Positions 1-38,886 of a stretch of DNA of 38,886 bases are shown in pieces. Each line of letters starts with the position of its first letter. The first letter of the stretch is position 1. A program made the translations under genes and the position numbers. The stretch comes from a virus, in the IMG/VR virus record IMGVR_UViG_3300027896_000100, positions 1 to 38,886 of that record; one strand, written 5' to 3'. The notes under the pieces were generated by a model. It was not told the DNA's origin, did no database searches, and saw nothing but the letters and a program-made list of their open reading frames with translations.

Positions 1-58
1 TCCTACTTAGGTTAGCTAGCATGTTATCTGTTGCGCGGTTAGCATCACCTAAGTAGGA
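1..58. repeat. Short inverted repeat at contig start (probable artefact)
   Basis: Bases 1-11 (TCCTACTTAGG) are the exact reverse complement of bases 48-58. In the right-hand copy of the terminal repeat, the sequence before the shared region is different. Bases 1-8 are therefore probably a fold-back or chimeric read end, not genome sequence. Confidence 0.7.
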
Positions 59-427
59 GGCTTTCATAGCGTCCGCATAGTTGTTGCCTTGTCCACCCAT
101 CATCTGGCCATAAATCTGACTAGTTGCAGTTGGGTTGCTTAAAGACTGCTGAAGTGAATTGGATAAAGCATTAGCATTATCCATACCTTGATAAACACCA
201 CCAGCTAATTGATTCTTCCACTCCGGCATTGCTGCTGAGTTGGTTTGGTCAATGTAAGATTGCACACCTGGTGTTTGTGCATTTATTGCACTACCAGTAT
301 TACCAAACGTTCCTGCTGCTGCGTTATACATTTTAGTAAGCGCATCAGACTGCCATTGGGGTATTGTCTGATTAAAATTACTTTGGTTCTTTGCTGCACT
401 TTGATTATAACTTCCGCCACCTGACAT
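1..427 (-). CDS. Probable virion (internal/ejection) protein, 5' part of a gene split by the contig ends
   Basis: The frame opens with ATG at 427 behind a good AGGAG site 8 nt upstream and stays open to the window edge. Through the terminal repeat it continues in frame into the ORF at 38886-38340, giving one 279-aa protein. It begins MSGGGSYNQSAAKNQ and is rich in Gly, Ala, Asn, Gln and Ser, with no recognisable enzyme motif. Low-complexity proteins of this kind lie next to the tail genes of many podoviruses and are usually internal head or ejection proteins. That role is inferred from composition and position. Bases 1-8 are probably not genuine. Confidence 0.75.
   Translation of the reverse strand, partial: MSGGGSYNQSAAKNQSNFNQTIPQWQSDALTKMYNAAAGTFGNTGSAINAQTPGVQSYIDQTNSAAMPEWKNQLAGGVYQGMDNANALSNSLQQSLSNPTATSQIYGQMMGGQGNNYADAMKASYLGDANRATDNMLANLSR
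9..134. repeat. Terminal direct repeat, left copy
   Basis: These 126 bases are identical to 38761-38886 at the other end of the window. A perfect overlap of this size between contig ends is what a short-read assembler leaves on a circular or circularly permuted molecule. Joining the two copies keeps a reading frame open across the junction (840 nt, 280 codons including stop), which supports true closure. Real short terminal repeats of a linear virion genome remain possible. Confidence 0.93.
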
Positions 428-429
428 TT

Positions 430-858
430 TTACTCTCCTAATTTATTGAGTGATTTACCTGTTACCACATATTTCTGTGTCATACCATGACGGTGCCATA
501 ATCTTATTATTGATTCACGACCTGAACCTTCTAAGGATGTTGCACCATTTTGTCTAAGTATATCTTCAAACTTGCTAAAATTCTTTTTGGTTATAATGCA
601 TCTACCACCAATAGCTACAACAAATGCAACTCTATCAGTTGGCCTATTAAAATATGATACAACTATTGCACCGTGTACTTTTTCATTGTCATCAGTAACA
701 ACAAGAAGTTGCCAACTACCTTGTGTTAGCATGACTTTTATTTCTGCTGTATCATAGTCACCAGCTGAATATGATAATGCTGACTCTATATAGCGTTCTA
801 CATAAGGCCAAGTCTGATTAACATAATCAGGGTGTACTGTTATTATTTTTAAACTCAT
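430..858 (-). CDS. GNAT-like acetyltransferase-fold phage protein
   Basis: A 142-aa protein. I chose the ATG at 858 because it overlaps the upstream stop as ATGA; an in-frame ATG at 873 would add five residues. The order of elements suggests a GNAT fold: an N-terminal helix region, a strand with VHGAIVVSYF near residue 65, and a C-terminal RLWHRHGM segment followed by a short beta strand, resembling the last helix-strand of acetyltransferases. GNAT-fold proteins of similar size occur in podovirus structural clusters (T7 gp13 is one such relative), where they may be virion components rather than active enzymes. The acetyl-CoA loop is not clear, so activity is uncertain. Confidence 0.55.
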   Translation of the reverse strand: MSLKIITVHPDYVNQTWPYVERYIESALSYSAGDYDTAEIKVMLTQGSWQLLVVTDDNEKVHGAIVVSYFNRPTDRVAFVVAIGGRCIITKKNFSKFEDILRQNGATSLEGSGRESIIRLWHRHGMTQKYVVTGKSLNKLGE

Positions 859-1088
859 CCTAGTAACGTCCATACACCAGTTGATTTATAAACCCACGCA
901 CCTTCTACTGTAATGGTTGGTGAGATAATATTTTTGAAGTAGTAGATTTTGCCAACCATAGGTTTCGTAGGTAGTGCGGTTAGCATAGGCAAGTTACCCA
1001 GTTGCAGTGACTTGTTTTCAAGTGCTGATAGCTGTCTAAACAGGTATTCAGTCAGTTGAGTATCGGTGTTAGTTGGGGGTTGTTCCAT
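855..1088 (-). CDS. Small conserved phage protein of unknown function
   Basis: A 77-aa protein starting at the ATG at 1088, which shares its A with the preceding TAA (TAATG). It has a polar N-terminal half and a compact beta-type C-terminal half (KIYYFKN, then GAWVYKSTGVW), reminiscent of small beta domains found at the ends of phage tail proteins. Its position between tail genes, with coupled starts on both sides, suggests a minor virion or assembly protein. I do not recognise a named family, and the reading as a structural protein is inference from context. Confidence 0.6.
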   Translation of the reverse strand: MEQPPTNTDTQLTEYLFRQLSALENKSLQLGNLPMLTALPTKPMVGKIYYFKNIISPTITVEGAWVYKSTGVWTLLG

Positions 1089-1555
1089 TATCTTCTCCCG
1101 TCATAGTAACTACCTTCAGGTAACTGTAAGAATGTACCCTCTGGTTGATTTGACTTCCAATACTTCATTAACTCTTCAATAGGATTTTGCTTCAAATTAA
1201 ATTCAGAAGGCTTAAAGCTCCAATAAGGCGAACCCTCGGCACCACCCGTTTTCCATTCACCACCTTGCATATCTGGCGCAGAATAACTGCTTTGTGTTGA
1301 GAATGTTTGGTGGTTAGGCATCTTAAATTCATCACCAATATGCCTACCACCCTTCATGTACTCAACCATTGACTGGTATGGGGCTGGAACGCCATTCTTT
1401 TTAATATAACTATCCATGCCATAGTCAGGACTTTCTTTATTGAAGTCATCCATTTGATTAAGTGCTTTATAAGCCAAGCCTTTCATGCTGTATGGGCTTT
1501 CTTGTGTAGACTTATCCATCTGACCTAGCAGTTGTGCAATCAGTGTACTATTCAT
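1088..1555 (-). CDS. Hypothetical late protein, probable virion component
   Basis: A 155-aa soluble protein rich in Met, Gln, Ser, Tyr and Pro, with no transmembrane segment, signal or catalytic motif that I can see. It starts with ATG at 1555, overlapping the upstream stop by one base (TAATG), and its own stop overlaps the next start the same way. It is translationally coupled between the tail nozzle gene and the 77-aa gene. Sequences such as YSMKGLAYKAL and GRHIGDEFKMP look like parts of a structural protein, but no family can be named. Confidence 0.6.
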   Translation of the reverse strand: MNSTLIAQLLGQMDKSTQESPYSMKGLAYKALNQMDDFNKESPDYGMDSYIKKNGVPAPYQSMVEYMKGGRHIGDEFKMPNHQTFSTQSSYSAPDMQGGEWKTGGAEGSPYWSFKPSEFNLKQNPIEELMKYWKSNQPEGTFLQLPEGSYYDGRR

Positions 1556-3117
1556 TATCTAAGCCCATTCACGACATACTGGATGTCGAGTCCTGTTAAG
1601 GTGAAAGGTAGCGTACCAGTTGAATAAATACGCCATGAGAGTAGCTTGCCTGTTGTCCTTATATCCACCTTACGCATGGTATTAGGATTAAATGAAACTG
1701 GTGCCTTCCAAGCTATTGGCCCTGCTACAAACTGTTGTGAGCCAAGCTGAATCAGTACAGGCGCTTGTGAAACGATATGTGGAAACACACTCTGTGTTGT
1801 GGTTACTACTTCTTGACCTTCCAGCGGAAAACTTAAGCGTTCAAGCAAGGTGTTTTGGGTGGTCGTAGCGTCATCTAACTCTAAAGAGATAATGGCACTA
1901 TTAACATTATTAGTTGATACAATAGTGCGAGAGAAGATAGATGTTGGGTCATATGTCCAGTTCTTAGGGTTCTTATCCCAACCGCCCAGCACATTGCTCC
2001 ATAGAATAGGTACTTGCAAATTAGGGCCAAACGCTAAGCCAGTGGTTGTGTTAGGAATACTCCGCATTGATACGAGATTGTCTTGGGTATTAATAACAAA
2101 CGCTATGTTAGGTAGCGTATAACCAACCTGTGGAATACAAAACCAAATCTCTTCAGTGACAGGATTTGCATAAGCAAACGAGTTCACGCAATAAATCGGG
2201 TCTATATTATTGACCAACTGAGTCTGCAGTTGGTTGTGAAGTACAGACTCAAAACTGTTACCGTCTGTCTTTAGAATGTCACCGTATGACAAGAAATAAT
2301 GATACCCTTTGTTTTCAACAATGCAGTTCTTAGCAAGTAGGCCATAGCTAGTGGTTAGAACATTCCTAGCCCATACAAACTCACCACCTACATAAGACAA
2401 GGAGCTAATGCCACGTTGTGAGTACAGCATGAAATTATCACGCAACGTCATGCCATCCACGAGGTCTCCCATATCACCACCAACCGAGGCAATACCAGCA
2501 ATAGCTGCTAAATCTGTTTCATCCCAAGTGTAAGGCAAGCCATTAATATCAGCAGGATGTGACCAACGGTAACTAGTCGATAAGACAGTTGCAGACTGCT
2601 GTAGGTTAAGCGCAAATAGGAAGTTCTTGTGTGAACGTACCACTTTGGCACTGAGGCCATGTGCTTGCCAAGTCTGACCAGCCTTAAAATTAAGTGCTTG
2701 AAGTTTCTGTGCGGTTTGCTGTGGGGACCAGTAGTTAGGATAATCTTGGACGTTATTAACAATTGGTATGTTGCCTAACAAACACCCTGTCCATAGAAGC
2801 TCACCGCCTGTGCTAACGCCAGGATAACCGCCTGTTTTGGTAACATCAGTCCATGAGGTTCCGTTATAAACCCAAGCCGCACTCTGGCCCATAAGTAAAT
2901 AAAAGTTACCGCTTTCACCCAGTACTGGCATAATAAGGCCAGCCTTGAAATTAGCTGATGGAGTCGCTAATGTATAAGACATATTAGAGGCTCTGATTTT
3001 GCCGTTTAAAAACTTATAGTTAGTACCATAGGTTAAAGTGTTGGCTGGCAAATCACAAGGCTCTAAATCAAAATTTATGTTCTGGGCACCAAGACTGTTT
3101 AGTTTTAAAACTGTCAT
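1555..3117 (-). CDS. Tail nozzle / packaged-DNA stabilisation-like protein
   Basis: A 520-aa protein, beta-rich throughout with many short Trp/Gly/Tyr motifs (FLLMGQSAAW, WSHPADINGLPYTW, DNFMLYSQRGI), as expected for a beta-propeller-type tail nozzle. The size and the position next to the head-tail adaptor match the family that includes P22 gp10-like stabilisation proteins and podovirus nozzles. It would close the distal end of the short tail and hold the packaged DNA. The start at 3117 overlaps the upstream stop codon (ATGA). The assignment rests on general resemblance and gene order, not on a diagnostic motif. Confidence 0.6.
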   Translation of the reverse strand: MTVLKLNSLGAQNINFDLEPCDLPANTLTYGTNYKFLNGKIRASNMSYTLATPSANFKAGLIMPVLGESGNFYLLMGQSAAWVYNGTSWTDVTKTGGYPGVSTGGELLWTGCLLGNIPIVNNVQDYPNYWSPQQTAQKLQALNFKAGQTWQAHGLSAKVVRSHKNFLFALNLQQSATVLSTSYRWSHPADINGLPYTWDETDLAAIAGIASVGGDMGDLVDGMTLRDNFMLYSQRGISSLSYVGGEFVWARNVLTTSYGLLAKNCIVENKGYHYFLSYGDILKTDGNSFESVLHNQLQTQLVNNIDPIYCVNSFAYANPVTEEIWFCIPQVGYTLPNIAFVINTQDNLVSMRSIPNTTTGLAFGPNLQVPILWSNVLGGWDKNPKNWTYDPTSIFSRTIVSTNNVNSAIISLELDDATTTQNTLLERLSFPLEGQEVVTTTQSVFPHIVSQAPVLIQLGSQQFVAGPIAWKAPVSFNPNTMRKVDIRTTGKLLSWRIYSTGTLPFTLTGLDIQYVVNGLR

Positions 3118-3410
3118 AAAAGTTTACCTTGTTGCATTTGTGCCAACAATAAATTACTAGACTGATTAGCATTAGTCATCTCATTCCTAAATGATTCTAC
3201 TGCTGCGCTTGTACTTCTCTGTTGCATAGAGTTCTCAATCATAAGCATCGGCATCCATGCCATTGCGCAACCTTTTTCATCTACCTTGTCACCTGTATTT
3301 GGATTAGTACCAGCAAGTGTTGTATACCAAGCACAACGGTGGATTGCACCATCTTTGACTTCTTCACACTTGCTACCCAGAGGACATGTTAAAACTGTTT
3401 TAATTTCCAT
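3114..3410 (-). CDS. Small cysteine-containing conserved phage protein
   Basis: A 98-aa protein with a distinctive N-terminal Cys cluster (CPLGSKCE at residues 9-16, HRCAWY, then GCAMAWMP) and a helical Gln/Asn-rich C-terminal tail. I recognise this CPLGSKCE...CAMAWMP pattern as recurring in many phages of Gram-negative bacteria, always among tail genes and without an assigned function. Four cysteines could bind a metal, but that is inference. It starts at 3410, sharing one base with the fibre gene's stop, and ends with an ATGA overlap with the nozzle gene. Confidence 0.65.
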   Translation of the reverse strand: MEIKTVLTCPLGSKCEEVKDGAIHRCAWYTTLAGTNPNTGDKVDEKGCAMAWMPMLMIENSMQQRSTSAAVESFRNEMTNANQSSNLLLAQMQQGKLL

Positions 3411-4054
3411 TAGGTTTTATTACAAATCATCATGTCAACATACTGTGGCGTCCAAGATACACCAGTTGTAGTGGAGTTTGTGCCTGTAGCTGTAACGGTT
3501 GATATAACGGCATTACTTGACGCTGTTGGAACAGTAGTGCCTACAATGTAGGCGGGTGATGTACCCCCAACATAAGTAGTATCATTAGGAGCAGAACCAG
3601 TTACAGCAGATTTAGTAAATATACTGTGGGTGTGACCACTATCTGTATGTGTATGTGCAGCGCCTGTAAATGTATGTGTATGCGCTGGAATAGAGGTATT
3701 GTTCAAGATAGGTGAATCTGTACCGCCTGCGCCTCCTCCAGCAGTGGCTACAACTCTTAGCATATGATTGGCATAGGTTGTTACCTGTGTCCAGCCAGTA
3801 GGTGCTGTGGCATTAAAGAATGGCAGTCGAGTATTAGATGCAAAACCTATATTGGTAAGCCCATGCAAGGCATTTAACTCAGCCTCAGTGGTAGTGATAG
3901 CTGTCGCATAACCTAGTCCACCAACACCTGGGAACTGTGCTTGCATGACTGATTTAATCAATCGTAAATGGTCATCTCCCTGATTGACCGGATCAGAACT
4001 GGTTGGGTTTGATGTAATAAAACTTGCTATGGTTGAACCTGTTTCTAAGCCCAT
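3410..4054 (-). CDS. Tail fibre/collar-like protein with HxH motifs (paralogue 1)
   Basis: A 214-aa protein. The N-terminal part (PVNQGDDHLRLIKSVMQ, then TEAELNALHG) is typical of the virion-attachment region of podovirus fibres. The C-terminal half is a collar-type domain: APTGWTQV, then HTHTF, HTHTD, HTHSI and a final WTPQYVDMMICNK. HxH motifs of this kind coordinate iron or other metals along trimer axes in fibres such as T4 gp12/gp37. The C-terminal domain is clearly related to that of the 361-aa fibre at 7080-5995. The likely role is host adsorption. There are 3 nt between this gene and the adaptor gene upstream. Confidence 0.75.
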   Translation of the reverse strand: MGLETGSTIASFITSNPTSSDPVNQGDDHLRLIKSVMQAQFPGVGGLGYATAITTTEAELNALHGLTNIGFASNTRLPFFNATAPTGWTQVTTYANHMLRVVATAGGGAGGTDSPILNNTSIPAHTHTFTGAAHTHTDSGHTHSIFTKSAVTGSAPNDTTYVGGTSPAYIVGTTVPTASSNAVISTVTATGTNSTTTGVSWTPQYVDMMICNKT

Positions 4055-4057
4055 AAA

Positions 4058-4678
4058 TTACCCCGAAAAAGTGGTGAGTGAAGTGCCTGACCAAGTGGAC
4101 TTAGCATCGTTTAAAGTTATCTCTGACACTGCTTGCTGAAACCGTCCATCCCATAAACTTGATGCTTCAGCGTCTTTAACAAAGCTGTTAATCTCAACTA
4201 GTAACCCAAAGACATAAGCATCTGGATTAGAATCTGATAACCAGTTAGTTGTGATAGATGATGACAATGGCGGTATTGTTTGGAAGTAGTCAATCTCAAG
4301 ACTATGCGTATTGTCATAGAATGGTTGTACTTGGATAGCACCTGATATAACGGTATAGCAGGGAAACTGTGTCTCACCGTTATTAACAATGTTAGCCATC
4401 TGCTCTGGGTTGACTTGTAGCAAGGTAACTCGACTTGCTGAGTTAGTGTTGTCAATGACCTTTATGGCTCGCATAACTGAGTAGTTAGTGGGCAGGGTAT
4501 AGAACTCTTGCGTTGAGTCCATCACCGTCTTAACTCGACTAGACATATCTAGCGTCATTAGTGTGCGGTTGATGCGTGACTCTACAACCCTGAGAAAAGA
4601 ATCAACTCGACTTGTCACCTCTGAGTCTTGCCTGTCTGCGTACCCTAAAGTTAAGTCTACAATTTGTGCATAATTCAT
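4058..4678 (-). CDS. Head-tail adaptor (connector) protein
   Basis: A 206-aa protein starting MNYAQIVDLTLGYADRQD, with SFLRVVESRINR and LPTNYSVMRAIKV in the first half. This helix-then-beta organisation, with a conserved YxLPxNY-type segment, is characteristic of podovirus adaptor proteins that sit between portal and nozzle (P22 gp4 / SU10-type neck proteins). Size, position in the late cluster and the neighbouring nozzle gene agree. It begins one base after the stop of the repeat protein. It would form a dodecameric ring below the portal; that is family knowledge, not visible here. Confidence 0.68.
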   Translation of the reverse strand: MNYAQIVDLTLGYADRQDSEVTSRVDSFLRVVESRINRTLMTLDMSSRVKTVMDSTQEFYTLPTNYSVMRAIKVIDNTNSASRVTLLQVNPEQMANIVNNGETQFPCYTVISGAIQVQPFYDNTHSLEIDYFQTIPPLSSSITTNWLSDSNPDAYVFGLLVEINSFVKDAEASSLWDGRFQQAVSEITLNDAKSTWSGTSLTTFSG

Positions 4679-4679
4679 A

Positions 4680-5108
4680 TTAATTCCAAGTGGCGGTTGG
4701 TGGTATTTCTTCTGTCCATGACGATGTTGTATTTGGTTCGTCTACCCAAGTATTTATGGCATTTACCTCACTACCCCATGTTGATAAAGTGACCATTTCT
4801 TGGGTCCATCCTACAGGTATGGTATCTTCAATACTCCAGATACCAAAATAAAACTTTGTACTAATAGAATTGCCAGTATAGCTATAAGAGCCATTGACTG
4901 CATTTATATTTTTGGATTTTAAGATACTTACTGGTTTGCCAGTATAGTTATAGGAACCATTGCTAACTGTTAAATACTTGGACTTTAGTAGACTTGCTGT
5001 CTGGCCAGTATAGTTGTAAGAGCCGTTGTTTGCATATAGCACATATGGGCCACCCACAGAACTTAATGAGGCAAATGGTGTACTAGATAGACTACTTAAA
5101 CCAAACAT
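4680..5108 (-). CDS. Late protein with three 22-residue tandem repeats
   Basis: The protein is 142 aa if it starts at ATG 5108, which shares a base with the upstream stop (TAATG); a longer frame to 5156 is less likely. Residues 28-79 contain repeats beginning NGSYNYTG, NGSYNYTG and NGSYSYTG at residues 28, 50 and 72, an exact 22-residue period with S-hydrophobic-LKSK between them. Comparable SY.xTG repeat proteins occur in many phages as small beta-structured virion or tail proteins. The C-terminal half is rich in Trp and Thr (SIEDTIPVGWTQE, INTWVDE). Function is unknown; a tail-surface or host-contact role is a guess. Confidence 0.65.
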   Translation of the reverse strand: MFGLSSLSSTPFASLSSVGGPYVLYANNGSYNYTGQTASLLKSKYLTVSNGSYNYTGKPVSILKSKNINAVNGSYSYTGNSISTKFYFGIWSIEDTIPVGWTQEMVTLSTWGSEVNAINTWVDEPNTTSSWTEEIPPTATWN

Positions 5109-5344
5109 TATATAGCAATTCCACGCAACCAAATAAGTGCAGTTTCTATCGCCCAATTAATAAGAATAGCGCCAACATCTCCTGCCAATATTTTTAAGTC
5201 TTCGAATACAGATGCTCGTTTTTCAGCTCCTGATAGTTTTGTGTCGGTGTCAATGGTGGACACAAGGTGTCTAGCATCTGCCCATAGTTTACTACCTAGT
5301 ACAAGTTTTGCTAAAGTGCTTATTGCTGTTGATTTTATATTCAT
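5108..5344 (-). CDS. Small late protein with hydrophobic C-terminal segment
   Basis: A 78-aa protein from the ATG at 5344; a GTG at 5356 is an alternative. The pattern is an amphipathic N-terminal helix (STLAKLVLGSKLWADARHLV), a polar middle with GAEKRASVFEDLKIL, and a hydrophobic C-terminal segment (ILINWAIETALIWLRGIAI) that could be one membrane helix. It sits directly after the holin-like and lipoprotein genes, so a role in lysis is possible. Small proteins with this GEEKR-type middle occur beside phage lysis genes, but I cannot name the family with certainty. Its stop overlaps the next gene's start as TAATG. Confidence 0.55.
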   Translation of the reverse strand: MNIKSTAISTLAKLVLGSKLWADARHLVSTIDTDTKLSGAEKRASVFEDLKILAGDVGAILINWAIETALIWLRGIAI

Positions 5345-5345
5345 T

Positions 5346-5525
5346 TTAAAAATCACAAGTTAGGACGGCTTTGCCACCGTCTATTAAGGTATCTGAAAAA
5401 CCAATTTGCTCAACAAGTTCTGGCATTAATTGACATTTATTTACTGTGCAACTTGTCAGGAGTAGCAATACCCACAGCGCCACTAAGCGCCATGCCGAGT
5501 GCAATAATCGCTTCAGTTTGTTCAC
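5346..5525 (-). CDS. Putative small lipoprotein overlapping the holin-like gene (spanin-like candidate)
   Basis: The frame contains a basic n-region (NKLKR), a hydrophobic core (LVALWVLLLL) and a lipobox ending LLTSC, then about 34 mature residues (CTVNKCQLMPEL...). This is the form of a phage outer-membrane lipoprotein such as an Rz1-type o-spanin, although the mature part is not proline-rich. There is no ATG: the GTG at 5525 is taken as start, and a TTG at 5546 is possible. It overlaps the 60-aa holin-like gene by about 90 nt in another frame, an arrangement common for nested lysis genes. The start is uncertain. Confidence 0.5.
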   Translation of the reverse strand: MNKLKRLLHSAWRLVALWVLLLLTSCTVNKCQLMPELVEQIGFSDTLIDGGKAVLTCDF

Positions 5526-5619
5526 CTTTAAATGCAACAAGACCAAAAGATGTCGCCACCCATATCGCTGCTCTCCAACTTGAGGGTTCTTTTAATCGTG
5601 CTAGTAAAAATCCTTTCAT
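5437..5619 (-). CDS. Holin-like small membrane protein
   Basis: A 60-aa protein: MKGFLLARLKEPSSW, then two hydrophobic stretches (AAIWVATSFGLVAF and AIIALGMALSGAVGIA) separated by a short charged turn (KGEQTE), ending in a polar tail. Two short membrane helices, small size and a neighbouring lipoprotein gene fit a class II-type holin that would permeabilise the inner membrane and release the endolysin encoded at 7954-7523. It starts 2 nt after the upstream gene ends. The call rests on topology and context. Confidence 0.62.
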   Translation of the reverse strand: MKGFLLARLKEPSSWRAAIWVATSFGLVAFKGEQTEAIIALGMALSGAVGIATPDKLHSK

Positions 5620-5621
5620 AA

Positions 5622-5984
5622 TTATACCTGTTGGTCTACTGGTAAAGTAACTTGATTTTCAGCAGCAATATTGGCTTCTATTTGAATAGATACTGCATCA
5701 GCGGCATCAATACCAGCTTGAATTTCTAATTGCTTTTCTTTCATAAGATTGTCTGCGGATTGCCAACTTGTTTCTATACCAGCAACCCATTCAGGCAATA
5801 TATCAATACATTGATTTGATGCCTGAATACCATTTTCATCTTGTAAAAACTCTATCCATCCTGATACACCATTCCATTGCAGTGCATGATAACCAGAAGG
5901 TGCAAAAGACATGTCTAAGCCTGTGTACCCAACTTTATCAATATACATTGCGCCATCATCAAAAACTATTGTTATTTTAGTCAT
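5622..5984 (-). CDS. Small protein downstream of tail fibre, probable fibre assembly/tail protein
   Basis: A 120-aa protein. The N-terminal half is beta-rich and contains GYHALQWNGVSGWIEFLQDE, a HALQW...GWIEF pattern I have seen in small phage proteins located just after fibre genes. The C-terminal half is an acidic helix (LEIQAGIDAADAVSIQIEANI). It lies 10 nt downstream of the 361-aa fibre gene. In related layouts such proteins are annotated as fibre assembly chaperones or minor tail proteins. No catalytic motif is visible. Confidence 0.6.
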   Translation of the reverse strand: MTKITIVFDDGAMYIDKVGYTGLDMSFAPSGYHALQWNGVSGWIEFLQDENGIQASNQCIDILPEWVAGIETSWQSADNLMKEKQLEIQAGIDAADAVSIQIEANIAAENQVTLPVDQQV

Positions 5985-5994
5985 AAATTAGTGC

Positions 5995-7080
5995 CTAATC
6001 TTTAGTGCAAATAATAACATCACAGTATTGAACTGCAAAATTTATAGCTGTTCCTGTAAAACCATGTGTATGTGAAGTACCACCACCTGTACCATTATCA
6101 GTTGTTCCAGAGACTGTATGCGTATGGTTTGCATTAGCACCTTGAGAAGTAACGGTTGTTCCGCCAGGATAGGTATCAACTGTACCACCCACCCAAGATG
6201 ATGAAGTAGGACCAGAACCAACAACTGCTGATCTTGTGAGAATACCGTGAGAATGGTCAGCAGAAACTGTTCCTGAAGTGCCTGACCATCCATGTGTATG
6301 CGCAGGTATTTGTGTTGCTGCCAAGGTTGTACCGCCTACTGTACCTGATACTGCCTGACTTGCAAAGACTGTGGAGAATGCTACTGTACCTCCTGCTGAA
6401 CCGCCTGTTAAGCCATTGACAACTCTAAGAGCTTTATCATTATTAGTAGGTGACTTAGTCCAACCAGTTGGAGCAATAGATTGGTAGAATAATATAGCTG
6501 TGCCTGAGGCAAATGCAGCTTGCCAAGTAGGCGCAGCTCCAGCGTTTGATGTTAATACTTGACCTGAGGTGCCAGCAGCAGTATAAGCATTTGCTGTTCC
6601 AGTACCATACCCAATACCACCAGCTGTAGGTGTTGCTGTAGCATTTGTACCACCATTTGCAATAGGTAATACTCCAGTAACTCCAGTAGTTAATGGAAGG
6701 CCAGTTGCGTTAGTTGCAACAAAGGCTGCTGGCGTGCCTAACCCGATAGCATTACCCGAGGCATCTAACCATACACCTTTTGCGGATGGGTATGTTATAA
6801 AAACATCTTTTGTACCAGCAGTAAAGTTTACTAAAGCACCAGCATTAGATGATGCTATAGGTGTTGCAGCTCTAGCAAGGTTGTTGCCAGTTGACCAGGT
6901 GCCAATACCAACTTCCCAGTTTGTTCCGCCGCTTTGGTCGGCAATACAATAGTATGTTGTGTTACCATTGCCTACTCCTGCAAGTGACTGGTACCCTGAT
7001 ACAGCTCCTAGCAGTACTACTGTAATAGTACCTACTGTAGTAGTTGTTTCTTTAGCCCGATCAAGTAATACTAGTGCCAT
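5995..7080 (-). CDS. Tail fibre protein with collar-type C-terminal domain (paralogue 2)
   Basis: A 361-aa protein. The N-terminus (MALVLLDRAKETTTTVGTIT) leads into a beta-rich shaft containing GVLPIANGGTNA and TSGQVLTSNAGAAPTW, signatures of phage tail fibres. The C-terminal ~150 residues form a collar-like domain with APTGWTKS, PAHTHGW, DHSHGIL, NHTHTV and SHTHGF metal-binding HxH motifs, ending AVQYCDVIICTKD. This end matches the 214-aa protein at 4054-3410, so the two fibres are paralogues sharing a receptor-binding or tip module. The predicted role is host recognition. Confidence 0.78.
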   Translation of the reverse strand: MALVLLDRAKETTTTVGTITVVLLGAVSGYQSLAGVGNGNTTYYCIADQSGGTNWEVGIGTWSTGNNLARAATPIASSNAGALVNFTAGTKDVFITYPSAKGVWLDASGNAIGLGTPAAFVATNATGLPLTTGVTGVLPIANGGTNATATPTAGGIGYGTGTANAYTAAGTSGQVLTSNAGAAPTWQAAFASGTAILFYQSIAPTGWTKSPTNNDKALRVVNGLTGGSAGGTVAFSTVFASQAVSGTVGGTTLAATQIPAHTHGWSGTSGTVSADHSHGILTRSAVVGSGPTSSSWVGGTVDTYPGGTTVTSQGANANHTHTVSGTTDNGTGGGTSHTHGFTGTAINFAVQYCDVIICTKD

Positions 7081-7092
7081 TATAGTTGCCTA

Positions 7093-7509
7093 TTAAGTTG
7101 CTTGGAACACACCATTAGTAGCATCAAGTACTATTTGAACAGTTTCTCCAAGTGAAACAACTTGGCTTGTACCATAATCCCATGAGCCAACTGGTATATT
7201 TAAAGTTGAATTGTAAAGTATTGCATAACGATAGGTAAAACCCACACCTGTAGCAGTCCATGTTGCAGGACTTGCTAGAACTAATTTAAATAATCCAGCA
7301 GTCTGACTTGATGAAGTGGTAGTGCATGTATTACCACCAGCTGTATACCCGCCAGCAGTTGGTAAATCAGTTGTGCCAACAACAAATGTAACATCAGCAA
7401 TGTTAATTGCATTAGACAGCGCAATTTTCCAAACGTCAGTGCCAGAGTTTGTGGCCTCTAGAAGTGACTCTATGCCAGCAGTATATTTTGTATAGACAGA
7501 TGTAGCCAT
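7093..7509 (-). CDS. Beta-rich virion protein (tail or decoration type)
   Basis: A 138-aa Thr/Ser/Gly-rich protein starting MATSVYTKYTAGIESLLE. The central and C-terminal parts (FTYRYAILYNSTLNIPVGSWDYG, then SLGETVQIVLDATNG) match a recurrent phage pattern: 'Y-A-x-L-Y-N ... G-x-W-D-Y-G ... G-E-T'. These small beta-sandwich-type proteins are found among structural genes. It lies 13 nt upstream of the 361-aa fibre gene and directly downstream of the endolysin gene. A minor tail or capsid decoration role is inferred; no enzyme motif is visible. Confidence 0.65.
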   Translation of the reverse strand: MATSVYTKYTAGIESLLEATNSGTDVWKIALSNAINIADVTFVVGTTDLPTAGGYTAGGNTCTTTSSSQTAGLFKLVLASPATWTATGVGFTYRYAILYNSTLNIPVGSWDYGTSQVVSLGETVQIVLDATNGVFQAT

Positions 7510-7522
7510 TATTTAATTCCTA

Positions 7523-7954
7523 TTATTGTAATAACAAATCAGCTTCACACTGACGTCGTCTAACAAGCCCTGCTAATACACCTCCGCCTGCCTTATTCCA
7601 CTTCTTAATTTCTGTTGCAGCAGATACCCAATTCTTTTGGCTAATTCTTAATTTTAATTTTGATCTATTATAATTCGTTATTCCTAGATTGTAAACAAAA
7701 TCTGCAATAGCTGCCTGTTTGTTAATATCTTCAAGTATTAATATAGGACTTGCCTTAATAACTTCATCTATAACATCTATACAAGTGTCTAGTAAATTAT
7801 CATCAGCTTCTTGTTGAGTCCATTTCATACCTTGTTTAATTCCTTTTGTTTGGCCATAGCCTATTGTCCATATACCTGCAGGACATTTATAAGACTCTAA
7901 TTTACAACCTTCAAATTCTTTTATAAGTCTAGTAAGTATTTCAACTGTAGTCAT
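7523..7954 (-). CDS. Endolysin, GH24 (T4-type) lysozyme
   Basis: A 143-aa enzyme that cleaves the MurNAc-GlcNAc bond of peptidoglycan at the end of infection. The catalytic triad has the E-8aa-C-5aa-T spacing known for this family: Glu15 (KEFEG), Cys24 and Thr30 (WTIGYG). The later VYNLG and GLVRRRQCEADLL motifs are also typical. There is no N-terminal signal or SAR helix, so export depends on a holin such as the 60-aa or 80-aa membrane proteins nearby. It starts with ATG at 7954, overlapping the stop of the 80-aa gene by one base. Confidence 0.9.
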   Translation of the reverse strand: MTTVEILTRLIKEFEGCKLESYKCPAGIWTIGYGQTKGIKQGMKWTQQEADDNLLDTCIDVIDEVIKASPILILEDINKQAAIADFVYNLGITNYNRSKLKLRISQKNWVSAATEIKKWNKAGGGVLAGLVRRRQCEADLLLQ

Positions 7955-8196
7955 TAATTTTTACTCGTAAAAATATATGCTAGAAAAGCAAATATAGCAC
8001 TAACACTAAAAACTACACCACCAAAGAATCCTTTATTTGAGTGCGCATTTTTTTGTAATTCATCTAAGGCTGCAAAAATTCGGTCTGAACGTCTACGCGC
8101 ATCTTCTCTATCACAATGTATATCTTTAACCAGTCCGTCTAATCTTTCTTCTACTTTTGCTACTCTACAATTAAGGTCTGGCATAGATGTGTCCAT
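7954..8196 (-). CDS. Membrane-anchored coiled-coil protein next to endolysin (holin/hemolysin XhlA-like)
   Basis: An 80-aa protein: an acidic/basic coiled-coil region (CRVAKVEERLDGLVKDI, DARRRSDRIFAALDELQ), then a glycine turn and one C-terminal membrane helix (GGVVFSVSAIFAFLAYIF) with a basic end. This topology resembles XhlA-type hemolysin/holin accessory proteins and some i-spanins in mirror orientation. Direct coupling to the endolysin start (TAATG) supports a lysis role. Which protein is the pore-forming holin, this one or the 60-aa protein at 5619-5437, cannot be decided from sequence. Confidence 0.62.
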   Translation of the reverse strand: MDTSMPDLNCRVAKVEERLDGLVKDIHCDREDARRRSDRIFAALDELQKNAHSNKGFFGGVVFSVSAIFAFLAYIFTSKN

Positions 8197-8474
8197 TATG
8201 CGGTAAGGGTAATATTGATAACAGTACCGCGATTGACATTGGTATAAACTGCTGTACTTTGCACTGTTACAGGGCCAGTTGTTAGTGTTACTGTTCCCAA
8301 TACTAAACCAGCCGATTGTAAGGCATTGGTGGCTTGTGCGAGTGTTAACCCAATGAGCTGTGGTGTGACTATCTTTGGCTTAGGAATTGTCTTAGTTTCA
8401 AGAATTCCGCCGTCTGGATTTGAATATCCCATAATCACGTTGGGTGCGCAATTTAATGATGTAAACCTGGCCAT
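8196..8474 (-). CDS. Single PASTA-domain phage protein
   Basis: A 92-aa protein. After a 35-residue leader, the rest is one PASTA-like domain: VTPQLIGLTLAQATNAL, SAGLVLGTV, then VNRGTVINITL, matching the family order 'P-x-hydrophobic-x-G-x-x-x-x-x-A...L...G-L ... G-x-x-V-x-hydrophobic-x-hydrophobic'. PASTA domains bind peptidoglycan stem peptides or beta-lactams in Ser/Thr kinases and PBPs. In phages single PASTA modules appear in virion or lysis clusters. Coupled starts with the 107-aa gene and the lysis protein suggest a wall-contact role in the virion or at lysis. Confidence 0.7.
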   Translation of the reverse strand: MARFTSLNCAPNVIMGYSNPDGGILETKTIPKPKIVTPQLIGLTLAQATNALQSAGLVLGTVTLTTGPVTVQSTAVYTNVNRGTVINITLTA

Positions 8475-8797
8475 TAGTGTTTACCTTGTATTAGGCACAT
8501 CTTGCCATCTGATGATTGCAAGAATCTATGCATTTCTTGCCCTGCAATTTGACTATCTGGGCAATTCAAATCATAGCCATCTCTAATTGCTTTTTCAAAC
8601 ATAATTAGTGGTATTGTTGCTACCATTCTTCCAAAAGACTCTCCACTCTGTGCGCCTAGATCATGAAGTGCACCAGGGTTTTTTCGAAGTTCAGCGTTAC
8701 GTTCAAGTATCAGCTTTTCAGTAGGTTGACTAGTTTTGTGAGTAATAGTATTTGTATGTTCCTGATAGTGCATTTCACTTTTAATAACGCTGTCCAT
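8474..8797 (-). CDS. Conserved phage protein of unknown function
   Basis: A 107-aa protein with an N-terminal disordered stretch, then EKLILERNAELRKNPGALHDL, SFGRMVATIPLIMFEKAIRDGYDLN and a C-terminal EMHRFLQSSDGKMCLIQGK. I recognise this 'ILERNAELRKNPGAL...GR.VA.IP...YE...' pattern as widespread in phages of Proteobacteria, located next to the capsid gene, without a proven function. It is helical and soluble, possibly a minor head protein. It is separated from the 70-aa gene by 2 nt and coupled to the PASTA gene by a one-base overlap. Confidence 0.68.
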   Translation of the reverse strand: MDSVIKSEMHYQEHTNTITHKTSQPTEKLILERNAELRKNPGALHDLGAQSGESFGRMVATIPLIMFEKAIRDGYDLNCPDSQIAGQEMHRFLQSSDGKMCLIQGKH

Positions 8798-8799
8798 CT

Positions 8800-9012
8800 T
8801 TATACCTTTTGCACGTAATTAAAAAGTGCTTCTGCTTCTGCGGCAGTTGCAGTACCTATTTCACCTGGAGCAATTGGTCCACTTTCAAAAATAATTGTTT
8901 CTTCAAAAATGTTTTTAATTTTGATGTTAGAAACATGGTTATTAACAATGTCTTTACCATTAATACTTACTGTATCTTTTGGTTCTTTATCTAATACTTT
9001 TGCTTCAGCCAT
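8800..9012 (-). CDS. Small protein downstream of capsid gene
   Basis: A 70-aa acidic, beta-leaning protein (KDTVSINGKDIVNNHVSNI, TIIFESGPIAPGEIGTATAAEAEAL) starting at 9012 with a GAGGA ribosome site. It lies 47 nt downstream of the major capsid gene, with a stem-loop between them. The C-terminal 'GPI.PGE.G.AT..EA..L' pattern resembles small structural accessory proteins of podovirus heads. A decoration or head-completion role is possible, but no family is certain. Confidence 0.58.
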   Translation of the reverse strand: MAEAKVLDKEPKDTVSINGKDIVNNHVSNIKIKNIFEETIIFESGPIAPGEIGTATAAEAEALFNYVQKV

Positions 9013-9032
9013 TTTAATTCCTCGTAAAGATG

Positions 9033-9052
9033 GCCCACCGGTTAAGATGGGC
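9033..9052 (-). terminator. Stem-loop after the capsid gene (attenuator-like)
   Basis: Arms GCCCA (9033-9037) and TGGGC (9048-9052) flank a 10-nt loop in the 47-nt gap after the capsid stop. On the minus-strand transcript only a weak U tract follows (ATCUUUA). This looks more like an attenuator or RNA-stabilising hairpin that lowers expression downstream of the capsid gene than a full terminator. Confidence 0.45.
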
Positions 9053-9059
9053 TGTCAGA

Positions 9060-10121
9060 TTATGCAGTTACAGCAGATGCAATAATAATATCACCAATAA
9101 TTGCGTGAGATTTTTCAGTATTACAAATCAATGACCAATCAACTGACATTTGACGATTTTCAGCCAAACCAGTTTTAGCAAGTTCTTCTGTTCTATAGCC
9201 TTTCAAGTAAGTCATAGCTAAGTAAGAAGGGTCAAGGATAAATACGTCAGCAGACGTACCTGCAGCTGAGTAAACACCAGTTGTAGAACCCGCAGTACCA
9301 ACATAAGGAATTTGTAAACGGTTAGGAACCATTTTCAAAGTACCAAAGTCAGTTACAAATACATTAACAGAGCCCATTGCAGTAGCTTGAGAGGCAGATT
9401 TGCCTAGGTCAGACATCAGAGTTGCTACTCTGGCAGATGAAGTAAATAGATACTCGCTGAACTTACGAATGGTGCCAGGCACAGACATCATGATTGATGG
9501 ATCGCCACCTTGTGTATAGACAGACTGAACCGCGTCACGAACCAAAGTTTCAGTTAATGCACGAGCAGTACCATAAGTACGTAATGCAGTTACACCTGAT
9601 GATTGGAACCCACCAACTGCGCCAGTTGTGCCGGCAGAGAAGTTAGTAGTCAACCAAGATGGTAGACCGCCTACTTTACCAGCAACAGCACCAGTATCAG
9701 CAAATGAGGCTTGGTTAGTCAATACAATCGCTTCAACGTCACGTCTTAACTCTTGCTGTCTACGCATCATTTGATATGACAATTCTTTTGTACGACCAAT
9801 TACATCAGAAGCATCAGCCCTGAAAGAAGTACGAACAACTTTAGTAGAGATTTGGTGATGGTTACCTACTCTCAAACCAAGAACAGTGTTGTTACCTGAC
9901 GCATCAGAGCCGTCAATAACCGCATTGGTTAAGTTAGGAACTGCCAAAGCATCAGTAGTCCATTCTTTGTATGGGTTCTTTGAAGTTTCAGTACCGATAG
10001 CATCAGTAAATGGTAAAGGGATTTTAGAAATATCCCAAATTTGGTTCATTACATCTTCACGGATTAAACCGCCACGGACAGCACCTTTAAGTGTTGCTGC
10101 GTCTAAATTAGCTGTAGTCAT
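9060..10121 (-). CDS. Major capsid protein (SU10-type / DUF5309-like HK97 fold)
   Basis: A 353-aa protein following the scaffold gene. The N-terminal region (DVMNQIWDISKIPLPFTDAIG, NPYKEWTTDALAVP) and the helical RTKELSYQMMRRQQELRRDVE segment, followed by a Gly-rich loop and PSIMMSVPGTIRKFSEYL, match the SU10/DUF5309 capsid family of HK97-fold shell proteins. The C-terminus is beta-rich (ILDPSYLAMTYLKGYRTEELAKTG). Size, position downstream of an acidic scaffold, and GC-richer codon choice typical of highly expressed phage genes all fit. It would form the icosahedral shell. Confidence 0.8.
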   Translation of the reverse strand: MTTANLDAATLKGAVRGGLIREDVMNQIWDISKIPLPFTDAIGTETSKNPYKEWTTDALAVPNLTNAVIDGSDASGNNTVLGLRVGNHHQISTKVVRTSFRADASDVIGRTKELSYQMMRRQQELRRDVEAIVLTNQASFADTGAVAGKVGGLPSWLTTNFSAGTTGAVGGFQSSGVTALRTYGTARALTETLVRDAVQSVYTQGGDPSIMMSVPGTIRKFSEYLFTSSARVATLMSDLGKSASQATAMGSVNVFVTDFGTLKMVPNRLQIPYVGTAGSTTGVYSAAGTSADVFILDPSYLAMTYLKGYRTEELAKTGLAENRQMSVDWSLICNTEKSHAIIGDIIIASAVTA

Positions 10122-10138
10122 TTTTTGATACCCTTAAA

Positions 10139-11239
10139 TTAATTATATAAACCGCTTAGCAATTCTGCTACAGCGTCTGTTTCAGCATTACGTTTTTGAT
10201 ACCCTTGTGAAGACTTTGCAGTCTTTGTAAGTTTATCAAGTTTAGTAAGTGCCTTTGTTGTCTTACCTGTACTTTTTTGATACTTAGGAACTTGCACATC
10301 AAGTTTTGTTTTCGCAGTCTTAACACTAGACCTGTACTTCATAGCATCTTTAATTACTTCAAGTACTCTAGCATCTTGTATGTTTGAAAACTCTTCTTGT
10401 GTAAACCCATAAGCATCTGCTGCAAAATCAGTCATTTCTGATAGAGCCTTTCTAAATACTTCAGGTTTTGCCCATGAAGGATTTTTTTCTAAAACTCTAT
10501 CTGCTTGACTTTTAACATACTCTTGCTGCATTGCTTGTTGCTCTGCAGTCATTTGTTGAGTTACACCATTCTGTTCTTGACCTATAGCATTAGTTATCTG
10601 ATCAATTTCAGATTGTCTAAAATTAAAATCTTGAACAGCAGCTGCATATTCACCTGGATTTTCAACTCTTAATCTATTCCAATCAAGTTTTGTATATTCA
10701 GATAGCAAATTAGATTTTAGATGTCCTACTAAAGCATTTGCAGTTTCAATTTTTTTAGAATATTCACTAGCAACAGCAGTTTTAATTTCATCAAATTCTT
10801 TTCGCTGATCTGCTAAAAGTTTAGATTTATTAGTATTGCTTTTATTGCTTTGATATCCTGCTATTAAGTCTTTGACTCCAACAGTAGTTGTTTTGCCATC
10901 AACTTTTACGTTAATGCCTGATAAATTACCATCTTCATCTAATACTACATTTTTTTCATCTATACCTAGTGTTTTAGCCCAGGTAACGTCTTCATCAGAT
11001 TCATCCGAGTCATCATCTTCAGTTTCATCTGTTTCTTCACCTTCTGGTTCATCACCCTCTTGTGTAGAATCATCTGGTTGGGTATCATCCTCCTCAGATT
11101 CTTCAATAGGTTTCTTTTTTGTTGCAGCTGGCTTTTCTGGCTCACCTGATAATAGGTTAGCAATTTGGTCAACCATATTTACGCTTCCAACTTCACTCGA
11201 AAGTTCAGCCGTTGAAGTAGTATTTTGGTCATCATTCAT
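10139..11239 (-). CDS. Head scaffolding protein
   Basis: A 366-aa protein with an intensely acidic, disordered N-terminal third (residues about 45-85, dominated by Asp, Glu and Ser), then helical coiled-coil-forming regions (EFDEIKTAVASEYSKKIETA, MQQEYVKSQADRVLEKN) and a very basic C-terminal end (TGKTTKALTKLDKLTKTAKS). An acidic body with a basic C-terminal capsid-binding tail, immediately upstream of the capsid gene, is the standard picture of a podovirus scaffold. It guides capsid assembly and is removed before DNA packaging. No protease domain is visible. Confidence 0.8.
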   Translation of the reverse strand: MNDDQNTTSTAELSSEVGSVNMVDQIANLLSGEPEKPAATKKKPIEESEEDDTQPDDSTQEGDEPEGEETDETEDDDSDESDEDVTWAKTLGIDEKNVVLDEDGNLSGINVKVDGKTTTVGVKDLIAGYQSNKSNTNKSKLLADQRKEFDEIKTAVASEYSKKIETANALVGHLKSNLLSEYTKLDWNRLRVENPGEYAAAVQDFNFRQSEIDQITNAIGQEQNGVTQQMTAEQQAMQQEYVKSQADRVLEKNPSWAKPEVFRKALSEMTDFAADAYGFTQEEFSNIQDARVLEVIKDAMKYRSSVKTAKTKLDVQVPKYQKSTGKTTKALTKLDKLTKTAKSSQGYQKRNAETDAVAELLSGLYN

Positions 11240-11247
11240 ATTTTATC

Positions 11248-11511
11248 TCACTCTTCACTAAGTTGTTTAAATGCAAGTTTTCCTGTTTCTATATCTCTAA
11301 GTACAATTTCTTCTAAAACTTTTATTGCAGTTATTTGATGTCTAATAGCTAAAATATCATTAGCAGTAAGATCATTTGCATATAATTGTTTACCAACATT
11401 GCTTTGAAAAATATCAAAATAATTCTTTAGATATATATCATAAGCTTGTTGAGCTCTGTTGCCTATATTTACTTCTTCGTGTAATATATAGTCTATATCT
11501 TTATTCGCCAT
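11248..11511 (-). CDS. Small late protein between portal and scaffold genes
   Basis: An 87-aa, predominantly helical protein (DIDYILHEEVNIGNRAQQAYDIYLKNYF, LTANDILAIRHQITAIKVLEEIVLRDIE). Its start at 11511 lies inside the last codons of the portal gene (11-nt overlap), implying coupled translation. Small helical proteins at this position can be head-completion or scaffold-accessory factors, but I do not recognise the family. No signal or membrane segment is visible. Confidence 0.6.
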   Translation of the reverse strand: MANKDIDYILHEEVNIGNRAQQAYDIYLKNYFDIFQSNVGKQLYANDLTANDILAIRHQITAIKVLEEIVLRDIETGKLAFKQLSEE

Positions 11512-13669
11512 TTTCTTTTTGGTCCTCGTCCATCATTTCTTCATTAATTTTAAAATTAGCATTTTGCTCTGTGTTAGAAGTTGCTTCAATCTCAGTTAAT
11601 TTAATAGCTGTTTGCATAGATAACTGATCATACTTAAACCTTAACTCTGAGATTTCTTTATTGCTTTTTTCTACTAGTTTTGCTTGCTCTATTTGGGCTA
11701 ATAATTGAGCTATCTTAGACTCAAAATCATGCTTATCTAATTCTCTTTGGTGCTTAGACAATTCTAATTGGGCTTTAACTTGTACATTTGCTTGTTGTGC
11801 TTCAGCAGTAGTAGTAGCAGCTTGTGCCAATTGAGCTTGAAGTTGAAATTGTTTAAGTTGCTCTTCTTGTTGCTGTTGTTGTTGTTGTTGAGAACCTTGT
11901 GATGCTTGTTGTTGGGCTTGCTGACCTTCCTGTGAAGATGGATCAATAAAATATTTACTAGCACCATTAAGTCCTGAGAACTTACAGAAGTCATCAAGTG
12001 TAGTATATATTTTAGCCGGATTTGTTAATGCTTGACCAGGTGTTGCAATTATTTGAGCTTGTATTTGCTGTATCTGCTGAATAGCAGCTAATTTAGCTCT
12101 AACATCCCCAGTACCTGTTCCTACACGTACTGAACTCTTTGTACGTTTTGGCCATTCTGATGGATTAACTTTAACCCATTGACCACGATATTGAAAATCT
12201 TGTATTGTATCAACATGCTGTGTTACTATGTCACGAATCTTATTGCATAGTGGTTTAATACCAGTTTCACATATGACACGAATAATTAATCCAATTAATT
12301 CTTCTTTAGCAGTCATCATTCTCTCAACACCTTGAGAGCCTACTCTATCACCTATATTCTCTGGTGAAGCAGTACCATCAGCAGATACTCCTATACGTCC
12401 TGCCTTAACTTCATCAAGATACTGCATCATACTAAAAGCTGCATCACCAATTTGTGGTGTAGCTAGTGGTTGTATTGCATCTAATCGTTTAGCTCTAATG
12501 AGGCCACCAGGACGAGAGACAAGAAGGTCATCAAGATTAACTTGACCTTCAAGAATAACATTTCGTTGATTATTTTGTAAGTACATATTATCCATAATGT
12601 TTCGGATAATTGCTGTTTTATTGTCTTGAATTTGTTTAAGTCTATCATATACTGACAATCCTTGAAACTTGTGTGACATCAGAATAGCAGTTGTGGCAAT
12701 CCAAGGACTGCTATCAATAGATTCAATACTAAGTATTTTTGTAGGAGGTTCTACACCTGCTACAGTTATTTTCATAAGTTCTGCTATCCCTGAACCATCC
12801 ATGTCAAGTTTCATATAACATTCACCAATTTCAACTAATTTATTGGCATCATCTTGTGAAAGTGTTGATGGTATAAGAGTTGGTTCGTTTTGATAGTTAA
12901 AACGATAAGATGAACGTATTAAGTCAGATGATGCAATATCTTCAATTTCAGATTGTTTGAATCCTTCTTCACGTAAGTCTGATAATGATTTGTTAACTAT
13001 TTGAGCCGTAAATCTAGCATTTGATAAGTCAATAGAATTATGTTGTGAATTGACTCTAAATTCTTCAGGTGCTACACCATCAATTTTTACTTTACCATCT
13101 CTGTTAGTAACAGAGAGTTTGGCATCATATATTACTTGTGGTTGCCCTTGCTCATCAATATATTGATTAGGAGTTAATTGTTTTATCTCTGTATTTTTAT
13201 CTGCTACAATTATATGCAACTGATCTTCTGTCAATCCAGTATAGTTATATACTTTTGTTTCTATTGACTCTTCATAGTATACTTTAAGCATACCATTACG
13301 TTGCATAAGTGCATCTTTTACAAATTGATGGATTAGTACAAACCCATCATTTTGTTTCATTAGAACATCATATACATACTCTGATTCTATACTAGCTTGT
13401 AATTCGTCTGCTTCACTAATTGGGTCAAATACTACTACTTCATTGTTCTGAGTAAATGACTTCATTATTTGTGGCATTATCCACTCAATAGCGTCAGCTA
13501 TATCTGTAGATACTATTGATGAACGACCTTCTTGTTCTGTGCCATTTGGTAGACCAAGATAGTACAGAAGTGGGTCTTTCAGCATTGCTGGACTTGAAGT
13601 AGTAATATTAGCATTACTAAGTTCATTTGCTATAATAGCAAGAATGTCGCTCTCAGATAGTTTTGCCAT
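11501..13669 (-). CDS. Portal protein with Gln-rich C-terminal tail
   Basis: A 722-aa protein, the usual size for large podovirus portals. The N-terminal part (DIADAIEWIMPQIMKSFTQNNEVVVFDP, VLIHQFVKDALMQRNGMLKVYYEE) matches the clip/stem opening of SU10/T7-type head-tail connector portals. A central ILSIESIDSSPWIATTAILMSHKF, GLSVYDRLKQIQDNKTAIIRN segment is also typical. From about residue 575 the chain becomes a Gln/Ala-rich coiled coil with a run of seven Gln (the antiparallel TTG repeat at 11867-11890), probably the barrel. It forms the dodecameric vertex for DNA entry and tail attachment. Confidence 0.85.
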   Translation of the reverse strand: MAKLSESDILAIIANELSNANITTSSPAMLKDPLLYYLGLPNGTEQEGRSSIVSTDIADAIEWIMPQIMKSFTQNNEVVVFDPISEADELQASIESEYVYDVLMKQNDGFVLIHQFVKDALMQRNGMLKVYYEESIETKVYNYTGLTEDQLHIIVADKNTEIKQLTPNQYIDEQGQPQVIYDAKLSVTNRDGKVKIDGVAPEEFRVNSQHNSIDLSNARFTAQIVNKSLSDLREEGFKQSEIEDIASSDLIRSSYRFNYQNEPTLIPSTLSQDDANKLVEIGECYMKLDMDGSGIAELMKITVAGVEPPTKILSIESIDSSPWIATTAILMSHKFQGLSVYDRLKQIQDNKTAIIRNIMDNMYLQNNQRNVILEGQVNLDDLLVSRPGGLIRAKRLDAIQPLATPQIGDAAFSMMQYLDEVKAGRIGVSADGTASPENIGDRVGSQGVERMMTAKEELIGLIIRVICETGIKPLCNKIRDIVTQHVDTIQDFQYRGQWVKVNPSEWPKRTKSSVRVGTGTGDVRAKLAAIQQIQQIQAQIIATPGQALTNPAKIYTTLDDFCKFSGLNGASKYFIDPSSQEGQQAQQQASQGSQQQQQQQQEEQLKQFQLQAQLAQAATTTAEAQQANVQVKAQLELSKHQRELDKHDFESKIAQLLAQIEQAKLVEKSNKEISELRFKYDQLSMQTAIKLTEIEATSNTEQNANFKINEEMMDEDQKENGE

Positions 13670-13671
13670 AA

Positions 13672-13833
13672 TTATGCGAAAGTATTATTAAAACCATCTA
13701 TCCATGCTTGGTAAGCTGGAACTCCGACAGAAAATGGATTAGTGCCGACAAGTTGACCTGTTTGAGCTGCTCTTCTGCCATCGCCCCATGCATCATTTAA
13801 ATGAACTGAATTTTTGTATAATTTACCGGCCAT
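13672..13833 (-). CDS. 53-aa conserved-type small late protein
   Basis: Starts MAGKLYKNSVHLNDAWGD and ends FNNTFA with a TAA two bases before the portal ATG. Its own ATG at 13833 shares a base with the preceding TAA (TAATG), and an AGAGGAG site lies 8-14 nt upstream. The Trp/Gly-rich, highly specific sequence (AYQAWIDGFNNTF) and perfect coupling on both sides argue that it is real. The function is unknown; terminase-portal intergenic genes are often packaging or head accessory factors. Confidence 0.7.
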   Translation of the reverse strand: MAGKLYKNSVHLNDAWGDGRRAAQTGQLVGTNPFSVGVPAYQAWIDGFNNTFA

Positions 13834-14012
13834 TAGCATGCTCCTCTTTTCTTGCCAGGCATTGGCATAGGTGGTTTCTTTGGTTGTGTTTTTGCTTTAG
13901 CCATTTTATTGCCTCTAATTTTAAGTTTAATAAGTTGTTTTACCAACTCTCTTTTTTTCATGAAAGGTCTTTCTGGTTTATTCAATATTTCATATTGGTA
14001 ATTATAAAACAT
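13833..14012 (-). CDS. 59-aa basic late protein with a possible internal start
   Basis: The frame opens at ATG 14012, sharing a base with the terminase stop (TAATG). Residues 1-36 are basic and helical (KKRELVKQLIKLKIRGNK). An in-frame ATG at 13904 with an AGAGG site 9 nt upstream would give a separate 23-residue peptide, MAKAKTQPKKPPMPMPGKK plus a short Cys-ending tail. Proline/lysine-rich short peptides like this occur between packaging genes in other phages. Either the full form, the short form or both may be made. Function is unknown; nucleic-acid contact is plausible from its charge. Confidence 0.6.
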   Translation of the reverse strand: MFYNYQYEILNKPERPFMKKRELVKQLIKLKIRGNKMAKAKTQPKKPPMPMPGKKRGAC

Positions 14013-15409
14013 TATATAACACCTAGATTAGAAAGTGTATAATCAATAGGTTTGGAATCAAACCCACCAATGACTCTACTTCCACCTACTGCTCCTAAAA
14101 ATAAATACTGACAAGCATCAGCAACATGAGAATATCTGCCTTTATCAGGTTTGTCCATAAAACGTGCTTCACCAGATACTTGCATACGTTTATATTTATA
14201 ACCGCCTGCTAGTGCTTTTCTTAGAGTAACTGCTTTGCCAGTTATCAAGAAAGCAGTATTACCAGCAAAATCCAATCTTTGCATATAATCAGCTACTGCT
14301 TCACGTCTTATTGTAAAATCATTTGTATATGTTGGATATGCTTCAATACCTTGATTGTGTAAGATCATAAATGGTGTAGACTCATCAGTTTGAGCTCTTT
14401 GTTCACCAGCAGGATCAGCATATATCTCAACATTTAAAAATTTAGAATATGTTGTATTAAGTTTTTCTCTTAACAACTTACCAAATGACATAGCACCCAT
14501 ATCAAATGTGCACAACTCGTCAAATATTATCATTCTACCGCTTGCTGTAAGCTGACCAAATACAGCAGCTGGAGTTAATCCAAAATCTATACCAATATAT
14601 AATGGTAATTTTGGATCAGCAAAATATGGTTCTTGTGATGAATGAACATCATCTTTATATTCAGGGAATACTGGTTTGCCATCAGCTATGAATCCATAAT
14701 TACCATGAACATACACGTTAATCCACTCCTGATCTTTACCACCTTGCATATTAGTATAATAATTTGGTGGTAGGTTGCTTATATTTTCAGCCTTTCCGCT
14801 TGTTCCGCTTGGTTGCTTTGCAAGAAAATGATTATCTGGTAAACTCTCTTCAAAAAGTTTATACCACCAATGATCATTATCTGGAGGATTGGTATCCATT
14901 ATAATACCAAACCAAGTAGCTCCACCATCTCTCATGTTAGGATAACGACCTACACGACCTTGCAACATATCTATAATCTGCTTTGGTATTTCTCTTGCCT
15001 CATTTACCCAAGAACCAGTCAACTCAAGTGATAATAACTTTTTTACATCATTTGGTCTATCTAATGCTCTAAATAAAAATTCTGCCTGTACTGTGGTTCC
15101 ATCTGGCAATTTTTGTATATGAGTAAATTTTAGATTCATAGCAGAAAACACTCCAGTAGATACTGGTATCCAATCATGGAATGTCTGCATTGTTGTATCC
15201 AATAACTCTCTATATGTATTCCTTATAATTGCCCATCTTGTTCTCCTAATTCCATCAGGAGAAGGTTTTTGTTCATATGCTTTAATCATAAGATCAACAA
15301 CACAAGCAACTGATTTGCCACTACCAATTGGCCCCATCAATGCTCTAACAAATTTATTACTCTTGTGAAAACTTCTACAAGTCGGTGATGCTTTATAAAC
15401 TATATCCAT
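14012..15409 (-). CDS. terL: Terminase large subunit
   Basis: A 465-aa packaging motor. The ATPase Walker A is GPIGSGKS at residues 26-33. A Walker B-like segment ends in Glu (TGSWVNEAREIP, around residue 135). The RNase H-like nuclease half begins YIGIDFGLTPA and includes EIYADPAGEQRAQTDE, supplying the acidic residues that bind metal. It cuts concatemeric DNA and pumps it through the portal. The start overlaps the small subunit stop by one base (TAATG). Subtype (headful or site-specific) cannot be settled by eye. Confidence 0.92.
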   Translation of the reverse strand: MDIVYKASPTCRSFHKSNKFVRALMGPIGSGKSVACVVDLMIKAYEQKPSPDGIRRTRWAIIRNTYRELLDTTMQTFHDWIPVSTGVFSAMNLKFTHIQKLPDGTTVQAEFLFRALDRPNDVKKLLSLELTGSWVNEAREIPKQIIDMLQGRVGRYPNMRDGGATWFGIIMDTNPPDNDHWWYKLFEESLPDNHFLAKQPSGTSGKAENISNLPPNYYTNMQGGKDQEWINVYVHGNYGFIADGKPVFPEYKDDVHSSQEPYFADPKLPLYIGIDFGLTPAAVFGQLTASGRMIIFDELCTFDMGAMSFGKLLREKLNTTYSKFLNVEIYADPAGEQRAQTDESTPFMILHNQGIEAYPTYTNDFTIRREAVADYMQRLDFAGNTAFLITGKAVTLRKALAGGYKYKRMQVSGEARFMDKPDKGRYSHVADACQYLFLGAVGGSRVIGGFDSKPIDYTLSNLGVI

Positions 15410-15885
15410 TAATCCATTACCACTGTAAATGAGAAATTCTTGTTAGCCATGTTTAACTCAGAATCATCTACATTTAATGGAAACTTATCTGCAAAATGTT
15501 TAAGATATATTACCGCTGCTTGAGTACCGCCTGACCTATTGGTCATATTCTGGAATAATCTATCACAAGCAATTTTCTTTGCTTTTGTTCTACCACGTTT
15601 AAATGAAATATAGAACCATCTTAAATCATATTTTGCAGTTGTTATATCATCAATATCAAAACTATCATCCTCTGATTTCATCTTTTCCGCTGTATGCAAA
15701 TCATCCATTGTAAGTGCATAATAATCTAAAACTTCTGCCTCTGATAACCCAATGGCCAATTCTTCAACTTCTGCTAACATATGCAAATCGAAAAACACAA
15801 GAGAATCCTCATCACAATTCTCATAGATTCCTTTGTAACCATTGTATTTCTTGTTAGATTCTGTTCCTGTCTTTGGCAATGCCAT
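15409..15885 (-). CDS. Probable terminase small subunit
   Basis: A 158-aa protein, first gene of the late unit and coupled directly to the large terminase. It is helical, with LSEAEVLDYYALTMDDLHTAEKM resembling a helix-turn-helix DNA-recognition start. RWFYISFKRGRTKAKKIACDRLFQNM and QAAVIYLKHFADKFP then resemble the oligomerisation core of small terminases (the 'A...K.RA.A...L...A..G...M..FLL'-type pattern). It would recognise the packaging site and load the large subunit. The call rests on position and general pattern. A GTTATATAAC palindrome lies just upstream of the ATG. Confidence 0.68.
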   Translation of the reverse strand: MALPKTGTESNKKYNGYKGIYENCDEDSLVFFDLHMLAEVEELAIGLSEAEVLDYYALTMDDLHTAEKMKSEDDSFDIDDITTAKYDLRWFYISFKRGRTKAKKIACDRLFQNMTNRSGGTQAAVIYLKHFADKFPLNVDDSELNMANKNFSFTVVMD

Positions 15886-15953
15886 AATGTTATATAACCT
15901 AAGTTGTTGTTTTAATTAATAATTATCCTTAGATGTTTTAAAGGGTAAATATT

Positions 15954-15982
15954 TTTAATTGCTTATAAGTCTACTATATAAT
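15954..15982 (+). promoter_or_regulatory. Possible plus-strand promoter overlapping the late promoter
   Basis: TTTAAT, 17 bp, then a perfect TATAAT at 15977-15982. It would transcribe into the 28-A tract and the small ORF at 16065. It overlaps the late promoter on the opposite strand, so the two could exclude each other. The -35 is weak. Confidence 0.35.
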
Positions 15983-15996
15983 AGCTTGGAAGTAAA
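15968..15996 (-). promoter_or_regulatory. Putative late promoter
   Basis: On the minus strand, TTTACT (15996-15991), a 17-bp spacer and TAGACT (15973-15968). The same TTTACTT start and an AG just before the -10 are found in the plus-strand promoters at 16311 and 20730. It lies about 80 nt upstream of the terminase small subunit gene and would drive the whole late unit. The -10 is imperfect, so a phage-encoded activator may be needed. Confidence 0.5.
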
Positions 15997-16017
15997 GGAT
16001 TATTTATAGTGGTGAAG

Positions 16018-16049
<32 letters not shown>

Positions 16050-16064
16050 CAGGAGGACAGTCAC

Positions 16065-16202
16065 GTGACACTGAACCCTCTGAACCCCCTGGCCATGTGT
16101 AGAAATGCTAGGTGGCCGCTGAGGCAGGTGGAATGTCCAGGCAAATCAATAAGTTACAACAGCATTATAATATATAAGATGGCCAGATGTTGGTACATAT
16201 GA
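16065..16202 (+). CDS. Possible 45-aa ORF with strong ribosome site and GTG start
   Basis: GTG at 16065 is preceded at 8 nt by a perfect AGGAGG. The frame runs 45 codons to TGA, beginning MTLNPLNPLAMCRNARWP and containing VECPGKS and MARCWYI. It has three Cys and many Arg/Lys, suggesting a small basic, possibly metal-binding protein. The region is GC-richer than its surroundings and also has RNA-like structure, so a non-coding reading is a real alternative. The next ATG in frame (16095) has no ribosome site. Confidence 0.45.
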   Translation: MTLNPLNPLAMCRNARWPLRQVECPGKSISYNSIIIYKMARCWYI

Positions 16203-16242
16203 GGTTGCTGGGCAGATATTGCTTATGATGCCCACAGCACCT
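16202..16242 (+). other. Imperfect RNA hairpin in intergenic region
   Basis: Bases 16202-16214 and 16229-16242 can pair over about 12 base pairs with a one-base and a two-base bulge; the core is GGGCA/TGCCC, with a 14-nt loop. Together with the 10-bp palindrome GTCACGTGAC (16061-16069 region) and the tandem CTGAACCC repeats at 16071-16087, this makes 16050-16250 a candidate structured RNA or protein-binding region. Confidence 0.4.
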
Positions 16243-16310
16243 GAGAATAGTATATCATCTATATAGGAGTATGCTGGGTGAAACTATTTTAACTTAATTA
16301 AAATAAAACC

Positions 16311-16338
16311 TTTACTTCTGAATTAATACAAGTATGAT
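16311..16338 (+). promoter_or_regulatory. Putative promoter for the 16389-17458 unit
   Basis: TTTACT (16311-16316), 16 bp, TATGAT (16333-16338). It closely resembles the promoter at 20730 (shared TTTACTT and AG before the -10). A CCAGA-GACT-TCTGG hairpin (16349-16362) would fall at the very 5' end of the transcript and may stabilise it. The gene start is 50 nt downstream. Confidence 0.6.
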
Positions 16339-16388
16339 ACTATTCAAGCCAGAGACTTCTGGTGGTAAACTAAAACAAGGCAACTAAA

Positions 16389-16934
16389 ATGAACACACAA
16401 ACTAAAACTAAAGTAAATGGCAACCCAGAAGCCCACGCTGAAGCTGCTGATAAAGCAAATGCTAAGCGTGCTGAGCGTAAAGCAAGGATGGCTCAAGAAG
16501 AGCGTGAGCAAGCCAGAGCGGATGAGAATGTTAAACACCGTGAGCAAGCCAGAGCTGAACGTGCCAAAGCTGAAGCTGAAGCTGAGGCAAAAAAGAATGA
16601 GGCTGGTACTATCAAGGCTGAAGACAAAGCTGAGCTGATAGACTTAGTGAACCAACCTAGAACCAAAGCTGAGATCAAAGGTTGGTTGCTCTTCAAAGGT
16701 TATACTGCTAAGGTTGCTATGGCTATACTAGCTGAGTATATGCCAAAGGCTGAGAAGTCTGAGCGTGCTAAGTCACTAAGAGACCATCTGTGGGCTCATT
16801 GCTCAACTTCAATTATGACTGATGCAGATTTTGACTCACTGATGTCAACTGGTACACCTAATGAAGTTAAACATCGCACAGTCTTTAACAATGAACGTAT
16901 GATGTTCAATAAGATTCACCTGTCATATAAATAA
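16389..16934 (+). CDS. Charged Ala/Lys/Glu-rich protein of unknown function
   Basis: A 181-aa protein. Residues 1-75 form a long, continuous charged helix (repeats of A-E/K/R such as HAEAADKANAKRAERKARMA), probably a coiled coil. Residues 80-181 form a compact C-terminal domain (ELIDLVNQPRTKAEIKGWLLFKG, AKSLRDHLWAHCSTSIMTDAD, VKHRTVFNNERMMFNK). Codon composition is GC-richer than in the replication operon. It is the first main gene behind a good promoter, so strong early expression is likely. No family is recognised; DNA or host-protein binding is a guess. Confidence 0.72.
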   Translation: MNTQTKTKVNGNPEAHAEAADKANAKRAERKARMAQEEREQARADENVKHREQARAERAKAEAEAEAKKNEAGTIKAEDKAELIDLVNQPRTKAEIKGWLLFKGYTAKVAMAILAEYMPKAEKSERAKSLRDHLWAHCSTSIMTDADFDSLMSTGTPNEVKHRTVFNNERMMFNKIHLSYK

Positions 16935-16980
16935 CTAAGTTAACCAAGGCCAAGGATGGCCAACCTATTTGGAGACACCA

Positions 16981-17139
16981 ATGAAAGATGAACGTATATA
17001 TGATGTTGAGACTGCTCATGCTATTGCTGTATCATGGAACTATTATTATGATGAGCCTAGAATGGATGAAGATGAAAGTGAACTATATGATGGTGACTAC
17101 ACAGGTTGTGAGTCATACTACTGGAGTATGTCATCATGA
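16981..17139 (+). CDS. 52-aa acidic small protein
   Basis: Starts MKDERIYDVETAHAIAVSWN and continues with an extremely acidic, Tyr-rich stretch (YYYDEPRMDEDESELYDGD). ATG at 16981 has a GGAG site 7 nt upstream, and its TGA overlaps the next ATG (ATGA). Small acidic early proteins can act as DNA mimics or inhibitors of host enzymes; that is a possibility only. No family is recognised. Confidence 0.62.
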   Translation: MKDERIYDVETAHAIAVSWNYYYDEPRMDEDESELYDGDYTGCESYYWSMSS

Positions 17140-17264
17140 AAGATTATAAAAATTTGCCCACCAAATCTCAGCGTGCTAGTTACCTGTTTACTGAGATAGT
17201 CATGGCAGGAGTTGCTGTCATATTATTCTCAACTGTAGTATGTCTATATATGTGGAGGTTTTGA
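17136..17264 (+). CDS. 42-aa single-pass membrane protein
   Basis: MKDYKNLPTKSQRASYLF is followed by a hydrophobic segment (IVMAGVAVILFSTVVCLYMW) that ends two residues before the stop, giving one transmembrane helix near the C-terminus. The ATG overlaps the previous stop (ATGA), and the stop overlaps the next start (TGATG), showing a coupled three-gene set. The role is unknown; small membrane proteins of this kind may act in superinfection exclusion or membrane modification. Confidence 0.6.
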   Translation: MKDYKNLPTKSQRASYLFTEIVMAGVAVILFSTVVCLYMWRF

Positions 17265-17458
17265 TGAATACCTTATATGCTCATGGAGCTTATGGACGTG
17301 AACCTGTAAAGGCTGACTGGGCTAATGGTCTGGACTTTAAAATTGGTGGTGGTCCATACTTCTCAATCACTGATGTAGATAGACTTAAGGCTGATGGGTA
17401 TTATCGCATCAGATTTTATAAACTAAGCAATCATTTTGTATTTGAGGTTATGCTATAG
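17264..17458 (+). CDS. 64-aa small early protein
   Basis: The start is ATG 17264, 5 nt after GGAGG; an upstream in-frame start at 17240 would place that ribosome site inside the gene. The protein (MNTLYAHGAYGREPVKADW..., then GGGPYFSITDVDRLKADGY and FKLSNHF-like FYKLSNHFVFEVML) looks like a compact alpha/beta fold. It is last in the unit, before a strong terminator. No function is recognised. Confidence 0.65.
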   Translation: MNTLYAHGAYGREPVKADWANGLDFKIGGGPYFSITDVDRLKADGYYRIRFYKLSNHFVFEVML

Positions 17459-17485
17459 AATATTTGTTTTAAGCCTCGATAATTT

Positions 17486-17516
17486 AAAAGCTATACGTTT
17501 GTATAGCTTTTTTTTT
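17486..17516. terminator. Strong bidirectional intrinsic terminator
   Basis: A perfect 11-bp stem AAAAGCTATAC / GTATAGCTTTT with a 4-nt loop (17497-17500) and a T run to 17516. It ends the plus-strand unit (stop at 17458). Read on the other strand it has a shorter U tract and lies just beyond the RusA stop (17547), so it can also end the primase-RusA unit. Confidence 0.9.
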
Positions 17517-17546
17517 ATCTAGGCTCTAGTATATCTTAAATTAGCT

Positions 17547-17945
17547 CTATTCTATATTTTCTCGGTATATATCCGAGTCTAGGATCAAACCGATAGACTC
17601 ATCTAGTCTTACCCAAACCTTGCCACCTTTTACCACACTCCCACGATATATTAACAATTGGTCAACTAGACTATCATCTGTCCACAAACCGCTCTTGGTA
17701 ATGCTATCTAAGAGTGGCTTCATATAATTGTCTATATCTCGCTTGCGATTGTCTGGTGGATACAGTATCACAGTCATTGATACCTGCAGGTCAATAGTCA
17801 TTGGACCAACACAATCCATTATTGACTTAATAGTATCTGCTGTATATGCATTACCAGCCTTGCCTATAAACACTCCATTCCTAGTTTTGGTATAATAACT
17901 GTTTATTGTAGGTGGAAATTTGGTGTAGAACTCTATTCTGTTCAT
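17547..17945 (-). CDS. rusA: RusA-family Holliday junction resolvase
   Basis: A 132-aa endonuclease that cuts four-way junctions, useful for resolving branched replication or recombination DNA before packaging. The core PPDNRKRDIDNYMKPLLDSI and GLWTDDSLVDQL segment gives the family's acidic residues at Asp70, Asp72 and Asp91 with Lys76, at the same numbers as in E. coli RusA. The N-terminal FPPTINSYY strand is also typical. It lies downstream of the primase/helicase gene, separated by the candidate origin, and before a terminator. Confidence 0.9.
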   Translation of the reverse strand: MNRIEFYTKFPPTINSYYTKTRNGVFIGKAGNAYTADTIKSIMDCVGPMTIDLQVSMTVILYPPDNRKRDIDNYMKPLLDSITKSGLWTDDSLVDQLLIYRGSVVKGGKVWVRLDESIGLILDSDIYRENIE

Positions 17946-17973
17946 AATCAGCCTTTTATTTGTACAGCGGTAA

Positions 17974-18238
17974 TAAGGGAATTATAAGGGAATTTTTTTC
18001 CCTATGCTAAGGGTCTGTTTTATTAGTCTTTTTTTTATATATAGAGTAAATATATATATAAATAAAAGATGAAATTTTCGGAATAAGAATAAGTCTTATT
18101 TAGATTTATTGGAGGCTCACACCGGTTTTTTCCCTTAGAAAAAAATCATCGAAATTCCACTTTTTTCCCTTATATTTCAGATACTTATAAAGGGAATTTA
18201 TTTTCCCTTCACTTTCCCTCGTTTCCCTTAGAGGGAAA
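17974..18238. other. Candidate replication origin: AGGGAA/TTCCCT iteron cluster with AT-rich block
   Basis: This gene-free stretch between RusA and the primase/helicase gene (17946-18257) contains eleven AGGG(AA)/(TT)CCCT elements in both orientations. They begin near 17974, 17985 (tandem TAAGGGAATT, 11-bp step), 17998, 18008, 18130, 18165, 18189, 18203, 18214, 18223 and 18232. The last two form a perfect TTTCCCT-TAG-AGGGAAA dyad. Between the two groups lies a nearly pure A/T block (about 18026-18070). Clustered iterons beside an AT-rich segment and an initiator-type gene are the hallmarks of a phage origin. Confidence 0.65.
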
Positions 18239-18257
18239 ATCAATGATATTTAATACA

Positions 18258-20624
18258 CTATTTAAACTTAAAATTATCCTTATAACTATCTAATATCCAT
18301 TGCTGTATCTTAAAACAATCTAGTGGGTCATAGGAGCGTGTTTTACCTTTATATGGCTTATTGGTAGCGGTATATGCTTCTTTGATTGTTATATAGCCCA
18401 TATTGAGCATATATTGTAATATATTATCTAGTCCATCAATTGGACTTCTAATAGTCTTTTGAAATACTAGCTTTTTGCTTTTCCTAAGTGATCTGGTAAA
18501 CAGCTTATAAGGTATAAGTTGGTGTTCAATCTCTTGTGGACTTCTGGACATTGCAAAATCAGTAAAACCTCCAGACAATATTTTATATATGAATGGCACT
18601 ATTACTTCATAAGTAACATCTTCAAATGCATTAGAGAAGTCTGAACCGCTGAATACCTGCTCTATGCCAGCCAATTCGTATGCAGTGATACGTTTAGCCC
18701 ATTCCCACTCAGAACCACCTATAAGCAGTCTATCATCCTTGTGAAAATTTGATTTGTTAATGACAGTGGCAATAGCGGCAAACTTCATAGTTTTCATATG
18801 CATTCTTGAAGCCATTACACCCTTTGTAGTACCATCATTATTATTTTCTACATCAGTACAGAATTTGCTATGAGCTCTTTTTTCATTCATATCCTCAAAA
18901 CCAAACTGCCAGACTTTACCAACACAATTATCTTCGCTTTGTATGCTAGCGCATTTAACCACCAACTTTCTGAGAATGGACATTAAATCATCATCAATAA
19001 ATTCTCTGACATTCTCATTTTCATATGGTTTCTTACCAATAATTCTAAATACACTCTGCCTAGGCAATAAGCCATTATCTAATGAATTTGAATCTTTAAG
19101 AGCATCCAATAATGTCTCAGGTGTAGCTTCATTAATAATAGACAATGCAGGATTCCTAATAGCAGGGATTCCATCTTCTTTTCTACTATATGCTTCACTT
19201 GAACTAATATCTCTTTCACCACTTGTACCATACAAACCTAGAAGTACTCTAGTTAAACCAGATTGATCACCAGCACTAGATTGCATTAATATACCTGCTT
19301 CTGTAAATATACATACCTGTGACCTAGCAGATACCAAACTATCAATCAAACCCTTTGGTCCAGTGAATCGACTATTCCCAATAAATGAACTACCTTGACC
19401 AATATCATTCAACTCTAACAATATCCTTCTTATTATCTTACCAATTGAATCTTTTCCTTTACCAGTCCCCATTAACAAAGTCAAATAAACATTTAATCCA
19501 GTTCTACTAACATTAAATTTTCTACCAGCAATACCAGCCACCAAACCTACAGCAGTGACAATAGCTACTTCCCTATATTGGTAGGTTTGCATTTCATAAA
19601 TGTTTTGACAAAGTCTACCAAACAACCCAGGAGGCCAAGGAATGCCATCTGCATCGCTAGAAACACTATCACTATGATTTGTTTTAAAATCATTAATATT
19701 AATGTTATTACTACCATTACTATCCACAAGTTCATCACGACACCTGACAATAGCCCCATCGACCATTCTTTCAATATCTTCATAATATTTTTGCCATTGT
19801 TCATCTCTTTTAATCTCAGGACAGTTTTTCATAAATGATTGGATAGAGACAATTGCATTTCTCTTTTTCAATCCATCTTTGACAACACCCCAACCATATT
19901 CCCTTATTGTATCCCATAATCCACTACCAGACTTCCATTCAATGACTTTATTAACCATATCATCTAATGAGCGGTAATCACTCTTTTCTTTATCTGTATT
20001 ATCATTGGCAGAATTATCACCCTCATTCTCTATTTCCTTAAATACAACATCTAAACTATTTCCTTCATAATAACTGTGGAATTCAGCTTTATCAATAAGT
20101 TCAGAGCCACCAAAAAACCATATCCTGACAGGAGAATGATTTTCACTAGCATAAGCTATATTTGTATGTTCAATATTTAATCTATCTACTATATCTTTTG
20201 TTGTAGCGTGTAAGTATTTAATTGGACATCCATCATAACATTCAATAACAGCACGCCATTTATTCTTTCCACCAATTCCATTTGACCAACTTGTATATAC
20301 AAAATGATTTATGCCCAATTGTAATAGTGAATTGTGAACCCAATTTGCACTTATCAATCCATTATCATCATTAGGCTCATCACCATCAATAATAATCATT
20401 CCATATTTAGCAGTACTAAGTAAATCATTTTTAGTTCGTTTGCTACGATTATCAACCCAATTCCAATCTCCAGTAGCAACAAAATAAGGTTGTGCTAATT
20501 TATTCTTTATTATACCACTTTTACAAGCAGATTCTATGTAATTACCAAAATCACTAAACTGTTCACACTCATTTAGTTCAATCCATTCACTTTTTGCATT
20601 TTTACCAATGCCAATTTTTAACAT
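18258..20624 (-). CDS. Primase-polymerase/helicase-type replication protein (DUF3987-like)
   Basis: The protein is 788 aa from ATG 20624, chosen because GGAGG lies 10 nt upstream inside the longer frame from 20654. N-terminal ~200 residues: YGMIIIDGDEPND gives a D-x-D pair, with KNKWRAVIE and SPVRIWFFGG, as in archaeo-eukaryotic (AEP) primases. Middle/C-terminal: YLTLLMGTGKGKDSIGKII is a P-loop-like motif in a DUF3987-type helicase module, with CIFTEAGILMQ and NPALSIINEATPE following. It would prime or unwind DNA and may recognise the adjacent iterons. It is divergent from the replication operon. The polymerase function of the AEP part is inferred. Confidence 0.72.
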   Translation of the reverse strand: MLKIGIGKNAKSEWIELNECEQFSDFGNYIESACKSGIIKNKLAQPYFVATGDWNWVDNRSKRTKNDLLSTAKYGMIIIDGDEPNDDNGLISANWVHNSLLQLGINHFVYTSWSNGIGGKNKWRAVIECYDGCPIKYLHATTKDIVDRLNIEHTNIAYASENHSPVRIWFFGGSELIDKAEFHSYYEGNSLDVVFKEIENEGDNSANDNTDKEKSDYRSLDDMVNKVIEWKSGSGLWDTIREYGWGVVKDGLKKRNAIVSIQSFMKNCPEIKRDEQWQKYYEDIERMVDGAIVRCRDELVDSNGSNNININDFKTNHSDSVSSDADGIPWPPGLFGRLCQNIYEMQTYQYREVAIVTAVGLVAGIAGRKFNVSRTGLNVYLTLLMGTGKGKDSIGKIIRRILLELNDIGQGSSFIGNSRFTGPKGLIDSLVSARSQVCIFTEAGILMQSSAGDQSGLTRVLLGLYGTSGERDISSSEAYSRKEDGIPAIRNPALSIINEATPETLLDALKDSNSLDNGLLPRQSVFRIIGKKPYENENVREFIDDDLMSILRKLVVKCASIQSEDNCVGKVWQFGFEDMNEKRAHSKFCTDVENNNDGTTKGVMASRMHMKTMKFAAIATVINKSNFHKDDRLLIGGSEWEWAKRITAYELAGIEQVFSGSDFSNAFEDVTYEVIVPFIYKILSGGFTDFAMSRSPQEIEHQLIPYKLFTRSLRKSKKLVFQKTIRSPIDGLDNILQYMLNMGYITIKEAYTATNKPYKGKTRSYDPLDCFKIQQWILDSYKDNFKFK

Positions 20625-20678
20625 ATTATAACATCCTCCACAGGTTAAACCCATATTAATATGAATATAGGGTCTTAT

Positions 20679-20708
20679 ATCCTACTATATATAGGGTAAG
20701 GAGTCTAA
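20679..20708 (-). promoter_or_regulatory. Putative promoter for the primase/helicase gene
   Basis: On the minus strand TTAGAC (20708-20703), 18 bp, TAGGAT (20684-20679). Its -10 neighbourhood (ATATAGTAGGAT) strongly resembles that of the late promoter (ATATAGTAGACT). It is about 50-60 nt upstream of the ATG at 20624. Confidence 0.4.
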
Positions 20709-20729
20709 TAATTTATTTATATTTAGGTC

Positions 20730-20758
20730 TTTACTTTATAATTAACTATAAGTATAAT
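20730..20758 (+). promoter_or_regulatory. Early promoter of the replication operon
   Basis: TTTACT (20730-20735), exactly 17 bp, and a perfect TATAAT (20753-20758), a strong sigma70-type promoter. It shares TTTACTT and the AG before the -10 with the promoter at 16311. It would start the long plus-strand operon, whose first gene begins at 20819, and faces away from the primase gene. Confidence 0.7.
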
Positions 20759-20818
20759 TAAGCCGTATCAAACTCTACTATTTAGACACTTTAAAACTAA
20801 ACAACAAAAGGAAAAATA

Positions 20819-21208
20819 ATGGATATTCACAATACATCTGATTTAACAGAATTGTATGATTTACAAATGCAATTAAAAAGAATTAAAAAACAAGAGATGG
20901 ACTTAAGAGTTGCATGTGCTATCAAATATTTCAATGATACTGCTATTGGAACAAGCAAATTAAACTTTGATAAGTTTGATGTTAAATATGTTAATAGAGT
21001 TAATACCAGATTAGAAGAAGATGCATTAATTGATGCTTGGGATGATTTATCTGATTGGGAAAAAGCATGTATCAAGATGAAGCCAACTTTAATCAATTCT
21101 GTGTATAATAAAACACCAAAACAATATTTAGATCATTTAGACAATTTTATAGTAGTAAGTCCTGGTGCTCCATCTATTGAATTTTCTTTTCCAAAATTAG
21201 AGGATTAA
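20819..21208 (+). CDS. Conserved phage protein, first gene of the replication operon
   Basis: A 129-aa protein, helical in its first half (LTELYDLQMQLKRIKKQEMDLR) and ending with GAPSIEFSFPK. The layout 'L..lyd......E..LR......f....G.....' plus a closing 'PGAPSIE' matches a protein family I have seen repeatedly beside Sak4/DUF669 genes in podoviruses, without assigned function. ATG 20819 has AAAGGA upstream, and the next gene starts 1 nt after the stop. Its position suggests a DNA-metabolism accessory role. Confidence 0.68.
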   Translation: MDIHNTSDLTELYDLQMQLKRIKKQEMDLRVACAIKYFNDTAIGTSKLNFDKFDVKYVNRVNTRLEEDALIDAWDDLSDWEKACIKMKPTLINSVYNKTPKQYLDHLDNFIVVSPGAPSIEFSFPKLED

Positions 21209-21209
21209 C

Positions 21210-21509
21210 ATGACTACTTTCTCAACAACAAATGTAGTAGTAGCTGGAATTGATATGGAAGTTGATTTTAATTATACACCAGCAATAGGAGGTATGTATG
21301 ATGGACCATGGGGAGATTCACACCCTGATGAACCTGAAGAAATTGATATCATAGCAGTTCGTTGTCCATTAGCACCAATTAAAGGTGTTGAGCAATGGGT
21401 TGATCTTGCTGGGGATTTACGTGATGAAACACTAGATTCAATAATGGAACAAATCAGTGAAGGATATAATGCAGAACGTTGGGATGCACAATTCAACCAC
21501 TTTGCCTAA
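21210..21509 (+). CDS. Conserved acidic phage protein
   Basis: A 99-aa protein with a beta-strand start (VVVAGIDMEVDFNYTPA), a Pro/Gly/Asp turn (GPWGDSHPDEPEEIDIIAVRC) and a helical acidic end (LRDETLDSIMEQISEGYNAER). The 'VDY.YTPA.GG...GP..SHPDEPEEI.I' organisation recurs in phages next to recombination genes. Function is unknown. GAGG precedes the ATG at 21210, and a terminator-like hairpin follows the stop. Confidence 0.66.
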   Translation: MTTFSTTNVVVAGIDMEVDFNYTPAIGGMYDGPWGDSHPDEPEEIDIIAVRCPLAPIKGVEQWVDLAGDLRDETLDSIMEQISEGYNAERWDAQFNHFA

Positions 21510-21538
21510 TAGTGATGCTCTGAAATTAGGCACATTCA

Positions 21539-21571
21539 AATGTGGTGTAACAGCCACATTCTTTTTATTTT
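21539..21571 (+). terminator. Terminator-like hairpin before the Sak4 gene
   Basis: AATGTGG (21539-21545) pairs with CCACATT (21554-21560) around an 8-nt loop, followed by CTTTTTATTTT. It could partly terminate early transcription or act as an attenuator separating the first two genes from the recombination genes. Confidence 0.6.
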
Positions 21572-21580
21572 GGAATAATT

Positions 21581-22273
21581 ATGGCAATTAAATTAACATC
21601 AACTCATAAACAATCAGAGTATGTAAAAATACTTGTTTTTGGGGATTCAGGAACTGGCAAAACTAAACTTATTGGCACAGCTCCAAAACCTTTAATAATA
21701 TCAACTGAAAGTGGACTGCTATCACTAGCAGATATTGATATTCCAGTTATAACTGCGAAATCACTTGAAGATATTTATGAAATTTATGAATATATAAATT
21801 CACCTGATGGAAGTGAATATGAAACAATATGTTTAGACTCTATAACTGACCTAGCAGAAAGCATGTTAACTAATAATAAGGCTGGTACCAAAGATGGTAG
21901 AGCAGCTTATGGAAAGTTAAATGATGATATTGCAGATGTTATAAGAGCGTTTAGAGATATTGAAAATAAACATGTATATATGACTGCTAAGCAGGCACGT
22001 ATTGAAGATTATAATACTGGTATATGTAAGTACAAACCTATGTTACCAGGAAGAACATTGACTCAACAAATCTGTTATTGGTTTGATGAAGTTTTGTGTC
22101 TTAGAATAGGTGAAGATGATGATGGTGAACAATTCCGCTATCTACAATCCCAACCTAGTATTACCCATGAGGCAAAAGATAGATCAGGAAAACTAGATGA
22201 TCCTGAATTACCTGATTTGGCTCACATTTTCAACAAAGTTACACTAAAATCTAACAAAACAAAGGAAAATTAA
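21581..22273 (+). CDS. Sak4-like RecA-fold ATPase (recombination/annealing)
   Basis: A 230-aa protein of the AAA_24 / Sak4 phage nucleotide-binding group. Walker A is GDSGTGKT at residues 21-28, and the Walker B region is TICLDSITDL. Later, HVYMTAKQARIED and LPGRTLTQQICYWFDEVLCLRI are typical. Sak4 proteins are reduced RecA/RadA-type ATPases that promote single-strand annealing and recombination with a phage SSB. Here the DUF669 SSB gene follows after 2 nt, the classic pairing. It likely works in recombination-dependent replication. Confidence 0.87.
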   Translation: MAIKLTSTHKQSEYVKILVFGDSGTGKTKLIGTAPKPLIISTESGLLSLADIDIPVITAKSLEDIYEIYEYINSPDGSEYETICLDSITDLAESMLTNNKAGTKDGRAAYGKLNDDIADVIRAFRDIENKHVYMTAKQARIEDYNTGICKYKPMLPGRTLTQQICYWFDEVLCLRIGEDDDGEQFRYLQSQPSITHEAKDRSGKLDDPELPDLAHIFNKVTLKSNKTKEN

Positions 22274-22275
22274 TT

Positions 22276-22710
22276 ATGGCTATGTTACCAAAATCATTCA
22301 ATGACGCAGATATTTCAGATGATATCATTCCAGCAGGACAATATTTAGCTGAAATTACCAAATCAGAGATGAAAGATACAAAAAGCGGTACTGGAAAATA
22401 TCTTTCAGTTGGTTTTAAGTTACTAGATGGTCCAGGTAAAGGTTCAATGGTTTATACAAATTTAAATCTTGTTAATGATAATGATGTAGCAGTTCAAATT
22501 GCTAATCAAACATTAGCAAAAATTTGTGCTGCTGTTGGTAAGGACTATAAGAAAATCACTGATAGTTCTGAATTACATGCAATTCCATTATCTATCAAAT
22601 TAACTGTACGTCCTCCAGATGATGCATTCCCTGGAAATGAAATAAAAGGATATAAGTCAGCTGGTTCTAAAACACCATCTGATGGAATTAAAAAGAACCC
22701 ATTTAAATAA
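22276..22710 (+). CDS. Single-stranded DNA-binding protein (DUF669 type)
   Basis: A 144-aa protein: IIPAGQYLAEITKSEMKDTKSGTGKYLSVGFKLLDGP, then MVYTNLNLVN and a long C-terminal region ending KKNPFK. This is the DUF669 OB-fold layout of phage SSBs that are encoded beside Sak4. The role is to coat single-stranded DNA during replication and annealing and to stimulate the partner ATPase. It is separated from the Sak4 gene by 2 nt and followed by a strong terminator hairpin, so the pair may be the main product of this part of the operon. Confidence 0.87.
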   Translation: MAMLPKSFNDADISDDIIPAGQYLAEITKSEMKDTKSGTGKYLSVGFKLLDGPGKGSMVYTNLNLVNDNDVAVQIANQTLAKICAAVGKDYKKITDSSELHAIPLSIKLTVRPPDDAFPGNEIKGYKSAGSKTPSDGIKKNPFK

Positions 22711-22716
22711 TAATAG

Positions 22717-22744
22717 TGGGTGGTTTAAAAGCCACCCATTTTTT
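22717..22744 (+). terminator. Intrinsic terminator after the SSB gene
   Basis: TGGGTGG (22717-22723) pairs with CCACCCA (22732-22738), followed by six T (22739-22744). This GC-rich stem with a U tract lies 7 nt after the stop. Because the operon continues, it may be partial or need antitermination for the polymerase genes. Confidence 0.8.
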
Positions 22745-22799
22745 GAGATATTTGTGAAAAAATTAATAGTCAGATTGCTGCAGAAAAAGGATGGTTGTG

Positions 22800-22979
22800 A
22801 TGTTTGAATGGATAAAATACATACTATTTCATAATAAATGGAATAAATCAACTAAATATTGCCCAAGATGTGGAAATAAACACCTTGGTGAAATGAGGTC
22901 ATTAAATTTAAAATTTTGTCCAAAGTGTAAACATTGGTTTGATTGGAAATTAGATAAAAATCAAAAGGGGTTATTATGA
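22800..22979 (+). CDS. Small zinc-ribbon protein
   Basis: The protein is 59 aa from ATG 22800; an upstream ATG at 22791 directly abuts the AAAAAGG ribosome site and is less likely. Two CxxC knuckles, Cys21/Cys24 (CPRCGN) and Cys40/Cys43 (CPKCKHWFDWKL), make a treble-clef/zinc-ribbon fold. Small phage zinc ribbons of this form bind nucleic acid or RNA polymerase. Its ATGA overlap with the next gene shows coupled expression. Function is not known. Confidence 0.72.
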   Translation: MFEWIKYILFHNKWNKSTKYCPRCGNKHLGEMRSLNLKFCPKCKHWFDWKLDKNQKGLL

Positions 22980-23380
22980 TAAGTAAAGAAAGAGAATTGC
23001 TAAAAAAAGCATTAGAATTAATTGATCATGCCTATGAAGGAAATATATCTCTATCATTATGCAATGAGATCAAAGAACTACTAGACAAACCTGAGCAAGC
23101 TACGCTAAAACTCAGAGAATCATCAGCAACAAAAACTTTTAACAATGTTGTAAATAAGGTATTAGCTTTTAAACCTGTGGCTTGGAAAGGTAAAACTTAT
23201 GGAAATCTGCATCATGTTGATTATGGCAATTCAATCCCACTATACACATCACCACCAACCCGTGAGCCTTTGAGTGATGAAGAGATAGAAGCCATATGGG
23301 GGCAAGATAGTCTTGGCACTACAGCCGAGTTTGTAAGAGCAATAGAAAAAGCACACGGTATTGGAGTAGGTGATGAGTAA
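22976..23380 (+). CDS. Phage protein with shared C-terminal 'EPLSDEEI...AIEKAHGI' module (copy 1)
   Basis: A 134-aa protein: an N-terminal helical part (ELLKKALELIDHAYEGNISLSLCNEIKELL), a middle KPVAWKGKTYGNLHH...SIPLYTSPP segment and the C-terminal REPLSDEEIEAIWGQD, FVRAIEKAHGI module. Both the 'YTSPP' middle and the 'EPLSDEEI' end are seen in many phages of Proteobacteria, function unknown. The C-terminal module is shared with the next gene. It is translationally coupled on both sides (ATGA with the zinc ribbon; 8-nt overlap downstream). Confidence 0.68.
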   Translation: MISKERELLKKALELIDHAYEGNISLSLCNEIKELLDKPEQATLKLRESSATKTFNNVVNKVLAFKPVAWKGKTYGNLHHVDYGNSIPLYTSPPTREPLSDEEIEAIWGQDSLGTTAEFVRAIEKAHGIGVGDE

Positions 23381-23690
23381 CATAACACTACGCGATCACT
23401 TTGCAGGTCTTGCTATGCAAAATTATGTTGTTAAATGCACATGGCACAGAGAAGAGATATGCAAAGAAGCCTATAAATGGGCAGATGCAATGATAGCAGA
23501 GCGTGAAGAGCTTAAAAATATAATGATGAGTGAAACGACATATATTGGTGAGACGCAGTGGATGCAAGTGCCTGAGCCTTTAAGTGATGACACTATCTGC
23601 GAGATATTATTAAAGAAAGAATGGAAAGGTTTTGTTGAGTTAGTTCGGATGATAGAGAAAGCACACGGTATAAGGAGCTTTGATGAGTAA
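23373..23690 (+). CDS. Phage protein with shared C-terminal module (copy 2)
   Basis: A 105-aa protein starting MSNITLRDHFAGLAMQNYV at ATG 23373; GGAG lies 6-10 nt upstream, and the GTG at 23370 is an alternative. The 'TLRDxFAGxAMQ' N-terminus recurs in phage hypothetical proteins. The C-terminal EPLSDDTICEIL, FVELVRMIEKAHGIRSFDE matches the end of the preceding protein, so the two are partial paralogues. The middle WADAMIAEREEL is also characteristic. Function is unknown. Confidence 0.68.
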   Translation: MSNITLRDHFAGLAMQNYVVKCTWHREEICKEAYKWADAMIAEREELKNIMMSETTYIGETQWMQVPEPLSDDTICEILLKKEWKGFVELVRMIEKAHGIRSFDE

Positions 23691-23799
23691 AGGTAGCAGT
23701 AGAAGACCAACAGACCATAAAAAGTATTCTGATAACTGGGATAAAATTTTTAACAAAAATAAAAAGGATAAAAAAGATGAAAAAAATAGCAATAATTAG
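23683..23799 (+). CDS. 38-aa basic conserved small protein nested between genes
   Basis: Begins MSKGSSRRPTDHKKYSDNWD and continues with a Lys/Asn-rich tail ending KNSNN. It starts inside the last codons of the previous gene (8-nt overlap, AAGGAG 6 nt upstream) and ends 23 nt inside the next one. I recognise the 'SKGSxRRPTDxKKYSDNWDxIF' sequence as a short protein repeated in many phage genomes of Proteobacteria. Function is unknown; its strong basic charge suggests nucleic-acid contact. Confidence 0.72.
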   Translation: MSKGSSRRPTDHKKYSDNWDKIFNKNKKDKKDEKNSNN

Positions 23800-24049
23800 T
23801 CTTTTACTATTATCATTTAATGTATATGCTGGATATGATGATGAATTATTAACACCAGAAGATCAAGAAGAATTAAATGATATTATCAACAATGAAAGGA
23901 TTAATATAATAGTACAGAATCAGCGTACAAATCAATATTATGAAGAACAATTACAACAAGAACAAAGATTATATAACCAACAACAATTAAACAACTATCA
24001 AAATAGGTTGTTACAATATGATATTCTTGATTCGTTAAATAGGAGATAG
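23777..24049 (+). CDS. Small secreted Gln-rich protein
   Basis: A 90-aa protein with a textbook Sec signal peptide: MKKIAIISLLLLSFNVYA, likely cut before GYDDE. The mature ~72 residues are acidic at first (LLTPEDQEELNDIINN), then Gln/Asn/Tyr-rich (QRTNQYYEEQLQQEQRLYNQQ), probably a periplasmic coiled coil. AAGGA precedes the ATG. An early periplasmic phage protein could modify the envelope or block superinfection; that is inference. No family is recognised. Confidence 0.68.
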   Translation: MKKIAIISLLLLSFNVYAGYDDELLTPEDQEELNDIINNERINIIVQNQRTNQYYEEQLQQEQRLYNQQQLNNYQNRLLQYDILDSLNRR

Positions 24050-24052
24050 CAA

Positions 24053-24304
24053 ATGCCACTTAATTTAAAATATACCAAAATTGGAACTATCAGGAATGGT
24101 CATGGAATAGGATCAGATGAATATCTTCTTATTACAGATGATGATGTTATAACAGATATGGATTTTGAAGAATATGAAGAATATTTAACTGAACAGCATT
24201 GTTATCAAAGTGGAGTATTTTGTTGTGAAGGAATTACACTATTTAGGAAAGGTGATTCTGATTGTGAACTAATATTAATTGTGCACCATGATGTGTTATG
24301 CTAA
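24053..24304 (+). CDS. Small acidic early protein
   Basis: An 83-aa protein: a beta-type start (LKYTKIGTIRNGHGIGSDEYLLIT), an acidic centre (DDDVITDMDFEEYEEYLTEQ) and four Cys in the C-terminal half (HCYQSGVFCCEGITLF, DCELIL). It begins 3 nt after the secreted protein's stop, with AGGAGAT as ribosome site. I do not recognise it. The acidic patch could mimic DNA. Confidence 0.6.
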   Translation: MPLNLKYTKIGTIRNGHGIGSDEYLLITDDDVITDMDFEEYEEYLTEQHCYQSGVFCCEGITLFRKGDSDCELILIVHHDVLC

Positions 24305-24548
24305 CAAAGATAGAAAGCAATATTTTATAGAATACAACATAAAAAGAAAAAAAATAAGACAAGATGCAAAATCTTTTACACTTCATTTGCCTGGAAAAAG
24401 AGAATCAAGTGATGTGTGGAACATACAAAGAAAAAAAAGTAATTTTCAATATAATGAAATATATATTAATTTCATGAGACAATCATTACCAAAGGATAAA
24501 AATGTCAATACTACCAGAAAAATCAATATCGGAAAAAATACTATCTGA
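24288..24548 (+). CDS. Basic hypothetical protein overlapping both neighbours
   Basis: 86 aa from ATG 24288 or 24291; the upstream TTG at 24279 is unlikely. It overlaps the previous gene by 17 nt and the nuclease gene by 47 nt. It is very basic (KDRKQYFIEYNIKRKKIRQ, NIQRKKSNFQ) with no clear motif, and no good ribosome site is visible. Coupled re-initiation from the previous gene is the likely route if it is real. Function is unknown. Confidence 0.5.
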   Translation: MMCYANKDRKQYFIEYNIKRKKIRQDAKSFTLHLPGKRESSDVWNIQRKKSNFQYNEIYINFMRQSLPKDKNVNTTRKINIGKNTI

Positions 24549-25308
24549 ATTAACTCATACAAAAATATCAGAACATCGTGCACATATAGGATATTCTTCT
24601 GCTGGTGAAGAGTGTAAAAGAAAATTCTGGTATGATCTGCATTGGGCATATGATAGAATTGTTGATGACAGATTGCAAAGAATATTTGATACTGGTTTTA
24701 TTGGTGAAGATTTTATGGAGTGTTCACTATTAAATGCTGGATATTCAATACACTCTAAACAATTAGAAATTATAGGTTGTCACGGTCATGTATTGGGACA
24801 CATTGATGGAATTATAACTATAGATAATATTGATTATTTAATTGAATTTAAAACAATGAATGATTCAAATTTTACCAAACTTAAAAAGGAGGGTTGTAGA
24901 AAAAGTAAAAGAGGGTACTACTATCAGATGCAGGCATATATGGGGAAATTAAGTTTATCTAACGGTCTTTTAATGGTCTATAATAAGAATACCTCAGAGT
25001 ATTATTTAGAAGTTATTAAGGCTAATAAATTTATATTTGAAGAAATTGAAAGCATGATGTTTGATGTTTTGACATCTGAATTCATTCCTGATAGAATTGG
25101 GGAGAAAACTTGGTTTGCATGCAAGTTTTGTAGTGCTAAAAGTATATGTCAAGATAAAAAACCAATAGCAATTAATTGCAGAACTTGTAATAATGCAGAT
25201 ATTGAAAATGATGGTAAGTGGTCTTGTTCTTTAAAGTCTGAATTAATAAATACAGAACAACAAAGATTAGGTTGTAAACATTGGATAATAAAGGAATCAT
25301 TAAAATGA
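24502..25308 (+). CDS. PD-(D/E)XK nuclease, Cas4/RecB-like
   Basis: A 268-aa exonuclease candidate. Motifs: SSAGEECKRKFWYDL at residues 32-46 (entry Cys38), GHIDG with Asp102, IEFKT with Glu115 and Lys117, then YYYQMQAYM, the order of RecB/Cas4-type nucleases. A C-terminal cysteine cluster (FACKFCSAKSICQ, NCRTCNNADIE, and CSLK, LGCKHW) could hold an iron-sulphur cluster, as in Cas4/AddB. It would process DNA ends for Sak4-mediated recombination. Its stop overlaps the helicase start (ATGA), so the two are made together. Confidence 0.8.
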   Translation: MSILPEKSISEKILSELTHTKISEHRAHIGYSSAGEECKRKFWYDLHWAYDRIVDDRLQRIFDTGFIGEDFMECSLLNAGYSIHSKQLEIIGCHGHVLGHIDGIITIDNIDYLIEFKTMNDSNFTKLKKEGCRKSKRGYYYQMQAYMGKLSLSNGLLMVYNKNTSEYYLEVIKANKFIFEEIESMMFDVLTSEFIPDRIGEKTWFACKFCSAKSICQDKKPIAINCRTCNNADIENDGKWSCSLKSELINTEQQRLGCKHWIIKESLK

Positions 25309-26879
25309 AATTTATACCACGTTGGTATCAGCAAGAAGCACATGATACTGTGATTGACTTTATGTCTAAGAATCCAGGGAAACATCCGCTTATTGCTATG
25401 CCAACAGGTTCAGGAAAATCATTAGTAATTTGTATGCTAATTGATTATGTTAGAAAAAATTGGGATGCAAAAACATTAGTATTGTGTCATACTGCTGAAA
25501 TATTACTACAAGACAAAAAAGCAATTGAAAGATTCTCAAGAGAAGAAGTGGGTTTGTATTCAGCATCATGTAAATCTAAAACAATAAAAGATATTACAGT
25601 AGCAGGAATACAATCAGTTTATAAAAAACCTGAATTATTTAAACAGTTTGATTTAATTATTATTGATGAGTGTCATCTTATAAGTAAAAAAGATGATAGT
25701 ATGTATAATACATTTTTCAAAAAAGTTGGTAAAATATATTGTGGATTAACTGCTACTCCATTTAGATTAGGAGATGGTTATATTTATGGGCAAGATGGGT
25801 GTCTATTTGATACTTTAGTTTATGATTTAACATCAATGGACAATTTTAATAGATTAATACAAGAAGGTCATTTGTGTAAATTAAAAACATTGCAGACAAC
25901 ATTAGAGTTTGATACTGAAATGTTACACACTAGATTAGGAGATTTTATTGAAAAGGAAATGTCATCAATTTACGATACAGAGGAAATTACAAATGCAGCA
26001 ATTAAAGAAGTCATCAAAGTGGGCTCTAATTATAATAAGTGGCTTATATTTGCTATTGATATCAATCATGCTGAACATATAGCTGAAAAACTTATACAAA
26101 GTGGAATACCAACTGGATTAATTCATAGTAAAATGGAATTTTGTAGAGAGAAAACATTAAACCTTCATAGAGATGGAACATATACTGCTTTGGTAAATGT
26201 TAATGTTTTAACTACTGGTTATGATGATGAGGAAATAGATTTAATTGTTATATTAAGACCAACTGAATCTCCAGTATTCCACATACAAACAGTAGGTAGA
26301 GGCTTAAGGATAAGTGATAGAAAAGATCACTGTTTGATATTAGATTTTGCAGGAAACACAAAAAGACTTGGACCAGTAAATGATGTACATATTAAAAATA
26401 AAGCAAATAAAGTGGAAGGAGGTGGAGAAGCAGTAACTAAGACTTGTCCAGAGTGTGATGTTATATTGCACCCTAGTGTTAAAATATGTGATAGTTGTGG
26501 ATACATATTTAAATTTGTAACAAAGTTGACAACATATTCTGAAGGAGATGAAATAATAGCAGAAAGACAAAGATGGTATAATGTGTCCAACATTTTTTAT
26601 CACCTACAACATAAACCAAATATACCAGATAGCATTAAAGTTTCATATGAATGTGGAATGAAAATATTTACTGAATTATGGTGTTTGGACTATAAAGGAT
26701 ATGCAAGACAACGTGCAATAGCAATTATGAAAAGACGTTATGATATTACAACAGAAGATGTACATTCATCAGCAGATGCTATGGGGATAGTGCATTTGCT
26801 TATTATGCCTATTAAAATATTAGTTGATACAACAAAAAAATATCCTCAAATTTTAAAATATAAATTTGAAGATAATTAG
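25305..26879 (+). CDS. SF2 DEAD/DEAH-type helicase
   Basis: The protein is 524 aa from ATG 25305 (ATGA overlap, AAAGGA upstream). Motifs in order: Q-like PRWYQQEA, Walker A PTGSGKS (33-39), Walker B IIIDECHLI, motif III GLTATPFR, motif VI QTVGRGLRIS. Behind the helicase core is a zinc-binding CPECDVILHP, CDSCGY pair and a helical C-terminal domain. It resembles UvsW/UvrB-like phage helicases and would remodel branched DNA or displace strands, in step with the adjacent nuclease. Confidence 0.88.
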   Translation: MKFIPRWYQQEAHDTVIDFMSKNPGKHPLIAMPTGSGKSLVICMLIDYVRKNWDAKTLVLCHTAEILLQDKKAIERFSREEVGLYSASCKSKTIKDITVAGIQSVYKKPELFKQFDLIIIDECHLISKKDDSMYNTFFKKVGKIYCGLTATPFRLGDGYIYGQDGCLFDTLVYDLTSMDNFNRLIQEGHLCKLKTLQTTLEFDTEMLHTRLGDFIEKEMSSIYDTEEITNAAIKEVIKVGSNYNKWLIFAIDINHAEHIAEKLIQSGIPTGLIHSKMEFCREKTLNLHRDGTYTALVNVNVLTTGYDDEEIDLIVILRPTESPVFHIQTVGRGLRISDRKDHCLILDFAGNTKRLGPVNDVHIKNKANKVEGGGEAVTKTCPECDVILHPSVKICDSCGYIFKFVTKLTTYSEGDEIIAERQRWYNVSNIFYHLQHKPNIPDSIKVSYECGMKIFTELWCLDYKGYARQRAIAIMKRRYDITTEDVHSSADAMGIVHLLIMPIKILVDTTKKYPQILKYKFEDN

Positions 26880-26902
26880 TATCTTTTTATTTTTATATAG
26901 GT

Positions 26903-26954
26903 TATAATTAAACCATACTATTTTAAAAGCGTTAGAGCCTCGCTGTTAAGGCTC
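26903..26954 (+). promoter_or_regulatory. Possible internal promoter and 5' leader hairpin
   Basis: A perfect TATAAT at 26903-26908 lacks a clear -35 at the expected distance. In the leader that would follow, GAGCCT (26935-26940) pairs with AGGCTC (26949-26954) around an 8-nt loop, ending 18 nt before the ATG at 26973. This could be a separately controlled start for the 189-aa gene, or an RNA-stabilising hairpin. Confidence 0.42.
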
Positions 26955-26972
26955 AATTACTAGGAAATTAAA

Positions 26973-27542
26973 ATGTCAAAAGAAGAAACTGTAGTTGAAG
27001 AAACATCTGTAGCTGATGCTGCTATCAAACAAGCATTTGTATCTGCAATGAATGATGGTAAAGAACCTGATTCAATTAAAATTGAAATGATTGGAGCTGG
27101 TGCTTCATTTAAAAATGTAAATAAATTATTTAATGCATTCATGGTTGAAGATGGTCATGTTGTATCAAAAGAAGAAAAAGATTCAATTTTAAGTGAATTG
27201 TTAGATGGTTTAGATTTGACTGATTCTGATACATTTGAATCTGCTATTGTTGAATTAGCACAACGTTTACAAGTAAGTGAACTTTCATCTGTAGCTAGTA
27301 TTAGACAGTGGGCTAAAAAGAATGATTTGCCTTTCTATAAAAAAGCAAAAGCTGAATCAAAAGGTGAACGTTCAAGCATAACATCTGATATCTTTAATTG
27401 GATTAGTGAAAATCCATCTGCTACTGAAGATCAATTAGTTGAATTCTTAAAAGAAATTGGTACTGATAATACAATGAAGCACGCTTCATTATATAAAGGT
27501 ATTTTAGGTATTGCTAACAAAATTGTTGCAAATAATACATAA
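26973..27542 (+). CDS. Acidic early protein of unknown function
   Basis: A 189-aa, soluble, helical protein (SVADAAIKQAFVSAMNDGKE, KLFNAFMVEDGHVVSKEEKDSIL, SAIVELAQRLQVSELSSVASI). The C-terminal half has DIFNWISENPSATEDQLVEFLKEI, resembling a winged-helix or nucleic-acid-binding domain in outline only. It has its own leader with a -10-like box and hairpin, and codons richer in common triplets than those of its neighbours, pointing to high expression. No named family. Confidence 0.65.
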   Translation: MSKEETVVEETSVADAAIKQAFVSAMNDGKEPDSIKIEMIGAGASFKNVNKLFNAFMVEDGHVVSKEEKDSILSELLDGLDLTDSDTFESAIVELAQRLQVSELSSVASIRQWAKKNDLPFYKKAKAESKGERSSITSDIFNWISENPSATEDQLVEFLKEIGTDNTMKHASLYKGILGIANKIVANNT

Positions 27543-27633
27543 TAAAAACACCTAGTCAAGTGTAAAACTGACTAACATCCCCCTTCCTGGATATGAAGTA
27601 AAACTATCCACAATTATAAATTTGGAGATTAAA

Positions 27634-28527
27634 ATGATAATACTAGGTGCAGGACTGGCTGGTTGTTTAGCTGCTGTCCTAAATCAAAATTCAACTATCT
27701 TTGAGCCTTTTGGTAACAAAGAAACTCACAAAGCAATTCTAAGATTCCGCTCAGATGAAATTGGCAAAGCAGTAGGAATCCCATTCAAAAAAGTCAAAGT
27801 ATATAAAGGCATTTCACTAGATGGACAAGATGTTCCATTAAGCCCACGATTAATAACAATGTATTCACGCAAAGTATCTGATACATTATCTGCAAGATCA
27901 ATCACAAAATTAGAAACTGTTGATAGATGGGTTGCTCCAGATAATTTTCACAAAATGCTAAAAGATATGCTTGATGATAGAATTTATTATAATATAGATA
28001 TTGAATCACATTCTGAATTTACAGATATTCTAACGCCAAAAATAAGCACACTTCCTTTAAAAGTATTAAGCAATATGCTTGGTACATATATCAATACTGA
28101 AACAAGAAGTTCAGGAATATTTGTAACAAAATATAAATTAGTTAATTGTGATATAAATATGACAGTATATTTTCCATCACCTGAAACAATGGTTTATAGA
28201 GCATCTATAAGTGAATCTGAATTAATTATTGAATCAATATATCCTATAACAACAAAAGATGTTAGCACTGTTAGATGGGCTATGGGTATGATGTTAATGC
28301 GTCCTGAATGTATATGCTTTAATGATGAACAGTTAAATGGTAAAATATCACCAATGAATGAAGAAATAAGAAAAGAGTTTATATTCAAAACAACTGTTCA
28401 AAATAATATTTATTCATTAGGTAGATTTGCTACATGGAGAAATTTAATAATGGATGATGTATATAAAGACATACAAGTAATTAAAAAACTAATGAATCAA
28501 TCAAATTATGATAGGGTAATAAAATGA
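27634..28527 (+). CDS. FAD/NAD(P)-binding Rossmann protein (flavoprotein oxidoreductase candidate)
   Basis: The protein is 297 aa from ATG 27634 (GGAG at 27624; an earlier in-frame start has no ribosome site). The N-terminus MIILGAGLAGCLAA carries GxGxxG at residues 5-10, and Glu24 ends the second strand (STIFEPF), the classic ADP-binding fold of FAD proteins. The rest is unassigned (WVAPDNFHKMLKDML, TVYFPSPETMVYRA). It is translationally coupled (ATGA) to ThyX, itself an FAD/NADPH enzyme, suggesting a shared redox or thymidylate pathway. Specific activity is unknown. Confidence 0.68.
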   Translation: MIILGAGLAGCLAAVLNQNSTIFEPFGNKETHKAILRFRSDEIGKAVGIPFKKVKVYKGISLDGQDVPLSPRLITMYSRKVSDTLSARSITKLETVDRWVAPDNFHKMLKDMLDDRIYYNIDIESHSEFTDILTPKISTLPLKVLSNMLGTYINTETRSSGIFVTKYKLVNCDINMTVYFPSPETMVYRASISESELIIESIYPITTKDVSTVRWAMGMMLMRPECICFNDEQLNGKISPMNEEIRKEFIFKTTVQNNIYSLGRFATWRNLIMDDVYKDIQVIKKLMNQSNYDRVIK

Positions 28528-29270
28528 AAGTAAAATTAATTGGATACCAAGAGCATGCTTTGGAATTATTACTATATACCAAAGATACAAGATTGCAAGG
28601 TAGTAATTCACTAGATGATATAATAGAATGGCCATATGATAAAAAAATGGAACATTATGCTTATATGAAAGATACAATAAAATCATCTTTTGAATTTGCT
28701 AAATATACATTTGAATTGAAAGAAGTTAGCAGAGGATTCATTCAGCAGTTAACTAGAACAAGAACTCAAAATTATGCTCAAGAATCTATGAGAGCAGTAG
28801 ATGTTAGAGATGCTAATTTTTACAATGAAGGAATGTGTGAAGAGTATGATTTAGCAGTTGAAAATTCTGTTAAAAAATATTCAGAAATGATAGATGGAGG
28901 AATACAAATTCAAGATGCAAGAGGTGTTCTACCAATTGATACTCTTACAAGTATAATAGTTGGAACTGATTTAAGGACTATGCATGAAACTGCTAAGGTA
29001 AGATTATGTTACCGTTCACAAGGTGAGTATCAAGAAGTATTCAAAAGAATGAGAGATGAAGTTGCCAAAGTTCATCCATGGGCAATTGATATGATTAATG
29101 TAGCTTGTGTTGATAGTGGTATATGCTGTTTTCCTAGATATACAGAATGTCCAATTCAAGATTTTACAGTAAAAGTGCCATCTACTAAAAAATTAGCAAT
29201 ACAAATTGCTTGGAGTTTAAATACACACCAAGCCAATCCAGTAGCAACTAATGGAGTAACAATGAAATGA
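28524..29270 (+). CDS. thyX: Divergent flavin-dependent thymidylate synthase (ThyX)
   Basis: A 248-aa protein that would methylate dUMP to dTMP using methylene-tetrahydrofolate, FAD and NADPH. The ThyX signature RHRxxSxxxxSxR aligns with residues 78-90, RTRTQNYAQESMR: Arg78, Arg80, Ser88 and Arg90 are kept, while His79 is Thr and Ser83 is Asn. A later LPIDTLTSIIVGTDLRTMHE and RLCYRSQGEYQEVFKRM is also in family order. It supplies dTMP for the AT-rich phage DNA. It starts as ATGA with the flavoprotein gene and ends as ATGA with the DUF3310 gene. Confidence 0.8.
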   Translation: MKVKLIGYQEHALELLLYTKDTRLQGSNSLDDIIEWPYDKKMEHYAYMKDTIKSSFEFAKYTFELKEVSRGFIQQLTRTRTQNYAQESMRAVDVRDANFYNEGMCEEYDLAVENSVKKYSEMIDGGIQIQDARGVLPIDTLTSIIVGTDLRTMHETAKVRLCYRSQGEYQEVFKRMRDEVAKVHPWAIDMINVACVDSGICCFPRYTECPIQDFTVKVPSTKKLAIQIAWSLNTHQANPVATNGVTMK

Positions 29271-29491
29271 GTGCATTACAACAACAAGTAGATGGTAATC
29301 ATTATAAAGGATTGAAGATACAACCAATTGAATTCTGCTATCACAATGATATACCTGCTATAGAAGCATCTGTTATAAAATATGTTGTTAGACATAGAAA
29401 TAAAAATGGTAAACTTGATATCAAAAAAGCTATACATTTATTAAACATATTATTGGAGCTTGAGTATGATGAAAAAGATAGTAGCATTTGA
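29267..29491 (+). CDS. DUF3310 phage protein
   Basis: A 74-aa protein: QQQVDGNHYKGLKIQPIEFC, EASVIKYVVRHRNKNGKLDIKKAIHLLNILLELE. The 'VdGNHYkgl.iqPiEf....n..a.e..viKYv.R..nKNG..Di.KA.h.L' pattern defines DUF3310, found in many phages and in T7 gp1.7, a nucleotide kinase. It may take part in nucleotide metabolism beside ThyX. The exonuclease gene begins inside its 3' end (26-nt overlap). Confidence 0.85.
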   Translation: MSALQQQVDGNHYKGLKIQPIEFCYHNDIPAIEASVIKYVVRHRNKNGKLDIKKAIHLLNILLELEYDEKDSSI

Positions 29492-30017
29492 TACAGAAAC
29501 TACTGGCTTATTAAAACCAGGTGCTTGTGGTGTAAATGAGCAACCATATATTATTGAAATATTTTTATTAAAATTCACTGAAGATTTTGAAGTAGTTGAT
29601 ACACTTGAAATGTATTTAAAACCACCTATTGAACTTCCAGAAATAATAACAAAGATTACTGGAATCAGAGATAAAGATTTAATTGGTGCTAAAACATTTC
29701 CAGAAGCATATGAAGAGATAGCAGATTTTATGAATGGAGTTGATATATTTACAGCCCATAATTTATCATTTGATAAAAACATGTTAGGTAATGAATTGAT
29801 GCGAATTGATAAAGTATTAAATTTTCCATGGCCAAAAAAAGATATATGTACTGTTAAGAAAAGCAAACATTATGAAGGATATAGATTAAACCTTGGTAAG
29901 TTATATAAATACTTATTCAATAAAGAATTGTTAAATGCACATAGAGCGAAAAATGATGTTATTGCTCAATCAGAGTGTTTTATTGAAATGGTTAAACGTG
30001 GGGATATTATATTATGA
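29466..30017 (+). CDS. DnaQ-like DEDDh 3'-5' exonuclease
   Basis: 183 aa from ATG 29466 (GGAG 7 nt upstream). Exo I: AFDTETTGL with Asp9 and Glu11; Exo II: FTAHNLSFDKNML; Exo III: HRAKND with the general-base His. These are the DEDDh residues of DnaQ/epsilon-type proofreaders. Its stop overlaps the start of the C-family polymerase gene (ATGA), so it is almost certainly the proofreading partner of that polymerase. It carries no clamp or polymerase-binding motif I can identify. Confidence 0.87.
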   Translation: MMKKIVAFDTETTGLLKPGACGVNEQPYIIEIFLLKFTEDFEVVDTLEMYLKPPIELPEIITKITGIRDKDLIGAKTFPEAYEEIADFMNGVDIFTAHNLSFDKNMLGNELMRIDKVLNFPWPKKDICTVKKSKHYEGYRLNLGKLYKYLFNKELLNAHRAKNDVIAQSECFIEMVKRGDIIL

Positions 30018-32803
30018 TACATTTAGCAGTAAGGTCTGAATTTAGTTTCAAAAAAGCCTTTGCTCCAATTAATGAAATTATTAAATTAGATGGAGATGCA
30101 ATAGGTATTGCAGATGACAATAATACTTATGGCCATATACCTTTTGTAAAGGCTATGGAAAAAGTAGGAAAGAAAGCTATACTAGGAGTGCGATTAACGG
30201 TTGTAGAACACCTTAAGGAGCGTTTTGAATATAAAGGTAAGTCAGTTATATTACTTGCTAGGAATAATGATGGATTAAAGGAAATTTACAAACTAACAAG
30301 TTTAGCTTGGGAGCAATTTTATTATATACCTAGAATATCTGTAAATGATTTTAATAACATATCTGATAATATTATAAAAATTAATGGTAATGATACTTCT
30401 GATTTGGAATTCGATTATACTGCTATCAATTTTAATACACCTGACAAAATTAAATCAAGTGAATCTGTGTATGTTGATGACAATAGATTTTTAAAACAAT
30501 CTGATAGAGATGTATATGAATTGATGGCAGGATCATCAAAAAGAGGAGATGGAAGATCATATTCATTTGAAACTGATTGTGACCCATTACATGTATTATC
30601 AGAAGAAGAAGTTACTGCGTATTTTGGATATGCTTCTATGCTTAACACCCATATGGTTGCAGAAGAATGCAATGCTAATTTGGAAAAAGCTGATATGGTA
30701 AAATATACAGGTAGAGACAATATTGTTTCTATGTGTATAAAAAGTAGTAAGATAGATTTACTAAATGATAAAAAATACAATGATAGATATAATTATGAAA
30801 TAGATTTGATCAAATCAAAAGGCTATGAAGATTATTTCATGATAGTATCTGATATGATTAAGTATGCTAAAAGGCAAGGCATATTAGTTGGTCCAAGTCG
30901 TGGTTCTTCTGCTGGTAGTCTTGTATGCTATTTATTAGATATAACTGAAATTGATCCAATTGAACATGATTTAATTTTTGAAAGATTTATTGATATTAAC
31001 CGTTTTGATTTGCCTGATATAGATATTGATTTTCCAGATACAAAAAGAGATATTGTTATTAAATATCTTATAAATAAATATGGTGAAAGCAATGTAGCAT
31101 CATTGGCAAATATTAATAGGTTTAAAGCAAAATATGCCATAGGTGAATTTGCTATGGCTCTTAATATACCACCTTTTGAAACTACTGAATTAAAAGATTC
31201 AATAATTGAAAGAAGTGGTGGAGATGCTAGAGCAGCACAATGTATATCAGATACACTTGAAGGAACAGATGTTGGAAAAACCTTTATTGAAAAATATCCA
31301 GCAATGTCACTTGTATCAGAAATTGAAAATCATGCTAGTCACGCTGGAAAACATGCTGCTGGTATAATTGTAAGCAACAAACCATTAACTGATTACTCTG
31401 GAGTAAATGTAAGAGAAGGTGTAATCATGATGGATAAGAAAGATGCTGAGTATATTGATTTACTAAAAATAGATGTTCTTGGATTAAGAACATTATCAAT
31501 ACTTGAAGATGTGTGTAATATGATTCACATGCCAGTATCTGATGTATACAAAATACCATTAGATGATTTCAAAACATTTAGATTATTTAATAGCATGAGG
31601 TTAAATGGAATATTTCAGTTTGAGGGTCAGGCTTTAAGAATCATTACAAAACAAATGGGTGTTCATGTATTTGATGATATAGTAGCAATTACTGCTCTTG
31701 CTAGACCTGGTGCACTTAACTCTGGTGGTACTGGTAGATATATTAAATACAAAACTGGTAAAGAGCAACCAATATATAGATCAGAAGCACATAGGAAAAT
31801 AACTGGTAGCACTATGGGTATTGTAGTGTACCAAGAACAAATGATGAGTATGGCAAAAGAGATTGGAGGAATGTCTTGGGAAGATGTATCTAATCTCAGA
31901 AAGGCAGCATCTAAATCTTTAGGTGATGAATTCTTTAGCAAGTTTAAAGAAAAGTTTATTGCTGGTGCATTAGAAAATAAAGTAAGCCAAAGTGATGCAG
32001 AATTGTTATGGCATGATATAGCAGCAACTGGTTCTTGGACATTCAATAAATCACATGCAGTATCTTATGGATTAGTCAGTTATTGGACTGCTTGGTTTAA
32101 AGCTAATTATCCGCTTGAGTTTGCTGTAGCAAATCTTAATAATGCTAGAAGTGTAGATTCAGCCATTAGACTATTAAGAGATTTTGTTGAGAATGAAGGA
32201 TTTGAATATATAGCTGTTGATCCTGATGAATCAGATGTTAATTGGACTGTTTCAAATGGTAAACTATTAGGAGGATTAACAAACATAAAAGGATTGGGTA
32301 TATCAAAAGCAAAGAAGATTATTGCAGATAGAAATATTGGTAAAGCACCAACTAAAGCAGTTATGAATAAACTCGTTGATCCTATTACTGATTTTGATAT
32401 ATTGTTTCCTTGTAAGGAAAAATGGGGAAATTTATACAATGATCCAGTATCATATGGATTAGATAAAAAGCCTGCATTTATAAAAGATATTGAAGGTAAA
32501 GGTGAATATATATTAATTGGTAAAATTATAACAAGAGATTTAAGAGATAGGAATGATTACCAAGCTGTAACTAAAAGAGGAAGCAAAGTAGATAAAGATC
32601 AATTTTATTTAAAACTTATAGTTGAAGATGATACTGATTCAATTCTATGTATGGTTGGGCATACAGATTATGAAACATTAGGTGGTAAGCAACTAGCAGA
32701 AGAATTAAAAGAAGGAACATGGGTTATAATCAGAGGAAATATAAAATCAGATTGGCGCATGATAACTATTAAACATATTGTTAACTTAGATGTTTGGAAC
32801 TAA
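30014..32803 (+). CDS. C-family (DnaE-type) DNA polymerase alpha subunit
   Basis: A 929-aa replicative polymerase. N-terminal PHP domain: HLAVRSEFSF replaces the usual HL-x-x-HS pattern, and later DDNNTYG replaces D-H-G, so metal ligands are missing. Palm: GPSRGSSAGSLVCYLL followed by the catalytic LPDIDIDFPD (Asp335 and Asp337). Fingers/tail: ALARPGALNSGG, YQEQMMSMA, FNKSHAVSYGLVSYWTAWFKANYP. The C-terminus has an OB fold (YILIGKIITRDLRDRNDYQ, IIRGNIKSD). The length is shorter than cellular DnaE (about 1160). It works with the coupled DnaQ-like exonuclease. Confidence 0.92.
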   Translation: MIHLAVRSEFSFKKAFAPINEIIKLDGDAIGIADDNNTYGHIPFVKAMEKVGKKAILGVRLTVVEHLKERFEYKGKSVILLARNNDGLKEIYKLTSLAWEQFYYIPRISVNDFNNISDNIIKINGNDTSDLEFDYTAINFNTPDKIKSSESVYVDDNRFLKQSDRDVYELMAGSSKRGDGRSYSFETDCDPLHVLSEEEVTAYFGYASMLNTHMVAEECNANLEKADMVKYTGRDNIVSMCIKSSKIDLLNDKKYNDRYNYEIDLIKSKGYEDYFMIVSDMIKYAKRQGILVGPSRGSSAGSLVCYLLDITEIDPIEHDLIFERFIDINRFDLPDIDIDFPDTKRDIVIKYLINKYGESNVASLANINRFKAKYAIGEFAMALNIPPFETTELKDSIIERSGGDARAAQCISDTLEGTDVGKTFIEKYPAMSLVSEIENHASHAGKHAAGIIVSNKPLTDYSGVNVREGVIMMDKKDAEYIDLLKIDVLGLRTLSILEDVCNMIHMPVSDVYKIPLDDFKTFRLFNSMRLNGIFQFEGQALRIITKQMGVHVFDDIVAITALARPGALNSGGTGRYIKYKTGKEQPIYRSEAHRKITGSTMGIVVYQEQMMSMAKEIGGMSWEDVSNLRKAASKSLGDEFFSKFKEKFIAGALENKVSQSDAELLWHDIAATGSWTFNKSHAVSYGLVSYWTAWFKANYPLEFAVANLNNARSVDSAIRLLRDFVENEGFEYIAVDPDESDVNWTVSNGKLLGGLTNIKGLGISKAKKIIADRNIGKAPTKAVMNKLVDPITDFDILFPCKEKWGNLYNDPVSYGLDKKPAFIKDIEGKGEYILIGKIITRDLRDRNDYQAVTKRGSKVDKDQFYLKLIVEDDTDSILCMVGHTDYETLGGKQLAEELKEGTWVIIRGNIKSDWRMITIKHIVNLDVWN

Positions 32804-32804
32804 A

Positions 32805-33881
32805 ATGAATTCAACTATAACTATGTACATGAAAGACAATACTGGAAAAGTTAGAGTATGGAGTATTGAAGCAATTGGAAATGATATTGTAATACACCAT
32901 GGCCAACTAGGAGGATCAATGCAAACAAAAGTAGAAATAATTAATGAAGGCAAAGGTGGTAGAACAACTCAAGATCAAGTACTATCAAGAATTGCATCAA
33001 GAGTATCAAAACAAAGAGATAAAGGATATTCATCTGATATAGAAAGCGCTTTTGTCAGGCCAACAAATTCACTTGGTTTGCCAAAACCTATGTTAGCTAA
33101 AAGATATGATCAAGTTACTAATGTAGATTTAAAATATTCATTTGTTCAACATAAATACAATGGACACAGATGTATAATAGGTAATGTTAATGGTAATATA
33201 ATAGCATATTCAAGAAATGGTAAATTGATAAATTCAATCAAACATATTACTGATAATATTAAACTTGATGAAGGTGAATTTATAGATGGTGAATTATATA
33301 AACACGGCATATCACTACAAACAATATCAAGTCTAATTAAACGTGAACAACAAAATACTGCTAATCTTGATTTTATAGCATATGATATGATAAAAGATGT
33401 TCCATATTCAGAAAGATACTTAAGACTGCTTAGTTTGACAGATGCACCAAATAAACCAATCCCAAATATAATACTTGCTAGAACAAAACACATATCACAA
33501 ATAGTATCTGTTAAAGATGAATTAATGAATAGTATCAATAAAGGATATGAAGGATTAATAATCAGGCAAGGAGATAATGGATATGAAGATGGTAAAAGAA
33601 GTCATTCATTAATAAAAGTAAAAAAATGTTTTGATGATGAATTTGAAATTGTATTTGTTCACAGTAGTATTGATAATTGGGCTATACTTGAATGTGTTAC
33701 AAATGAAGGTAAAAGTTTTAGAGTTAGTGCTCCAGGAACCATAAAAGAAAAAGAATACATATTAAATAATTATGAAAATTATATTGGAAAATATGTTACC
33801 GTTGAATATTTTGAACTAACAAATAATGGCACTCCATTTCACCCAATTGCTATAGCTTTTAGAGATAAAATAGAGGAATAA
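32805..33881 (+). CDS. ATP-dependent DNA ligase with N-terminal WGR domain
   Basis: 358 aa from ATG 32805, 1 nt after the polymerase stop; an in-frame ATG at 32790 is possible. WGR-like domain at residues 1-75 (GKVRVWSIEA, HHGQLGGSMQTKVEIINEGKGG, KQRDKGYSS). Ligase: PKPMLAKRYDQ, motif I HKYNGHR with Lys117 as the adenylated lysine, motif III LDFIAYDMIKD, motif IV YEGLIIRQ, motif V SLIKVKK, then an OB domain. The usual KxDG is KYNG here. It seals nicks during replication; the WGR domain probably binds nucleic-acid ends. Confidence 0.88.
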   Translation: MNSTITMYMKDNTGKVRVWSIEAIGNDIVIHHGQLGGSMQTKVEIINEGKGGRTTQDQVLSRIASRVSKQRDKGYSSDIESAFVRPTNSLGLPKPMLAKRYDQVTNVDLKYSFVQHKYNGHRCIIGNVNGNIIAYSRNGKLINSIKHITDNIKLDEGEFIDGELYKHGISLQTISSLIKREQQNTANLDFIAYDMIKDVPYSERYLRLLSLTDAPNKPIPNIILARTKHISQIVSVKDELMNSINKGYEGLIIRQGDNGYEDGKRSHSLIKVKKCFDDEFEIVFVHSSIDNWAILECVTNEGKSFRVSAPGTIKEKEYILNNYENYIGKYVTVEYFELTNNGTPFHPIAIAFRDKIEE

Positions 33882-33903
33882 ATAGATTAAATATAGGCTA
33901 AAA

Positions 33904-33948
33904 TATACGCTAGTTTAAACGATTATATTATTTTAATACTAGCGTATA
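33904..33948. promoter_or_regulatory. Perfect 11-bp inverted repeat upstream of the HTH gene (operator candidate)
   Basis: TATACGCTAGT (33904-33914) and ACTAGCGTATA (33938-33948) with 23 nt between. No U tract follows, so it is unlikely to be a terminator. It lies 40 nt upstream of the 66-aa helix-turn-helix gene. Symmetric half-sites two helical turns or more apart fit a dimeric regulator, perhaps that protein itself. Confidence 0.5.
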
Positions 33949-33987
33949 GGTTAATAAATTTTAAACCTTAAAACAAATAAAATAAAT

Positions 33988-34188
33988 ATGGAAAACAAAC
34001 CTTACATAACTGCTAGAAAACTTGGATTACATTTAAAATGTGATGAGTCATATGTTCGTAGATTTTTAAGATTACCAAATGCTCCTAAACCAAAAGTACT
34101 TGGTGTAAGAGCATTGAAAGGCAGATCACCACATTTGTATGATGAAGATGAATGCTTACCATTTTTAAAATTGGTAATGAAAAAATAG
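33988..34188 (+). CDS. Small helix-turn-helix DNA-binding protein
   Basis: A 66-aa protein. YITARKLGLHLKCDESYVRRFLRLP reads as a helix-turn-helix ('TARKLG...CDESYVRRFL'), followed by a basic wing (KPKVLGVRALKGRSPHLYDEDECL), like small MerR/excisionase-type phage regulators. It is the last gene of the replication operon, preceded by an 11-bp inverted repeat. It may control the switch to late transcription or bind DNA in another role. It abuts the convergent 115-aa gene with no gap. Confidence 0.68.
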   Translation: MENKPYITARKLGLHLKCDESYVRRFLRLPNAPKPKVLGVRALKGRSPHLYDEDECLPFLKLVMKK

Positions 34189-34536
34189 TTAATCAGAATT
34201 TTGCACTGGAGGATTAAGAGTTTGCATTAATGACAATCCTCCTAGTGCAAAAGGTGCAGTACCATGTTTAAGTACATGATTTAAAAATTTACGTCTATCC
34301 ATAGATTCAGCATTTTTTAATTCTTTTTGTCTTATTAAAATCTCATTTTGATCCAGTGGATGTTGTGCAGGATATACAGTACCCCCTTCTGGTATTTTGT
34401 ATATCATATCTGGAACTCCTCTTTCACAATCTGTAGTAAATTTTAAATGTTTTTTAAGATTTAATTCAGATAGTGGTTTCTCTGATCGTTCATATAGTGA
34501 ATTAGCAAATGTTTGAGGAAGTTGTGGGTCAATCAT
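34189..34536 (-). CDS. 115-aa last gene of the late unit, function unknown
   Basis: A 115-aa protein starting at ATG 34536, overlapping the stop of a 12-codon ORF (ATGA). N-terminal half: LPQTFANSLYERSEKPLSELN, VPDMIYKIPEGG. C-terminal part: SMDRRKFLNHVLKHG, then APFALGGLSLMQTL, an RRKFL plus hydrophobic stretch resembling a twin-arginine signal but located internally. It follows the ejection-protein genes and its stop touches the stop of the plus-strand operon. Function is unknown; a minor virion protein is likely from context. Confidence 0.6.
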   Translation of the reverse strand: MIDPQLPQTFANSLYERSEKPLSELNLKKHLKFTTDCERGVPDMIYKIPEGGTVYPAQHPLDQNEILIRQKELKNAESMDRRKFLNHVLKHGTAPFALGGLSLMQTLNPPVQNSD

Positions 34537-34571
34537 TTGTGTTGATGCAAATAGTCATCAAACGCACTCAT
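34533..34571 (-). CDS. 12-codon ORF with strong ribosome site (leader peptide candidate)
   Basis: ATG at 34571 has GGAG 7 nt upstream and encodes MSAFDDYLHQHK, ending in TGA that overlaps the ATG of the 115-aa gene (ATGA). The next gene has no ribosome site of its own outside this ORF, so this short ORF probably delivers ribosomes by coupled re-initiation. It may be a remnant of a longer gene. Confidence 0.45.
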   Translation of the reverse strand: MSAFDDYLHQHK

Positions 34572-34583
34572 TTAATACTCCAA

Positions 34584-36578
34584 TTAGTCTGTATATTGAT
34601 TAGCAGATAAATATCCAACCAAACCAGGTATTTTATTCAATATGCTATTATTAAGTGATTTAAATGCTGAATCACGTTTTCCAACCTTAAACAAATCTGC
34701 AGTCTTTTGTGGATCTAACATAATATTACCAAGCAGTTCTTGTATCTTTCTATTTTGTCCTGATAGTTTAGAAATCATAGAAGCAGAACCAACTTGGTAT
34801 GCACCTGGAATATTAGAACCTGCTTGTGCTATTGCTCCAGCACCTCTAGCAGCCATATTGCCTGAACTATCATGTTGAAATCCAGAACCTGAAGTCAATT
34901 CTGAAGCAGCTCTACTCCTTTGACTTTCAGACACATTAGACATTAAATCTTTTTGCCTATTTGTAAATGTATTACCATAAGTTGAACCTTTGAAATCAGT
35001 ACCTGCTTGAACTAATTTATCTGGGTCTGCTATTATATCTCCCAATTTTAATGGATCAGTTCTATACAATGCTGCTGTATCTGCAGTACCATGCGGATAT
35101 ACTTTATCTATAATTTCTTGTGCAGCATTTCTTCTATTTACTGGTTTAGATAACTGCCTATATGTTGATTGTGCCTGTGCATAATCAGGCATATTTTTTG
35201 TTCGCCAATCTTGGAATGCACTTCTTATATCTTTAAATGCATCTTGGTTTAAATTAGCTCTTGGGTCTTTGGCATCTTTTATTAAACTATCTATGCCAAG
35301 TTTTACATGATGTAAAGCATCACCACTAATTTGAGGATTCCCCCTTCCACTTAATACCTGATTAAGCATAGCTCTTGTTGGAGGTGTAATATCATTATTT
35401 GCACCTGTTGTAATTGCTCTGTTTAATGCTTTCCGCATCTCAGGTCTTTTAAGTAACTGAACTAATTCCTGATCAACTGGAACCATAGTTTGTTTAGCAG
35501 CATCATATAATGGTTTTGTTTCAGCAGTTCTAAATCCAATTTTCTCAGCAAGTTTTTTAGGATCTGCAATAGCATTCATTAATTTACTTTCTGCGCCAAT
35601 ATTTTCCAACTCCCTAGATATATATTGACCAGGATTTATACTAGAAGCATAATCTTGCAAAGTATTTAAACCAGTGTGCTGCCCTACTTCAGCAGAAGTT
35701 GGTTTATAGTTAGGCACTAATTTTTTATAACCTTCAAGGTTTGATATTACAGTACTAATATCACCTTCAGGTACTGCCTGTCTAACATACTCTGCTAGTT
35801 TAGACATTCTACCAGAATCACTAAATAGATCATGAATTGCCCTATACCCAGCAACTCCACCTTGAACTATTGGTTTTAATATTTGGCCACCTGTGCTAAA
35901 TAAACCAGCACCTGTAGCATCTATAGCACCTGATTTTAATCTATCTTTTACACTACCTGGATTAAGCAAATAACCTAAACTACCACTTAATGCAATATCT
36001 TGCCCAATTTGAGACAATGGCTTTGCTAAAACACCAGCAGCATTAATTTCAGGTACTGCCAAATTAGCTGCTGTTCCTGTTATAACATCTGCGCCAATTT
36101 TTCCTATATTAGCACCTTGATTTTCATCAATCCATCTTTTTTGTGATTCTACTTTATCTAACCATTTCTGTGGAGCTAGATTAAATGTATCTGCTAGTCC
36201 AGCAGCTTGACTCTCAAATCCTCCAGATAAACCACGAGCCATATTTTCAAGATAGTTACCCATACCAGTTTCTTTAGGTTGAGCAACACTATCAGATTGT
36301 ATAGGTTGTGCAACTGATTGAGATTTGCTAGCTTTTAATGCTTTGAATTCAGACTCTGTCAAATCTGGTTTTTGAGTATTTGATTCAATAGTTAATTTTG
36401 GTTTATAACCAGTATTAACGTCCATCCACATACTACCATCATACTGTAAAGTCTTATCACCCATCTGGTGAATATCCCCTAATTTTGGACTACTAGGCAA
36501 ACTATCATTACTAACTTTGCCATTGTATGTTAATCCAGCTTTTCGAGCATTAAATTCTTCTTCTGTTAAATCAGCCAT
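34584..36578 (-). CDS. Large internal virion / DNA ejection protein
   Basis: A 664-aa protein. The N-terminus (MADLTEEEFNARKAGLTYNG) carries a short 'EEEFNARKA / ESEFKALKA' repeat, then a beta-type GDIHQMGDKTLQYDGSMWMDV. The large middle is helical with a hydrophobic stretch (GADVITGTAANLAVPEINAAGVLAKPL) and ends in QVGSASMISKLSGQNRKIQELLGN. This mixture, plus position at the end of the structural cluster, matches podovirus ejection proteins that form a channel across the cell envelope. No lytic transglycosylase motif is visible. Two nucleotides separate it from the 406-aa gene. Confidence 0.68.
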   Translation of the reverse strand: MADLTEEEFNARKAGLTYNGKVSNDSLPSSPKLGDIHQMGDKTLQYDGSMWMDVNTGYKPKLTIESNTQKPDLTESEFKALKASKSQSVAQPIQSDSVAQPKETGMGNYLENMARGLSGGFESQAAGLADTFNLAPQKWLDKVESQKRWIDENQGANIGKIGADVITGTAANLAVPEINAAGVLAKPLSQIGQDIALSGSLGYLLNPGSVKDRLKSGAIDATGAGLFSTGGQILKPIVQGGVAGYRAIHDLFSDSGRMSKLAEYVRQAVPEGDISTVISNLEGYKKLVPNYKPTSAEVGQHTGLNTLQDYASSINPGQYISRELENIGAESKLMNAIADPKKLAEKIGFRTAETKPLYDAAKQTMVPVDQELVQLLKRPEMRKALNRAITTGANNDITPPTRAMLNQVLSGRGNPQISGDALHHVKLGIDSLIKDAKDPRANLNQDAFKDIRSAFQDWRTKNMPDYAQAQSTYRQLSKPVNRRNAAQEIIDKVYPHGTADTAALYRTDPLKLGDIIADPDKLVQAGTDFKGSTYGNTFTNRQKDLMSNVSESQRSRAASELTSGSGFQHDSSGNMAARGAGAIAQAGSNIPGAYQVGSASMISKLSGQNRKIQELLGNIMLDPQKTADLFKVGKRDSAFKSLNNSILNKIPGLVGYLSANQYTD

Positions 36579-36580
36579 GA

Positions 36581-37801
36581 TTATTTACCTCTATTTTTAT
36601 ATGATTCATAATCAGGATAATCATCAGGATTATTAGATATTGTTTTACCAGATTCAGTTGGTAAATCTGATTTTTTAGCCCAAGGTTGATTCCTAAAAGC
36701 AGGATCAGAATACATATCTTGAATATTACCTTGTTCACTATTAATAATTTCTTTCATCTGGTTTAACTTCTTAATAATAGCAGCTGGCCTATCTGCTGTT
36801 GATGGTATAAATGGAGCAAGGGATGGTTGTTCAGCAGCTGTTATAGTAGCCCCTGACAGATCATGTCTTTTTATTGCGCCAATCCCTGCAACTGCTGCAC
36901 GTGGAGTAATACCTTCTAGGTCTAAATATTGTGTTCCTTTTTCAGGTAATATATTCATTAAGCCAAATGAATCAGGATTATCATTTACTTGTTTGATAGC
37001 TTTATCAATATTATCAATCATTGATTTATTATCATTAAAGGCAGCTCTGTGCGCAGGTAGTATATCTTTTCTTAAAGATTCTTGGTATTTTTTCTCTGCT
37101 AAGTCATTAGCCTCTTTAGCACGCACTGCAGCATCATCTGCACGTATTCCTGCCTGATCCTGCCTAACAGCATTTCTAACATTTAAATCATAATTTGCTT
37201 GTTCTAATGGACTTGTGTTATTCTGAAGATTAATTTGCTTAGCCATTTGCTGATCAAAATAAGTACCTCCATTTGCCATCTCCATATTAACAAGTTGGCC
37301 TTTATCATTCATGGTTGTTCCAACAGGAGTTTTTCCACGTTTTTCTTTATCAAGTAGATATTTATATGCTACTGGATCACTAATATTTTTCTGCACAGTT
37401 GTTGGAGTATAACTTGGCATTATACCACTTTGATATGATGCTACATTTTGAACTGCAAGTTTTTGTAAAGTTGGATTACCAGAATTCAAAAATGCTTGTT
37501 GCTGCTTTAACATAGCAACTCTATGTGGATTTGTTTCAAGTGAAATCATTTCATCCAGTGATCCTTTTGATGCTGCTGCTAATTGTTCAGAAGCACGTCT
37601 ATCAGCACTATCTTTCATAGTATTTTGCATAAATGCAGAATCCATAAAATTATCCTGCTTTGGCACTGATGCTATTTGATTCTGTCCTCCTTGAGATAAA
37701 AATGAAAGCATTGTTCCAAGACCAGTATTTGAATTTTGATCCTGTTGTGGTCTTGGTTTGACAATATCACCGCTTAATAAATCTTGTATTGTAAGACCCA
37801 T
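36581..37801 (-). CDS. Internal virion / ejection protein
   Basis: A 406-aa protein, Gln/Asn/Asp-rich, with long helical, coiled-coil-prone central segments (NAVRQDQAGIRADDAAVRAKEANDLAEKKYQESL) and a C-terminal DDYPDYESYKNRGK. The middle GLMNILPEKGTQYLDLEGI and AAVAGIGAIKRHDLSGATIT resemble portions of podovirus ejection proteins that accompany DNA into the cell. It starts at 37801, sharing a base with the previous stop (TAATG). It is classified by position and composition; no catalytic motif is seen. Confidence 0.62.
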   Translation of the reverse strand: MGLTIQDLLSGDIVKPRPQQDQNSNTGLGTMLSFLSQGGQNQIASVPKQDNFMDSAFMQNTMKDSADRRASEQLAAASKGSLDEMISLETNPHRVAMLKQQQAFLNSGNPTLQKLAVQNVASYQSGIMPSYTPTTVQKNISDPVAYKYLLDKEKRGKTPVGTTMNDKGQLVNMEMANGGTYFDQQMAKQINLQNNTSPLEQANYDLNVRNAVRQDQAGIRADDAAVRAKEANDLAEKKYQESLRKDILPAHRAAFNDNKSMIDNIDKAIKQVNDNPDSFGLMNILPEKGTQYLDLEGITPRAAVAGIGAIKRHDLSGATITAAEQPSLAPFIPSTADRPAAIIKKLNQMKEIINSEQGNIQDMYSDPAFRNQPWAKKSDLPTESGKTISNNPDDYPDYESYKNRGK

Positions 37802-38340
37802 TAGCCACCTCCAGAAAGCATTTTAAGTAAAGTATCCCATGTTGCATTAGGATGAACTGCACCAGGCATTTGGGGCATACCAGCAGGCGTCATCATCTGT
37901 CTCTGTGGCTGTTGTTGGTTACCTTGTGCACCTTGGTTATTAACCACACCTTGCTGTGCTTGTTGCATCATTTGGTCATACATGGGGTTGTCAGGTTTAG
38001 CAGCTGCAAGTCCAGCAGATACATCTTGCTGCTGTGCATACTTTTGCCATTTACCTTTGCCACCATTTGGTGCAGATGTAGTGGCTGGAGGTGCTTGTGA
38101 ACCAATATTAGACGACATCATTGGGTTAGTTGCAGTTGGTGAACCAGACAATGCTTGATTTAAACTACTTTGTGGTAATGTTGCACCAGGCACTGGCCCA
38201 GACATTGCAGAACCAGCATCACCCATTGCACTTGCGCCACCTTTTAGCAAACTCATTAGTCCACCACCTGCCCCAGCTGCCCCAGCACCACTACTAAATA
38301 ACCCTGCTAACATTGGTATTAATCCTGCTAAAGCACCCAT
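37801..38340 (-). CDS. Gly/Ala/Pro-rich small ejection-type protein
   Basis: A 179-aa protein with a hydrophobic Gly/Ala-rich N-terminus (MGALAGLIPMLAGLFSSGAG) that could insert in membrane, then Gly/Ser, Pro- and Gln-rich low-complexity sequence (NNQGAQGNQQQPQRQMM, GMPQMPGAVHPNATW). It is coupled to both neighbours by TAATG overlaps. Small proteins with a membrane-active N-terminus and Gln/Pro-rich tail are typical partners of the larger ejection proteins. GC content here is higher than in the next genes. Confidence 0.6.
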   Translation of the reverse strand: MGALAGLIPMLAGLFSSGAGAAGAGGGLMSLLKGGASAMGDAGSAMSGPVPGATLPQSSLNQALSGSPTATNPMMSSNIGSQAPPATTSAPNGGKGKWQKYAQQQDVSAGLAAAKPDNPMYDQMMQQAQQGVVNNQGAQGNQQQPQRQMMTPAGMPQMPGAVHPNATWDTLLKMLSGGG

Positions 38341-38886
38341 TACTTGCCACCTCCTGCACTAGCACCCATAGCACTACTATTGCCGGAACTACCACCAGAG
38401 CTAAGTACAGTTGGTGAACCAATAGAATTAGCATAATTGCTCATGTTTTGCCAAGGCATCATTGTAGGAGCCATAGAGCCCATACCAAGATTTTGCATTT
38501 GACCACCAGCATTTAATGCGCCTGTTTGTACACCTTGCTGAGCACCTAACATACCAGACATCATCTGTTGGCGCGCAAGTGTTCCCTGGTCAGCTTGTTG
38601 AGCAATGTTTAACTTGTTAGCTAAGTCTTTATCAAACGTGTTATAACCAGTATCTGCTAAGTTCTTTTGCAACTGACTATTGATGTCGTACATGCCTTGT
38701 GATGTTGCAACACCATGTCTTGAACCACCTGACATACCAGAAGCCGCAGCCCTTGAGTCAAGGTTAGCTAGCATGTTATCTGTTGCGCGGTTAGCATCAC
38801 CTAAGTAGGAGGCTTTCATAGCGTCCGCATAGTTGTTGCCTTGTCCACCCATCATCTGGCCATAAATCTGACTAGTTGCAGTTGGG
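38340..38886 (-). CDS. Probable virion (internal/ejection) protein, 3' part of the split gene
   Basis: The frame is open from the window end to the TAA at 38340-38342. Together with the 5' part at 427-9 it makes one 279-aa protein. This part includes ANRATDNMLANLDSRAAASG, a helical QLQKNLADTGYNTFDKDLAN, then Ala/Gly/Met/Gln-rich low complexity (GALNAGGQMQNLGMG). An internal Met at 38855 is not a true start, since the frame is continuous upstream. It is coupled to the 179-aa gene by TAATG. Confidence 0.75.
   Translation of the reverse strand, partial: PTATSQIYGQMMGGQGNNYADAMKASYLGDANRATDNMLANLDSRAAASGMSGGSRHGVATSQGMYDINSQLQKNLADTGYNTFDKDLANKLNIAQQADQGTLARQQMMSGMLGAQQGVQTGALNAGGQMQNLGMGSMAPTMMPWQNMSNYANSIGSPTVLSSGGSSGNSSAMGASAGGGK
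38761..38886. repeat. Terminal direct repeat, right copy
   Basis: Exact copy of bases 9-134. The bases just left of it (ending at 38760) continue the same gene. The bases left of the other copy (1-8) do not match and look artefactual, so 38760 joined to position 9 is the most credible genome junction. Confidence 0.93.

Follow-up and report, generated by a model that had tools for sequence, protein, structure and literature searches.

What is the 312-bp gap beside the primase-helicase gene of this phage, and which protein reads the short repeats that fill it on both strands? To our knowledge, where replication begins has not been established for most lytic phages. The window, i.e. the whole 38,886-nt stretch of viral DNA analysed here (IMG/VR record IMGVR_UViG_3300027896_000100), carries a 126-bp direct terminal repeat (positions 9-134 equal the last 126 bases, with 8 stray bases in front). 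Because this repeat stands at both ends, the genome is probably complete, at about 38.75 kb, and the DNA behind the assembly circular or terminally redundant. It is that of a tailed phage, with genes for portal, capsid, scaffold, terminase, tail, DNA polymerase and ligase, and also encodes a thymidylate synthase, a Cas4-type exonuclease, Sak4 and a DUF669 SSB. A DNA search of GenBank phages with the replication region gave no matches, nor did protein searches of plasmids and of bacterial genomes. We consider it likely that the gap is an iteron-type origin, bound, melted and primed by the adjoining primase-helicase (Table 1).

Table 1. Features of the proposed origin and of the replication genes in the window
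Feature	Position	Strand	Remarks
RusA-like Holliday junction resolvase	17547..17945	-	next gene after the proposed origin; same neighbour in VpKK5 and L204
Proposed replication origin, noncoding gap between rusA and primase-helicase gene	17946..18257	.	no ORF of at least 60 aa; strongest both-strand repeat cluster; conserved in L002 and L003
Two AGGGAA repeats (17976, 17987), 11-bp tandem step	17973..17994	+	ATAAGGGAATT twice
Dyad AGGGAATTTTTTTCCCT, repeats 17987+ and 17998-	17987..18003	.	17998 copy absent in L002
A/T-rich core, proposed melting region	18012..18110	.	densest at 18027-18069; almost unchanged in L002 and L003
Iteron AGGGAA (AAGGGAA)	18130..18135	-	
Iteron AGGGAA (AAGGGAA)	18165..18170	-	
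Dense right-hand group, AGGGAA at 18191+, 18203-, 18214-, 18223-, 18232+	18190..18237	.	steps of 9-12 bp
Dyad TTTCCCTTAGAGGGAAA within right-hand group	18221..18237	.	
DUF3987-type replication protein, 798 aa (phrog_3022 'DNA primase'), proposed initiator	18258..20654	-	PF13148 E 1.7e-6; phrog_3022 E 1.2e-62
Sak4-like ATPase, replication/recombination partner	21581..22273	+	
DUF669 ssDNA-binding protein, replication/recombination partner	22276..22710	+	
Phage DNA polymerase, 929 aa	30014..32803	+	likely extends primers made at the origin; phrog_405 E 1.1e-227

Ten AGGGAA sites are clustered around an A/T-rich core

We observed ten exact AGGGAA/TTCCCT sites in the gap, on both strands (17976+, 17987+, 17998-, 18130-, 18165-, 18191+, 18203-, 18214-, 18223- and 18232+). 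Seven of them extend to AAGGGAA, a heptamer found only eight times in the whole genome. The original prediction for this locus had counted eleven elements in both orientations: the array is there, but for the eleventh element the best candidate is AAGGGT at 18009, which has one mismatch. The 11-bp tandem step, the dyads and the A/T block flanked by repeats, which it had also described, are all present at the positions of Table 1. Two repeat groups, 17976-18003 and 18130-18237, lie on either side of the A/T core, and the core itself holds a 94% inverted repeat with arms at 18027-18043 and 18053-18069. Repeat copies of the same orientation mostly follow each other at 7-12 bp, roughly one helical turn, and some 20 bp separate the array from the stop codon of the 798-aa gene.

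Motif frequency, which had been put forward as a check, is ordinary genome-wide (17 AGGGAA observed vs 14.5 expected, 7 of them outside the gap), yet dinucleotide shuffles of the gap gave a mean of 0.66 sites and a maximum of 5 (5000 shuffles) against the 10 observed. The signal is thus the clustering. Accordingly, the gap was the top both-strand cluster in a genome-wide scan, with a score of 16.1 and a runner-up at 6.9. To call it the only gene-free stretch of its kind was too strong, as there are other gaps of at least 300 bp, for example 15886-16388, but these do not carry such an array. In that example, a run of more than 20 A (16019-16045) is followed by about 340 noncoding bases (16046-16388) and then by a 181-aa Ala/Glu/Lys-rich ORF (16389-16934) with no Pfam or PHROG family match.

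The gap could be aligned with those of two close relatives, L002 (96% primase identity) and L003. In this three-sequence alignment, 58 of 60 repeat columns were invariant, compared with 197 of 244 other gap columns, and each of the two relatives is without one repeat copy. The cumulative GC-skew minimum, expected at about 18.1 kb, falls at about 20.7-20.8 kb, where gene direction switches. Since the skew tracks gene orientation (its sign matches the coding strand in 44 of 50 genes), it speaks neither for nor against an origin at 18.1 kb and was dropped as origin evidence.

The adjoining protein combines an MCM-like helicase with a predicted winged helix

The product of the adjoining gene measures 798 aa from the first ATG, the 788 aa announced previously corresponding to a start at Met11. 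It had been described as AEP/DUF3987-type. The DUF3987 assignment holds, with a PF13148 match above cut-off, while an AEP-type primase domain is found in relatives and is not demonstrable by sequence in the window protein. An AAA+ helicase region (about 338-690), with a Walker A motif GTGKGK at about 396-401, precedes a predicted C-terminal winged helix (about 700-798). The structure model is reliable only from about residue 338 and its AAA+ core resembles MCM; its N-terminal half is poor (pLDDT below 50 for residues 1-231), so that the primase domain was judged from relatives. The N-terminal 330 residues showed no known match and no known primase fold, NrS-1-type Prim-Pol and HBD domains were not found in the N-terminal half, and Pfam and PHROGs gave no TOPRIM family match for the protein. 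A DxD at 90/92 aligns with the catalytic acidic pair and is only suggestive.

The model of the homologue from Vibrio phage VpKK5 (mean pLDDT 85) consists of an NrS-1-like primase-polymerase, then an MCM-like helicase, then a C-terminal winged helix, and profile searches agree with an NrS-1-like primase-polymerase domain in the relatives. HBD (PF22763) is present in 28 of 31 aligned proteins, the window protein being without it. The predicted C-terminal winged-helix pattern is common to the window protein and its array-bearing relatives. Separately, comparison of locus L204 (2955-5195) with the window gene (18258-20654) revealed close helicase domains and unlike N-terminal (primase) domains, an apparent domain swap in a phage replication protein.

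Arrays recur beside homologous genes in distant relatives

The original prediction had advised looking for the motif beside homologues of the protein in related phages, and the outcome was positive. VpKK5 has the gene order of the window (primase-helicase, gap, RusA-like gene), and its gap contains nine copies of AGGGAAA, nearly the same motif, of ten in the 56.6-kb genome; identity between the two primases is only about 20-28%. When viral contigs were scanned for three AGGGAAA in a row, most matches were unrelated repeats, coding or of low complexity, and VpKK5 was the only match with the primase beside the array among those checked. Other relatives carry different motifs in the same gap 3′ to the primase gene: GGGGATA in Variovorax VPv64 and L172, GGGGAAA in L195, ACCGAAAAC in Achromobacter phiAxp-1, TTCTAATG in Sphingomonas Birtae, GTAGTAT in Eidolon, GGTTAAAA and GGTTAACA in L165 and L183, CATTAAC in L190 and TGCGGAG in L202. 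In the open-access literature, the genome papers of phiAxp-1 and VpKK5 make no mention of an origin or of iterons, and a description elsewhere is possible.

Such arrays occupy this gap more often than position predicts. Of 45 non-redundant loci, 12 had a both-strand array in the immediate 3′ gap, where position alone predicts 1.5, but this set includes the discovery case and some loci inspected first; the fairer figure is that for IMG/VR loci fetched by protein similarity only, with arrays in 6 of 24 (0.79 expected, P about 6e-5). Similarly, noncoding 3′ gaps carried arrays in 10 of 21 cases vs 8 of 85 for other noncoding gaps. At the scan threshold, which would miss degenerate repeats, the immediate 3′ gap was without an array in 33 of the 45 relatives. 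No array was seen anywhere in the fetched locus for 18 of the 45, among them VA-RY-3 and Ss1, whose arrays are in other parts of the genome. VA-RY-3, Ss1, FtMidnight, Seurat and IME_AB3 all have their array at some distance from the 3′ gap; a physical link between gene and array is therefore not obligatory. These absences and displacements count against the gap as an origin read by its neighbouring gene product.

Further arrays were noted. Escherichia phage Seurat, which is tractable in the laboratory, has 12 ATAGGG on both strands in the gap upstream of its primase operon (L141:1640-1940), a candidate origin. In a Septimatrevirus-like branch of the same primase family (L008:6300-6800, L173, L174 and L138:2240-2600), A/T-rich both-strand arrays with the motifs AATAGTAA, GATATAA, TATGATAA and AATAGTAT sit 1-2 kb 3′ to the gene or 5′ to its operon. 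A both-strand ATAGGGATAT/AGGGAA array is common to four AT-rich viral contigs (L087:10087-10440, L095:2191-2560, L120:4640-5000 and L121:275-650), and is perhaps another origin or regulatory type. In the first three contigs the array extends over the beginning of a conserved open frame (about 313 aa), and no DUF3987 primase was found in the vicinity.

Related motifs accompany the helicase and winged-helix part within the window's clade

A tree built on the helicase and winged-helix region paired the window and L204 (97/90) and joined this pair to Vibrio phage VA-RY-3 and Cronobacter phage Ss1 (100/100). All four members have one array each, with a related G-rich/A-rich motif: AAGGGAA directly 3′ to the primase-helicase gene in the window, GGGGAA after rusA in L204, AGGATAAA in VA-RY-3 (all 6 copies of the genome lie in the gap after 6781) and AGGGGAT in Ss1 (all 4 lie in the gap after 41929). 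Judged from these sequences, motif type tracks the protein even where the position of the array moves. The helicase/C-terminal part may well be the reader of the repeats, because L204 shares it with the window despite a different N-terminal domain.

The same data bear on a reading in which the gap is an origin but its repeats are bound by another protein (a small DNA-binding protein, SSB or a host factor), the primase-helicase being recruited secondarily. Most relatives encode a small HTH-like protein just 5′ to the primase, the arrays of VA-RY-3 and Ss1 are away from the primase gene, and the window and L204 proteins, alike in helicase and C-terminus, have unlike N-termini. However, no obvious small HTH gene adjoins the window primase, related motifs persist with the helicase/winged-helix part within the clade, and known systems of such layout use the helicase's own C-terminal domain (PMC7581432). 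We thus regard a separate reader as unlikely.

An operator, a folded strand or another site explains the repeats less well

It is improbable that the repeats are an operator array by which a phage regulator controls the rusA and primase transcription units, with no role as an origin. The gap does separate two same-strand genes, with one sigma-70-like site on that strand (18010-17981), and both-strand operator arrays are known in phages. Yet promoter-like sites are not in excess (5 vs 6.6 in shuffles), operators are usually smaller than an array of ten sites that spans 260 bp around an A/T core, and the array recurs with the replication gene across unrelated genome layouts. Also, none of the window proteins scanned was recognised as an integrase, a repressor or another product of a lysogeny gene.

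The strand folds better than its shuffles (z -3.6), and the pRN1 origin is a stem-loop located 3′ to a primase-helicase gene (PMC4234260), which would fit a functional element consisting of a folded single strand (a pRN1-like large stem-loop origin, or RNA) with the repeats merely as its stems. Repeats on both strands nevertheless yield stems automatically, and other lineages retain short spaced repeats, not one long stem. In the three-sequence alignment only 1 of 87 pairs was compensated and the covariation term was positive, i.e. unfavourable. With no covariation and no Rfam match, we rejected this reading as very unlikely. Finally, a packaging, partition or recombination site, or an accident of composition, is extremely unlikely: the array adjoins rusA, which acts on recombination intermediates, but the terminase genes (14012-15885) are more than 2 kb off, no partition genes were recognised among the window proteins scanned, and chance is excluded by the shuffles, by recurrence beside homologues and by conservation.

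The layout resembles that of satellite origins

The locus had been presented as an undescribed type of origin. The layout is not new in principle, SaPI and PICI origins sharing it (PMC6092414, PMC7581432). As summarised in PMC7581432, SaPI Rep binds short iterons directly downstream of its own gene with its C-terminal domain. In PICI origins, which support plasmid replication, two iteron sets flank an A/T-rich region 3′ to rep (pri-rep) (PMC6092414). This layout was reported as unique to PICI satellites (PMC6092414), and the window array appears to be such a layout outside PICIs. In both cases the origin, a proposed one in the window, is immediately 3′ to the gene of a known or putative initiator helicase (sometimes fused to a primase in SaPI/PICI), two repeat groups surround an A/T-rich region, and the repeats vary between lineages while the layout is kept. 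SaPIs and PICIs are satellites, whereas the window is the genome of a tailed phage that brings DNA polymerase, ligase and recombination genes of its own; moreover, its helicase is DUF3987/MCM-like and its repeats are on both strands within each group. The marks of a satellite island (integrase, AlpA/Stl-type regulator, helper phage dependence) do not apply to the window. As it encodes portal, capsid, terminase and tail genes and a DNA polymerase, with no integrase recognised, it was not filed as a PICI.

Similarly, the C-terminal domain of the SCCmec helicase Cch2 binds 5-nt AAGTG iterons directly downstream of the helicase gene (PMC7581432), the place where the window has its own short iterons. 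Unlike the window, Cch2 has only three iterons, a helicase of D5/Primase_Cterm type and no fused primase. As summarised in PMC4234260, the P4 alpha protein is a multifunctional primase-helicase whose winged-helix domain binds origin repeats, to this extent like the system proposed for the window; it has a TOPRIM primase and belongs to a satellite phage, whereas the window relatives are of AEP type. The NrS-1 primase-polymerase (PMC8718748; PDB 6a9w) has its primase-polymerase and HBD in common with relatives of the window protein (E about 1e-38) and is not matched by the N-terminus of the window protein itself. Its 8-nt site TTTGGTTA is a priming site (PMC8718748). The origin of pRN1 ORF904, a 100-nt stem-loop explicitly without iterons (PMC4234260), lies, like the one proposed for the window, just downstream of a primase-helicase gene (AEP in pRN1) whose product ends in a winged helix (a predicted one in the window); the window, with iterons and an unfavourable covariation term, does not fit a stem-loop origin of this type.

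Proposed mechanism and significance

For the gap as an iteron-type origin of the primase-helicase, we infer sequence-specific binding by the 798-aa protein, melting, priming and fork direction, on the model of SaPI Rep, Cch2 (PMC7581432) and PICI origins (PMC6092414). The primase-helicase would bind the AGGGAA repeats via its C-terminal winged-helix domain and would form one ring, or two, on the two groups of repeats. Once assembled, it would melt the A/T-rich core between them, load itself as helicase and prime both strands; the phage polymerase, SSB (DUF669) and the Sak4/exonuclease module would then continue replication.

A wider reading, to which we give an even chance, is that one self-loading initiator, a protein with primase-polymerase, MCM-like helicase and winged-helix parts, is common to a large and taxonomically mixed set of tailed phages (Queuovirinae, VA-RY-3/Ss1-like podoviruses, Sphingomonas, Variovorax and Achromobacter phages and uncultured ones) and goes with a cognate origin of short iterons. 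Between lineages the motif would diversify together with the recognition domain, and origins would be predictable from sequence alone.

If true, this would provide predicted origins for many phages at once and would show that tailed phages with a full set of replication genes also have a layout reported as unique to PICIs (PMC6092414). It would also supply natural pairs of recognition domain and iteron (AGGGAA, GGGGATA, ACCGAAAAC, GGTTAACA, TGCGGAG and others) for testing origin specificity directly, and would give DUF3987 proteins a likely role as self-loading, MCM-like initiator helicases.
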